Below, piece by piece: positions 1 through 50,097 of a stretch of DNA of 50,097 nt. Both the position numbers and the translations under genes were made by a program. Within the stretch, counting starts at the first letter, position 1, and each line of letters opens with the position of its first letter. Below the pieces are notes generated by a model. The model was not told the DNA's origin. It saw nothing but the letters and a program-made list of their open reading frames with translations, and made no database searches. The DNA lies in the NCBI GenBank assembly GCA_017411405.1, contig JAFQQE010000011.1, positions 1 through 50,097 on the forward strand, given 5' to 3'. This stretch comes from Bacilli bacterium (GTDB taxonomy: Bacteria; Bacillota_I; Bacilli_A; RF39; UBA660).

Positions 1-48
1 AATATCAATTTCCACTTTATTTTTTTCTGTTAATTGTTTATAATTCAT
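1..48 (-). CDS. IS30-like transposase, N-terminal fragment cut by window edge
   Basis: Only 16 codons are visible. The protein begins MNYKQLTEKNKVEIDI, which resembles the usual opening of IS30-family transposases, the helix-turn-helix segment that recognises the element ends. An AAGGAG ribosome binding site precedes the ATG at 46-48. The DDE catalytic domain lies outside the window, so the assignment rests on the N-terminus plus the adjacent terminal repeat. Confidence 0.55.
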   Translation of the reverse strand, partial: MNYKQLTEKNKVEIDI

Positions 49-133
49 GTATGGGCTCCTTCCTTGCCGGGTGGTGGGCCCTTTTATTATATCAAAAAGC
101 CGCACCTTAGTGGTGCGGTTCAAATTTCAATTT
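1..133 (-). mobile_element. Partial IS30-family insertion sequence, upstream end
   Basis: An insertion element runs off the left edge. It contains the first codons of a transposase and ends near 133 in a terminal-repeat-like sequence at 112-133 (core GGTGCGGTT). The same core, inverted, recurs at 49890-49910 with about two differences over 22 bases. A short hairpin (GCCGCACC/GGTGCGGT) sits at 99-119 just inside the end. The stretch 60-90 is conspicuously G/C-rich compared with its surroundings, which fits imported DNA. The element boundary is inferred, because no target duplication can be seen from one end. Confidence 0.6.
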
Positions 134-149
134 AGGAAAATGTACTTTA

Positions 150-881
150 TTAGTACATTTTATCAATACTATTTAAAAATTTTTTACTTGATAAATATAA
201 TCCTGTATATCTATCATAATAAATATTAATAAATCTATCTATATTGTTAATAACAGTATCACTTATTTTTAATTCACTTATTGAACTAACATCTATTAAG
301 TAATACATTCTTAACATTTTTATAGTTTTATCATCATATATGAATTCATTAGTAAAGCAATTCTTACAAACATAACCTCCAATATCTCCATCAATAGTTA
401 AAATATCTTTTTTATTACCACATTTACTACATGAATTAAAATTAATTCCTACACCTAAATAATCTAATACTTTTAATTCATATATGTTAGTTAATACTTT
501 AGGATTTAATTTATTATTCATTTTTAAAATAACATTTATAAATAAATTATATAAATTATCAAATTCATAAGTTTGTTTTATTACTTGATTAGTTAATTCT
601 ACTATATAACTTAAATAACTTATTAATAATAAGTCATTTTTTATATTAACTAATTCATTTATACTTACTGCTTCTTTTAATAAACTAAGTTTATTATTAT
701 CTTTTTTATCTATTAAAAATTTACCATAAGTAAATTTAGATGTATTTACTCTTAAATTACTCTTTAAACTTTTAGCTCCTTTTGCTATACATCCTATTAC
801 TCCATCATTCGTAAATATATTTACTATTTTAGATGTATCTCCATAAGGTACTTCACTAAGTATGAACCCTTCTACTTCCAA
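150..881 (-). CDS. recO: DNA repair protein RecO
   Basis: RecO loads RecA onto SSB-coated single strands in the RecFOR recombination pathway. The 243-residue protein has an N-terminal OB-fold segment beginning EVEGFILSEVPYGDTSKIV, a helical middle, and a four-cysteine zinc site (C151, C154, C172, C175). Length is normal for the family. The start is a TTG at 879-881. A TAA stop lies immediately upstream in frame, so no earlier start is possible, and GAAGTGA provides the ribosome binding site. That site overlaps the stop of the preceding yqzL, which points to translational coupling. It is the last gene of the era cluster before the IS30-like end. Confidence 0.93.
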   Translation of the reverse strand: MEVEGFILSEVPYGDTSKIVNIFTNDGVIGCIAKGAKSLKSNLRVNTSKFTYGKFLIDKKDNNKLSLLKEAVSINELVNIKNDLLLISYLSYIVELTNQVIKQTYEFDNLYNLFINVILKMNNKLNPKVLTNIYELKVLDYLGVGINFNSCSKCGNKKDILTIDGDIGGYVCKNCFTNEFIYDDKTIKMLRMYYLIDVSSISELKISDTVINNIDRFINIYYDRYTGLYLSSKKFLNSIDKMY

Positions 882-887
882 TTAAAA

Positions 888-965
888 TCACTTCTTTTTA
901 TATTCTAAATAATATTCTATTTTTCCTGTTTTTTTAAACAATTCCCATAATTCTTTTTTATTCAT
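888..965 (-). CDS. yqzL: YqzL-like micropeptide (25 aa)
   Basis: A 25-codon reading frame with an AAGGGA ribosome binding site sits directly upstream of recO and ends 6 bases before its TTG. The sequence LWELFKKTGKIEYYLEYKK follows the pattern of the short YqzL proteins (W-x-x-F-x-x-T-G-x-x-x-x-Y-L) that Bacillus encodes between era and recO. Both sequence pattern and position support the call. It is shorter than the roughly 45-residue Bacillus form because the C-terminal tail is missing. Its role is unknown in the family. Confidence 0.7.
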   Translation of the reverse strand: MNKKELWELFKKTGKIEYYLEYKKK

Positions 966-1018
966 TTTTTATATCCCTTTCTTACTCTCATTAATAAGAT
1001 GGGATAAATTTCTATATT

Positions 1019-1837
1019 TTATTCACTTAAAAATATATTTTTTTCTTTTATAGATTTAAATAAACAATAATTATATGGTAATTTATTTAAATTCATATAA
1101 TTTATTATATTTTCTATATTTTCGTTGCTTATATTATCTTTTTCTTTTATTAATTCTATAAATTCATTAAGTTTATATTTTTTATCATTTATATGATATT
1201 TGTTTAAATATATTTTAACATTATCTATTAAAAAGTTAGAGAATAATTCTTTATTATTATTTAAATAATATATTAATAAATTAGCTTCCCAACCTAATTC
1301 TTTATAATAATCTAATATATCAAAAGGTTTATCATTAACCAAATCATCACTTATTTTATCTACAATATTTTTTACTTTTTCCAAATTATTTTTATTAAAA
1401 TCATTTTCTCTTTTTAGAAATCTTTTTAATATTTCTTTTTCATGATCTTTTAAATAATTATTTTTATAATTATTTATAAATTTTATAAAATAATCATAAT
1501 CTAACTCATTATTTTCTACATATAATTTTATATTATGTTTATCTTCTTTTATATAATTATTAATGATGTTTATTATTCTTTCTGTATCTTTTCTTTTACT
1601 TGTTTTTTTATTGTTAAATTCTTTTTTTCCATACTTTAATGTATATTCTAAATAAAGTTTATTAACACTATTATTTTTATCTGACTCTATTTTTAATTCT
1701 TTTAAATAACCAGTAACTATATCATTAAATTCATTTAAAGTTATTTTTTCTTGTTTAATAAATTTATTAATGGAATCAATACTACCATTAGAATCTATGT
1801 AAAATTTTAAATAGTTTTCTTCTTTAGTCTTCAACAT
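1019..1837 (-). CDS. Hypothetical Lys/Asn-rich protein between era and yqzL
   Basis: I do not recognise this 272-residue protein. It is predicted soluble and mostly helical, very rich in K, N, I and E, with no signal peptide, membrane segment or clear catalytic motif. Its start overlaps the 3' end of era (in-frame TTG at 1843 and ATG at 1837; ATG preferred), so the two are probably co-translated. In Bacillus nothing comparable lies between era and yqzL-recO, so this looks lineage-specific. Repeated helical segments with aromatic/K-rich patterns (KFINNYKNNYL, KFIKQEKITL) may reflect helical repeats, but this is not certain. Confidence 0.7.
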   Translation of the reverse strand: MLKTKEENYLKFYIDSNGSIDSINKFIKQEKITLNEFNDIVTGYLKELKIESDKNNSVNKLYLEYTLKYGKKEFNNKKTSKRKDTERIINIINNYIKEDKHNIKLYVENNELDYDYFIKFINNYKNNYLKDHEKEILKRFLKRENDFNKNNLEKVKNIVDKISDDLVNDKPFDILDYYKELGWEANLLIYYLNNNKELFSNFLIDNVKIYLNKYHINDKKYKLNEFIELIKEKDNISNENIENIINYMNLNKLPYNYCLFKSIKEKNIFLSE

Positions 1838-2705
1838 AACCAAATTCTTTTAAATATTTTTCTTTATCTCGCCAATTTGGTATTGTTTTTACATATAATT
1901 CTAAATAAACTTGTTTTCTTAATTCGTTTTCTAAATCTACTCTAGCACGTGATCCTATTTCTTTTAACATATTACCACCGCGTCCTATTATTATTCTTTT
2001 TAATGAATCTCTACTTACTATTATATCTACACTAATATTTACTATGCTACTTTTTTCTTGATATTTAGTAGTTAAACAAGTAACTGCATGAGGAACTTCT
2101 TCTTTAGTTAATTCTAATATTTTTTCTCTTACGAATTCACTTGCTAAAAAGTATTTGCTAGCATTAGTTATTACACCATCATCATAGTATTTTACGTTAT
2201 CGTTTAGATATTTCTTTATAACTTTTAATAATCTATCTACATTATCATTTTTTAGTGCAGATATAGGAATTATTTCAGCAAAGTCATATAAATCTTTATA
2301 AGCATTTATAGCATTCATTATTCCAGCATTATCTAATCTATCAATTTTATTTAAAACTAATATAACAGGAACATCATTGTTTTTTAATGCATTTATAATA
2401 AACTTATCTCCTTTACCTATTCCACCACTTGCATCAACTGTAAAAAGGATCGCATCTATACTTTCAATTGCACTATAGGCTTCTTTATTTAATTCTCTTC
2501 CTAATTTATCTTGTGGTTTATGTATACCTGGTGTATCTACAAATACTATTTGAGTATCCTCATCATTATATACTCCATGAATAGAATTTCTAGTTGTTCC
2601 TGCTACATCACTTGTTATTGCAACTTTATTATTTATAATTGTATTTAATAATGTACTTTTTCCTGTATTAGGTCTTCCTATTATACTAACAAATCCACTT
2701 TTCAT
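1824..2705 (-). CDS. era: GTPase Era
   Basis: Era is an essential GTPase that binds 16S rRNA during 30S subunit maturation. The 293-residue protein has the G1 motif GRPNTGKST (10-18), G3 DTPG (57-60), G4 NKID (119-122), and a C-terminal KH RNA-binding domain with IIGRGGNMLKEIG. Length is typical. The ATG at 2705 has an AGGAGG site seven bases upstream. It follows two paralogous unknown genes and shares a cluster with cdd and ybeY as in Bacillus. Confidence 0.97.
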   Translation of the reverse strand: MKSGFVSIIGRPNTGKSTLLNTIINNKVAITSDVAGTTRNSIHGVYNDEDTQIVFVDTPGIHKPQDKLGRELNKEAYSAIESIDAILFTVDASGGIGKGDKFIINALKNNDVPVILVLNKIDRLDNAGIMNAINAYKDLYDFAEIIPISALKNDNVDRLLKVIKKYLNDNVKYYDDGVITNASKYFLASEFVREKILELTKEEVPHAVTCLTTKYQEKSSIVNISVDIIVSRDSLKRIIIGRGGNMLKEIGSRARVDLENELRKQVYLELYVKTIPNWRDKEKYLKEFGYVED

Positions 2706-2718
2706 TTTGTACCTCCTA

Positions 2719-3339
2719 TTAAATTATTTTTTTTCTTAATTTATAACCTATTTCATTAATTGTTTTTTTATCTAAATAAGCTTTTTTAGTCATTTTAGAT
2801 AAATCATAATTTGATTTAGTTATTATGTATTCTTTTCCATTACCAAAATTATCCATATGATAAAGTTTTTCAGGTTCATTGTTTTCTTCATAACCAAAAA
2901 AATCTTCTTTACTTAAATTTTTATAAATATTTAAAGTGGTATCAAAACTAATTTCTTCTTTTTTTATAAATCTATATAAATCATATTCTTTAGGATTTTC
3001 TTGCCATCTATGATGTTTTTCCATTTCAAAAATATTATCTCCTGTATACCACTTTTGGTAATCACTTACTATTACTTTTAAACCTAATAAATAATTATTT
3101 GTTTCTATTAATTTTTCTCTATCTTTTTTATATTTATTTTTTATACTATATCGTAACATATATTTTCTTAAATCTAGAGAATTAGATATTGGTTTTAAAG
3201 AAGTTAAATCAATATTATCTTTATTATATATTTCATTATTATTACTCAATAAATCAATATATGTATCTTTATCTTTTACATATAATAGTATTTCTTTTCC
3301 TTCTTTATTAAATGCTGTAAATACTCTTTCTGTATTCAT
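2719..3339 (-). CDS. Hypothetical protein, paralogue A of a three-member family
   Basis: A 206-residue soluble protein of unknown function. The first 20 residues (MNTERVFTAFNKEGKEILLY) are identical to the next gene upstream (3439-4083), and a KKDREKLIET block is shared; the rest has diverged strongly. A more distant third copy lies at 40904-41473. The ribosome binding site GGGAGG and about 50 bases upstream are also near-identical to the sister copy, because the duplicated segment carried the 3' end of the cytidine deaminase gene with it. No catalytic motif is apparent. N-terminal strands followed by a basic helical region are suggested by composition. Confidence 0.75.
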   Translation of the reverse strand: MNTERVFTAFNKEGKEILLYVKDKDTYIDLLSNNNEIYNKDNIDLTSLKPISNSLDLRKYMLRYSIKNKYKKDREKLIETNNYLLGLKVIVSDYQKWYTGDNIFEMEKHHRWQENPKEYDLYRFIKKEEISFDTTLNIYKNLSKEDFFGYEENNEPEKLYHMDNFGNGKEYIITKSNYDLSKMTKKAYLDKKTINEIGYKLRKKII

Positions 3340-3351
3340 TCCAATTCCTCC

Positions 3352-3402
3352 CTAATAAATGTTATTGTATAAATTACCCACTTTTAAAACTCTTGTATCT
3401 AT
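3352..3402 (-). pseudogene. Relic of cytidine deaminase 3' end (duplication scar)
   Basis: Read on the minus strand this stretch encodes DTRVLKVGNLYNNIY followed by TAG, the same ending as the degenerate cytidine deaminase at 4096-4464. No start or upstream body is present. It marks where a segment made of the deaminase tail plus the following hypothetical gene was tandemly duplicated. The DNA match to 4096-4146 is nearly exact. Confidence 0.8.
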
Positions 3403-3438
3403 ATTTTTTTAATACTAACAAGTTCTCTATTAATAAGT

Positions 3439-4083
3439 TTACTTATCGTTATTTTCTAATACTTCTTTTCTTGTTTGGTTTGCATATTCATAAACTAATT
3501 TTTTTTCTAAATAAGTCTCTTTAATCTTTGATTCTAAAGTATTTTCTGATAGCATTACATACTTCATATTCTCACCAAAATTTGGATTAGATGAAATATC
3601 TTTGGGTTCATTAAAAAAACCAAAATAAGTATTGTGATCATATAAATTTTTATATAATTTAAAATTATAATCTTTATCAAAAGTTATTGATTTTGAATAT
3701 ATATATAACCCCATTACTTTTCCACTAGTATCCCACTTATAATGGGTGTTATAAAGTGGTATATTATAAAAACGCCAACCTGAATCTATTTTTGTTGTTT
3801 TCAAATTTATTATATTTTGTCTTAAACCAAATAAAACATTTTTTGTTTCTATTAATTTTTCTCTATCTTTTTTATATTTTCTTGTTATGCTAGATTTTAA
3901 CATATGTTTAAAAAGATTTAAACTTTTTGATGCATGAATTATAGTTTCTAAGTCTATATCTTCTTTAGGATATACTGAATTATTTTCACTATTTAAATCT
4001 ATATAAGTATCTCTATCCTTTCTATATAAAAGTATTTCTTTTCCTTCTTTATTAAATGCTGTAAATACTCTTTCTGTATTCAT
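3439..4083 (-). CDS. Hypothetical protein, paralogue B of a three-member family
   Basis: A 214-residue protein of unknown function and sister of 2719-3339. It shares the first 20 residues, the motif D-TYIDL near residue 25-30, and KKDREKLIETK-V around residue 75. Residues 90-190 carry many aromatic residues and differ from the sister copy. The start at 4083 sits just after the TAG of the degenerate cytidine deaminase, with GGGAGG spaced properly, so both are likely read from one transcript. The near-identity of the 5' ends against the divergence of the bodies suggests recent gene conversion of the 5' region or strong constraint on it. Confidence 0.75.
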   Translation of the reverse strand: MNTERVFTAFNKEGKEILLYRKDRDTYIDLNSENNSVYPKEDIDLETIIHASKSLNLFKHMLKSSITRKYKKDREKLIETKNVLFGLRQNIINLKTTKIDSGWRFYNIPLYNTHYKWDTSGKVMGLYIYSKSITFDKDYNFKLYKNLYDHNTYFGFFNEPKDISSNPNFGENMKYVMLSENTLESKIKETYLEKKLVYEYANQTRKEVLENNDK

Positions 4084-4095
4084 TCCAATTCCTCC

Positions 4096-4464
4096 CTAAT
4101 AAATGTTATTGTATAAATTACCTACTTTTAAAACTCTTGTATCTTCATCTATTGTATAAAGTATTACACTTTTTACAGGTTCAAAGAATTCTGTTATTAC
4201 CCTTTCATTTAAATATTTTAAATCACTAATATTTTTTGTTCCAACCATAATATAAATTTTATCAAAATCCCCATATTTATATCCATTAGCGACTGCTCTT
4301 CCTATTGCAATTTGTTCGGCATAAATTCCATCTCTAAATATTGCATTTTTTACAGTTACTCCACTAAATTTACTACCATCTTTCATAACTACTATGCTAG
4401 CAAAACATTTTGTATCGTATGGAGAATATGAGTTTGATAATAATCTTTTTAATTCACTTATCAT
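4096..4464 (-). CDS. Cytidine deaminase-like protein lacking all zinc ligands
   Basis: A 122-residue member of the cytidine deaminase fold, aligned along its length with the adjacent 4454-4849 gene. The key residues are replaced: the zinc cysteine of CAEQ is Tyr48 (YAEQ), and the two cysteines of PCxxC are Lys83 and Asn86. The proton-shuttle Glu50 is kept. Without zinc it should not deaminate. Family members are dimers or tetramers with shared active sites, so this copy may be a regulatory or structural partner of its active neighbour, or may bind nucleosides. It overlaps that neighbour by 11 bases, which fits co-translation. The assignment to the fold is firm; the role is inferred. Confidence 0.85.
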   Translation of the reverse strand: MISELKRLLSNSYSPYDTKCFASIVVMKDGSKFSGVTVKNAIFRDGIYAEQIAIGRAVANGYKYGDFDKIYIMVGTKNISDLKYLNERVITEFFEPVKSVILYTIDEDTRVLKVGNLYNNIY

Positions 4465-4849
4465 TAACTAGCTCCCTTTCTGAAAAAGTGTAAGGACATA
4501 AATCACTAATTTTATAAATTGTCTCTTCTCCTTCACTATTATAACTAATTACTTTTTTATCTAATTCAAAAAATTCTACTAGATATTGTCTACATAAAAA
4601 ACAAGGTGTTATAGAATAATCATCATCTCCAAGTAGATATAATTCTAAAAAATCTCCTTTTGTATAACCTTCTGATATGGCTGTGCCTATTGCAACTTGT
4701 TCAGCACACATTCCATCTTTAAAAGAAGGATTTTCTACATTTACACCATGAAAAGTTTTTCCATCTTTCATTTTAACAATACAAGCAACTTTATAATTGC
4801 TTATATTTGAATAACTATTTTTTATAATTTTTTTTAATTCTTCAAACAT
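4454..4849 (-). CDS. cdd: Cytidine deaminase
   Basis: Deaminates cytidine and deoxycytidine to uridine and deoxyuridine in pyrimidine salvage. The 131-residue protein has the complete zinc site: C48-A-E50-Q and P-C83-F-L-C86, with Glu50 as the catalytic proton shuttle. Length is normal for the tetrameric short form. It starts at 4849 just after ybeY and overlaps the following inactive paralogue. Bacillus also has cdd in the ybeY-era cluster, which supports orthology. Confidence 0.93.
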   Translation of the reverse strand: MFEELKKIIKNSYSNISNYKVACIVKMKDGKTFHGVNVENPSFKDGMCAEQVAIGTAISEGYTKGDFLELYLLGDDDYSITPCFLCRQYLVEFFELDKKVISYNSEGEETIYKISDLCPYTFSERELVNDK

Positions 4850-4856
4850 AATATCA

Positions 4857-5294
4857 CTACCTAATCCCTAATTCTTCTAATATTTCTTTTTGTAATCCAA
4901 ACATGATTTTTTCATCTTCTTCATTCATGTGATCATAACCTAGTAAATGAAGTATTCCATGTAATACGAGAAAACTTAATTCTCTTTTTTCACTATGACC
5001 ATATTCTAAAGCTTGGCTTTTCATTTTTGGTATCGATATAAATATATCTCCCAAACTATTCATAATTGCATCTATATGTTTATTATCATTTAGTGCAAAA
5101 GATAATACATCTGTTGTTCTATCTATTCCTCTATATTGTTTATTCATTTCATGCATTTTTTCATCATCAATAAATATAATATCAAATAAACTATCTTTTA
5201 TTTTTAATTTTTTCATAGTATACTCTATTACTTCATTTAAATAATCGTATTCATCATAACCATATTCATCTATTATTTCATAATCTATATTCAT
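4857..5294 (-). CDS. ybeY: Endoribonuclease YbeY
   Basis: YbeY is a zinc-dependent endoribonuclease involved in 16S rRNA 3' maturation and ribosome quality control. The protein carries the signature HGILHLLGYDH with the three metal-binding histidines, plus DVLSFALND. The ATG at 5292-5294 is chosen because it has GGAGG four to five bases upstream and overlaps the stop of the upstream gene as ATGA. A longer frame beginning at 5360 would add 22 residues absent from the family. At 145 residues the length is typical. Confidence 0.95.
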   Translation of the reverse strand: MNIDYEIIDEYGYDEYDYLNEVIEYTMKKLKIKDSLFDIIFIDDEKMHEMNKQYRGIDRTTDVLSFALNDNKHIDAIMNSLGDIFISIPKMKSQALEYGHSEKRELSFLVLHGILHLLGYDHMNEEDEKIMFGLQKEILEELGIR

Positions 5295-5908
5295 AATACC
5301 TCCAACAATCCATAATAATTTAATAAAAATAAAGTTCCTAATATCATAAGTATTATCCATAGTATATTAAAGAACCAATTCTTATTTAATACTTTTGGTA
5401 GTTTATTTTTTATAAAACTAAATATTCTATAAATTATATATCCAATTATTCCACCTAGTAAATTTAATATAATATCATCTATATCAAAACTTCTACCTAT
5501 ATTCATTTGTATTATTTCTATACTTAAAGATGTTACTAATGTCATAAATATATTTATTATAATACTTTTATTTTTTAGTTTATTATTTACAAAATAACCA
5601 AATGGAACAAATAATAAAACATTACCTAGTACATTTTTATAAAACAAACTACTATTATATGGATATCTCATAATTTCTTTAAATGGTATAAAGTTATTTG
5701 AGAAACTTTCAAAGTCAGTTGTCGTTACTAGTTCAAATAATAAAAACATATATATTAAAAATATTAACATACTTAATTCTTTATAAAATATAAATTCTTT
5801 TTTATTAATTATTATATCTACTATTCTTACAGAAACTAATACAATGATAAATAATATTAACATAGGCCAAACATTTTTAATTACTACATTAACTTCGTTA
5901 GGTATCAT
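5291..5908 (-). CDS. VanZ-like membrane protein
   Basis: A 205-residue membrane protein with about five hydrophobic segments. The central part (NVLGNVLLFVPFGYF, then SLSIEIIQ and RSFDIDDIILNLLGGIIGY) matches the VanZ family, named after a teicoplanin-resistance accessory protein; most members have no known function. It overlaps ybeY by four bases (ATGA). In Bacillus the diacylglycerol kinase gene occupies roughly this position, so a VanZ-like gene appears to have taken that slot. A possible promoter upstream is TTGAAA, 18 bases, TACAAT. Confidence 0.85.
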   Translation of the reverse strand: MIPNEVNVVIKNVWPMLILFIIVLVSVRIVDIIINKKEFIFYKELSMLIFLIYMFLLFELVTTTDFESFSNNFIPFKEIMRYPYNSSLFYKNVLGNVLLFVPFGYFVNNKLKNKSIIINIFMTLVTSLSIEIIQMNIGRSFDIDDIILNLLGGIIGYIIYRIFSFIKNKLPKVLNKNWFFNILWIILMILGTLFLLNYYGLLEVL

Positions 5909-6043
5909 AATATCACTCCTTTTAATAAATATAACTTCATATATATTGTACTATTAAATGATGCTTTTTTCAAAACTTTTTTATATTAATATATAATAAT
6001 AATTTATATTTTTTTAATTCGTTTATGAAAGGTGGTTATATTA

Positions 6044-6103
6044 ATGAAAAATAAAGGAATTTCTCAATTTATTATTACATTACTATCCATAAATAACCCA
6101 TAA
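6044..6103 (+). CDS. Possible 19-residue peptide
   Basis: A short plus-strand frame MKNKGISQFIITLLSINNP is preceded by a strong AAAGGTGG ribosome binding site at good spacing, in the gap between two minus-strand operons. It has a basic start, a hydrophobic middle and a polar end. An AT-rich stretch with a TATAAT-like hexamer lies about 50 bases upstream, but I see no good -35. The following hairpin at 6113-6146 could stop its transcript. It may be chance: the evidence is the ribosome binding site only. Confidence 0.3.
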   Translation: MKNKGISQFIITLLSINNP

Positions 6104-6146
6104 AAAACAAAAGCATCTAAAATTAACAATCGTTGATTTCAGATGC
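6101..6146 (-). terminator. Intrinsic terminator of the yqfC-yqfD transcript
   Basis: The arms GCATCT-AAATTAAC and GTTGATTT-AGATGC form a stem of about 15 pairs with a 4-base loop. On the minus strand it is followed by a T-rich tract (CTTTTGTTTTTTAT). It lies 40 bases after the yqfD stop. It could act in the plus direction too, though the T-tract there is weak. Confidence 0.75.
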
Positions 6147-6186
6147 ATATTCTTTTATGCAAGTTTTATTGACATATTCAATGTAC

Positions 6187-7311
6187 TTATTGATTTTCAC
6201 TAGTATTTTTATTTAATATTTGTGAAATACCTATATTTTCTTCTGTTATTACAAATACATCTAAAGTAATTTTATCATTATTAATAGATTTATTTAAAAT
6301 CTTTTTATCTATAATTTTTCCAATATTATTTAATTTATCTTTAAATTTATTATCTATTTCTTTCAATGCTTTATTTAATAATTCTTCTTCGTTATATAAA
6401 TATTCTACTTCTTTATATTCTAATTCTTTATATAAAGAAATAAATCTATTTTTAAATATATATTCTTTATCATACTTATTATATTTATTTTTTCTTAATA
6501 TTTTATTATTAATTATTAAATTATATCTTTTTTTATCAGTATATTCTTTTTTTGTATATTTTCTTTCTACAGTAATACTAGTATTATACCAGACTTTTCC
6601 CATAACAATACCATTTGCACATACATTACCTTTTATTTCTTCATTAAGAAGTATATCACCACTTATTAATACATCTTCTTTTCTAACATAATCATTAATG
6701 CCTACTTTTATTTCTCCTTTAGTACTATATATATTTGTTATTAATGCATCTTTATTAGAAATTATATTACAATATTCATCACTATCTTTTATTTCATCTA
6801 TTATTCTTTCTTCTATTCTTACTATGTAAGTCATACCTATATTAGTTATACTTATCCATTCTAGTTTATCTTTATTATTATTTAATATATTATCTTTTAT
6901 AGTTTCTAATTCATTAAAATCCTTCTTTAAACTATATTTTTTTATTCCATTATTTTCTAATTCATTATAAACTAATTCTCTTATATTTTTATTACTATGT
7001 ATTACATTTACTTTTAATATAATATTTGATATTAAGTACATAATTATTAAACATAGTATAAAAAATACTATAAAATATTTTTGTTTATATATTTTTTCTA
7101 ATATCTTTTCTTTTCCTAATTTACTATATTCATTTATTTCTGAATAATAATTATATATTTTTATATTTTTAAGATCTTTTTTATTTATTTTAACTATTAT
7201 TTCTTTTTTATTTATATATTTTATATCATATAATTCTATATTTCTTTTTATACATTTATCTATAAATCTTTTTATATTATTTTTTACATTAATTAATATA
7301 TAATCATTCAT
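6187..7311 (-). CDS. yqfD: Sporulation protein YqfD
   Basis: A 374-residue protein with a cytoplasmic N-terminal region, one membrane helix around residues 80-96 and a large external domain. It carries family features: WISITNIGMTYIVRIEER, NIISNKDALITNIYSTKGEIKVGINDYV, and SGDILL. YqfD proteins are needed for efficient sporulation in Bacillus and are expressed in the mother cell. The gene overlaps yqfC by eight bases, as in Bacillus. Bacillus continues with phoH and yqfF before ybeY; here those are absent and a 280-base gap follows. Confidence 0.9.
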   Translation of the reverse strand: MNDYILINVKNNIKRFIDKCIKRNIELYDIKYINKKEIIVKINKKDLKNIKIYNYYSEINEYSKLGKEKILEKIYKQKYFIVFFILCLIIMYLISNIILKVNVIHSNKNIRELVYNELENNGIKKYSLKKDFNELETIKDNILNNNKDKLEWISITNIGMTYIVRIEERIIDEIKDSDEYCNIISNKDALITNIYSTKGEIKVGINDYVRKEDVLISGDILLNEEIKGNVCANGIVMGKVWYNTSITVERKYTKKEYTDKKRYNLIINNKILRKNKYNKYDKEYIFKNRFISLYKELEYKEVEYLYNEEELLNKALKEIDNKFKDKLNNIGKIIDKKILNKSINNDKITLDVFVITEENIGISQILNKNTSENQ

Positions 7312-7543
7312 ATATTTTCTCCACTTTGTTTATATTTCCTTTAATTAAAAGTTCGTTTTCTTGTAATTTTGTTATTAATAAATCATTACCACTTATAACA
7401 ACTATTAGATTGGGTAATTTTAATTTTATTAATTTATCACTGAATTTTAATATATCTAAATATTTATAAATATATATGTAGTTAGAATATATAATAATAT
7501 AATAGTCTTCTTTTTTTAGATAACTTTTAAATATTTCTATCAC
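7304..7543 (-). CDS. yqfC: Sporulation protein YqfC (YabP/YqfC family)
   Basis: A 79-residue protein of the YabP/YqfC fold: short beta strands such as DYYIIIYSNYIYIYKYLDIL and PNLIVVISGNDLLITKL ending in a strand with G-x-I. It directly precedes yqfD as in spore formers. The start is a GTG at 7541-7543: an in-frame TGA lies three codons upstream and no in-frame ATG fits. Just upstream a CATATAAT hexamer (7560-7567) with GAATAA 12 bases before it resembles a mother-cell sigma-E promoter. That reading is tentative. Confidence 0.8.
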   Translation of the reverse strand: MIEIFKSYLKKEDYYIIIYSNYIYIYKYLDILKFSDKLIKLKLPNLIVVISGNDLLITKLQENELLIKGNINKVEKIYE

Positions 7544-7570
7544 TATTATTCACCATTTAATTATATGCAA

Positions 7571-7609
7571 TAAAAAAGATTATTCACAAAATTATGTAAA
7601 TAATCTTTT
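7571..7609 (-). terminator. Intrinsic terminator of leuS
   Basis: An 11-base perfect stem (AAAAGATTATT / AATAATCTTTT) with a 14-base loop and a T-tail directly follows the leuS stop at 7612 on the minus strand. Confidence 0.85.
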
Positions 7610-7611
7610 AT

Positions 7612-10026
7612 CTATTTTACTACTATATTTACTATACGTCTTTTTATAACTATAGTTTTAATTATTTCTTTTCCTTCAGTATGTCTAATTACATTTTCTT
7701 GTTCTAATGCTAATTTAATCATATCTTCTTCAGTTGTTTCATTAGAAACCATTATAGATCCCCTTAATTTACCGTTTACTTGAACTCCTATTTCAATTTC
7801 ATCTTCGATAGTTTTTTCTTCAATATATGTTGGCCATGGTTCATACGCTATAGTATCATTATGATTTAATTTTTGCCAAATCTCTTCTGTCATGAAAGGA
7901 GCAATAGGATTTAAAAGTTTGATAAATCCTTCAGCATACTCTTTTGGATAGTTATCTTCTTTATATACAGCATTTATAAATACCATCATAGCACTTATAG
8001 CAGTATTGAAGTTTAATGATTCATAATCTGTTGTAACTTTTTTTACAGTTTGATGATATATTCTTTCTAAGTTTTTATTTTCATTATCACTTATTTTATT
8101 TTCTTCTGTATATAATCTCCAAACTCTATCTAAGAATTTCCTACTTCCTTCTACAGCTTGATTATTCCAAGGTTTATCAGCTTCTAATGGTCCCATAAAC
8201 ATTTCATAAAATCTTAATGTGTCAGCTCCATAATCTCTAACTATATCATTTGGATTAACTGAGTATTCTGGATAACGTTTTCCCATTTTAATTCCATTTG
8301 AACCTAAGATCATTCCTTGATGCACTAATTTTTTAAATGGTTCAGCAGTTGGTACTAATCCTTTATCGTACAAATAATTATTCCACATTCTAGAGTATAA
8401 TAAATGTCCAACAGCGTGTTCTGGTCCTCCAACATATAAATCTACAGGCATCCAATGTTTTAACAATTCTTTATCAGCAAAACACTCATTATTTTTAGGA
8501 TCGATATATCTTAAATAATACCAACTAGAGCCTGCTGAGCCTGGCATTGTTGATGTTTCCATTTTACCTTTTTTACCATTATATGTAACATTTACCCAAG
8601 AATCTGCTTTTTCTAATGGGCTTGCTCCAGTTTTAGATGGAGAATAATCTTCTAATTCAGGTAAAACAAGCGGTAAATCTTTATCATCTAATACATCAGT
8701 TGTTCCATCTTCGTAATGGATAATTGGAATAGGTTCTCCCCAATATCTTTGACGAGCAAAAATCCATTCTCTCATTTTGTAATTGTTAACTTCTTTTGCT
8801 ATGCCCATATCAACTAATTTTTCTGTTATTTTTATTTTAGCTTCTTCTACAGTTAATCCTGTAAATTCTTCTGAATTAATTAATTTACAACCTTTACCTA
8901 AATAATCTTGTTTTTCAAAGGCACAAGTTTCTGTTTCTCTGCCATCGATAACTTGAATCATTTCGATATTATGTTCAATTGCGTACTCAAAATCTCTCTC
9001 ATCATGACTTGGAACTGCCATTACAGCACCAGTACCGTAATCTCCTAATACGAAATCTCCTAAGAATACAGGAACCTCTTTACCATTTACTGGATTTATA
9101 GCTTTTATTCCTTTAACTACACAACCTGATTTACCTTTATTTAGTTCAGTTCTATCCATTGTGGATTTCTTTTCAGTTTCTTTAATGTATTTTTCTACTT
9201 CTTCTTTATTTTCTACTCTTGGCATTAATTCTTTTATTAATTTTCCATCTGGTGCAATTACAAAGAAAGTTATTCCATAAATAGTTTCTATGCATGTTGT
9301 AAATATACTAAATTTACCTCCACCAACGATTTCTACATCAACTTCAACACCTTTAGATTTACCAATCCAATTTTTTTGTATTTCTTTAGTCGATGTTGGC
9401 CAATCTATTTCATCTAATCCACTTAATAATTTATCTGCATACTTAGGAATATCAATTACCCATTGTTTCATATTTTTTCTAATAACAGGATATCCACCAC
9501 GTTCACTTTTTCCATCGATAACTTCGTCATTAGCTAAAACAGTTCCTAATTCTGGACACCAATTAACTGGCATATCTACATTTTTAGCTAAACCATCTTT
9601 ATATAATTGTTTAAATATCCATTGAGTCCATTTGTAATAAGCGGGATCACATGTAGATATTTCTCTATCCCAATCATATGAAAAACCTAACATTTTTAAT
9701 TGATTTCTAAATGTTTCAATATTTTCTTTAGTGAATCCTTCTGGATGATTACCTGTTTTTATAGCATATTGTTCTGCAGGTAGTCCAAATGAATCAAATC
9801 CCATTGGATGCAAAACATTATATCCTTGCATTCTTTTCATTCTACAAACTATATCAGTTGCTGTATATCCTTCTGGATGTCCTGCATGTAAACCTACACC
9901 TGATGGATATGGAAACATATCTAAAGCATAGTATTTAGGTTTACTAAAATCATTTATATCAGTTTTAAAAGTTTTATTCTCTTCCCAATACTTAATCCAT
10001 TTACTTTCTATTTCTTTTGTGTTCAT
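7612..10026 (-). CDS. leuS: Leucyl-tRNA synthetase
   Basis: Charges tRNA-Leu. The class I signature appears as HAGHPEG (HIGH-like), and the second ATP motif as KMGKR in place of the textbook KMSKS. The CP1 editing domain is present with GTGAVMAVPSHDERDFEYA, keeping the Asp that recognises the amino group of misactivated amino acids. The threonine-rich editing loop reads TTCIET where TTRPDT is usual. The ATG at 10024-10026 is preferred over a TTG nine bases earlier because AAAGG is optimally spaced. About 804 residues is normal. The start overlaps the upstream membrane gene by 26 bases; both are under the T-box at 10385-10592. Confidence 0.95.
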   Translation of the reverse strand: MNTKEIESKWIKYWEENKTFKTDINDFSKPKYYALDMFPYPSGVGLHAGHPEGYTATDIVCRMKRMQGYNVLHPMGFDSFGLPAEQYAIKTGNHPEGFTKENIETFRNQLKMLGFSYDWDREISTCDPAYYKWTQWIFKQLYKDGLAKNVDMPVNWCPELGTVLANDEVIDGKSERGGYPVIRKNMKQWVIDIPKYADKLLSGLDEIDWPTSTKEIQKNWIGKSKGVEVDVEIVGGGKFSIFTTCIETIYGITFFVIAPDGKLIKELMPRVENKEEVEKYIKETEKKSTMDRTELNKGKSGCVVKGIKAINPVNGKEVPVFLGDFVLGDYGTGAVMAVPSHDERDFEYAIEHNIEMIQVIDGRETETCAFEKQDYLGKGCKLINSEEFTGLTVEEAKIKITEKLVDMGIAKEVNNYKMREWIFARQRYWGEPIPIIHYEDGTTDVLDDKDLPLVLPELEDYSPSKTGASPLEKADSWVNVTYNGKKGKMETSTMPGSAGSSWYYLRYIDPKNNECFADKELLKHWMPVDLYVGGPEHAVGHLLYSRMWNNYLYDKGLVPTAEPFKKLVHQGMILGSNGIKMGKRYPEYSVNPNDIVRDYGADTLRFYEMFMGPLEADKPWNNQAVEGSRKFLDRVWRLYTEENKISDNENKNLERIYHQTVKKVTTDYESLNFNTAISAMMVFINAVYKEDNYPKEYAEGFIKLLNPIAPFMTEEIWQKLNHNDTIAYEPWPTYIEEKTIEDEIEIGVQVNGKLRGSIMVSNETTEEDMIKLALEQENVIRHTEGKEIIKTIVIKRRIVNIVVK

Positions 10027-10372
10027 TTCTATCAACCTTTCTTTTAATAATTCTTCCTAATATTTCATAAAAACTATAAATTAATGCTATCAAAATAACA
10101 AAACCTAATAGCAGTTCCAAAACATAATTCCATTTAGGTAAACTAACAATAGTACCTGTTAAGCTTATTATCAATGGATCTATTAAACAAATTATAAATC
10201 CTATAGTTTTGGGATTTAGATCTTTATCTTTTAATCCAAATCTAACTTTTAAAAATCTTACTTGATTACTATTTAATATTTTTTTCATTTTTAAGCCCAT
10301 TATATAAAATAAAAATATATAAAGTATAAACAAAATTACATAACTTATACTAAATAAAATTAAACTATCCAT
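10001..10372 (-). CDS. Small membrane protein co-transcribed with leuS
   Basis: A 123-residue protein with three hydrophobic segments (about 3-25, 57-77 and 84-104) and a basic C-terminal tail ending near RKVDRNEHKRNRK. I do not recognise a family. The middle contains a conserved-looking loop, RFLKVRFGLKDKDLNPKTIG. It is the first gene after the leucine T-box and has a good AGGAGG site; its end overlaps the leuS start by 26 bases. Its expression is therefore expected to rise under leucine-tRNA starvation. A transport or assembly role is possible but unsupported. Confidence 0.75.
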   Translation of the reverse strand: MDSLILFSISYVILFILYIFLFYIMGLKMKKILNSNQVRFLKVRFGLKDKDLNPKTIGFIICLIDPLIISLTGTIVSLPKWNYVLELLLGFVILIALIYSFYEILGRIIKRKVDRNEHKRNRK

Positions 10373-10384
10373 AAATATTCCTCC

Positions 10385-10592
10385 TATTAAAAAAATTCTC
10401 TATCCAAAAGGACGAGAATTATCGTGGTACCACCTTAATTTATACTCTTTAATCTATAAAGGAATTACCCTATAACATCCAAAAGCAAGTTCATGAATTT
10501 ATTTTATTAGTTTACACCAATCACTAACTCTCTTAAAAAAATAATATTTCATTACTACTCTTTTTTCATCTGCTTGATGTTATTATAATAAA
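10385..10592 (-). promoter_or_regulatory. T-box leader riboswitch, leucine-specific by context
   Basis: On the minus strand the antiterminator core AAGGTGGTACCACG lies at 10423-10436. It is followed by a competing terminator (ATTCTC-TCC / GGA-GAGAAT) and a seven-T run at 10388-10394. Upstream are Stem I landmarks: the AGAGAG bulge, the GGTGTAA distal loop, and paired arms ATAACATC/GATGTTAT. The specifier side reads GAACTTGC after the TTCAT helix. The possible codons CTT and TTG are both leucine, matching the leuS operon it controls. Uncharged tRNA-Leu should favour read-through. Confidence 0.92.
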
Positions 10593-10618
10593 AAAAAGAT
10601 ATAATTACAAGTCTTTTT

Positions 10619-11050
10619 TTAATCTATACTATTAGCACATGACTTTTTTCCGAAATAAGCATATACTCTATTATTCTTTTTATATACATGTACTTTACAA
10701 TTTTCATCAATTGCTAAGTCTTTATTATTGACAGGATTCATATATGAGTTAGAATTATTTTCTTTATCTAAGTAATCTTCACTTATTAATGAACTAATTG
10801 ATATTTTATAACAATTGGATTCTGCTCCACTATCATCTATTTCACAATCAGTAATTGATTGTAATAATGTTTTATTATCTTGTCCCCAAAATACTCCTGC
10901 TTCTTCTATAAGTTTAATTTTAGTATTTAAAGATTTCTTTTTCATATTTTCACTTATTTTCATTACACCTGGAATTCCTAAACCTAATAATAATGAAATT
11001 AGAACTATAACAGATAATATTTCAACTAAAGTAAATCCTTTTTTATTCAT
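10619..11050 (-). CDS. Prepilin-like protein with N-methylation motif
   Basis: A 143-residue protein opening KKGFTLVEILSVIVLISLLL, the cleavage and methylation signal of type IV prepilins and pseudopilins (cut after the Gly, Glu at position 5 of the mature form). The mature part has one N-terminal helix and a small domain with cysteines that may form disulphides, ending KKSCANSID. It shares its plan with the next gene upstream, including a GQ(D/E)N segment and NPVN. No pilus assembly gene is visible here, so the machinery must be encoded elsewhere if it works. Related roles include competence pili and surface fibres. Confidence 0.85.
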   Translation of the reverse strand: MNKKGFTLVEILSVIVLISLLLGLGIPGVMKISENMKKKSLNTKIKLIEEAGVFWGQDNKTLLQSITDCEIDDSGAESNCYKISISSLISEDYLDKENNSNSYMNPVNNKDLAIDENCKVHVYKKNNRVYAYFGKKSCANSID

Positions 11051-11052
11051 AA

Positions 11053-11493
11053 TTAATTTTCACCACACTGACTATTACCTACATTTGCTTTATCATATAT
11101 TGCATAAATTTTCCCATACTTTTTATATAATTGTATATTGCATTCATTAATATTTTTTGATTCATTTACTGGATTAACTACATTATTACCAGCATCATAT
11201 TGTATTAATTTGTTATCTACTAAAGTTTGTACTGTTACTGAGTTGTTATAACAATAACAATTCACTTTATTATAACAAGGTTTAGTTTCGATATCACAAG
11301 GCGTAGTAAAATCATCATTTTCTTGACCATAAAGAACAGCTGCTTTTTCTATATTTTCTATTTTGGAATTCAATAATTTAATTTTAGCATTTTTACCAAC
11401 ATCATTTGATATTGTTACAGTTAAAGTTATTACTATACTAAGTAAAACTATTACTGATAATATTTCTACTAGTGTAAATCCTTTATTATCCAT
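11053..11493 (-). CDS. Prepilin-like protein, tandem paralogue
   Basis: A 146-residue prepilin-like protein. The ATG at 11491-11493 puts NKGFTLVEILSVIVLL at the very start, as expected, and GGTGG lies just upstream; a longer frame from 11538 would add 15 hydrophobic residues before the signal and is rejected. The C-terminal domain contains six cysteines (PCDIETKPC, NCYC and two near the end), more than its downstream sister, suggesting a disulphide-stabilised extracellular domain. It is separated from its sister by two bases and from tsaD by a terminator, so the pilin pair may have its own promoter. Confidence 0.85.
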   Translation of the reverse strand: MDNKGFTLVEILSVIVLLSIVITLTVTISNDVGKNAKIKLLNSKIENIEKAAVLYGQENDDFTTPCDIETKPCYNKVNCYCYNNSVTVQTLVDNKLIQYDAGNNVVNPVNESKNINECNIQLYKKYGKIYAIYDKANVGNSQCGEN

Positions 11494-11518
11494 TGTTACC
11501 ACCATTATAATAATAACA

Positions 11519-11552
11519 AAAAAAAGATTAATAATCAATTAATCTTTTTTTT
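11519..11552 (-). terminator. Terminator overlapping the tsaD stop codon
   Basis: A near-perfect A/T stem (AAAAAAGATTAAT / ATTAATCTTTTTT) lies around the last codons of tsaD, with the TAA inside the 5' arm. The T-run reads out on the minus strand. Confidence 0.8.
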
Positions 11553-12555
11553 GAAAGAAATATTCTTGACTTTTACCATTTAATTCGAAATTAGTAAAAT
11601 CTTGTTTTAAATATTGCGGATAAGCAGCACATGCGATCATTGTTGCATTATCTGTACAATATTTAAGTGGTGGTATTGATAAATCTAAGTTTAATTTATT
11701 AGAAAGTGTTTCTAATTCTTTTCTCAAATATTTATTAGCGCTTACTCCACCTGCTACTATTAATCTTTTTATTCCTGTTTCTTTTATAGCAAGTTCAGTT
11801 TTTCTAATTATTTCATCAACTGCTATAGTTTGAAACGAGCTTGCTAAGTCTTCTTTATTTATTTCATTTCCTCTTTGTCTTTCATTATGTACTAAATTTA
11901 TTACTGCACTTTTTAATCCGCTATAAGAAAAATTTAATTCATTATTATCCATTGGTATTGGTAATTTATAATTATTTTTTCCTAATTCAGCATATTTTTC
12001 AATATTTGGTCCACCTGGATATTTTAAATCTAATACTCTTGCAACTTTATCAAAACATTCTCCTATAGCATCATCTAATGTCGTTCCTATTACTTCAAAA
12101 TCGTAATCACTAGTCATTTTAACAAGTTCAGTATGTCCTCCACTAACTACTAATGCAAGTGTAGGATATTCTATTTTTTTAACTAAGTTGTTTGCAAATA
12201 TATGCCCTGCTATATGATGAACGGCAATTAATGGTTTATTATAAACTAATGATAAGGTCTTAGCAAACTCTATACCAACTAATAAACTACCTAAAAGTCC
12301 TGGTGCATAAGTTACTGCAATTGCATCTACATCTGATACATTCATATTTGATTTTTTTAATAAATCTTCTAATACAAGAGTAAAACTTTCAGTATGCATA
12401 CGACTTGCTATTTCCGGAACTACTCCACCAAATTCAGCATGAGTATCCATTTGAGTAAATACTGTAGTAGCAATTTCTTCGCAACCATTTTTTACTATAG
12501 AGATACTCGTTTCATCACAACTACTTTCTATACCTAATATATAAACGTCTTTCAT
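11539..12555 (-). CDS. tsaD: tRNA N6-threonylcarbamoyltransferase TsaD
   Basis: Catalyses transfer of the threonylcarbamoyl group to A37 of ANN-decoding tRNAs, working with TsaB and TsaE. The 338-residue protein has the ASKHA-fold phosphate loop GIESSCDETS, the metal-binding H113-H-I-A-G-H(118) region, SGGHTELV, and PGGPNIEKYAE. It overlaps rimI by four bases in the order tsaB-rimI-tsaD, the common Firmicutes arrangement. TsaE is not in this window. Confidence 0.97.
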   Translation of the reverse strand: MKDVYILGIESSCDETSISIVKNGCEEIATTVFTQMDTHAEFGGVVPEIASRMHTESFTLVLEDLLKKSNMNVSDVDAIAVTYAPGLLGSLLVGIEFAKTLSLVYNKPLIAVHHIAGHIFANNLVKKIEYPTLALVVSGGHTELVKMTSDYDFEVIGTTLDDAIGECFDKVARVLDLKYPGGPNIEKYAELGKNNYKLPIPMDNNELNFSYSGLKSAVINLVHNERQRGNEINKEDLASSFQTIAVDEIIRKTELAIKETGIKRLIVAGGVSANKYLRKELETLSNKLNLDLSIPPLKYCTDNATMIACAAYPQYLKQDFTNFELNGKSQEYFFQKKD

Positions 12556-12962
12556 TTAATCAACTCCATTACATAAGCATCTTTATTCTCATAATATTTT
12601 TTTCTTATGTTTATTATTTTAAAGTTATATTTTTTATATAATTTTATAGCATTTACATTATCACATCTTACTTCTAAAATTATTTTTTCAAATATAAAAT
12701 TATTTATTAAATATTCTAATAAAATAGAACCTATATTTTTTCTTCTATATATTGGATCTACTACTATATATAGTAAATCTATTACTTCATATAATTTATT
12801 AAATATAATAAATCCTACTAAATAATCTTCATCATAATATCCTATAATATTATTTTCTTTAATTAGTTCTTCTATATTATTTACTTTACTAAAATTTTGA
12901 TTTATTAAAGTACCTAATTCTATTATTCGTTTTTTATCATTTACATTACAAATATTAACCAT
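12552..12962 (-). CDS. rimI: RimI-like N-acetyltransferase
   Basis: A 136-residue GNAT protein, by context the ribosomal protein S18-alanine N-acetyltransferase. The acetyl-CoA loop is RRKNIGSILLEYLI (Q/RxxGxG/A type), followed by ILEVRCDNVNAIKLYKKYNF, the usual motif B with the Asn and Tyr that position the thiolate. It lies between tsaB and tsaD with overlaps of eight and four bases. Substrate assignment is from context; GNAT proteins are hard to separate by sequence. Confidence 0.85.
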   Translation of the reverse strand: MVNICNVNDKKRIIELGTLINQNFSKVNNIEELIKENNIIGYYDEDYLVGFIIFNKLYEVIDLLYIVVDPIYRRKNIGSILLEYLINNFIFEKIILEVRCDNVNAIKLYKKYNFKIINIRKKYYENKDAYVMELIK

Positions 12963-13533
12963 TTAAAGCATCAATTCCTTTAATATATATAGGATTAACT
13001 AAATGTGGATTTATATTATCTTTTGTTTTTAAATAATTATAGATACTATTTAAATCAAACTTAGTATTATCTATTAAATAATCTTCTTTATCTTTTATAA
13101 ATTCACTATATTCACTATTTTTTAAATAAATATAATCATTAATTAATTCATTATCTTTATTAAAATAACCTATGTATTTTCCTTTTAAATCAGATATACT
13201 AACTAATTTATTTTTAGTACTATTATTACTTACTGCAAAGATTTCTAAACTTGTAATAGTTTTAATAGATATATTAAGTGTATAAGCAAGCGTTTTTGCT
13301 ATTATTACTCCTATTCTTACTCCAGTAAATGAACCTGGTCCATTAACTACTATTATTTCATTTAAATAACTTGGTAGAATATTATTATTTTTTATTATTT
13401 TATCTATCATAGGCATAACAAAACAACTATGATTTTGATTAGATTCTTGAGTTAGTTCTTCAATTAATTCACCATTTTTTAATAATCCAATTGTTATTAA
13501 TTTATCAAATGTACTTATAAACAAACAATACAT
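12955..13533 (-). CDS. tsaB: tRNA threonylcarbamoyladenosine protein TsaB
   Basis: TsaB is the non-catalytic ASKHA partner that dimerises with TsaD. The 192-residue protein has the family signature VVNGPGSFTGVRIGVIIAKT around residues 62-82, and the N-terminal FISTFDKLITIGLL strand-loop. The degraded ATP loop is typical for TsaB. It opens the tsaB-rimI-tsaD cluster; a TATAAT hexamer sits about 25 bases upstream but its -35 is weak. Confidence 0.93.
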   Translation of the reverse strand: MYCLFISTFDKLITIGLLKNGELIEELTQESNQNHSCFVMPMIDKIIKNNNILPSYLNEIIVVNGPGSFTGVRIGVIIAKTLAYTLNISIKTITSLEIFAVSNNSTKNKLVSISDLKGKYIGYFNKDNELINDYIYLKNSEYSEFIKDKEDYLIDNTKFDLNSIYNYLKTKDNINPHLVNPIYIKGIDALNG

Positions 13534-13560
13534 AATATCACTTCCGTTTTAGTATTATAA

Positions 13561-13598
13561 CATAAAAATAAGCAAAAGGAAAATGCTTATTTTTTTAG
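13561..13598. terminator. Bidirectional intrinsic terminator
   Basis: The stem AAATAAGCA / TGCTTATTT with a 9-base loop is flanked by A-rich and T-rich tracts on both sides. It directly follows the end of the Rpn-like pseudogene at 13607 on the minus strand and lies ahead of tsaB. Confidence 0.8.
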
Positions 13599-13606
13599 AA
13601 TTATTT

Positions 13607-14456
13607 TTATAATTTATTAATTTCTTCAATACTTAAACCAGTTATTTCCGATATTTCTTTAACAGGATGTTTTTTTATTTTTAAAATCTTTGCAATAGAA
13701 ACTTTTTCTTTTTCTAAACCTTGCTCGATTCCTTGTTCAAACATTTCCTCTCTAATAGATTCTTCTAATTCTTCTTTATCGTATACTGGTATAATTTCTC
13801 CATTTTGTATTAACATATCAAACAACTCAATCACTCTCCTTAAATACTTATTATTTATATATTTAGTCAGTACTTCTTTATTTTGTTCTATAAATATCAA
13901 ACAATTTCTTTCTATATTTGTTAACTTATCCTGATTATATTTCTTTTTCCTTAAATAGTCAAGATTTATTCTATACGTTTTTATATTATTATATAATGCC
14001 ACTTTTTTTCCTACTAGTTCTAATTCTGATTTATAAATAAACTTTTTCTCTATATTATTTAATCTTAATTTGTCTATAATATCAAAGTTATCTATATCTA
14101 TTAAATACGTCTCTTTATATTCATTATAATTATTTTTATTAGTAGCATCAAATACATGTTTATAAAATAAATAAAAGTGATTTTTATATAATATCTTTTT
14201 AGTAAAATATTTATTCATTTCTATTATAAATAGTTTGTTTTTATATTCATATACTATATCCTTAAAAACTTGATTTATTATTAATAGTACTTCTAGGATA
14301 TTCTGTATTTAATATTTTAATATTGTTTCTTAAGTCTTCAAATTCTATATTTAATAATTCACTTAGTATACTACATAAATAATTTTTTCCTACTTCACTA
14401 ACAAATAAAGAATCCATTTTTATATCATAACTTAACAAATTATCTTCTCCCTTCAA
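13607..14456 (-). pseudogene. Frameshifted Rpn-family PD-(D/E)XK nuclease/transposase-like gene
   Basis: Two frames make up one protein. The N-terminal piece (14262-14456) has the Rpn opening MDSLFVSEVGKNYLCSILSELLNIE and ILNTEY, then runs into a stop. A shift near 14270-14285 brings in the frame reading VFKDIVYEYKNKLFIIEMN, the expected continuation with the nuclease core (D...E-x-N), which joins the long C-terminal frame (13607-14218). That part ends with the family's EQGIEQGLEKEK linker and a small helix-turn-helix-like tail (ISEITGLSIEEINKL). Rpn proteins promote RecA-independent recombination. A sequencing error in the A/T run is the alternative. Confidence 0.75.
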
Positions 14457-14501
14457 ATATATATATTAAGTATTTTTTTGTATTTCCTTTTTTTAATATA
14501 C

Positions 14502-14528
14502 TAAAAAAGCATCAATTACTTGATACTT
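14502..14528 (-). terminator. Terminator of mscL
   Basis: The arms AGTATCAA and TTGATGCT form an 8-base stem with one G-U pair around a GTAA loop, followed by TTTTTTAG on the minus strand. The 5' arm touches the mscL stop codon. Confidence 0.75.
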
Positions 14529-14937
14529 ATTTTGTTTTTGTCTTTAGTAAATCTCTTATTTCTTCTAATAATTTTTCTTCATTTGATTTTACTGGTTCTT
14601 TTATTTCTTCTTTAACTTCTTCTTCTTTTTTAGGTTCTAGACCTTTTTTTATCTTATTAAATATTTTAATAATTATAAATATACAAAACGCCATTAGTAA
14701 AAAATCTAATATATTTTGTAAGAATAATCCATAATTAATTGTTGCATCTTTAAATGTTATAGTTAAACTAGAAAAATCATGTCCTCCAGTTAACAGTCCT
14801 AAAAATGGCATTAATATATCATTTACTAAACTAGTTACTATTTTTTGGAAAGCTCCACCTATAATAACACCTACTGCTAAATCTAATACATTTCCTTTAC
14901 TTATAAATTCTTTAAATTCTTTAATAAATTTTTTCAT
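14527..14937 (-). CDS. mscL: Large-conductance mechanosensitive channel MscL
   Basis: Opens under membrane tension to release solutes in hypo-osmotic shock. The 136-residue protein has the amphipathic N-terminal helix, TM1 with [21 protein letters not shown] (pore-lining GxxxGG pattern), a short periplasmic loop, TM2 ([19 protein letters not shown]) and an acidic/basic cytoplasmic helix ending with [10 protein letters not shown], the pentameric bundle. Length is typical. It stands as a single gene with its own terminator. Confidence 0.96.
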
Positions 14938-14976
14938 ACTTCTTCACTCCTTAATTTTATTATATATTATTTTATA

Positions 14977-16704
14977 TTATATTTCATCTATATCATTATC
15001 ATTTTGTAATTTTTTAAAGTCTACTTTACCTAATTTTGTTTTTGGTAAACCTTTTCTTATAACGAATTTATATGGTATCATGTGATGTTCTAAATTCTTT
15101 TTACAGTATTCTTTTAATTCTTCTTTTATAAATAATCCATGAAAACCTTCTTTTAAGACTATGTAAGCTTTTGGTACTTCTTTTTTGTAATTATGAGGCA
15201 TTGCTACTACAGAGCACTGTAATACTGCTGGATGTGTTTCTATAACTTCTTCTACATAGGCTGGATATACGTTATATCCACTAGAAATAATCATTCTTTT
15301 TATTCTACCCTCATAAAATATAAAACCATCTTTATCCATTTTACCTAAATCTCCTGTATGTAGCCATATATGTCCATCATCATGAATTTGCAGAGCTTGA
15401 TTGGTTTCATTTTCATTATTTAAATATCCCATCATCAATGCTTTTGTATGTATACATATTTCTCCTACTTCGTCAAATGGCATACGTTCTCTAGTTGAAG
15501 GATTAATTATTTTTATATAATTACCAGGTAGAGGAATTCCTATACTTCCTTCTTTATTTATCTCATCATGTGCTAAAGATACTGCTGCAAGTGCTTCTGA
15601 TAAACCATATCCTTGTACTATTCTAGATTTACAGTTATGTTCTAATAAATATTTATTAACTCTTTCTTCTAAGTTTTTACTTAATTTATCTCCTCCACAA
15701 ATTATATATTTTACTTTAGCTAAGTTTAAATCTTTTTCATTTGTTGAGTTAATTAAAGCCTCGTATAGAGTTGGTACACCTAATATTATTGTTGGTTTAG
15801 TGTGTTTTATTAGAGTATCAAACTTTTTAGGATCAAATTGTGGAACTAGTATAGTATAACATCCTATGGATAATGGAGTATGCATTGTAACACTAAGACC
15901 AAAACCATGAAAGTTTGGCATTATACCTAGACAAGAATCTCCTACATTTAAATTTTTCAAAACCATTTTTTCTTGCATAGCACTTAATATAAATGCTCTA
16001 TTTTGTAAAACAACATGTTTAGGTTTTCCACTTGTTCCACCACTATTTAATATTACAGCTGGGGTGTTTTTTCCATTTGTTGGAAATTCTTTTAATCGAT
16101 TATAAAATGAATATAATTTAAACACATTCCAACTTATAAATTTCTTGGTTCTTGGATAGTGTTCATATTTTATTATTTTTACTAATGTATAAGGTAATTT
16201 CATTAATATTTTCATACTATTAGATACTGACACAAATATAACTTTTTTTACCATAGTAGAATCAATTGTATTTTTAATTTTATCATAAAACATATCTATC
16301 ATTATTAAGTAATTACTATTTGTTTTAATTAAACTGTCTTTAATTTCTTGTTCTGCAGATAATGGATGTAACATATTGCATATAGCACCAATTTTATTTA
16401 ATGCATATAAACTGATTAATGCTTCAGGTACATTAGGTAGACAAATAGTTACTACATCACCTTTTTTTATACCTAAATTTCTAAATGCTATTGCAGAATT
16501 GTCAATCTTTCTAATAAATTTATTATATTTTACTTTTTTTCCTAAATAAACATAAGCTAGTTTATCTTTATATAATTTACTAGAACTATTTATTTGATCA
16601 TACAAAGATATATTAGGAATATCTATATTAATTTCGTTATCAGTATAGAATTTTTTCCATGGACTAGGAATCTTCTTTTTTGTTTTAAAAAAATCAAACA
16701 ACAT
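14977..16704 (-). CDS. AMP-forming acyl-CoA synthetase (long-chain fatty acid-CoA ligase type)
   Basis: An ANL-superfamily enzyme that activates a carboxylic acid, probably a fatty acid, through an acyl-adenylate to a thioester. The 575-residue protein has the phosphate loop NSGGTSGKPKH, the A4/A5 region PNFHGFGLS and VQGYGLSE, the A7/A8 motifs WLHTGDLG and GRIKRMIISSGYNVYP, and a C-terminal catalytic lysine in TKLGKVDFKKL. No carrier-protein domain is fused. AAGGTGG precedes the ATG and a TATAAT lies upstream. Exact chain length cannot be read from sequence. It is monocistronic between mscL and the envelope gene group. Confidence 0.9.
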   Translation of the reverse strand: MLFDFFKTKKKIPSPWKKFYTDNEINIDIPNISLYDQINSSSKLYKDKLAYVYLGKKVKYNKFIRKIDNSAIAFRNLGIKKGDVVTICLPNVPEALISLYALNKIGAICNMLHPLSAEQEIKDSLIKTNSNYLIMIDMFYDKIKNTIDSTMVKKVIFVSVSNSMKILMKLPYTLVKIIKYEHYPRTKKFISWNVFKLYSFYNRLKEFPTNGKNTPAVILNSGGTSGKPKHVVLQNRAFILSAMQEKMVLKNLNVGDSCLGIMPNFHGFGLSVTMHTPLSIGCYTILVPQFDPKKFDTLIKHTKPTIILGVPTLYEALINSTNEKDLNLAKVKYIICGGDKLSKNLEERVNKYLLEHNCKSRIVQGYGLSEALAAVSLAHDEINKEGSIGIPLPGNYIKIINPSTRERMPFDEVGEICIHTKALMMGYLNNENETNQALQIHDDGHIWLHTGDLGKMDKDGFIFYEGRIKRMIISSGYNVYPAYVEEVIETHPAVLQCSVVAMPHNYKKEVPKAYIVLKEGFHGLFIKEELKEYCKKNLEHHMIPYKFVIRKGLPKTKLGKVDFKKLQNDNDIDEI

Positions 16705-16753
16705 ATTTTACCACCTTAAGTTAATTATATAATGTTTTTGTTTTTTTGCATAG

Positions 16754-16776
16754 AAAAAAAGAACTCTTTTGAGTCC
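16754..16776 (-). terminator. Terminator of the envelope protein operon
   Basis: GGACTC-AAAA-GAGTTC followed by seven T on the minus strand, ten bases beyond the stop of the beta-helix protein. Confidence 0.85.
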
Positions 16777-16785
16777 TTTTAAAAT

Positions 16786-19530
16786 TTATTGTACTTTTCT
16801 ATAAATAGTATAAGTTTTACCATTGATGTCTTGTGTCGGAACATTTGGATCTATTTCTTCATTAATAATAGTATATTTTGTTGAATCAATAATTGGAGTT
16901 ACTTCACTATTAGAATTATATACGAATATAGGTTCTCCATTATCACTATTTAATTCTGCATTGTCATTTATATTGATAACTATTTTTGGATCAGTCATAT
17001 TTTTATAATAATTATCATTTATTTCTACGAAAATTACATCTCCTGTGCTTTCAGTTCCATTATTTGTTGGATATACAGGTAAAAGTTTTTCACCTACAGC
17101 ATTTAAAGTTCCACCATAAATATTTAGTTCTCCTAATTTAATACCTATTACAGATGCTCCTGTTAATTGACCTCCATAAATGTTAGTTACGCCGTTTTCT
17201 GGCAAGTATAAGGCAAAACCATCTTTTGCAGTAGCACTTATAGATGATTTATCATAAATATTTATTTCTGTTTTTCCCCATGGATTAGTACCGCTTATAC
17301 CATATCCGTCTTCAGAAATAGAAATATTACCTTTGAAATCTAACGCAGCATTTTCTCCAAATACATTTACTCCGTAGTTAGGTGCTGAAATAAATACATC
17401 TTCCTCGATAACTAATCTAACATTTTGTGCTTCTTTTGTTTTTTGTCCAGATATAATTGCTGATGCAGAGCCTTTTGCTTCTAAATATCCATTTGATATT
17501 GTTAAAGTTGTGTTTTTACCTTTTAACCAAATACCACCATAACAGTCTTCTTCTATAAATAAAGTATTTCCATTTAAATCTAAATATAATTCATCCGGAT
17601 TATTAGCATCATCTCCGATATTATTAATTATTATATCTTCACTAATTGTTAAATTATATAAACCATTTACTAAAACAGCTTTATTATCTTTACTAGATTC
17701 TTCTATTGCTTTAGCAATATGTTTTTCTGTATAATTTTTTCCATTTACACTTATAACAGCTAAATCATTTGATAAATAATACGTTTTATCGCCATCAAAT
17801 TCTAATGTATTGTAATGATCACTAGTTATTATAGGTTTCGTCATATTATTAGGATTGTATATTAATATAGGTTTTCCATTTACACTATTTAATGATGAAT
17901 TTTGATCAATATTTATTCTAATATTATCTAAGTATACAGGATTCATTTCAACATATATAGCATCTCCTGTACTATATATACCATTATTAAATAATTCAGG
18001 CTCTTTTTTAGTTCCAATTGAATAAATACCACTTCTATTAATATTTAATTTACCAGCTTTAATTCCAATTGCAGTAGCTGTTTTTATATAAGAATCATTT
18101 ATTTCTGTATTTCCTTCATGAGGTAAATATAAACCGTAAGTATATTCTTCTGTAGACAATATATTTGCATATTTTAAATTTATATTAGCCCCAGCATCTT
18201 CTTTATTTCCACGTCCTGAAATACCACTAGCTCCTTCTGCTAATAAGTTAATAGTTCCACTAAAATTAAGATTCGCACCATTACCTATTACAGATATACC
18301 AATTCCCTTAGTATTTATTTCAACAGAACTATCAACATTTAAAGTTATATTTTGATTTTCAATCGAAGGTTGACCAACAGTAATTGCTGTGCCACTTTCA
18401 TTTTCAATTGTACCTCTCTTATAGTTTTCAACATCATGTATGCTACTATAAATATTTAACGAACTATTCTTACCAGTGATATATAATACGAACTTTCCGT
18501 TATCTCGAGATAAAGTTTGACCATTTAAATCTAAATACATTTCTTCATTTTCTTTATCTAATGTTATAAGTTTTGAAACTACTAATTTAGTGCTTGCATT
18601 AGGTATAATACTTGCATGCCATGACTCATTAGAAGCTTCAATAGCTTTATCAACATTATTAATTGAGTAATTAATATTTCCAGTTCTGATAACCGCTTTT
18701 TCTAGTTTTTGATAAAGAACATCTCCCTCAGTGAATGTCATTGATAAAACATCTATTGGATTTCCATCTTCATCTACATATCCTTCAACTGCATATTCAT
18801 CCCAAGATTGAAATAATTCAGACTCATCAATTAGATATAATCTGCCTTCTTTCGTTGTTTGATACCAACTACGAATTTCCGCATTTTCTAAATCATCTTT
18901 ATCTGCATAATTATATACAGGTATTTGATATGGAATATAAAAATCGCCATATATCATTTCGTTTTCATCAGCATCATAATTAGTATCTACACCAACATAT
19001 CCTCTTTCTTCGCTAAAAAATTGAAAATAAGTTGTTGTTGCAGGTATTTTAAATTTACCATTTTCATAAATTACATCAAATTGTTCGTGTTGTGTACCTG
19101 TTACCTCTATACCAGGATCAAATTCTATAATTTTTTCTTCATTGTTTTCAAAAAATAATACTAAACTTTCCTCTAATAAATTTTCTTCCTCTTCTGTATC
19201 AATTGGATTAAGTTCACCATTACTTTTTATATACCAATCCCCTGTTAAATCGCTATAATATATTACTTTAGGTTTTCTATCTAATTCATCATAATCTTTG
19301 TTATAAACAGATAATTGAATATACACATAATTTGCTCCAGCTTCAGCCGATTCTCCAGCATTTATAACATAATTATTATGAAACTTAGTTCCGCCTATTA
19401 AATAAACATCGCTACCAGAATTTTCAATATCAGTCATATTTTCTTTTAACGAAGCAGCATCAGCCCTTATGATAAACGTACTTAAAAATACAAATATTAT
19501 AATAAATAATAATCTTCTTATTTTATTCAT
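16786..19530 (-). CDS. Secreted protein with two beta-helix-like repeat modules
   Basis: A 914-residue exported protein: signal peptide (residues 1-26, RRLLFIIIFVFLSTFIIRADA), an N-terminal region of about 260 residues rich in acidic and aromatic residues, then two homologous modules of about 300 residues (roughly 295-590 and 600-900). Both modules share YLDLNG-TL, GKN-(S/T)L-I, YG(I/V)-V-G-NA-L-F-G-I, LYLP-G-T-I, IGIK-G-LNI, STGD-I-VE and G-PI-(I/V)YN. The regular short beta-strand and Asn pattern fits a right-handed beta-helix. No LPXTG or C-terminal membrane anchor is visible, so attachment is unclear. It follows the Thr-rich protein by 11 bases with AGGAGG. Confidence 0.85.
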   Translation of the reverse strand: MNKIRRLLFIIIFVFLSTFIIRADAASLKENMTDIENSGSDVYLIGGTKFHNNYVINAGESAEAGANYVYIQLSVYNKDYDELDRKPKVIYYSDLTGDWYIKSNGELNPIDTEEEENLLEESLVLFFENNEEKIIEFDPGIEVTGTQHEQFDVIYENGKFKIPATTTYFQFFSEERGYVGVDTNYDADENEMIYGDFYIPYQIPVYNYADKDDLENAEIRSWYQTTKEGRLYLIDESELFQSWDEYAVEGYVDEDGNPIDVLSMTFTEGDVLYQKLEKAVIRTGNINYSINNVDKAIEASNESWHASIIPNASTKLVVSKLITLDKENEEMYLDLNGQTLSRDNGKFVLYITGKNSSLNIYSSIHDVENYKRGTIENESGTAITVGQPSIENQNITLNVDSSVEINTKGIGISVIGNGANLNFSGTINLLAEGASGISGRGNKEDAGANINLKYANILSTEEYTYGLYLPHEGNTEINDSYIKTATAIGIKAGKLNINRSGIYSIGTKKEPELFNNGIYSTGDAIYVEMNPVYLDNIRINIDQNSSLNSVNGKPILIYNPNNMTKPIITSDHYNTLEFDGDKTYYLSNDLAVISVNGKNYTEKHIAKAIEESSKDNKAVLVNGLYNLTISEDIIINNIGDDANNPDELYLDLNGNTLFIEEDCYGGIWLKGKNTTLTISNGYLEAKGSASAIISGQKTKEAQNVRLVIEEDVFISAPNYGVNVFGENAALDFKGNISISEDGYGISGTNPWGKTEINIYDKSSISATAKDGFALYLPENGVTNIYGGQLTGASVIGIKLGELNIYGGTLNAVGEKLLPVYPTNNGTESTGDVIFVEINDNYYKNMTDPKIVININDNAELNSDNGEPIFVYNSNSEVTPIIDSTKYTIINEEIDPNVPTQDINGKTYTIYRKVQ

Positions 19531-19541
19531 ATCTTTCCTCC

Positions 19542-20456
19542 TTAATCTACTTTTATATTTATTATATCAGAAATTAGCCTATTATCAGTGATGTATCCAT
19601 CAATTCCAATATGCTTAGTTACCTTTTGACCATCAGTTGTTAGTATGTCGCAAGTTCCAGAAACAACTTTTTTATTTTTAGTTAAATAAATAACTATTTG
19701 TTCATTAGAATCTTTATATTTTGTTGTTTTATAACCCAACTCATCATTTGGTGCTACTTGTGTTGTAGTTGTTGTACTGCTTGTAGTTGTTATTGCTTTA
19801 GTTGTTGTAATTTTTGTTGTTGTACTACTTGTAGTTGTCATTGGTTTAGTTGTTGTAGTTTTTGTTGTTGTACTACTTGCAGTTGTCGTTGGTTTAGTTG
19901 TTGTGGTTTTTGTTGTGATTGTCTTTTTCTTTGTTGTAGTCTTTTTAGTTGTTGTTGATTCTTTTTCCCATTTAGCAATTAAATTCATATCTTTAGTTGC
20001 TATAGTTGTTTTTGTAATTTCTTTTTCACCAATAAACCAACCCTTAAATTCGTATCCTTTTTTAGTTGGTGTAGGTAATTTACCTATTACACTATTCTTT
20101 TCAACTTCGATATTGTCTATTTTGTTACCACCATTTGTATCAAATTTAATTGTATAAAGTATTGCACTTTCTTTAGTCCAACGAGCAACTAATACTATAT
20201 CTTCAGTTACTTCAGCATTAAAATCGAATCTTTCTCCATTTAAATACCATCCTGCAAATACATAACCTTCTTTAGTTGGAACTGTTGGTTCTACTGCAAA
20301 ATCGTTTTCTTTAACATTTTGTGTTTCTAAAATAGCAGTACCATCAGTACTAAATGTTACTGTATAAGTAGGTTTTCTTAAGATAAAAAATAATATTACG
20401 GCAGCTATTAAAACTAAAGCTAATGTTATACCTATCCATAAATTTTTATTTTTCAT
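19542..20456 (-). CDS. Membrane-anchored surface protein with two Listeria-Bacteroides repeats and a Thr-rich stalk
   Basis: A 304-residue protein with an N-terminal membrane anchor (residues 5-27, LWIGITLALVLIAAVILFFIL). Two InlB-type beta-grasp repeats follow, each with the pattern KEGYVFAGWYLNG...A-W / KKGYEFKGWFIG...AKW. A stalk of about 65 residues built of TTTK/TTTKPTTT repeats comes next, then a 70-residue C-terminal domain. The ATG at 20456 is chosen for GGAGAGGAGAG upstream; an earlier start at 20495 would add 13 residues before the anchor. The stalk suggests display away from the membrane and possible glycosylation. It forms an operon with the beta-helix protein. Confidence 0.85.
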   Translation of the reverse strand: MKNKNLWIGITLALVLIAAVILFFILRKPTYTVTFSTDGTAILETQNVKENDFAVEPTVPTKEGYVFAGWYLNGERFDFNAEVTEDIVLVARWTKESAILYTIKFDTNGGNKIDNIEVEKNSVIGKLPTPTKKGYEFKGWFIGEKEITKTTIATKDMNLIAKWEKESTTTKKTTTKKKTITTKTTTTKPTTTASSTTTKTTTTKPMTTTSSTTTKITTTKAITTTSSTTTTTQVAPNDELGYKTTKYKDSNEQIVIYLTKNKKVVSGTCDILTTDGQKVTKHIGIDGYITDNRLISDIINIKVD

Positions 20457-20575
20457 GTTTCTCTCCTCTCCTATTTTATTAAAAAGACACACCATCTTTT
20501 CAATATCATTATATCATATTCATTTTTAGTTACAAATATTTATTTTTAAATTACTAAAATTTGACAATGAAATGT

Positions 20576-20608
20576 AAAAAAAACTAATATGATCACCACA
20601 TATTAGTT
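20576..20608 (-). terminator. Terminator containing the stop codon of the NlpC/P60 gene
   Basis: AACTAATATG and CATATTAGTT form a perfect 10-base stem followed by eight T on the minus strand. The TGA stop (20593-20595) lies in the loop, so the last sense codons double as the 5' arm. Confidence 0.88.
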
Positions 20609-21672
20609 AAATTTCCATCACTTAAATATAAGTTGTCCATATTTATAAAATAAGTCCAATCACTATTAATAAGTTCTTCAGTATTATATATATTAACATG
20701 TAAATCATAATCTAAAGATTCAGCCACATAGAATCTATCATTTCCTATCCCTATAAGTATTCCAATATGCCCATCTCTACTTATTAAATCTCCTACCTTA
20801 TATAAGTTATTATTTAAAGTATCATAATTAATTTCTATTTTTTCTCCTAAATCATCTAAGTCATTTGTCTTTATTTCACTTATTCCTGCTCCTCTATCTC
20901 CGACATCAAAACCAGCATTTAATAATGCCCATGAAATAAACCCACTACAATCTAATCCATTTGGTGTAGTAATATTTTGAATTTTTGTATATAAAGGGCA
21001 TCCCCAGATTGAAGGCCCATATTGTTTCGCATATAATGTATCATATTTAGATTCACTTAAATATAATCCTTTATGATAATATCTTCCTTCTCCATCTACA
21101 TAACTTCTAGTTCCATTTGTGAGTAATCTACCATTTTCATAAAAATAATGTATTCTATATTTAAATGATAATGTTAAAAACCTAGATGCTTCTACAACTC
21201 CTGCTCGAGTTTTATATCCAGCATTATTTATTTTGTATTCTAATACTTTGTCCAAATAATTATTTTCACTTTCTGTATATTGATTGCAAGATAAGTAGTT
21301 TTTGTTATTATTAATTATAGGTAAAGTGTATAAATCACTAACATTAACTTTTATTTCTTTTACTGTATTATATTTTTTTAATTTTATAATCGTATTACCA
21401 CTTTTTATTCCAGTAATAATATTGTTATTAATTGTTATTATTTCTTTATTTAATATTTCATATTCTATATCCTCTATATTTGTTTCTAATATGAATTGTT
21501 CATTTAATGCTAAATATATTTCTTCTTTATTTACATTAATAATTGGATTATAATTTATATTATCTTTATAAAATGCTTTGTTTATTAAAGTAAAAATATT
21601 ATATATAGAAAATATAATCATAATTATAAAAACAAATATTAATCTTTTTATATTTCTTATTATTTTTTTCAT
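20593..21672 (-). CDS. Secreted/anchored NlpC/P60 cell-wall hydrolase with Ig-like domain
   Basis: A 359-residue protein. Residues 8-32 form a membrane anchor or uncleaved signal, about 45-112 look like a bacterial Ig-like (BIG2) domain, and about 135-350 hold an NlpC/P60 papain-fold peptidase. The catalytic Cys242 is in GLDCSGFISWAL and His302 in RDGHIGILIG, in canonical spacing. Such enzymes cut peptide cross-links in the cell wall (often D-Glu-L-Lys/Dpm). The substrate is not deducible. It is a single gene with a terminator that overlaps its stop. Confidence 0.88.
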   Translation of the reverse strand: MKKIIRNIKRLIFVFIIMIIFSIYNIFTLINKAFYKDNINYNPIINVNKEEIYLALNEQFILETNIEDIEYEILNKEIITINNNIITGIKSGNTIIKLKKYNTVKEIKVNVSDLYTLPIINNNKNYLSCNQYTESENNYLDKVLEYKINNAGYKTRAGVVEASRFLTLSFKYRIHYFYENGRLLTNGTRSYVDGEGRYYHKGLYLSESKYDTLYAKQYGPSIWGCPLYTKIQNITTPNGLDCSGFISWALLNAGFDVGDRGAGISEIKTNDLDDLGEKIEINYDTLNNNLYKVGDLISRDGHIGILIGIGNDRFYVAESLDYDLHVNIYNTEELINSDWTYFINMDNLYLSDGNLTNMW

Positions 21673-21730
21673 ATATTCATACCACTTCTATTAAATTAAT
21701 CTTATAAATATATTATATAATTAGATATTT

Positions 21731-21764
21731 AAAAAAGTAAATGTTTTTTTATTCTACATTTACT
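21731..21764 (-). terminator. Terminator of the gntR-ABC operon, overlapping the permease stop
   Basis: AGTAAATG and CATTTACT form an 8-base perfect stem followed by six T on the minus strand. The TAA at 21749-21751 lies inside the loop. Confidence 0.82.
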
Positions 21765-22540
21765 CCTTTATTAAATAATTTAATATTAATACATCCTATA
21801 CATATTAATACAATTGAATAGAATGAAATACTTAAAATTACTAAAGTTTTAAAAATATCTATATTTACTATTTCATTAGTTATAAATATATTCATAAAGT
21901 CTTTGTTAATTAATGCAAATATAAACATTATAAGCAATAAAATCAATTGCATTATAGTATATATAACGAAACTAAAAATAATAGAATATAATACTTTATT
22001 TTGATTCTTTCTATGTCCTAGAATAATTCCTGTATATCCAACTTGTAAAATGTTAGCAAGTTCTAAGAATATTAATACTATTAAAAATATTATTATTCCT
22101 GTTAGTGATAAATTATTTACTTCTAACAATGGCAAAATTGTAGTCTTTATTATATTTAATAAATCTGAAGAATAGTAAAGTATTAATAAAGAGATTGCTA
22201 TAACTATTATACTTAGAAAGTTAGTTAATACGGATGTAATTATTTTTGATAAATATAGTGTTTTCTTTTCTATAGGTAAAGTATGAGTTAAATAAGATTC
22301 ATCACCATAAAAATTTTGTTTAAATAGTACCCATAATCTCATTAAATTATTAATAATTATATTTATCATCATAGCTATAGAAGCACCATTAAATATTTGT
22401 CCAATTATATTAAATAATAATGAATTTTCTATATTTAAAAATATTCTTGATAATATACTAAAAGTTAATACTAGTATATAAAAAATTGATAAGAATTTTA
22501 ATATGCTTTTTATATCATATTTTATAAGTTTTTTTAACAT
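21749..22540 (-). CDS. ABC transporter permease
   Basis: A 263-residue integral membrane protein with about six hydrophobic segments. A cytoplasmic loop between TM2 and TM3, containing FYGDESYLTHTLPIEKKTLYLSK, matches the common Firmicutes permeases of the YtrA-type GntR/ABC systems. It overlaps its ATPase by seven bases. Such systems usually respond to cell-wall active peptides or unknown lipids; the substrate cannot be deduced here. Confidence 0.85.
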   Translation of the reverse strand: MLKKLIKYDIKSILKFLSIFYILVLTFSILSRIFLNIENSLLFNIIGQIFNGASIAMMINIIINNLMRLWVLFKQNFYGDESYLTHTLPIEKKTLYLSKIITSVLTNFLSIIVIAISLLILYYSSDLLNIIKTTILPLLEVNNLSLTGIIIFLIVLIFLELANILQVGYTGIILGHRKNQNKVLYSIIFSFVIYTIMQLILLLIMFIFALINKDFMNIFITNEIVNIDIFKTLVILSISFYSIVLICIGCINIKLFNKGVNVE

Positions 22541-23229
22541 TTAAACATCCTCCTAAAGATTTCATCTATAGATCCTTTTTCTTTATTTCTTAATTCATCT
22601 GAATCACTAGTTAATATAATTTTTCCTTCATTTATAAATATAACTTCATCTAATATTCTTTCTACATCTTGAATAATATGAGTAGTGATTATTACACTTG
22701 CATCTTTATCGAAATTAGTTAATATTGTATCAAGTATATAATCTCTAGTAGCTGGATCTACTCCACCTAATGGTTCGTCTAATATATATAGTTCTGCTTT
22801 TCTAGACATTACTAATACTAGTGCTACTTTTTCTTGCATTCCTTTACTCATTTTTGATATTTTTTGATTTATATCTAATTTCAAATCTTTTAATAATTTA
22901 TTTGCTTTTTTAGTATCAAAATTTTCATAAAAATCTTCAAAATATTTTATTGTTTCTAATACAGTTAAATTTTTATTTAAGTAGCTTCTTTCTGGTAAAT
23001 ATGAAATCACTTTTTTACTTTCAACGCCTACTTTTTTACCATTGACTAATATTTCTCCATTAGTTGGAGTTAATAAGTCATTCATTAATTTTATAAGTGT
23101 TGTTTTACCACTACCATTTTTTCCTAGTATACCAATTATTTTCCCTCTAGGTATTGTTAAATTAATATTTTTTAATATTTTTTTATCGTCATAACTTTTA
23201 TCTATATTTATACATTTTAATAATTCCAT
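22534..23229 (-). CDS. ABC transporter ATP-binding protein
   Basis: A 231-residue nucleotide-binding subunit with Walker A GKNGSGKTT (36-44), signature MSKGMQEKVAL, Walker B LYILDEPLGGVD, and the switch His in IITTHII. It drives the adjacent permease. Its ATG overlaps the gntR stop (TAATG) and its end overlaps the permease start, so the three genes form one translationally coupled operon. Confidence 0.93.
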   Translation of the reverse strand: MELLKCINIDKSYDDKKILKNINLTIPRGKIIGILGKNGSGKTTLIKLMNDLLTPTNGEILVNGKKVGVESKKVISYLPERSYLNKNLTVLETIKYFEDFYENFDTKKANKLLKDLKLDINQKISKMSKGMQEKVALVLVMSRKAELYILDEPLGGVDPATRDYILDTILTNFDKDASVIITTHIIQDVERILDEVIFINEGKIILTSDSDELRNKEKGSIDEIFRRMFKC

Positions 23230-23597
23230 TATTCGTCATCTCCTATTTCATTTATATAATTTATAATCTCTTTCTTATTTAAACTTAAAGCAGTCATTTC
23301 ATTATAAAATTTTTCAATTAAAGTTTTTGCATAATCATCTTTTAGTTTTTTAATTAATTTTTCATCTTTAGTTACAAATTTACCATTAGTTCTTTCTGTA
23401 TAAATTAACTTTAAATTTTCTAATTCAGTTAATGCTTTTTGCATTGTATTAGGATTAACTTTAAAATATATTGCAAGTTCTCTAACTGAAGATATTCTTT
23501 CTCCTGGTTTCATTTTACCTGATATTATATATATTTTAAAATAATCAACTAACTGAATATATATTGGTATATTATTATCAAAAAATATCTCTCCCAT
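23229..23597 (-). CDS. GntR-family regulator, YtrA-like
   Basis: A 122-residue transcription regulator with an N-terminal winged helix-turn-helix (IPIYIQLVDYFKIYIISGKM, then SVRELAIYFKVNPNTMQKAL) and a short helical C-terminal dimerisation tail, which lacks the large effector domain of other GntR subfamilies. This is the YtrA architecture, typically a repressor of its own gntR-ABC operon. A perfect palindrome at 23598-23617 overlapping its ribosome binding site is the likely operator. Confidence 0.9.
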   Translation of the reverse strand: MGEIFFDNNIPIYIQLVDYFKIYIISGKMKPGERISSVRELAIYFKVNPNTMQKALTELENLKLIYTERTNGKFVTKDEKLIKKLKDDYAKTLIEKFYNEMTALSLNKKEIINYINEIGDDE

Positions 23598-23646
23598 TGT
23601 ATTACTCCTCTAATACAATGATACATCATATTTTTTATAAAGTCAA
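23598..23646 (-). promoter_or_regulatory. Promoter and palindromic operator of the gntR-ABC operon
   Basis: On the minus strand TTGACT (23641-23646), a 17-base spacer and TATCAT (23618-23623) form a sigma-A type promoter. Immediately downstream, TGTATTA-GAGGAG-TAATACA (23598-23617) is a perfect 7+7 inverted repeat whose centre is the ribosome binding site, ending at the ATG. Transcription would start inside or next to the palindrome, so bound GntR could block both RNA polymerase and, as an RNA hairpin, translation. Confidence 0.75.
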
Positions 23647-23647
23647 T

Positions 23648-23683
23648 AAAAAATAGAAATTACTTTTTACTTATAATTTCTAT
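23648..23683 (-). terminator. Terminator overlapping the end of the zinc-ribbon membrane protein gene
   Basis: ATAGAAATTA and TAATTTCTAT form a 10-base stem followed by TTTTTTATT on the minus strand. The 5' arm is coding and the TAA stop begins the 3' arm. Confidence 0.85.
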
Positions 23684-24082
23684 CTTTTCTTTTTTTAGTG
23701 TAAATAAAGTTACTATTTTTTTACATTTAGGACATTTTGCTTTATGAAATCCTATTTTATTTGGTAATGGTAATTTTAAAGTTGTTTTACATTTATTACA
23801 TCTTTTATAAATATGATCTTTATCTTTTATATTTCTTTTTATATTATTAAATGGTTTTAATATTTTTTTCTTTATATTTAAATATATTTGATTTTCTTTA
23901 TTTCTTTTATATATTTTTTTTGATAGTACTCTATAAAACATATATATTATTAATATTAATTCTAATATATTTATTATTTTATTATCTATAAATAAATTTA
24001 ATACTATATATAATAAAAATAAAAAATTATAAAGATTATCTATTCCGTATCTTCCATACATAAAATTTCTAAATTTATTCAT
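23660..24082 (-). CDS. Membrane protein with C-terminal zinc ribbon
   Basis: A 140-residue protein opening FRNFMYGRYGIDNLYNFL, with two hydrophobic helices (about 17-31 and 36-50), a basic linker and a zinc ribbon made of CNKC and CPKC pairs about 20 residues apart. Similar small proteins with this opening are widespread in Firmicutes but have no established function that I know. It overlaps the upstream membrane gene by eight bases. Confidence 0.75.
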   Translation of the reverse strand: MNKFRNFMYGRYGIDNLYNFLFLLYIVLNLFIDNKIINILELILIIYMFYRVLSKKIYKRNKENQIYLNIKKKILKPFNNIKRNIKDKDHIYKRCNKCKTTLKLPLPNKIGFHKAKCPKCKKIVTLFTLKKEKIEIISKK

Positions 24083-24419
24083 ATTTTTTTCCTTTCTTTA
24101 AATATAATGAAATACTTTTAAATATTAATCCTATTATTATTCCAATATATGATATAACTAAATACCATAATGCATGAATTAAAGCTGATTCGTTATAATA
24201 TATGAAAATAGTTGGTATAAATAGAATAGAAATAATTATAGGATATAGATATTTTATTTTGTATTTTGTTATTATAGTTAAAATTAAAGATAAGATAAAT
24301 GTTGTTATAATAATTAAAAATACCATTCCCATTGCATCAGTAGGTCCAGCAAATATTGGAAATATATAGAACATAAATAATTGTATTAATAATATAATTA
24401 TTTCTTTAATATACTTCAT
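24075..24419 (-). CDS. Small membrane protein
   Basis: A 114-residue protein that is almost entirely hydrophobic, with four predicted membrane helices and a short basic end. No recognisable family. Its stop overlaps the start of the zinc-ribbon membrane protein by eight bases, so the two are co-translated and may form a complex. It follows the P-type ATPase terminator. Confidence 0.7.
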   Translation of the reverse strand: MKYIKEIIILLIQLFMFYIFPIFAGPTDAMGMVFLIIITTFILSLILTIITKYKIKYLYPIIISILFIPTIFIYYNESALIHALWYLVISYIGIIIGLIFKSISLYLKKGKKYE

Positions 24420-24448
24420 CTAAATCTTCCTTTCTATTTTATTATATC

Positions 24449-24476
24449 AAAAAAACTTACTTATTAAGTAAAGTTA
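24449..24476 (-). terminator. Terminator of the P-type ATPase gene
   Basis: AACTT(T)ACTT and AAGTAAGTT form a stem with one bulge, followed by seven T on the minus strand. The 5' arm begins in the TAA stop at 24474-24476. Confidence 0.72.
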
Positions 24477-27095
24477 TTTTTGTCTTATGATATTACTTAT
24501 TTTTTTATATATTTCCATAAGTATTAATATACATGACGCTATTAAGAATAATAGTATTAAATCTAAGAATGGAACACTAGTAGTATGTAAGAATTTCGCA
24601 AAAATTTCTACTTCCATAACAATTATTTGTAGTAATATAGATACTACTACTCCGCCTACTATTAAGTAATTATTTTTAAGTGGAATACTAAATGCTGATT
24701 CTTTTTCACTCCTACAATTAAATACATGTATATTTTGTATAAATACCATTAGAGCCATAATATATCCTCTTGCTATATTTATATCCATATTTAATTTATT
24801 TAAAAGAAAGTACCAAACTATAAATACAACTATACCTATAATTAATCCAGAAACAATAATTTCTTGGAATAAACTCTTATTAAATATTGATTCTTTTGGA
24901 TTACGAGGTTTTTCTTTTAAAATTCCTTTTTCTGCTTTTTCAAACGATAATGCAAAATCTTGAATTCCATCTGTTACAACATTTATCCACAATAATTGAA
25001 TTGCAAGTAAAGGCATTGGTAAGTTGGTTAATATAGAAAGAATAAAGAACGTTACTTCAGCAAGCCCACATGATATTAAGAAATAAATTATTTTTCTTAT
25101 GTTTGCATATGCTACTCTTCCTTCTTTAATACCTGATACTATTGATTTAAAGTTATCATCAACAATAATCATGTCTGCTGTTTCTCTTGCTATATCAGTT
25201 CCACTTCCCATAGAAACTCCAATATTAGCTGATTTTAATGCTGGTGCATCATTTACTCCATCTCCAGTAACTGCAACAAACTCACCTTGTCTTTTTAAGG
25301 ATTCAATTATTTTTAATTTTTGTATTGGTGTAACTCTAGCATATACTATTTTAGTTTTTATAAAATTATCAAAAGATGCTTCGCCTTTATTTAATTCTAT
25401 TTCTATTTCATCACCAGTTGCAACTTCGTCAAAACTACTAGTGAGTTTTAGTTCTTTTGATATAGAATACGCAGTTAATGGATGATCTCCTGTAATCATC
25501 AAAACTTTTATTCCAGCATTTCTACAATCATTTATAGAATCAATTGCTTCTTCGCGAATTGGATCGATAAAACCAACCATTCCCATAAATGTTAAATTTT
25601 TAATATCTGTATCTATGTAATTATCTTTTTTATCTATTTTTCCATTAGCTAGCGCAATAACTCTATATCCTTCACTTGCTAGTTGTTCGTTTTGAGTTTC
25701 TAAAATATTTGAATTTATTTTATCTTTTGTTAAGTTTATATTTTTAGAAAACTTTTTAACAACTTCTAATGAACCTTTTACTGTACAATATATTTCTTTA
25801 TTATATTCATAAAATACAGCTGAATATTTATTTTCAGATTCATAAGGAATCATATCTAATATTTTTATATCATTCTTATTAATATTAATTTTTTCTCCAA
25901 GAACTAAAAATGCTATATCTATTGAATCTCCTATAGGAGTTTCATCAATATTTGCTTCATTGTTTATAACACCTAAGAATGCAATTTCCTTAGCAAGTTC
26001 TAAATTTTTACCTGTTATTTTTCCTTCTTTTTTATATCCAGTACCACTTATATTGTACTCCATTCCATTTGGCAATAATATTTTTTTGGCTGTTTGCTCA
26101 TTAACAGTAAGAGTCCCTGTTTTATCACTAGCTATAACAGTACAGCTTCCCAAAGATTCAGCAGAATTTAATTTTCTAACTATTACATTTTTTTTAGCCA
26201 TTTTATTTGATGCTATTGTTAGTGCCATTGTTAGAGCAAGTGGCAATCCTTCTGGCATAGCAGAAACAGCTAAAGCTATAACTGATAAGAAGATTTCATT
26301 ATAAGGTACATTTTTTAATATAAGTAGTATAGTAATTATAAAAGCTACAATTAAAACTAACATACTAATTTGTTTTGATAGTTTTTCTACTCTTATAGTT
26401 AATGGTGATTTTTCTTCAATTGTATTATTCATACTATCTGCTATTTTACCTAATTCTGTATTTAATCCAACATTAACTACTATCGCCTTTGCACGACCAG
26501 TTATAACTGTCGTACCTGAAAATGCCATATTTTTTTGTTCAGAGATAGATAAATTTTCTTTTTCAATTATATTAGCATCTTTAACTATATTTAAACTTTC
26601 TCCAGTTAAAATCGATTCATTTATTGTTAAATTATGTGCCTCTATTATTCTTAAATCTGCACTTATTTTATCTCCAGACTCTAATAAAACATAGTCACCT
26701 ATAGTTAAGTTTTCTGAATCTATTGATGTTATTTCTCCATTTCTAATTACTTTAGTTTTTACTTTAACTAAGTTTGATAATGCTTCAGCATTATTATTAG
26801 CTTTATTTTCTTGATAAGTTCCCATTAATATATCTATTAATACTATTAACATTATTGCAATAGCATCTATAACTTCTCCTGCTATTAAAGATGCAAATAT
26901 TGCAACTAACAACAATATTATAATAGGATCTTTAAATTCGCTAAAAAATATTTTTATAACACTATCTTTCTTCTTATGAGGTAATGTATTTTTTCCAAAT
27001 TTTTCTAATCTTTCTTTAGCTTCGTTACTACTCAAACCTTCACCAGTAATATATAAATCTTTTTTTATTTCTTCTATATCCTTGTTATAAAACAT
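24474..27095 (-). CDS. Cation-transporting P-type ATPase, calcium (P2) type
   Basis: An 873-residue pump with all core motifs: TGES (164-167, actuator), PEGLP in M4 (281-285), the phosphorylated Asp324 in DKTGTLT, GDGVNDAPAL in the hinge, and NVVTDGIQD in M6. The M4 and M6 residues match calcium pumps of the SERCA/PMCA-like bacterial group, so Ca2+ export is most likely, though Mn2+ or other cations cannot be excluded. Ten membrane helices are suggested. It is monocistronic with its own overlapping terminator. Confidence 0.93.
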   Translation of the reverse strand: MFYNKDIEEIKKDLYITGEGLSSNEAKERLEKFGKNTLPHKKKDSVIKIFFSEFKDPIIILLLVAIFASLIAGEVIDAIAIMLIVLIDILMGTYQENKANNNAEALSNLVKVKTKVIRNGEITSIDSENLTIGDYVLLESGDKISADLRIIEAHNLTINESILTGESLNIVKDANIIEKENLSISEQKNMAFSGTTVITGRAKAIVVNVGLNTELGKIADSMNNTIEEKSPLTIRVEKLSKQISMLVLIVAFIITILLILKNVPYNEIFLSVIALAVSAMPEGLPLALTMALTIASNKMAKKNVIVRKLNSAESLGSCTVIASDKTGTLTVNEQTAKKILLPNGMEYNISGTGYKKEGKITGKNLELAKEIAFLGVINNEANIDETPIGDSIDIAFLVLGEKININKNDIKILDMIPYESENKYSAVFYEYNKEIYCTVKGSLEVVKKFSKNINLTKDKINSNILETQNEQLASEGYRVIALANGKIDKKDNYIDTDIKNLTFMGMVGFIDPIREEAIDSINDCRNAGIKVLMITGDHPLTAYSISKELKLTSSFDEVATGDEIEIELNKGEASFDNFIKTKIVYARVTPIQKLKIIESLKRQGEFVAVTGDGVNDAPALKSANIGVSMGSGTDIARETADMIIVDDNFKSIVSGIKEGRVAYANIRKIIYFLISCGLAEVTFFILSILTNLPMPLLAIQLLWINVVTDGIQDFALSFEKAEKGILKEKPRNPKESIFNKSLFQEIIVSGLIIGIVVFIVWYFLLNKLNMDINIARGYIMALMVFIQNIHVFNCRSEKESAFSIPLKNNYLIVGGVVVSILLQIIVMEVEIFAKFLHTTSVPFLDLILLFLIASCILILMEIYKKISNIIRQK

Positions 27096-27215
27096 ATTAT
27101 ATCTCCTTTATCTTATATATATAATAACATAAAATAATATTTTTTTATTATTTTTCTTTATTATTATACTTATATATTACAAAATTAATTATGTTTTAGT
27201 AAAAATTAATACTAT

Positions 27216-27238
27216 TAAAAAAAGTAGTAAGACTACTT
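27216..27238 (-). terminator. Terminator behind the Nudix relic
   Basis: AAGTAG-TCTTA-CTACTT followed by TTTTTTTAA on the minus strand, overlapping the TAG stop of the relic. Confidence 0.7.
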
Positions 27239-27341
27239 AGTATTTAAATCAATTATTATTTCTTTCATTATATGACCTATGTTACCTACACCAGCATATT
27301 TATCTAAATCCTCATCCTTTTGATTTTACCTTTTTCATTTA
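27233..27341 (-). pseudogene. Nudix hydrolase relic with internal deletion
   Basis: The minus strand reads DLDKYAGVGNIGHIMKEIII and then a stop, matching the C-terminus DLDKYAGEGNIGHIMEEIKI of the intact Nudix gene at 31159-31569. Just upstream is AAGGTGAT plus ATGAAAAAGG, the expected ribosome binding site and first codons. Start and tail are retained while roughly 300 bases between them, including the Nudix box, are gone. The remaining 27096-27232 and 27342-27396 are AT-rich spacer in which I see nothing else. Confidence 0.72.
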
Positions 27342-27396
27342 ATCACCTTTACAGACGGTATGTATATTTTTAATAAAAATACTAAAAAAATAATAG

Positions 27397-28230
27397 TTAA
27401 CTATTACTTTCATTGTCTTTTTCAATTAACTCAACTATTTTTTTTGAATATATTTTTAAAGCTTCTTCTTTTTTATTATTTACAAATATCTTATCTAAGT
27501 CAACACCTGGAAAAACAAATTTTTTATTTACTAAACTAGGTTCTTCTATCTTTAATATTTTATTTAGTATATATAAATAATCTGATTTATATATTTTATT
27601 TTTAATTCCCATTTCTTTTGCTATATATAAATATCTTTTATCTTTTATGTTTTTAAGTTTGTATTTAAGATTGATCTCTTGTTTTTCTAATAAAACATCA
27701 TCTATTTTAAATATTCTCTCGTTATTTAACAAAAATAAACTATATTCTTCTAAAACATTAAATCTTAAATATTCTTTATAATTTATTTTTCTTTTTATAC
27801 CTTTTTCAAAATCTACAATATAAATAATATTATTTTTAATTATAATATTTCTAGGAGCAAAATCTGTCCAAAAAATTTTATTCGAAATAAAATATTTTAA
27901 TAAAGCATTTAAAATAATTACTCCTTTTGCATGTGTTTTTTCATTTCTTAAGTAAAATTCTAAATTATCTCCATTACAATATTTTGAATATAAAATTTTA
28001 CTTTTAGAATCCCATTTGATAATTTCAGGTATTTTAATTGTATATATTTTATTATTAATTTTTATTTCTTTATTATTTAATAATTTAGTAATTTTATTTA
28101 AGTTTTTAATTTCCGCATTATTAGTTTTTTTACAAAAAACATCTACATTGTTATTTTTTTCAATCCATACTTTATCAGAATCAAATGATACAATACATTC
28201 ATTATTATAAAAATTTGTGTTACAAATCAT
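27397..28230 (-). CDS. Kinase-fold protein (RIO/aminoglycoside-phosphotransferase-like)
   Basis: A 277-residue soluble protein, last of an overlapping four-gene operon. Residues 120-142 (IFWTDFAPRNIII...IYIVDFEKG) give the kinase catalytic loop D123-x-x-x-x-N128 and a metal-binding D140-F-E. This is the pattern of small bacterial kinases of the RIO/APH group. The usual His before the catalytic Asp is Thr, and the N-terminal nucleotide loop is hard to place, so activity is uncertain. It may phosphorylate the same small molecule as the APH next door, or be a partner of it. The fold call is moderately firm; substrate unknown. Confidence 0.65.
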   Translation of the reverse strand: MICNTNFYNNECIVSFDSDKVWIEKNNNVDVFCKKTNNAEIKNLNKITKLLNNKEIKINNKIYTIKIPEIIKWDSKSKILYSKYCNGDNLEFYLRNEKTHAKGVIILNALLKYFISNKIFWTDFAPRNIIIKNNIIYIVDFEKGIKRKINYKEYLRFNVLEEYSLFLLNNERIFKIDDVLLEKQEINLKYKLKNIKDKRYLYIAKEMGIKNKIYKSDYLYILNKILKIEEPSLVNKKFVFPGVDLDKIFVNNKKEEALKIYSKKIVELIEKDNESNS

Positions 28231-29168
28231 AATATATCAATCCTTGTAATTTCATCATGTTCTTTCCAATATAAACTGGTAAAATATTTAAAAAATTTGA
28301 TTTCTTCAAAATTTATAGAATGTAATCCATATGAATTATAAAATATTTCTTCACATTCTTTGATTTTTTCAGGTTCTTTCAAAATTCCAGAAAAAATTAT
28401 TATCATAAATAATGTCCAAAAAATATCATAATGTTTATTACAATATCCAGTATCACAAAAATCAATTAATTTTATATTTTGATCTTTATCAACAAAAACA
28501 TTATTAGGATTAAAATCTCCATGTACAAGTACTAAATTTTTATTTATTATTTCCTTATTTTCAATAATATATTTTTTCATTTCTAAAACATTATTATTAT
28601 TTAAATAAATAGCTAAATATTTTAAAACAATATTATTTGATATAGCTTTTTTATAATTATTTTCATATTTATGAGAAAAAACATTTTCTTCTTCTTTATT
28701 GTTAATTTTATTTATTAAATTTTGTTCATGGAAAATTCTTAATTTTTTTCCAAAAAAATCTGCAATTTCCTTATATGAATTAAAATAATATCCGGCTGTC
28801 GGTAAATTAATTTTTTCTGTTATCATAACTTCATATTTACCACATTCAAAATATGCTAATGGCTTAGTAGTATAATTCATTTTATAAAAAAATTCATATG
28901 AAATATATTCATGATATAATTCATTATTTTTTGAGATTTTTATTACTAAATCTTCTTTTCCATTTTGACTTTTTAATATAAGTACTGAATTACCTGAATA
29001 TCCAGATTTATCATAAATTAATTTATCTTCGATAATATTTACAAGATATTGATATGCTTCTTTGTATTTTCCTATTTTTTTATATAATATTTCTAATACA
29101 ATATCTTTTTCAATATTTTTTTCATTTATTGGTTCTACTCCATCTAAATGACTTCCTTTTTTAATCAT
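28227..29168 (-). CDS. Aminoglycoside phosphotransferase-family kinase
   Basis: A 313-residue APH-fold enzyme. The catalytic loop is VHGDFNPNNVFV (D218, N223) and the DFG-equivalent LIDFCDTGYCNKHYDIF (D236), both complete. A lysine in LVIKISK near 77 is the expected ATP anchor. Members phosphorylate aminoglycosides, macrolides, homoserine, choline or other small molecules. Overlaps of eight bases with the S51 gene and four with the second kinase-like gene tie it into the operon. Confidence 0.82.
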   Translation of the reverse strand: MIKKGSHLDGVEPINEKNIEKDIVLEILYKKIGKYKEAYQYLVNIIEDKLIYDKSGYSGNSVLILKSQNGKEDLVIKISKNNELYHEYISYEFFYKMNYTTKPLAYFECGKYEVMITEKINLPTAGYYFNSYKEIADFFGKKLRIFHEQNLINKINNKEEENVFSHKYENNYKKAISNNIVLKYLAIYLNNNNVLEMKKYIIENKEIINKNLVLVHGDFNPNNVFVDKDQNIKLIDFCDTGYCNKHYDIFWTLFMIIIFSGILKEPEKIKECEEIFYNSYGLHSINFEEIKFFKYFTSLYWKEHDEITRIDIL

Positions 29169-29859
29169 AATTAATCTCCACTAAAAAATCTTCTAATGTG
29201 CATTTTTTATTGTTAAAATAAATGTTTTTTTTATTCAGAATGATATATGAGCCATAATAGTTATATTTATCATCTTCTATAATTATAAAGCAATCATCAT
29301 TCATTAATAAAATTGATGAATATAGTGATGCTTCTTCTAATTCTTTAAAATGTTTTTGATTTCTAAAGTCACAGTGTGGTTCTATATTAATGTCAGTAAT
29401 CCCTATACCTTCATACATTGAAAGTTCTGGAATATTATCTGATTCATCTTTAGCTAAAACAACATTTTTAGCTAAATTGATTGCTCCAGCAGAAATACCT
29501 AAAATTATTTTATCTTCTTTTTTTAGCAATTCTTTTAAAGAAAATTTATTAATAAATTCTATTTGTTTTAAAGTGTCTCCACCTAAAAGAAAAACTAAGT
29601 TGCTTTCTATTAAATTTGAATGCATTTCTTCTTTAGTTTTTAAACAATCAATAATATTCACTTTTTCAAATATTATAGATTGTTCTTCAAACAAATTAAC
29701 TAATTTATTTGTAAATTTTTTATTTCCTTCATAATCTTCAAAATCTGATGCAATAAAAGTTATACATTTTTTGAATTTTACATGCTTGTTTATAAATTCA
29801 ACAACTTCTTTTGGAATACTAAGGCCTTTAAATGATCCACTAATTAACACTGCTTTCAT
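29161..29859 (-). CDS. Peptidase S51 family protein (peptidase E/cyanophycinase-like)
   Basis: A 232-residue serine peptidase. LLGGDTLKQ (91-99), the nucleophile elbow GISAGA (Ser123) and a downstream EPHCDFR with His162 match the S51 catalytic arrangement. S51 enzymes cut after aspartate in small peptides (Asp-dipeptidase, cyanophycinase). Next to an aminoacyl-tRNA synthetase-like gene and two kinase-fold genes, a role in cleaving or trimming a small aminoacylated compound is plausible but inferred. It overlaps the upstream gene by four bases. Confidence 0.85.
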   Translation of the reverse strand: MKAVLISGSFKGLSIPKEVVEFINKHVKFKKCITFIASDFEDYEGNKKFTNKLVNLFEEQSIIFEKVNIIDCLKTKEEMHSNLIESNLVFLLGGDTLKQIEFINKFSLKELLKKEDKIILGISAGAINLAKNVVLAKDESDNIPELSMYEGIGITDINIEPHCDFRNQKHFKELEEASLYSSILLMNDDCFIIIEDDKYNYYGSYIILNKKNIYFNNKKCTLEDFLVEINYD

Positions 29860-30992
29860 AATTTTCTCCTTTTTACATAATCTAAACTTAAAGGATTTGC
29901 TATACTATTAATATTTTCTAAATTACATAACATTTGAAGCCATCTATCAATACTTAATCCTAAACTTATACTTTGTGGTAATCCCCACTCATAATAATCA
30001 AGCATATTAATTTTTTTATCACTATATATATCTTTTTGTTTTTCTAATACTTCCTTTATATTATCATAATTATTTTCATCTTTATAAAAATGAGAAATCC
30101 AATGCCCATTTACATACCATCTAACTTCTTTTCTTAATCCATCTTTTTCATCTTTTTTTATAAAAGGAGATTCACAAGGATAATTTATTACTAATGTATT
30201 CAAAAAACTTTTTCTTAATATTTCATAATCTATAGAAGATTTGTCTATTTCTGAATAGTCTATGATTTGCAATTTATTATCTGAAACTAATATTTTATTT
30301 TTTTCAGCCAATTCTTTTACAATATTATCCATACTAGTAATAATTTTTGTTACATCTGACATACTTTCTAACAAAGAAACCATTTCTAACATTAAAAATT
30401 CATTTATATGGTTTTTGTCTTCTCCCATATTTCTAAATACTTTTTCTATTGCGTAAATTGACTTTAATGTTAATGCTGACATTTGCTTTAATTGGTTTTC
30501 TAATGTTATTCTCAAATATTTAGGTTCATTATCTTCTCTATTTTTTATTTCTGCTTCTTTTATTCCACTACCATTACTATTCATTTCTATAGTATTAGTT
30601 AATCCCGTAGCATCAAAATAGTTTAAATTATTTAATATTTCTTTTATTTTATAAAGAACATCTTTTTTAAATTCTAAAAAATTTAATGGTTTTCCACCAT
30701 TTCTAGCTTCAATTAAATTTTTTGTCTTTACATCTAATTGTTCATTATTAATTCCTTTTAATGATGAAAATTCTTTACCAGATATTATTTCATTAATTGT
30801 TATAATTTTTTTAATAGGCATATTTCTCTGATTAAAAGTATCCAAATATTCAACATTTATTAAATCACCACATTTTATATTTTTAAATAATTTATTATCA
30901 ATCATAAATTGTGTATTACCAAAATCTTTTGAATAACCACTAATAAATGATACTGTTTTGTGGTTTCTAACAGATAAAACTCTTACATACAT
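29856..30992 (-). CDS. Lysyl-tRNA synthetase-like class II paralogue
   Basis: A 378-residue protein. Residues 1-75 look like a shortened OB-fold and 95-375 like a class II synthetase core of the Lys/Asp/Asn group. Motif 2 is IEKVFRNMGEDKNHINEFLM (182-201), keeping the ATP-binding Arg187 and the HxxEF segment, and motif 3 is GLSIDRW with its Arg. Motif 1 lacks the usual proline (NYFDATG). It is shorter than true LysRS, and it heads an operon with a peptidase and kinases, so it probably adenylates an amino acid for something other than general translation, or resists an inhibitor. The ATG at 30992 has GAAGTGAT upstream; a start at 31010 is less likely. Confidence 0.78.
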   Translation of the reverse strand: MYVRVLSVRNHKTVSFISGYSKDFGNTQFMIDNKLFKNIKCGDLINVEYLDTFNQRNMPIKKIITINEIISGKEFSSLKGINNEQLDVKTKNLIEARNGGKPLNFLEFKKDVLYKIKEILNNLNYFDATGLTNTIEMNSNGSGIKEAEIKNREDNEPKYLRITLENQLKQMSALTLKSIYAIEKVFRNMGEDKNHINEFLMLEMVSLLESMSDVTKIITSMDNIVKELAEKNKILVSDNKLQIIDYSEIDKSSIDYEILRKSFLNTLVINYPCESPFIKKDEKDGLRKEVRWYVNGHWISHFYKDENNYDNIKEVLEKQKDIYSDKKINMLDYYEWGLPQSISLGLSIDRWLQMLCNLENINSIANPLSLDYVKRRKL

Positions 30993-31102
30993 TAAAATCA
31001 CTTCTTTCAACTTTTAAAAAGAGCAATATAAAACTAATTACATTTATCTTTTTAATTTTTTACTTATAAATATAACTTACCACCACTAGATAAATTTATA
31101 GT

Positions 31103-31131
31103 ATTATAACATAATATATATTACATATCAA
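31103..31131 (-). promoter_or_regulatory. Promoter of the LysRS-like operon
   Basis: On the minus strand TTGATA (31126-31131), a 17-base spacer and TATAAT (31103-31108) form a good sigma-A promoter. The untranslated leader to 30992 is about 100 bases and contains GTGGTGG but no T-box core. No clear operator palindrome is visible. Confidence 0.7.
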
Positions 31132-31145
31132 ATATTATTCGAAAA

Positions 31146-31169
31146 TAAAAACAACTTTTTATAAGTTGT
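31146..31169 (-). terminator. Terminator overlapping the Nudix gene end
   Basis: ACAACTT-ATAA-AAGTTGT followed by TTTTATTTT on the minus strand. The TAA stop forms part of the loop. Confidence 0.78.
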
Positions 31170-31569
31170 CTCTTAAATCTATTTTAATTTCTTCCATTAT
31201 ATGTCCTATATTTCCTTCACCAGCATATTTATCTAAATCAAAGAAATTATCTTCTAAACTAATCCATTCTAATTTATTAACTTCTTCTATTAATTCTACA
31301 TCGTTTTTCAATATACCATAATATACTTCTAATTCTATATTCCATTTAACATATAAAAATGTCATAAAATGGATGATGTCTATATCATTTTTTGTAATAT
31401 TAGTTTCTTCAAAAAGTTCTCTATATGCTTCATTTAGACCATCATTTTCTTTTTCTATTTTTCCACCTACAAAGTTATATTTACCTTTATAAGGATCTTT
31501 AGTTCTTTTACACATTAAAGTATTTTTAAATTCTTTATCAAATACTATTATTATATTCATCTTTTTCAT
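31159..31569 (-). CDS. Nudix hydrolase
   Basis: A 136-residue Nudix protein. The Nudix box is GGKIEKENDGLNEAYRELFE followed by ETNI, with the REL-x-EE core intact and one extra residue in the first spacer. Members hydrolyse nucleoside diphosphates linked to another group, such as oxidised dNTPs, ADP-ribose or capped metabolites. The ATG at 31569 has AGGAG at good spacing; a longer frame from 31632 would overlap the upstream GNAT gene and is rejected. The N-terminal MNIIIVFDKEFKNTLMCKRTKDPYKG resembles MutT-type 8-oxo-dGTP/nucleotide hydrolases. A deletion relic of a paralogue lies at 27233. Confidence 0.87.
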   Translation of the reverse strand: MKKMNIIIVFDKEFKNTLMCKRTKDPYKGKYNFVGGKIEKENDGLNEAYRELFEETNITKNDIDIIHFMTFLYVKWNIELEVYYGILKNDVELIEEVNKLEWISLEDNFFDLDKYAGEGNIGHIMEEIKIDLRDNL

Positions 31570-31579
31570 GTTGTACTCC

Positions 31580-32059
31580 TTATTTATTTTCATTATTAAA
31601 AGTAAAAATTGCACGATTATATTTTCCAACATGTTCTATCTTAAAAGAATTATTAGTATATTGATTAATACTTTTGTACCAAAATTTTTCTGCTTTTTCT
31701 GATTTTGGCAACGCTCTTACAACCCAATTTCCTTTATTTTCTTCGAAGATTAATTCTGCAGCCATAGTTCCAACGCTTTGTCCTTTATAATTATTTAATA
31801 TAAATATTTCTTGTATTACATTTTCATTTTGAAATATATCTACTAATGAAAATCCTAATATAGCATCGTTATTTTTTATAAAATAAGCAAAATTTTCGCT
31901 TTCGTCAAAATATTTATCTAGTTCATCATATTTATATAAACCTGTTTTTGAATCAAAATCTATATAAAAATAAGAGCTTATATCATGTAAATATAATTGT
32001 AACATTCTCTCCAAAATTATTTTATCTTCTTTTTTTATTTTTTCAATTTTAACATCCAT
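31580..32059 (-). CDS. GNAT-family N-acetyltransferase
   Basis: A 159-residue GNAT protein. The acetyl-CoA motif A is IQEIFILNNYKGQSVGTMAAELIF and a later KAEKFWYKSINQY segment is the motif B Tyr region. The N-terminal part (LERMLQLYLHDISSYF) resembles small-molecule or toxin acetyltransferases rather than ribosomal ones. It sits 11 bases upstream of the Nudix gene, so the two are co-transcribed. Substrate unknown. Confidence 0.85.
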   Translation of the reverse strand: MDVKIEKIKKEDKIILERMLQLYLHDISSYFYIDFDSKTGLYKYDELDKYFDESENFAYFIKNNDAILGFSLVDIFQNENVIQEIFILNNYKGQSVGTMAAELIFEENKGNWVVRALPKSEKAEKFWYKSINQYTNNSFKIEHVGKYNRAIFTFNNENK

Positions 32060-32170
32060 TATTGTCTCCTATTGCATTTAAGTTTAATAAAATATCTTTT
32101 ATGATGAATAAAACATATATTAAAAAAGTTTTGAATAAACCATTGTTTTCAAATATTTTCATAATAAAAA

Positions 32171-32250
32171 TGGCGTCCCCGAGTGGACTCGAACCACCGC
32201 AAAACCGATCTTAGGAGGATCGTGCTCTATCCTAACTGAGCTACGAGGAC
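32171..32250 (-). tRNA. tRNA-Arg (anticodon CCT)
   Basis: Complete cloverleaf on the minus strand: acceptor GTCCTCG/CGGGGAC, D arm GCTC-AGTTAGGATA-GAGC, anticodon arm CGATC-CTCCTAA-GATCG with CCT, T arm GTGG-TTCGAGT-CCAC, discriminator G and encoded CCA at 32171-32173. It decodes the rare AGG arginine codon. Confidence 0.95.
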
Positions 32251-32283
32251 ATTTATATAAATAATATAACATATATTTTTAAA

Positions 32284-32317
32284 TAAAAAAAGTTTGAACT
32301 TTTATTTTTGTCCAAAC
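32284..32317 (-). terminator. Terminator overlapping the HD gene stop
   Basis: GTTTGGAC and GTTCAAAC form an 8-base stem (one G-U) around the TAA stop, followed by TTTTTTTATT on the minus strand. Confidence 0.8.
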
Positions 32318-32802
32318 AATATCATATTTATAATAAATATAGTATAAACCGTTAATGCATTTTTCCATTTGAATTTATATTGTTCATATGTTGCTACACT
32401 TTTATCTACTGTAGTTAATACCCAACTTTCGGCATATTTTGGTAATGTTTTTCCTAATGGAAACATGTGAGATTCTATAGCATTTAATTCTTTTTTATTT
32501 AAATTAAAATCTTTTAATGCATTTTTACTTGCTACATAAGGATGCATATTCAATTTTTTTATTTCACTAATATTTTCTAGATCACTTTGTGTATAATAAT
32601 CATGTAAAAGTGCTGCCCTTGTTGCTGATACATAATCCATTTTTAAAAACTTTGTAATTTTATATGTAAACTTTGATACTCTTAATACATGATTATATCT
32701 TGTTAATCCGTGATGACTTTCATATTTTAATTTATTAAATTTATCTTTATTTATTATATTTTTAGCAATATTATCAAAACTTATTTTATTTGTGCTTTTC
32801 AT
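32302..32802 (-). CDS. HD-domain phosphohydrolase
   Basis: A 166-residue metal-dependent HD-fold protein: His in the early RYNHVLRVSKFTYKI, the doublet LLHDYY and later HPYVASKNALKDF and ESHMFPLG histidines give the H...HD...H...H pattern. A C-terminal hydrophobic segment (TVYTIFIINMILFG) may anchor it to the membrane. Proteins like this are common in Firmicutes as small HD hydrolases of unknown nucleotide substrate. Monocistronic. Confidence 0.83.
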   Translation of the reverse strand: MKSTNKISFDNIAKNIINKDKFNKLKYESHHGLTRYNHVLRVSKFTYKITKFLKMDYVSATRAALLHDYYTQSDLENISEIKKLNMHPYVASKNALKDFNLNKKELNAIESHMFPLGKTLPKYAESWVLTTVDKSVATYEQYKFKWKNALTVYTIFIINMILFGQK

Positions 32803-32881
32803 ATTTCACCTCAGCCTAACAAATTATAACATACTTTTAATAACTTGTCTAAATATTTCTAATATATTATATTTTTTTTAA

Positions 32882-33811
32882 TTAAATAATAAAACTTGAT
32901 TCGTCTATGTATTTATAATTTTTTCTAAATTTTAATTCATAAACTAATTTTATTAGAGCTAAATCTTTACCTTTTGCTTCTAACATTATATCAGTATCTT
33001 TATTATATGTTTTTAATATTTCTATAAAGTTAATAAATTCTATTGAATTTATATATTCATTATGAGTTCTTTTTTCTTTTTTACTTTTAGGTGATGAATA
33101 ATGCATTTTTGGTAAAATATCTTTATATGTATTATAAATTCTTGGTATATAATATTTAATATCTTTACTACATTTATTACATAAATGATGATGATAATCT
33201 AAACACATTGGTATTTTTAAATCTTCACATAGTTTTAAAGTTTGATATACATTATATACTTTATCATCATTTTCTAATATTATTTTATTTTTTAATTCAT
33301 TATCTAATAAATTATAATTGTTTTTAAATCTCTTTATACTTTCTTTTATGCCATTAGTTTTAGAACCTATATGCATTATTATTTTATATTCTATATTAAA
33401 CATATCCATTACTATTTTTAAATTATTTAATATCTTTATACTATTTAAAACTACTGTCTCATTAATACTATTAAGTACACAATATTCATCAACATGTACA
33501 TCTACTCTCATATTATTTTTATTTATTAATTTACCAATAATAATAAACTTTTCTTTATATTTATTTAAATCAATATCAACTAAATCAATAAGTGGTATAA
33601 GTTTGGCAGTTATTCTAAAAAAGTGTAAATTATTTGTTATGTTATATTCTATTATATTTTTTAAATTATCTAAGTTAGTATTTATTATTATATTTAGTTT
33701 TTCTTCTTTAGTTTTTGTATCTAACTTTTTATAATATGTTAGAGTTGTTGTTTTAGATGATGTAGTTTCTATTATATTACTTATACATGCATATCCTAAT
33801 CTTATTTTCAT
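32882..33811 (-). CDS. uvsE: UV damage endonuclease UvdE (UvsE)
   Basis: Nicks DNA 5' of UV photoproducts and abasic sites in an alternative excision pathway. The 309-residue TIM-barrel protein begins with RLGYACISN, then has HFFRITAKLIPLID, VDVHVDEYCVLN, IIMHIGSK, ILENDD and LDYHHHLCN, the usual metal-binding His, Glu and Asp positions of UVDE. Length is normal. Such enzymes are often found in spore formers. Confidence 0.9.
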   Translation of the reverse strand: MKIRLGYACISNIIETTSSKTTTLTYYKKLDTKTKEEKLNIIINTNLDNLKNIIEYNITNNLHFFRITAKLIPLIDLVDIDLNKYKEKFIIIGKLINKNNMRVDVHVDEYCVLNSINETVVLNSIKILNNLKIVMDMFNIEYKIIMHIGSKTNGIKESIKRFKNNYNLLDNELKNKIILENDDKVYNVYQTLKLCEDLKIPMCLDYHHHLCNKCSKDIKYYIPRIYNTYKDILPKMHYSSPKSKKEKRTHNEYINSIEFINFIEILKTYNKDTDIMLEAKGKDLALIKLVYELKFRKNYKYIDESSFII

Positions 33812-33839
33812 ATTATCACATTAATATTATTTTTATATA

Positions 33840-33866
33840 GAAAAAAAATATACATAAAGTATATTT
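33840..33866 (-). terminator. Terminator of metG
   Basis: AAATATAC-TTTAT-GTATATTT followed by more T on the minus strand, beginning at the metG stop. Confidence 0.75.
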
Positions 33867-35482
33867 TATAGTCTATTAAATAAAGGTTCAATATTATCTA
33901 ATTTTTGTTTAGAGTTCACTTCTATATAATTCCAACATGGTTCATTTATATTTAAATATTTTCTTATAGTTTGAGCTGTAGTTGGCATTATTGGTTCTAT
34001 ATAGTTAGAAAGATTAGCACATACTACTGAACAAGTATACATACAATCATTGAATTTATTTATGTCTTCTTTAAATAATACCCAAGGCATTTTATCGTCA
34101 TAATACTTATTAACTTTATCTAATACTTCTAATATAACATTAGTAACTTCTTTAAATTCCATTTTTTCCATATAGAATGTTATATCTTTATAAGCACGTT
34201 CTAATATTTCTTTTATAGTTTCATCCATATTACCTTCAGGTATTTCGCTTATACCTTTAAATTTTAATGTTCTATTTATGAAGTTTCCTAATTTATTATT
34301 TACTTCATTATGTATTAATTTATAATCATCTAAAGTAAAGTTTGTATCTTTTTTTTCTGGACCATTTTTTATTAAATAGAATCTTAATGTATCTACATTT
34401 AATTCTTCTACTGCTTCTAATACTGTTAATCCTATACCTTTACTTTTTGAGAATTTTTGGTCATTAAAATTCAAGTATTCACTTGATACTATCATATCTG
34501 GTAATTTATAATTATCTTCTAATGCTAATAATAAACCAGGGAATATTATACTATGAAATGTAATATTATCTTTTCCATGTGCCATATACATGATGTCATT
34601 TTTATCTTTTTTCCACCAATTTTCATAATTTAAATTATTTCTATTACAAAAATCCATTGTTGTTGTTAAGTATCCTAATACTGCTTCTATCCAAACATAC
34701 ATTTTTTTATCTTCATAATTTGGTAATGGAATATTTACTCCCCAACTTAAGTCTCTTGTAACAGCTCTATCAGGTAATCCTTCTAATAAATACTTGCTAG
34801 TTTCGTTTTGTGCATTTTTTCTCCATTTTGTAGTATTTTCTTTAGCATATTGTTCTATATCTTTTTGTAATTTAGAAAGTGCTATATATAAATTCTTATT
34901 ATCTTTAGTAGTTGTTTTATTTCCACAATCAATACAAGTTGCACCAACTAATTCTTGTTTAGTAAATACATGTCCACAATCGCATTGATCACCTTTAGAT
35001 TCTAATGAACATTCTGGACAAATTAGTTTTAATTCTCTATCTGCAACAAATTTATTACAAGTTTCACAATAATTATCTTCTTCAACTTTTTCAAAAATAT
35101 AACCGTTATCATACATTTTTTTAAATAAATCTTCTACAGTATTTTTATGAAATTCACTTTCTGTTTTAGAATATAAATTATAAGAAAAATTCATTTTGTT
35201 AAAAGATTCTACAAATTCTTCATGATATCTTTCTGCTATACTTGCTGCAGTAACACCTTCTTTTTTAGCTCTTTCTGTAATAGGTGTTCCATGGCAATCT
35301 GTTCCTGATACATAAATAACATTATCATTTTTTAATCTATGGTAACGTGCTAAAATATCACCTGGTAAAAGACTTGATATATGTCCTAAATGTAAACTAC
35401 TATTAGCATAAGGCCAAGCTCCTCCAATAAGAATATTTCTACCAGTTTCATTAATTTTAATTTCATTATAAATTTCTTTCAT
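33866..35482 (-). CDS. metG: Methionyl-tRNA synthetase
   Basis: Charges initiator and elongator tRNA-Met. HLGH (HIGH) lies in ANSSLHLGHISSLLPGD and the KMSKS equivalent is FSKSKGIG. The connective peptide has four CxxC-type pairs (CETC, CPEC, CDCG, CIDC), the double zinc-knuckle form, and WIEAVLGYLTTT is the methionine-pocket region. At 538 residues it ends after the anticodon-binding helical domain, without the C-terminal tRNA-binding dimerisation domain of Bacillus MetS. The ATG at 35482 with GGTGG is preferred; a GTG at 35500 would add six residues. Confidence 0.95.
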   Translation of the reverse strand: MKEIYNEIKINETGRNILIGGAWPYANSSLHLGHISSLLPGDILARYHRLKNDNVIYVSGTDCHGTPITERAKKEGVTAASIAERYHEEFVESFNKMNFSYNLYSKTESEFHKNTVEDLFKKMYDNGYIFEKVEEDNYCETCNKFVADRELKLICPECSLESKGDQCDCGHVFTKQELVGATCIDCGNKTTTKDNKNLYIALSKLQKDIEQYAKENTTKWRKNAQNETSKYLLEGLPDRAVTRDLSWGVNIPLPNYEDKKMYVWIEAVLGYLTTTMDFCNRNNLNYENWWKKDKNDIMYMAHGKDNITFHSIIFPGLLLALEDNYKLPDMIVSSEYLNFNDQKFSKSKGIGLTVLEAVEELNVDTLRFYLIKNGPEKKDTNFTLDDYKLIHNEVNNKLGNFINRTLKFKGISEIPEGNMDETIKEILERAYKDITFYMEKMEFKEVTNVILEVLDKVNKYYDDKMPWVLFKEDINKFNDCMYTCSVVCANLSNYIEPIMPTTAQTIRKYLNINEPCWNYIEVNSKQKLDNIEPLFNRL

Positions 35483-35589
35483 AATCCACCAAACTTTCAC
35501 TATTAATTATATATTATAATCTATATTTATTCAATTATAGATTTATTAGAATAAGTTAATTTATAATAACATAATTATTTTATTTTGTA

Positions 35590-35617
35590 AAACAAAATAG
35601 TTCTTTTAGAACTATCT
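35590..35617 (-). terminator. Terminator of the metallophosphoesterase gene
   Basis: ATAGTTC-TAAAA-GAACTAT followed by TTTGTTTT on the minus strand, directly after the stop at 35617. Confidence 0.82.
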
Positions 35618-37602
35618 TATTTAATAACTAATTTCTTTACTTTATTTTTATCTTTTCCTGCTTCATCTAACACGTTAGTACATACAATTTCTTCAGGTTC
35701 AAAGTATTGTATATTACCAAATTTATCTGAATAGATATCCAAGAAATATCCACTCATTGCATTTGATAAAATTTGTTTATGTTGAAATTGTGTTGTATCA
35801 CAACAACTTCCTACTGCTATTGCTCTAACATTTCTATAAACAAATGCATAACTTTTATGATAATGTCCTGTTAATAAAATTTTTGGTTTATTACCCGACT
35901 CTAACAATTCAATTCTTTTTTGCATTTGATAAGAATACGCTTTACTACTCCCACCACCTGGATGATCTAACATAATTTTAATTTTATTAATATTTATGTT
36001 GGCAAAATCTTGTCCTAAGTATTCCATATCCTTTCTACATTTTGGTATCCAAAATCCTGCTGTTGCTTGGTCATTTTTATAGTGTGTTTCATCATGGCTT
36101 CCTAGTATAAATTTTGTAGTTATACCATTTACTTTCGGATACATATCGACAACATAACCAATTTGTTCATCAAATCCATGTAAGAATTGTTGTCTAGGTT
36201 GTTCTGCTCTATTAGTATAATTGCCATCTACTAAATCTCCACAATGCAAAACTGTCGTAATTCCTCTTTTATGTGCTTCTTCATATAATTCATTCAAAAA
36301 ATGTAATTGTTGATGTATATTACCTAAATGTGTATCAGAAACTACACATAATTCTGTATGTACTAATTCATCTAATGGTACTTTACTAGTTTTTGAAATT
36401 AATTTTGAAGGTAACTTTTCAAATACTTCTTTGCCATCTTTAATTACTATATTAATTTCTTTATCATATATTCTACATAGTTCTAATATACCCATCAATT
36501 CTTTTCTATTACAATGAAATTTTTCCATAAATTCTTCTATAGGCATATCATTTTTCATATATTTATATATTTTAGATATATATTCAATTGTTGTATCTTT
36601 TATTTCTTCTTTAACTTTAGTTGTTGTTTTTACATTAGTTGTATATTTTTTATTTTTATAATCATTTTTATCAGTGTTATAGTAAACAGAATCTATTGCT
36701 TTAATACTTTTTAAATTTCCTTTTTCATCAGTTTTAACAGTTACATACCATGCACCTATTGTATTTGCATATCTTTTTTCATTCATTTCCTCTGTAGTAG
36801 CACATACGCTTGGTACAGAAATACATGCAACTCCCCTATGATTGAATTTTTCCATTTGTAATAATCCACCATATAATAGTATATCTGGTTTATCTTCACT
36901 TCTGTATGAATCAATTTGTTGTTGTGGTCTATATGATACTGTATATGTTTTAGCTAATTTAGGATTAAATACTTGCATTTTAACGTTATCTATAAAAACA
37001 TTACTTGATGTTTGTCCTAAATATATTAAGTCTTGTCGATTATTAGTTATTCTTCTACCTATATTTACATTATTAAAAGTTAAATGTTTTTGATCTTTTG
37101 CTCCTGTTATAAAATAAGTTTTTATTTTATCATATTTTGGATAGTTTTTTGTTATATAGTCAACTTGTATTTGAGAATCATCTAAAAATGTTGTTTCAGA
37201 ATATTCGTTATTACTAGGATATAATCCTTCTGTTATATTTCCACAATGTATAACTGTATTATATCCTAATTCACTCGCTTTTTGGTATATGTCATTTAGT
37301 ATTGATAATTGTTGAGATTTAGAACCTATTCTAGTATCAGATATTGCAACAAATTTAAATTCATTATTTTCATCAGTTTTAAATGTTGTTTCATTTTTTA
37401 TATTTTCTTTTTCTCCCAAGTTATATAAATACATATCATCATCGTGTTTTTTTATTAATATATTAGTTCCATCATTTCTCAATTCCCTAACTAACCCTAA
37501 AACTTCATATTCAGGTATTTCTAATTCTTTACATAAAGTTGATAACGATATTTCTTTTTCTGTTAAACTTTTTAGTTTTGTTATTATTTCTTCTGTTTCC
37601 AT
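35617..37602 (-). CDS. Double metallophosphoesterase with paired helix-turn-helix modules
   Basis: A 661-residue protein made of two units, each a short winged-helix-like segment followed by a calcineurin-like phosphoesterase domain. In the C-terminal unit (from about 340) all metal motifs are intact: VSDTHLGN, HCGDLVDGN, GSHDE, LTGHYHKS. In the N-terminal unit they are degraded: ISDTRIGS (88-93), HCGNITEG, GAKDQ and YGGLLQ, so it is probably inactive. The helix-turn-helix segments (ISLSTLCKELEIPEYEVLGL; MPIEEFMEKFHCNRKELMGI) suggest nucleic-acid binding. It may act on DNA or RNA, but the substrate is unknown. A leader frame and terminator precede it. Confidence 0.82.
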   Translation of the reverse strand: METEEIITKLKSLTEKEISLSTLCKELEIPEYEVLGLVRELRNDGTNILIKKHDDDMYLYNLGEKENIKNETTFKTDENNEFKFVAISDTRIGSKSQQLSILNDIYQKASELGYNTVIHCGNITEGLYPSNNEYSETTFLDDSQIQVDYITKNYPKYDKIKTYFITGAKDQKHLTFNNVNIGRRITNNRQDLIYLGQTSSNVFIDNVKMQVFNPKLAKTYTVSYRPQQQIDSYRSEDKPDILLYGGLLQMEKFNHRGVACISVPSVCATTEEMNEKRYANTIGAWYVTVKTDEKGNLKSIKAIDSVYYNTDKNDYKNKKYTTNVKTTTKVKEEIKDTTIEYISKIYKYMKNDMPIEEFMEKFHCNRKELMGILELCRIYDKEINIVIKDGKEVFEKLPSKLISKTSKVPLDELVHTELCVVSDTHLGNIHQQLHFLNELYEEAHKRGITTVLHCGDLVDGNYTNRAEQPRQQFLHGFDEQIGYVVDMYPKVNGITTKFILGSHDETHYKNDQATAGFWIPKCRKDMEYLGQDFANININKIKIMLDHPGGGSSKAYSYQMQKRIELLESGNKPKILLTGHYHKSYAFVYRNVRAIAVGSCCDTTQFQHKQILSNAMSGYFLDIYSDKFGNIQYFEPEEIVCTNVLDEAGKDKNKVKKLVIK

Positions 37603-37612
37603 TTTACCTCCA

Positions 37613-37710
37613 AAAAAAAGAGGGTGAACCTATATATTACACTCTCTTATATAATTAATGGAAGTATAAATTAATTTATTATTTGTTGTTGTTATCATAT
37701 TTACACTTCC
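37613..37710 (-). promoter_or_regulatory. Leader with hairpin and terminator (candidate attenuator)
   Basis: On the minus strand GGAAGTGTAAAT (37699-37710) can pair with ATTTATACTTCC (37660-37671) over 12 positions, hiding the ribosome binding site of a short leader frame. Further on, GAGAGTG and CACCCTC (around 37620-37648) form a stem followed by TTTTTTTT, then immediately GGAGG and the metallophosphoesterase ATG. A terminator wedged against the ribosome binding site of the downstream gene fits attenuation. It could also simply end transcription of the upstream genes. Confidence 0.5.
37630..37698 (-). CDS. Candidate 22-residue leader peptide
   Basis: Starts ATG at 37696-37698 after AGGAAGTG and reads MITTTNNKLIYTSINYIREC then N-I and TAG. 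It ends inside the arm of the terminator upstream of the metallophosphoesterase gene, so a translating ribosome could interfere with that hairpin. Three threonine and two asparagine codons lie at positions 3-7. Translation is not proven. Confidence 0.35.
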   Translation of the reverse strand: MITTTNNKLIYTSINYIRECNI

Positions 37711-37733
37711 TATCTTAAATAAAGTATATCATT

Positions 37734-38327
37734 TTATATTTTTTTTAACAATATCTTTTTTCTATTATTTACATATTCTTCTAATAATAAATTCCCTAAT
37801 TCATTCCAATTATTAACTCTTATTATTTCTTTATCTTTTAATTCTTTATCACTTATTTTTTTATTATGATATGCTGTAAATAATATCTTTGTTTTAGCAT
37901 CTAATATATTCTCTATTTTGTCATCAATTTTTATATCACAATTAATTAAAGATTTATTACATGCAAATATAAAATTTTTAGGATTTATAAAATCTAATTC
38001 ACGATATAAGAACTCATATTTATTCTTTAAATTATCTCCTGCAAATTCTTTTATTTCTTTCCAAACGTAATCTGTACATATATATATTTCATAATGTTCA
38101 TTTAATTTTTTTAATACTTCATAACAATCAGGTAAAAGTGTAGATTTTTTATAAAGATTCATATATTTAAATTTATTAAAAAAATCTTCTTTTTTATCAC
38201 CTAATACATCTTGTAGATAAAAACCAACGTTATCAAAATCAATTTTTTCTCCTACATACTCTTCTATTATTTCAAAAAAATCTGTATCTGTTAAAACATT
38301 ATCCATATCAATCATTACTTTTTTCAT
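37734..38327 (-). CDS. 5'(3')-deoxyribonucleotidase-like HAD phosphatase (NT5C family)
   Basis: A 197-residue HAD-fold protein. The nucleophile loop is IDMDNVLTD, with Asp at DxD positions; later motifs are CTDYVWK (motif II Thr) and CDIKIDDKIENI (motif IV acidic pair). The layout matches the NT5C family that dephosphorylates deoxyribonucleoside monophosphates, helping keep dNTP pools balanced. It follows the YunG-Ada gene by one base and is likely co-transcribed with it. Confidence 0.82.
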   Translation of the reverse strand: MKKVMIDMDNVLTDTDFFEIIEEYVGEKIDFDNVGFYLQDVLGDKKEDFFNKFKYMNLYKKSTLLPDCYEVLKKLNEHYEIYICTDYVWKEIKEFAGDNLKNKYEFLYRELDFINPKNFIFACNKSLINCDIKIDDKIENILDAKTKILFTAYHNKKISDKELKDKEIIRVNNWNELGNLLLEEYVNNRKKILLKKI

Positions 38328-38328
38328 A

Positions 38329-38955
38329 TTATTTATCTCTTTCTTTATTTTTCCATATTATATATTCTTTTTTCATACATTTAGCACATGGTCTATAATT
38401 ATTTTTTTTAGCAATTTCTTCATTTTCAAAGAAAACTCTATTATTTACATAATATCCTTTATTTATCCAACTTATAGCATTAGCACAATCTAATTTACCA
38501 TATATTTTTAATTTTTTATTACCTGCTATTGTTCCTGGGATTTTGGATAGATATATATTTCCATTAGAATCTAATAATTTGTATTCTTTAGTTCCGTATT
38601 TAATAAAATTTTTCTTTACATTATTAAGTAGAATTAAATATCTATTTTTTGTATCACAATTAGATAAAATATATTCTACATCCCTTTCTTCACTTGTTTT
38701 ATAAAATGGTGGAATTTCAAATTGTTCTTTAGTCAAATCTATTATTTCATCATTAATTAAATTATAATAATGACTTCCTGTAACTGATTCGCATCTCATT
38801 ATTTTGCCACCTAAAAACATATTTACAATTAATGCAGTAATTGCGCATTGTCCTATTGCTTTATTAGAATTTGTCCACATACTTTGTAAATTTGGATAAC
38901 ATGTTTCTTTAGACCACGATAATTTAATAATATTAATTAATTCATCTTTTATCAT
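38329..38955 (-). CDS. YunG-like protein fused to an Ada-type zinc domain
   Basis: A 208-residue two-domain protein. Residues 1-105 carry WSKETCYPNLQSMW, then GQCAITALIVNMFLGGKIMR and GSHYYN, the Cys/His arrangement of the YunG papain/transglutaminase-like family. Residues about 145-205 (GKLDCANAISWINKGYYVNN...VFF, then YRPCAKCMKKEY) match the Ada metal-binding domain with its cysteines, which in Ada scavenges methyl phosphotriesters on DNA. The combination suggests DNA-associated processing or repair, but the reaction is unknown. It is next to a deoxynucleotidase. Confidence 0.75.
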   Translation of the reverse strand: MIKDELINIIKLSWSKETCYPNLQSMWTNSNKAIGQCAITALIVNMFLGGKIMRCESVTGSHYYNLINDEIIDLTKEQFEIPPFYKTSEERDVEYILSNCDTKNRYLILLNNVKKNFIKYGTKEYKLLDSNGNIYLSKIPGTIAGNKKLKIYGKLDCANAISWINKGYYVNNRVFFENEEIAKKNNYRPCAKCMKKEYIIWKNKERDK

Positions 38956-39083
38956 AATTCATCACAGATTTATTCTATCATTAAGAAAAGTATATATCAA
39001 TATTATTATTAGTAACATTTTTTATAAAAATAAAACTAATTTAGTAATAATTTAAATAATCTCTCTTATATTTGGTAATGGCA

Positions 39084-39117
39084 ATAAAAAAATGACACTC
39101 TTTTTCTGCCGAGTGTC
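39084..39117 (-). terminator. Terminator beyond the 39220 gene
   Basis: GACACTC and GAGTGTC form a 7-base stem with a 10-base loop followed by ATTTTTTTATT on the minus strand, about 100 bases after the stop at 39220. The rest of 38956-39219 is AT-rich spacer in which I see no gene. Confidence 0.72.
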
Positions 39118-39219
39118 TAAACTAATTATAATTAGAGACAATGTTCACTTTCAAAATTAAAACTTGTTCTTTTTATTTAATGTATATTTTCAATAAATAA
39201 CATAAATTAATATCAAAAA

Positions 39220-39858
39220 TTATAAACCAAAAAATCCATTATCAATAATTTTATCACAATTATATTTTAATGTTTTTATATTTTTACTCATAGCATTAGT
39301 AATATTCATGATTTGGTCTTGTTGTTCAAATTGAGATTTTCTATAAAAAGATTCATAAGTTCTAATATTTTTTAATTCTTCATAATTTTCTATTTCTCTA
39401 TATAACACTTTTAATATATCACTATATTTTTGTTCTAATATAGATAATTTAAGAATTAAATATTTTAATATCTTATATATTTCTTTTTTGTTTTCATAAA
39501 TATCAATTAATTCACTTGCTTGATATTTGCAATAATATAAAGAATAATTATTATTTATATTATAAGTTCTTTTTACATAATTTTTAATATTATCTATTAT
39601 ATATAGATGGTTTTTTATTTTATTTTTATAATTATCTTTATTTATAAACTTTTTATATTTTTTATGATTATAAAATAATTCTATAGTTTTTTCTATTATA
39701 TTATTTTTTTCTTTGTTATAATCTTCATTTATTATGTTTAAAATATTGTTTATATCATTTTCAGTTAAAACGTCTAAATCTTTTATTTTTTCTTTCACAT
39801 AACTTTTATAACTATCTTGTTTTATTTTATAAATTTTTCTATGTGTTTCTAAATCCAT
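39220..39858 (-). CDS. Hypothetical helical protein
   Basis: A 212-residue Lys/Asn/Tyr-rich protein that I do not recognise. It appears almost wholly helical with coiled-coil stretches (YKSYVKEKIKDLDVLTENDI; KLSILEQKYSDILKVLYREI), no signal or membrane segment, and no cysteine pairs. GGAGG lies nine bases before the ATG; TATAAT upstream with a distant TTGATA could be its promoter. It lies at the border of the accessory region. Confidence 0.65.
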   Translation of the reverse strand: MDLETHRKIYKIKQDSYKSYVKEKIKDLDVLTENDINNILNIINEDYNKEKNNIIEKTIELFYNHKKYKKFINKDNYKNKIKNHLYIIDNIKNYVKRTYNINNNYSLYYCKYQASELIDIYENKKEIYKILKYLILKLSILEQKYSDILKVLYREIENYEELKNIRTYESFYRKSQFEQQDQIMNITNAMSKNIKTLKYNCDKIIDNGFFGL

Positions 39859-39951
39859 TCAAAACCTCCATTTGTATTTAATAATTTATCTGTTAATTTA
39901 ATTATACTATATTTTTAGTAAATTGTATCAAATAATAAAAAAATAGTAGAA

Positions 39952-40119
39952 ATGTCTGATTTATTCATTGCTTGTCCTGGATTACGTAACGTTGAAAATG
40001 ATAGAGATTCTAAATTTGTTTCATTAGATAAAGAAATATTCAAAAAATTCATGTTAGGTAATATAACTATAAATGAATTAATAGAAGAAAATAATCAAAA
40101 AAAACTAATAAAAAAATAA
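39952..40119 (+). CDS. Orphan 55-residue frame, possibly a gene remnant
   Basis: Plus-strand frame reading MSDLFIACPGLRNVENDRDS and continuing with KEIFKKFMLGNITINELIEE to TAA. It has well-formed protein-like composition, but the ATG has no ribosome binding site and the frame remains open a further ten codons upstream before meeting a stop. This fits the C-terminal end of a larger lost gene better than an intact small gene. I do not recognise the family. Confidence 0.4.
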   Translation: MSDLFIACPGLRNVENDRDSKFVSLDKEIFKKFMLGNITINELIEENNQKKLIKK

Positions 40120-40185
40120 TTACTATTTATGGCAATTAAAAAAATATAATTTTGCTTGTCTCTATGGACTTGCTTAATTATGTTA

Positions 40186-40248
40186 AATAAAGGATTCCAA
40201 AGGTCTCCTTTGGCACAATATCGTTATTGGCTCTGCCAATAGCGTAGT
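40186..40248. repeat. Pair of hairpins with TCT loops
   Basis: Two adjacent perfect or near-perfect stem-loops, CCAAAGG-TCT-CCTTTGG and TTATTGGC-TCT-GCCAATAG. They are richer in G/C than the surroundings and share a TCT loop. No open frame covers them. They resemble short repetitive extragenic palindromes or a small structured RNA; no second copy is seen in this window. The rest of 40120-40308 is AT-rich spacer. Confidence 0.5.
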
Positions 40249-40309
40249 GTGTTATTAAAATGACAATTTTAGTTAATATAATATATAAATAATTTTATAT
40301 TAATTATAA

Positions 40310-40338
40310 TTGTATAGCATTAAAAGATTTGATATAAT
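40310..40338 (+). promoter_or_regulatory. Promoter of the hydrophobic peptide gene
   Basis: TTGTAT (40310-40315), a 17-base spacer and TATAAT (40333-40338) on the plus strand. The transcript would begin near 40345, leaving a leader of about 58 bases before the peptide ATG. Confidence 0.7.
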
Positions 40339-40402
40339 TTTTATAGGAACATTTAATAGTTGGGTGATTGCCGAATTCTTAATAAAGGAAGGAGGCGATA
40401 AT

Positions 40403-40486
40403 ATGTTTAAAAAAGATTTACTAATCTTTTCATTAATCATACTTATCTTCCTACTAGTATTATTACTATTTGTAGTATTGATATGA
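40403..40486 (+). CDS. 27-residue hydrophobic peptide, candidate type I toxin
   Basis: A short frame MFKKDLLIFSLIILIFLLVL plus LLFVVLI: basic start and one continuous membrane helix, the form of type I toxins such as the Fst/Ldr/TxpA groups. An AAGGAGG site gives strong translation potential. The mRNA leader (TTGGGTGATT) is complementary to the 3' hairpin arm (AATCACCTAA), so folding back could hide the leader, as in several type I systems. A convergent promoter downstream could make an antisense RNA across the 3' end. No homologue is recognised by eye. Confidence 0.62.
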   Translation: MFKKDLLIFSLIILIFLLVLLLFVVLI

Positions 40487-40489
40487 AAA

Positions 40490-40634
40490 GAAAATCACCT
40501 AACTCAGCTTTGAATTAGGTGATACCAAAAATATATGGCAACACTCAACAAGCAAATATTAAGTGTTCCTTTTTTATTATATGAAGTTTCCTTCATCTAT
40601 ATACATAATAACATAAAAACGACTTATTTTCAAG
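40490..40634 (-). ncRNA. Candidate antisense RNA opposing the peptide mRNA
   Basis: On the minus strand TTGAAA (about 40629-40634), 17 bases and TATTAT (about 40606-40611) form a promoter. The predicted RNA begins near 40600 with a hairpin ATGAAG-GAAA-CTTCAT (GNRA loop). It then crosses the mRNA terminator arms AACACT/AGTGTT and ends at ATCACCTAA/TTAGGTGAT followed by TTTTCTTTT near 40488. That gives about 110 nucleotides overlapping the 3' untranslated part of the peptide mRNA. It is predicted only; the -35 lies inside another hairpin. Confidence 0.45.
40544..40575 (+). terminator. Terminator of the hydrophobic peptide mRNA
   Basis: AACACT and AGTGTT form a 6-base stem with a 16-base loop followed by CCTTTTTTATT on the plus strand. 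Confidence 0.6.
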
Positions 40635-40654
40635 TCGTTTTATATTTAAACTCG

Positions 40655-40685
40655 AAAAGTTCGAGTTTGATATCAACCTGGTGCC
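40655..40685. repeat. att-like repeat, copy A (distal)
   Basis: 31-bp sequence (core GATATCAACCTGGTGCC) that repeats at 42000-42030 with one difference and at 44037-44067 with three. It ends in the 3' terminus of tRNA-Leu (TGGTGCC = reverse of GGCACCA). A terminator-like hairpin lies beside it (AACGACTT/AAGTCGTT at about 40618-40640), as expected for the displaced original downstream flank of the tRNA gene. Confidence 0.75.
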
Positions 40686-40903
40686 ATAAATACGCATATT
40701 TACAACTATTCATTAAAGTAGTGAGAATTATCTCAACTTCTATATCTATTATAATTTAAACTATTACTTTTTACAATATGAAAAAGACCTAGGGCTTCTA
40801 AAGTTTCCTAGGCACATCTCGTTAAATAATATATCACATTATATTGTAATTAATCAATAATTTTTAATTGTTTTTCTTATTATTTACTTATATTCTCTTT
40901 ATA

Positions 40904-41473
40904 TTAAATTTTTTCACCTTTACTTAACTTATATGATAATTCTAACGCTTTTCCCTTTTCAATTTTACTTAAATTTAAATTTTCATATCGCAAATATTTA
41001 ATATTAGTGTTTTTACCATCACTTACGTATACACAACCATTAATAAACATATTTGCTAATTCACCTATGTATACCCTTTTATTTCTTATATCTTCATAAG
41101 AATGAGAAGTATACATTTGCAATAATGCTTTATTTAAAAACTTAGCATTCCATTTATATTGTTTATAATTATTATCAAGAGTTATAATTTCTAAATCGGA
41201 TACCTTATTTATATCAGCTATAATTAAATCAGATGTATCGATTAATTTCTTTCTATCGTTATTATATAATTTCTTAATATTAAATTTTAGCATATTATCA
41301 CAGAAGATAGAAATAGTATCCTTTAAATATATTAATGTATTTAAATCAATATCTTTACTGGTATATTTTTCTTTTGTATTTAAATCAAAATATAAATCCG
41401 CTTCTTTTCTATATAATAAATGTTCTTTATCATCACTTTTTAAAAAAGCAACAAACACTTTATCTAATTTCAT
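40904..41473 (-). CDS. Hypothetical protein, island member of the three-paralogue family
   Basis: A 189-residue protein of unknown function related to 2719-3339 and 3439-4083. Shared features are an N-terminal VFVAFLKSDDKEHLLYRK-x-D-Y-DL pattern and NDRKKLIDT in place of KDREKLIET. It has diverged across the rest. It is the only intact gene between att copies A and B, so the family appears both in the core cluster and on mobile DNA. GGAGG sits at normal distance from the ATG. No catalytic motif is obvious. The stretch 40686-40903 holds short hairpins (CCTAGG pair near 40790-40812) but no gene. Confidence 0.72.
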   Translation of the reverse strand: MKLDKVFVAFLKSDDKEHLLYRKEADLYFDLNTKEKYTSKDIDLNTLIYLKDTISIFCDNMLKFNIKKLYNNDRKKLIDTSDLIIADINKVSDLEIITLDNNYKQYKWNAKFLNKALLQMYTSHSYEDIRNKRVYIGELANMFINGCVYVSDGKNTNIKYLRYENLNLSKIEKGKALELSYKLSKGEKI

Positions 41474-41526
41474 AAAACCTCCTTCGTATTTAATATTTTA
41501 ACATACTTTTTTTAAAAATTTTACAA

Positions 41527-41620
41527 TTATCTATCAAAATCATCCGATTTTTCTCTAGATTTCTTATTTTCTATTACTTCTATATCACTTTTATCAAAAA
41601 TATCGTTTAAATAAAGTAAA
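41527..41620 (-). pseudogene. C-terminal gene remnant
   Basis: The minus strand reads LNDIFDKSDIEVIENKKSRE and then SDDFDR and TAA, with no start or ribosome binding site. The acidic/basic tail resembles the C-terminus of a longer protein, possibly a mobilisation or replication protein, but it is too short to assign. Confidence 0.4.
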
Positions 41621-41641
41621 TTCCTTTATTGGTTTCTTATC

Positions 41642-41910
41642 TTAAACTATCTTATTTGATTTGTCAATAGTCATAGTTTTTAAATAATTTTCTAATTCAG
41701 TTAACTTAATCTTATTATTTAAATTATCAATGTAAATTTCATTAGTATAATTAAATGCTAAAAATGTTTTATTTTTAATTATTACTCTATGTGGTTCTAC
41801 ATAATTTAAATTAGTATGTTCTATATTAATTACATTGCCATAATAAATTTAGGTTTTACTTTTGCAAAATCACAAATAAATTCTATTCGTTTCTTTAAAC
41901 TAACTTCCAT
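41642..41910 (-). pseudogene. Small frameshifted gene in the island
   Basis: A frame starting at 41910 (MEVSLKKRIEFICDFAKVKP...) runs 26 residues into TAA at 41830. One base shift near 41835-41840 opens a second frame (NVINIEHTNLNYVEPHRVII...IYIDNLNNKIKLTELENYL) that ends at 41642. Together they would give a protein of about 90 residues. No family is recognised. Frame breakage fits the decay of the whole island. Confidence 0.5.
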
Positions 41911-41943
41911 TTCTATTTCTTCTTTTATTAAATTTTAACATTA

Positions 41944-41979
41944 AAAAATCCCAACCCTTTCTTTAAGGTGAGATTTATA
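41944..41979 (-). terminator. Terminator next to att copy B
   Basis: AAATCTCACC and GGTTGGGATTT pair imperfectly around a 10-base loop, followed by TTTTT on the minus strand. Its position relative to copy B matches the hairpins beside copies A and C. Confidence 0.6.
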
Positions 41980-41999
41980 TATTTTAAGTTCAAACTATT

Positions 42000-42030
42000 A
42001 AAAGTTCGAATTTGATATCAACCTGGTGCC
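42000..42030. repeat. att-like repeat, copy B (middle)
   Basis: 31-bp copy differing from copy A at one base (TTCGAA for TTCGAG). It again ends TGGTGCC, the tRNA-Leu 3' terminus. It divides the island into two units (A-B and B-C), suggesting two tandem integrations. Confidence 0.75.
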
Positions 42031-42170
42031 CTAAGGGAAGAAGTAGAACAACTTCTAGAGCAAAAGAACTAGTTAGTAATAACTATTAACTAATATAAGT
42101 ATAACACAATCTAGAGAAATATGAAAAATTTTTAAATTATTATGATATAATTTTACTAGGAGGTTTAACT

Positions 42171-43001
42171 ATGGAAATTAAAAACTTAAAGAAAATTAGT
42201 ATATCAAATTTAATTTTAATTATCTTAAATGATAAAAATAATGACATATTAAGAAAATGTGCTGAAATTGAATTAAAAAAAAGAATAAAAAATGTAGGTT
42301 GGGAATTTGATGATTTGCTACATTTTGATGATAAAGTGATACAAAAAAGAGGATTAGATGTTAATAATTATTTAATCTCTCCAAATATAAATATGCAACA
42401 ACTTATGGAAACTTATTTTATGTATGACTGGCAAACAAATTATGAATCAAACTATTTACTATTTAGTGAAAAACATTTATGCAACGATGTAGATTTTGGG
42501 GACACTTTTTTTACTAAAGTTTGTACTAGAGAAATAAGAAATTTAAATAGAAGATTACAAAATTCAACAAGTGAATCACAAAAAGAAGTTTTATTATCAA
42601 TTAAACAAATATTAGAAGAAAGAAATAAATCATTTAATCTATCTAAACAAGAAATATTAAAAGATGATCCAATAGAATTACTTTGTCATAATGAAGCTAT
42701 GTATCAATTAGATGGAGATGTAGGGACTTGCCATGAGTTTTTACAAAATTGTAGTGATGAAGAAAGATACAAACTTTTAAGTTCGAAATTAGGAATGTTA
42801 AAAATTGGGATTTTAGAAACTTTGAATGATACATTATATGACCCAGATTTAGTTCAATACTTATGTGGATTAAAATTTGTAAGAAGAGATAGTTCAAAAC
42901 TTTCTTCTCAAAAAAAACAATTACTTCAACAATTAAGAAATAATTTCGAAGTTAATTATGAAACTGAGCAAATACAAAAAGTATTGCAACGAACAAAGTA
43001 A
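42171..43001 (+). CDS. Hypothetical island protein on the plus strand
   Basis: A 276-residue soluble protein of unknown function, one of few plus-strand genes here. AGGAGG precedes the ATG and an extended -10 (TGATATAAT) lies about 25 bases upstream, so it has its own promoter. Features: an N-terminal helical region (SISNLILIILNDKNNDILRKCAEIELKKRI) resembling a short helical repeat, GWEFDDLLHFDDKVIQKRG, several cysteines (LCHNEAMYQ, GTCHEFLQNC), and a charged C-terminus rich in Gln and Lys. No nuclease or helicase motif is evident. Its intact state amid decayed neighbours suggests it is under selection as island cargo. I cannot assign a function. Confidence 0.68.
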   Translation: MEIKNLKKISISNLILIILNDKNNDILRKCAEIELKKRIKNVGWEFDDLLHFDDKVIQKRGLDVNNYLISPNINMQQLMETYFMYDWQTNYESNYLLFSEKHLCNDVDFGDTFFTKVCTREIRNLNRRLQNSTSESQKEVLLSIKQILEERNKSFNLSKQEILKDDPIELLCHNEAMYQLDGDVGTCHEFLQNCSDEERYKLLSSKLGMLKIGILETLNDTLYDPDLVQYLCGLKFVRRDSSKLSSQKKQLLQQLRNNFEVNYETEQIQKVLQRTK

Positions 43002-43103
43002 AAAAATATCAATTATAAATTTGTTTCACACGCTCATTGATTTTTGTCAATGTGCAAGTATGTTTCTAAATTATCAAAAATTTAGTATAAACAAAGAATA
43101 CAA

Positions 43104-43961
43104 CTAATCGAAGTAGTCGTATTCTTTTTCTAATGTTTCTCTTTTTATAAAATCATTAACTTCTATTTCTTTATCAGTATCTTTAGAAATATCTATTAAA
43201 TCATAAGAATTATATAAATCTTTTTCATAACATTCTTTTAAAATATTTATAGTTTTATTTTTATTAACTTCATCTTTAGAAAGTAGTATTCTTTTATAAA
43301 AGTCTTTTAACATTTCTAATATATACTTGATAAAGTCAATTAAGTTATTATTATTTTGTTCTAACTTTTCACATTCTTCTTCTAAATTATCTATTACTTT
43401 TTGTGAATGGTTATATTCTTTTTCTAACTCTTTGTAATTAAAAATATAATCATCTAAATCATTAAAAAAGTTTTGATATATTACTTGATTTTGAATTTCT
43501 TTAGTATATAAATCTAGATATTTTAGTAAGATGTGATATGTTTCACTATCAAGAATAATTGAATCAGAAAAGGCTTTCTTTTTTGAAAATTTTAACATAT
43601 TAATAATTTTTAAATGTTCGCTTTCAATATTCTTTATACTTTTATTTGCAAGTCTTTCATATTGTCTAGTTATACCTTTTAATTATCCTAAAGAAAGATT
43701 TTTAATTTTAGTTCCTTTTTCATCGCGTTCTAATTTGAAACCTAGATTATTTAATCTAAAACAATATTTATCTTGTAATATACTTAAATAATTTTGGTCT
43801 TTAATATAATCTCTTTTAGATATAGAATATCTTTCTTTATTAACTCTTTTATCAAACTTTTTAACAAGAGGTACTACTACTACAACACAATGAATGTGTG
43901 GTGTTTTTTCATCTAGGTGTAATACTGATTGTATTACTTGTTCTTTAGTTTCTATTGTCAT
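43104..43961 (-). pseudogene. mob: Truncated and interrupted MobV-type relaxase
   Basis: One frame broken by an in-frame TAA at 43683-43685. The upstream part (43686-43961) carries the relaxase metal motif HLDEKTPHIH followed by VVVVPL, typical of MobV/Pre plasmid mobilisation proteins. After the stop the same frame continues (LKGITRQYERLANKSIKNIE) into a coiled-coil tail (43104-43598) rich in E, K and N, as in MobV C-termini. The first roughly 100 residues of the family, including the first catalytic motif, are absent, so the 5' end is lost as well. It identifies the island as a former mobilisable element. Confidence 0.8.
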
Positions 43962-43989
43962 AACTCATCACTTATCCTTTATTAAATAA

Positions 43990-44016
43990 CAAAAAAACTA
44001 ACATTTCTGTTAGTAA
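43990..44016 (-). terminator. Terminator of the tRNA-Leu transcript
   Basis: CTAACA-GAAA-TGTTAG followed by TTTTTTTG on the minus strand, about 45 bases after the tRNA CCA end. Att copy C lies between the tRNA and this hairpin. Confidence 0.78.
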
Positions 44017-44036
44017 TTTATTACTCTCGAATTTAC

Positions 44037-44067
44037 AAAAGTTCGAGTTTACTATCAATCTGGTGCC
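44037..44067. repeat. att-like repeat, copy C (at tRNA-Leu)
   Basis: 31-bp copy overlapping the last seven bases of tRNA-Leu (TGGTGCC at 44061-44067). Three differences from copy A. It marks the intact chromosomal site side of the island. Confidence 0.75.
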
Positions 44068-44148
44068 TCTGGTCGGACTCGAACCGACACGATATTGCTA
44101 CCACTGGATTTTGAGTCCAGCGCGTCTACCAATTCCGCCACAAAGGCA
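44061..44148 (-). tRNA. tRNA-Leu (anticodon CAA)
   Basis: Full class II tRNA on the minus strand: acceptor TGCCTTT/AGAGGCA with encoded CCA, D arm GGCGGAATTGGTAGACGCGC, anticodon arm CTGGA-CTCAAAA-TCCAG with CAA, long variable arm, T arm TCGG-TTCGAGT-CCGA. It decodes UUG. Its 3' end is the integration target of the neighbouring island. Confidence 0.95.
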
Positions 44149-44193
44149 ATTACAAGAAGATTATATCATAAAAATGATATTTGTAAAACCATT

Positions 44194-44760
44194 TTATTCA
44201 TTTTCTTCTTTATAAATTGAAGTAAATAAGTCTGTATCGTCTTCTTTATCTTTTTCTATTTTAATATCTGGTAAATCATTTATTGTTGCTAATCCAAAAT
44301 AATCTAGAAATTCGCTAGTTGTTTTATATAGATTTGGTCTACCTGGCATATCTGATTTTCCTGATTCTTTTAATAAGCCTTTAGCTAGTAATTTTCTTAT
44401 TATATGTGCACAGCCTACTCCTCTTAATTCATCTATCTCTACTCTAGTGATTGGTTGATTGTAGGCTACTATTGCTAGCACTTCTAATGCTGCTTGGCTT
44501 AATGTATTTGTTTCTGGATTAACAACTAGTTTTTCATAATATTCTTTATGTTCAGTTTTTGTTGTTAATTTAAAAGCATCTCCTAAATAAGATATTCTTA
44601 AACCTCTATTATTTTCTTCGTAACTCTTCTTTAAGTTTAAAAGTAAATCTTTTGCTTCTGTTTCACTTATATTCATTATTTCACAAAGTGTAGTTAAATT
44701 AATTCCTTCATCTCCTACAACAAACAATATTCCTTCTAGTACTCCTAATAATTTATCCAT
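44194..44760 (-). CDS. scpB: Segregation and condensation protein ScpB
   Basis: Winged-helix (kite) subunit that with ScpA and SMC organises chromosomes. The 188-residue protein has the family core ALEVLAIVAYNQPITRVEIDE-RGV, then IIRKLLAKGLLKESGKSDMPGRP-LYKTT and LDYFGL. Length is typical. It follows scpA by four bases, with AAGAAGTGAAG at its start, and ends close to tRNA-Leu. Confidence 0.95.
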   Translation of the reverse strand: MDKLLGVLEGILFVVGDEGINLTTLCEIMNISETEAKDLLLNLKKSYEENNRGLRISYLGDAFKLTTKTEHKEYYEKLVVNPETNTLSQAALEVLAIVAYNQPITRVEIDELRGVGCAHIIRKLLAKGLLKESGKSDMPGRPNLYKTTSEFLDYFGLATINDLPDIKIEKDKEDDTDLFTSIYKEENE

Positions 44761-44764
44761 TACT

Positions 44765-45475
44765 TCACTTCTTTTCTAATATTATTTCACTAAAATTATT
44801 TTCTTGTTTTATGCCTATTTCATTATTTTTTGACATTTCTAATATAGATAAAAATGTAACAATAATATAAGGTCTATTTAATTCTTCAAATAATTCAGTA
44901 AAATTTATTTTCTTTTTTGTTTCAAATATTTTTCTTATAGATTTAACTCTATCTCCTACACTTAATTCTTTTTTTGTTATCCTTGTATTTATTGGCTTTT
45001 TTAATTTTTCTCTATTTAGAAAATTCTCAAATGCTTCTATCAAATCATTTAATGTTATATTAGAATCTAGCGGTACTTCTGTTCTATAATCACTTAAATC
45101 ACTTGGTATTTTCGTATAGACTTCACTTCTTGAATTTTCTAAATCTTTAAATGTATTTGTAATTTCTTTTATTTTTTCATATTCTAATAGTTTTTCTTTT
45201 AAATCTTCTTCTGAATTTATTTCATATTCATCGTCATTTTCTTCTTTTATATTTATTAACATCTTACTTTTTAAATGTATAAGTTCACTAGCCATAACTA
45301 AGTATTCACTTGCTATATCTATACTTTTTTCTTTCATTTCATTAATAAAACTCATATATTGATTAGTAATACTTTCTACATTAACATTTTCAATTTCCAT
45401 TTTATTTATTTTTATAAGATGTAATAAAAGATCCAAAGGACCTTCAAAATCATTTATACTGAAATTATATATCAT
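44765..45475 (-). CDS. scpA: Segregation and condensation protein ScpA
   Basis: Kleisin subunit that bridges SMC heads. The 236-residue protein begins with FEGPLDLLLHLIKINKMEI, the conserved N-terminal SMC-neck binding helix region, contains YLVMASELIHLKSKMLI, and ends with the winged helix that binds the SMC cap (FLSILEMSKNNEIGIKQ). The ATG overlaps the stop of the upstream membrane protein as ATGA, so it is translationally coupled. Confidence 0.95.
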   Translation of the reverse strand: MIYNFSINDFEGPLDLLLHLIKINKMEIENVNVESITNQYMSFINEMKEKSIDIASEYLVMASELIHLKSKMLINIKEENDDEYEINSEEDLKEKLLEYEKIKEITNTFKDLENSRSEVYTKIPSDLSDYRTEVPLDSNITLNDLIEAFENFLNREKLKKPINTRITKKELSVGDRVKSIRKIFETKKKINFTELFEELNRPYIIVTFLSILEMSKNNEIGIKQENNFSEIILEKK

Positions 45476-46380
45476 TTACAATCATATCCTTTTGCTATCA
45501 TTTCAAAATTTATTATATTAGATTTTGTATTTAATGAATAATAATTATAATTAATTTGTTCTTGATAAATATTTAAATCTATATCTGTAGTAAAAGTAAA
45601 TCCAGTATAAGTTTCTACAATAGAAGCAGTACCTCCATTAGAATTAATTTTATCCATTATTAAAGTATAGTTTCGATATTGTTGATAATAATCATTTGTA
45701 TTTCCAATATCATTAAAAATGTAATTTTGTTTAATTTTACTAAGTAAATTATCATTAAATATATATTCATAAGTATCATCTTTTTTTGTACATATTAAAG
45801 ATGATATTCCAGTTTCATCACTTGATAAAGTAAATTTCGGATAGTCTGTTTCTTGTATTATTTTTATTTCACCATATACTTCTACTATATTATTTAATTT
45901 ATCTGCAAAATTAAATGTGTAGTCTATACTACCTTTAACTTCACCTATTAATTTTATAGTTGCTATTTCTTTATTATTTTGTTTTAATACCAAATAATAT
46001 TTAGATTTATCAAAATTTATATTTGTTGAAGTATTAATTTTAAAATCTATTTTTTCTTTTGTTATATTAAAATTAGTTAAAGTAAAATTATTATACTTTA
46101 ATATGGTTTTAGAATTAATTAATAAGTTATTAGTTTCTGATATTTTAACAGTTGTAGTAGTATTTTCTTTTTCTATATAGTTTTCATGATTTATAAAGAA
46201 ATCTATTATTTTACCTTCTTTTACTAAGTCTATTATATTATAATCTTTAAAATAATCTGTTATAGTTGGTAAAAACAAAACTATTGAACCTATAAATAAA
46301 AATAATATAAGTACTACTAATGGTTTACCTGTTTTATTCTTTTTTACTTTTCCAATAACAACTGGTTCATTATTATTCAT
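45472..46380 (-). CDS. Single-pass membrane protein with large external domain, unknown
   Basis: A 302-residue protein with a short Lys-rich cytoplasmic start, one membrane helix (about residues 20-40, VVLILFLFIGSIVLFLPTI) and an extracellular beta-rich region rich in Asn, Ile and Thr. One pattern is TNFNITKEKIDFKINTSTN; two cysteines lie in the ectodomain (SLICTKK and near the end YDCK). I do not recognise a family. It is translationally coupled to scpA, which suggests shared growth-phase expression rather than shared function. Confidence 0.72.
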   Translation of the reverse strand: MNNNEPVVIGKVKKNKTGKPLVVLILFLFIGSIVLFLPTITDYFKDYNIIDLVKEGKIIDFFINHENYIEKENTTTTVKISETNNLLINSKTILKYNNFTLTNFNITKEKIDFKINTSTNINFDKSKYYLVLKQNNKEIATIKLIGEVKGSIDYTFNFADKLNNIVEVYGEIKIIQETDYPKFTLSSDETGISSLICTKKDDTYEYIFNDNLLSKIKQNYIFNDIGNTNDYYQQYRNYTLIMDKINSNGGTASIVETYTGFTFTTDIDLNIYQEQINYNYYSLNTKSNIINFEMIAKGYDCK

Positions 46381-46414
46381 ATTTACCCTCTCAATTCTTC
46401 AGGTATATTATAAC

Positions 46415-46441
46415 AAAAAAAGAATAATTATTCAATTATTC
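46415..46441 (-). terminator. Terminator containing the miaB stop
   Basis: GAATAATT and AATTATTC form an 8-base stem around the TAA stop, followed by TTTTTTTG on the minus strand. Confidence 0.82.
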
Positions 46442-47831
46442 CATCTAAACTAAATGATTTTGCATCAATTATTTCTACATTTTGTATTGTTCCAATTAAA
46501 TTTTTATCACATTCTACATTAACTAACTTCATATTTTCTGTATAACCACATAATTTTTTGCTATCTTTTTCACTTATATCAGTTAGTAAAACTTTTTGAA
46601 TACTTCCTATTAATTTTTGATTATTCTCAAGTGAGTACTTGTTTACAATTTCATTTAGCCTTTGCAATCTTTCTTCTTTTTCTTTTAAACTAATTTTGTC
46701 TTCCATACTTGCAGCGGGAGTTCCTATTCTAGGAGAATAAATAAATGTAAAAGCCCCATCATATTTACAAGTATTTACTACATTCAAAGTACTTTCAAAA
46801 TCTTCTTCTGTTTCATTTGGAAAACCAACTATTATATCTGTAGTTACTGCTACATTATTTATTTTTTCTTTTATTTTATTATATAGTTTTATATATTCTT
46901 CAGTAGTATATCGTCTACCCATAAGTTTTAATATTCTATCACTACCACTTTGAAGAGGTAAATGTATATAAGGCATTGTATTATCATATTTTGCAATTAT
47001 ATCTATCATTTCATCAGTAAAATCCCAAGGATGGCTTGTTACAAAACGAATTCTTTCTATTCCTATTTTAGCTACACTTTCTAATAATTCACTAAAGTTA
47101 ATTTCATTTTCTATATCTTTTCCATAAGCATTTACATTTTGACCAAGAAGAGTTATTTCTTTATATCCATTTTCTTTTAAATATTTAACTTCATTTATTA
47201 TATCAATACTTTTTCTACTTCTTTGTTTACCTCTAGTATAGGGTACTATACAATATGTACAGAATTTATCGCAACCATACATTATATTTACCCAAGCAGA
47301 AGTTTTACTATCTCTTTTATATAGATTACCTACTTCAATTACGTCGCCTTCAATACTTTTAACATTAATATTTAATTTATCTATTTTTTCTAATAACATA
47401 TTAGGTAATTCATTTATATTATGTGTTCCAAATACTATATCTATATATTTATGTTTATTTAATACTTCATTTACTACACTTTCTTCTTGTGCCATACATC
47501 CACAAAGACATATAATCAAGTCTTTTTTTTCTTTTTTTAAATGTTTACATCTTCCTAAAAATCCAAAAACTTTATCATGTGCATTTTCTCTTACTGCACA
47601 AGTATTTAATATTACAAGATCTGATTCTTCCATTGTATTAGTTTCAGAAAATCCTATTCTTTCTAATAAAGCTTTTATCTCTTCACTATCATGTACATTC
47701 ATTTGACATCCATAAGTTCTTATGTAGTATTTTTTATCTTTAAATTTATCACTATAATCTAAATTAAAATATTCATAATTAACTTTATTTTTTGATCTTT
47801 TTTTAGCTTCTAACATATTAGGTAAATTCAT
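46428..47831 (-). CDS. miaB: tRNA-2-methylthio-N6-isopentenyladenosine synthase MiaB
   Basis: Radical-SAM methylthiotransferase acting on i6A37 of tRNAs. The 467-residue protein has the N-terminal UPF0004 domain with YIRTYGCQMNVHDSE, NTCAVRE and CGCMAQEE cysteines binding the auxiliary cluster. The radical-SAM motif is CDKFCTYC with VPYTRGKQRSR, and a C-terminal TRAM domain follows. GGAAGTGAT precedes the ATG. Length is typical. It would work after MiaA, which is not in the window. Confidence 0.96.
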   Translation of the reverse strand: MNLPNMLEAKKRSKNKVNYEYFNLDYSDKFKDKKYYIRTYGCQMNVHDSEEIKALLERIGFSETNTMEESDLVILNTCAVRENAHDKVFGFLGRCKHLKKEKKDLIICLCGCMAQEESVVNEVLNKHKYIDIVFGTHNINELPNMLLEKIDKLNINVKSIEGDVIEVGNLYKRDSKTSAWVNIMYGCDKFCTYCIVPYTRGKQRSRKSIDIINEVKYLKENGYKEITLLGQNVNAYGKDIENEINFSELLESVAKIGIERIRFVTSHPWDFTDEMIDIIAKYDNTMPYIHLPLQSGSDRILKLMGRRYTTEEYIKLYNKIKEKINNVAVTTDIIVGFPNETEEDFESTLNVVNTCKYDGAFTFIYSPRIGTPAASMEDKISLKEKEERLQRLNEIVNKYSLENNQKLIGSIQKVLLTDISEKDSKKLCGYTENMKLVNVECDKNLIGTIQNVEIIDAKSFSLDGIIE

Positions 47832-47864
47832 AATATCACTTCCAATTCGTATATTATATCAAAG

Positions 47865-48992
47865 TTATTTTAGTTTCTCTACTATTTTATATAAATTTTC
47901 CATAGATTTACTTTGATCAATTTTACTTATTTTATTTGTCATTTTATTTAAAGCTTTTTCATTATATAGCATTTCTTTAAAATATCTATTGAAAGTATCT
48001 TTTCCCCTTACTCTTTTTGCATATCCTTTACGTACTAAGTATCTTCTATTTTCTACTTCTTGTCCGCCATTACCTTTTACTAATAATATAGGTTTATTAA
48101 ATAATAAACATTCAGTAACTTGTGCTCCACCTGGTTTTGTTATTACAAAATCACTTATATAATAAAATTCATTTACATTTGTTACAAAACCATATACATG
48201 TACATTTTCTCTTTTATATTTTTTTACATAATTTTTTGCTATACGTTCTGCAGTTTTATCTTTTCCAGCTATAAATAGTACATTACAATCATAGTTTTGT
48301 TTCAATATTTCTTTAAAATAAGTTAAGTTTACAATTGTACCATTTCCTCCGCCTGCGAAAAATAATACTGTTTTTTTATTATTCTTTATTTTAAATTTTT
48401 TCTTTAATTCATCAATATTTAAATTTTTAATCATATCAGGAGATAATGGAATTCCTGTTGTATGTATTTGTTTGTTTTTAAATCCTTTTTTTAATAAATA
48501 TATTCTTTCTTCTATACTTCCAACAATAATAGCATCTATATTTTTTAGAGAATTTAACCAGAATTCATGAGAATGATAGTCTGTAACAACTGTAACTAAT
48601 TTAGAATTAGTTATTCCTTTTTTATTATATTTATTAATTATATCACTTCCAAAAAAATGAGTTGCAATAGTTATATCTGGATTAAATTTTCTAATTGTTT
48701 CTTTTAATTCTTTATTATCAAATATCTTTAAAGATATTTTTCCACTAACATATGCTGATAATTTATTATTAAAACTAAAATATATTAAAGACCATAACCA
48801 GGGAAATCTTGTCATAATAAATTCACTAGATTTTTTACTTAGTGTACCAATAATTGGAATTGAATAGCTTATTAAATCTAATGTAAGACATTCATATTCT
48901 CCTGTTTCTTCAAAATATTTTTTTATATATAATGCAATTGACTTATGTCCACTTCCATAAGTTGCATACGGTATTAAAATTCTTTTTTTCAT
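47865..48992 (-). CDS. GT28 glycolipid synthase (diacylglycerol glycosyltransferase, UgtP/MGDG-like)
   Basis: Transfers sugar from UDP-sugar to diacylglycerol, making membrane glycolipids. The 375-residue protein opens RILIPYATYGSGHKSIA (MGDG-synthase type N-terminus), contains VTVVTDYHSHEFWL and HTTGIPLSP, and the C-terminal donor site FITKPGGAQVTECL and GNGGQEVENRRYL, typical of GT28. Candidate starts are GTG 49001, ATG 48998 and ATG 48992. The last is chosen because it begins MKKRIL and follows GTGATG. It is only 41 bases behind a LexA-controlled small membrane gene and may share its transcript. Confidence 0.85.
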   Translation of the reverse strand: MKKRILIPYATYGSGHKSIALYIKKYFEETGEYECLTLDLISYSIPIIGTLSKKSSEFIMTRFPWLWSLIYFSFNNKLSAYVSGKISLKIFDNKELKETIRKFNPDITIATHFFGSDIINKYNKKGITNSKLVTVVTDYHSHEFWLNSLKNIDAIIVGSIEERIYLLKKGFKNKQIHTTGIPLSPDMIKNLNIDELKKKFKIKNNKKTVLFFAGGGNGTIVNLTYFKEILKQNYDCNVLFIAGKDKTAERIAKNYVKKYKRENVHVYGFVTNVNEFYYISDFVITKPGGAQVTECLLFNKPILLVKGNGGQEVENRRYLVRKGYAKRVRGKDTFNRYFKEMLYNEKALNKMTNKISKIDQSKSMENLYKIVEKLK

Positions 48993-49033
48993 AATCATCA
49001 CAAATATATTTTAGCATATTTCTTTAATACTTA

Positions 49034-49138
49034 CTAGGCGTTTAAATATTTTAATCTAAAGTATAATCCTACAAAACTTAATATTATAGTTAAATAAAAT
49101 AATATAACCTCCTTATATTCTACAAAGTATTTTTTCAT
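49034..49138 (-). CDS. 34-residue membrane peptide under LexA control
   Basis: A frame MKKYFVEYKEVILFYLTIIL continuing SFVGLYFRLKYLNA, with an exceptionally strong GGAGGAG site. Charged start, one membrane helix (about residues 11-27) and basic end. It is divergent from lexA and its promoter carries the LexA box between -35 and -10, so it should be silent until DNA damage. Bacillus has the division inhibitor gene yneA in the same divergent position; this peptide has no LysM domain and is much shorter, closer in form to SidA- or TisB-like SOS membrane peptides. Function (division arrest or membrane effects) is inferred. Confidence 0.72.
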   Translation of the reverse strand: MKKYFVEYKEVILFYLTIILSFVGLYFRLKYLNA

Positions 49139-49160
49139 AATAACTCCTCCTTACACATTA

Positions 49161-49189
49161 ATAATATAACGAATATTTGTTCGTGTCAA
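49161..49189 (-). promoter_or_regulatory. SOS promoter of the membrane peptide with embedded LexA box
   Basis: On the minus strand TTGACA (49184-49189), a 17-base spacer and TATTAT (49161-49166). The spacer contains the LexA operator CGAACAAATATTCG (49170-49183), one base from the Gram-positive consensus CGAAC-N4-GTTCG. LexA binding would directly occlude RNA polymerase. The box also lies about 25 bases upstream of the lexA -35. Confidence 0.85.
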
Positions 49190-49208
49190 TAAAAACATAA
49201 ACAATTGT

Positions 49209-49237
49209 TTGACTTTTTACACAAAAAATGTTAATAT
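49209..49237 (+). promoter_or_regulatory. lexA promoter
   Basis: TTGACT (49209-49214), 17-base spacer and TAATAT (49232-49237) on the plus strand. The leader is short, with AGAGGTG before the ATG at 49257. Only one LexA box is visible in the shared intergenic region, upstream of this -35, so autoregulation may be weaker than control of the divergent gene. Confidence 0.72.
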
Positions 49238-49256
49238 TTATTTAGAGGTGAAAGAA

Positions 49257-49874
49257 ATGGAAAATATTACTAATAAACAAGCTGAAACTTTAACTTTTAT
49301 TAAAAAATTTATGGTTTCTCATGGTTTTCCACCATCTGTAAGAGAAATATGTAAAGGAATGAATTTAAGTAGTCCTGCTACTGCACATGCTCATTTAAAT
49401 CAATTAGAAAAAAAAGGAATTATAAGAAAAGAAACAGGTAAATTTAGAACTATAGAATTACTTGTAGAAAATGAATTTGCTAAAAAAGATGAAGAATTAA
49501 TTAAGGTTCCATTACTTGGTAAAATATCATGTGGAAATCCTATAGAAGCAATAGAACAACCTAATGAATTCTTTGATTTACCTGCTTCATTAATACCTTC
49601 TAAAGAAACTATATTTACTTTAAAATGTTCTGGTGATTCAATGATAAACGTTGGAATCTTTGATGGTGATTATGTAATTGTTCAAAAACAAAATATTGCA
49701 AGAAATGGAGATATTGTTGTTGCTTTAACAGAAGATAATGAAGTAACTTTAAAAACATTTTACAAAGAAAAAGATCATATAAGATTACAACCTGAAAATG
49801 ATACATTAGATCCAATTATATTGCCAAGTGTTACTATACTAGGTAAAGCAATTGGTTTATATAGAAAATTCTAG
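49257..49874 (+). CDS. lexA: LexA repressor
   Basis: Global SOS repressor that self-cleaves when RecA is activated. The 205-residue protein has an N-terminal winged helix (LTFIKKFMVSHGFPPSVREI, then SSPATAHAHLNQLEKKG) and a C-terminal S24 protease domain with catalytic Ser128 (GDSM) and Lys166 (TLKTF). The scissile bond is Cys92-Gly93 (SCGNP) instead of the usual Ala-Gly. The ATG at 49257 is chosen for its AGAGGTG site; a TTG at 49209 would coincide with the promoter. It is the last intact gene before the right-hand IS30-like end. Confidence 0.96.
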   Translation: MENITNKQAETLTFIKKFMVSHGFPPSVREICKGMNLSSPATAHAHLNQLEKKGIIRKETGKFRTIELLVENEFAKKDEELIKVPLLGKISCGNPIEAIEQPNEFFDLPASLIPSKETIFTLKCSGDSMINVGIFDGDYVIVQKQNIARNGDIVVALTEDNEVTLKTFYKEKDHIRLQPENDTLDPIILPSVTILGKAIGLYRKF

Positions 49875-49889
49875 AAATAGAATTTTTTT

Positions 49890-49910
49890 AATTGTAATTT
49901 CAACCGCACC
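49890..49910. repeat. IS30-like terminal inverted repeat at right edge
   Basis: The sequence AATTGTAATTTCAACCGCAC followed by C is the inverse of the left-edge repeat at 112-133 with about two mismatches. It starts 16 bases after the lexA stop. It probably marks another copy of the same element family entering from the right, whose transposase lies outside the window. Confidence 0.55.
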
Positions 49911-49956
49911 ATTTAATATAAGTTTATCAAATATTATTTTTTAGTCAATTTTTTTC

Positions 49957-50069
49957 TTTCGTTTGTTATAGTTTTTGAAATTTTATTCTGTTTTTTTGTC
50001 AATGACACTTGTGTTTATTTTATCATTGACAAAAAAATAGAATATATTATAATTTTTAAACAAACGAAA
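49957..50069. promoter_or_regulatory. Large imperfect palindrome with an embedded promoter
   Basis: Outer arms TTTCGTTTGTT (49957-49967) and AACAAACGAAA (50059-50069) are perfect inverses. Inner arms 49985-50005 and 50023-50043 match at 20 of 21 positions (core TTTTTTTGTCAATGA). The right inner arm holds TTGACA (50026-50031), 16 bases and TATAAT (50048-50053), a good plus-strand promoter aimed off the edge. The outer arms could be operator half-sites or the legs of a cruciform. No open frame lies within. Confidence 0.55.
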
Positions 50070-50097
50070 AAATCAATAGTTCATTTCTATTTCATAT

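Follow-up and report, generated by a model that had tools for sequence, protein, structure and literature searches.

A conserved 34-codon gene divergent from lexA probably encodes a minimal SOS division inhibitor in uncultured gut Bacilli

Introduction

What stands beside lexA in uncultured gut Bacilli, and could its product hold back cell division during DNA damage? The question is raised by a very short reading frame that diverges from lexA in the 50,097-nucleotide stretch of Bacilli DNA analysed here (the window). In Bacillus and Staphylococcus, the lexA-adjacent locus is occupied by yneA and sosA, and the lexA-adjacent SOS membrane proteins tested in Gram-positives, namely YneA, ChiZ, DivS and SosA, are division inhibitors (PMC6851548). 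On its own, the membrane segment of YneA binds TM7 of FtsW and takes up a septal position; in B. subtilis, division goes on when the segment lacks LysM, which is needed to stop septal wall synthesis (PMC13396833). The extracellular region of SosA is likewise critical for activity (PMC6851548), and SidA, a peptide of 29 aa, acts on FtsW, its proposed divisome target (PMC4211646). No description of the micropeptide reported here was found in the literature searched, within which few subscription papers were in reach.

The micropeptide gene and its surroundings

The micropeptide frame (Table 1) recurs with the same 34-codon length and stop position in all five genomes of the genus (that of the window and G001-G004), and an AGGAGG/GGAGG-type ribosome-binding site is kept in all five. 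Pooled over the genus micropeptides, pS is 0.53, pN 0.14 and dN/dS 0.17; third codon positions account for more of the changes than either other position. A family profile search recovers the peptide in its own genome and in all of G001-G004 at E values of about 1e-12. A frame so short, under the usual gene-calling length, might be a chance ORF in DNA conserved merely as the lexA regulatory region. However, the dN/dS ratio and fixed stop, the strength of the profile match within a whole genome, and the survival of the micropeptide, intact and with its own promoter, away from lexA in G003 leave that reading a negligible probability and effectively exclude it. The ORF is a real, conserved gene, and is well supported as such.

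A first-pass annotation had proposed a 34-residue peptide divergent from lexA, with a GGAGGAG site and a TTGACA-17-TATTAT promoter holding a LexA box in its spacer. All of these features are present in the sequence, the divergent lexA is genuine, with both LexA Pfam domains found, and the conservation of frame and box that it had suggested checking holds in 5/5 genus genomes and about 93% of family loci.

Table 1. Features of the lexA-micropeptide region, in window coordinates
Feature	Position	Strand	Evidence or detail
UgtP/MGDG-synthase-like glycosyltransferase gene, 32 nt downstream of micropeptide	47865-49001	minus	PF06925, E 2e-19
Micropeptide gene, 34 aa, MKKYFVEYKEVILFYLTIILSFVGLYFRLKYLNA	49034-49138 (stop included)	minus	Frame and stop conserved, dN/dS; ATG start at 49138, 34 codons, TAG stop, ends 49034
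Ribosome-binding site GGAGGAG upstream of micropeptide ATG	49144-49150	minus	Inside GTGTAAGGAGGAGTTATT
Micropeptide promoter TTGACA-17-TATTAT	49161-49189	minus	11/12 consensus; -35 TTGACA 49189-49184, -10 TATTAT 49166-49161, spacer 17 nt
LexA (SOS) box CGAACAAATATTCG between -35 and -10	49170-49183	minus	Motif, relatives, recA
Second LexA box TAAACAATTGTTTG, overlapping lexA -35	49198-49211	plus	Matched in 80 family loci; kept in G003
lexA promoter TTGACT-17-TAATAT	49209-49237	plus	Spacer 17 nt
lexA repressor gene, 205 aa	49257-49874 (ATG 49257)	plus	PF01726 LexA_DNA_bind, E 4.7e-21; PF00717 Peptidase_S24, E 3e-31

Two further observations concern lexA and its surroundings. The expected LexA self-cleavage site, usually Ala-Gly, reads Cys-Gly (KISCGNP) in the window's protein, and likewise in G003. 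At the contig end after lexA, a perfect TTGACA-16-TATAAT promoter (50026-50053, plus strand) adjoins TTGTCAATGA in inverted orientation.

Promoter and LexA boxes

The box in the micropeptide promoter begins at the first spacer base, directly after TTGACA, and is followed by TTA and then the -10 hexamer. The 20-mer made up of -35 and box, TTGACACGAACNNNNATTCG, occurs a single time in the window at 0 mismatches, and its chance expectation there is 0.05 matches even at 3 mismatches. At the corresponding position, 63 relatives have a TTGAC-type -35, a spacer of 17 or 18 nt and a TANNNT -10, with the spacer opening in CGAAC in 52 of them; most of the remainder carry TTGATA or TTGAAA as the -35 with the same box. 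The predicted mRNA leader is only about 15 nt long and contains a strong ribosome-binding site.

A weight matrix built solely from the micropeptide boxes, with recA upstream regions not used in its construction, detects a site in front of recA in 28/28 family genomes examined, in most cases some 80 bp ahead of the gene start, and 200 base-shuffles matched none of these sites. These comparisons give good support to the predicted SOS box in the micropeptide promoter, and the gene would apparently be switched on by DNA damage. In the window's own genome, the micropeptide box is nearer the CGAACNNNNGTTCG consensus than the recA box, AATACATTTGTTCG, or the lexA box; if it behaves as the sulA box of E. 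coli does, the gene would be tightly repressed and induced late. Since the second box lies over the lexA -35, the two divergent promoters have separate operators.

Sampling of the wider LexA regulon of this genome relied on pattern and family searches. Degenerate box scans returned mostly chance matches (25 hits for the reversed-pattern control vs 15), and the other matches, inside a gyrA/parC-like gene or upstream of an unrelated ORF, were set aside. One further LexA-like box with 1 mismatch, AGAACCTATATTCG, lies in the window at 16923-16936 (minus strand).

Spread in the family and a natural separation from lexA

A divergent ORF of 25-55 aa with one hydrophobic helix stands beside lexA at 80 of the 87 family loci, a count reached from 83 automatic matches after L108, L163 and L166, which had no promoter or box, were discarded. 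G003 adds one that lies apart, so that 81/87 family lexA loci or genomes have a single-helix ORF of this size whose promoter contains a LexA box, and six loci are without a micropeptide beside lexA. Exact duplicates between the two genome sets were removed from these counts, in which some redundancy may remain. The micropeptide sequence drifts widely across the family.

In G003, the nearest relative by lexA identity (86%), the micropeptide seems absent only because an inserted element and a contig end intervene. The contig that carries lexA breaks off 237 bp upstream of the gene; the micropeptide lies on a second contig and is followed there, as in the window, by the UgtP-like gene. The separation is seen at L169:1498-1602 and L084:2116-2352, and the two junctions share inverted ends ACCGAAACTCAAA (13 bp) and carry a duplicated AAATAAAAACAATT of about 14 bp, as expected of an inserted element; its ORF matched no family. 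The micropeptide retains TTGACA-CGAACAAAAATTCG, and lexA retains its own promoter and box. Because promoter and box have stayed with each of the two genes, the micropeptide appears to belong to the LexA regulon independently and not as a side effect of the operator of lexA.

In another family of the class, locus L161 (genome G057) has an unrelated-looking 57-aa single-helix ORF divergent from lexA, with a LexA-type box and a DUF896 (ynzC-like) gene after it, suggesting that independent micropeptides may occupy the lexA-adjacent place.

Peptide anatomy

Across the family, the peptides share the consensus MKKxxxxYGGxILFYxVIIxGVxLLNxRFxYLN, after which come a variable linker and, in many cases, a short hydrophobic C-terminus such as IAMNN or VAIGD; the 34-aa peptides of the window's genus are without linker and end motif. 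AlphaFold2 modelled the micropeptide as one helix (residues 2-33, mean pLDDT 92.6), in agreement with the single helix proposed earlier. In 82/83 peptides the N side carries the greater positive charge, which places the predicted C-terminus outside, and the peptide is predicted to be one transmembrane helix with an N-in/C-out orientation. Conservation follows a periodicity that corresponds to one face of the helix (shuffling test, p 0.003-0.011; best angle, 100-105 degrees), with Y15, L25, R28, L32 and N33 among the best-kept positions, and this face runs on past the membrane segment to its outer edge; L16, L20 and F27 belong to the variable face. Such a single conserved face, continuous through the membrane and its outer edge, would fit a specific partner in the membrane better than a pore.

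CtpA-like proteases are believed to recognise the C-terminal ends of YneA and SosA (PMC6051672, PMC6851548), and by analogy the end motif of the family might mark the peptide for degradation. Loss of the tail in the window's genus following loss of CtpA was ruled out, as an S41 protease is still present in the window's own genome and in G001 and G004.

Relation to known SOS peptides

Searches of Pfam, NCBIfam, PHROGs and the PDB with the micropeptide family gave no significant match. Five members match the NCBIfam SosA model NF041581 weakly (best E 0.034), with scores among the matches listed of 10.8-13.4 bits vs a cutoff of 60 bits; a search for the SosA family in the class and phylum samples gave nothing over the cutoff, and the controls likewise nothing. 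Aligned by hhalign with a Lachnospiraceae YneA-type alignment, the micropeptide received a probability of 1.9%, in a test of low power for short helices.

The micropeptide shares divergence from lexA with YneA and ChiZ, and a LexA box in its promoter and a predicted single N-in/C-out helix with the SOS division-inhibitor class, and Pfam finds no LysM domain in it. YneA (Bacillus subtilis) and ChiZ are similarly placed beside lexA, under SOS control and with an N-terminal membrane segment, but they possess LysM, needed in the case of YneA, and show no profile similarity. SosA (Staphylococcus aureus, 77 aa) also diverges from lexA, is LexA-controlled, has one membrane segment and no LysM, and has a conserved stretch just outside the membrane (PMC6851548), although it is twice as long and has an extracellular part. 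SidA (Caulobacter crescentus, 29 aa) matches in size class, SOS control and as a small inner-membrane protein; it is alphaproteobacterial, and the likeness is one of description. The micropeptide most likely works like the known SOS inhibitor class, by analogy, while not demonstrably belonging to any known family.

The first-pass annotation had cast the peptide as a LysM-less functional replacement of YneA. The absence of LysM stands, descent from YneA or SosA finds no sequence support, and functional replacement is a well-founded inference. In Lachnospiraceae a LysM (YneA-type) ORF occupies the lexA-adjacent position, and LysM domains are common elsewhere in genomes of the micropeptide's family. 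The idea of a lineage devoid of cell wall or LysM was rejected on the genomes checked.

TisB and DinQ of Escherichia coli, which are SOS-controlled single-helix peptides, carry regulated leaders and antisense RNAs. They furnish the main rival reading, in which the micropeptide would be a LexA-controlled membrane-depolarising peptide that slows growth or forms persisters and leaves the divisome untouched. Similar size, a single membrane helix, SOS control, the DinQ precedent (PMC3567139) and a weak match of one family member to the TisB model (E 0.059) all speak for it. The genomic setting is different, however, and the leader predicted for the micropeptide is very short, with a strong ribosome-binding site; the hydrophobic moment of its membrane segment is low (0.06-0.17), and the conserved face beyond the membrane, together with the yneA/sosA position, points to a protein partner. 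We regard a depolariser as fairly unlikely.

Neighbouring genes

A UgtP/MGDG-synthase-like gene lies downstream of the micropeptide in the window and in many relatives, and in the window the two are possibly co-transcribed. UgtP is a metabolic division regulator in Bacillus, and if micropeptide transcription reads into the UgtP-like gene, glycolipid synthesis would rise during SOS. This arrangement lends some appeal to a further alternative, that the peptide is a small regulator of another membrane enzyme of the SOS response, such as the UgtP-like glycosyltransferase or an envelope protease. Yet the downstream neighbour differs between genera, other relatives having transketolase-like, MazG-like or DNA-polymerase-I-like ORFs, and because neighbours change while peptide and box persist, we consider such a role quite unlikely.

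At L004-L019, L021-L024, L031, L040 and L054, an ORF of ~100 aa overlaps the micropeptide stop or lies within about 13 nt of it; it resembles MazG by eye, with a Pfam MazG match of only E 0.1, and is likely a co-induced partner of the micropeptide. At L055, L106, L111 and L112, a DNA polymerase I-like ORF, judged by its N-terminal sequence, directly follows the micropeptide and could thereby sit behind an SOS promoter.

Discussion

FtsW/RodA family proteins occur in 36/36 genomes checked, and LysM is found elsewhere in family genomes, so that the target class exists and LysM is at hand yet unused at the micropeptide locus. The known lexA-adjacent inhibitors, the SidA and YneA precedents, the presence of FtsW and the LysM ORF at the Lachnospiraceae locus together make an inhibitor aimed at the divisome the preferred reading, FtsW being its most likely partner. 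We therefore propose that the micropeptide is probably a minimal, LexA-repressed, single-pass division inhibitor acting on an FtsW-type septal synthase, and probably a stripped-down version of a larger SOS division brake. Since the B. subtilis YneA segment without LysM is inactive, a micropeptide without LysM must act differently.

In the mechanism we envisage, RecA would trigger LexA self-cleavage and free the box in the promoter spacer, and the peptide would be made at once from its very short leader. It would then insert as a single-pass protein, N-terminus inside and C-terminus outside, and its conserved helix face and juxtamembrane R-x-x-x-L-N stretch would bind to FtsW and partners, which form the septal peptidoglycan synthase. 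Bound in this way it would hold the synthase inactive, much as SidA does, and division would be paused during DNA damage. We infer all three of its elements: induction, FtsW or another late divisome partner, and the division block.

A broader proposal, to which we give slightly less than even weight, is that an undescribed, lineage-wide family in uncultured gut Bacilli stops the septal synthase with a bare membrane helix and a few outside residues, the window's genus having the most reduced form (34 aa), in which the conserved C-terminal tail, maybe a protease tag, has been lost. The gene is too short for standard annotation. A family with almost nothing outside the membrane opens to test the question whether contact between helices is by itself enough for an SOS brake in a Gram-positive, and it would supply the missing SOS checkpoint of a large uncultured group of gut bacteria.
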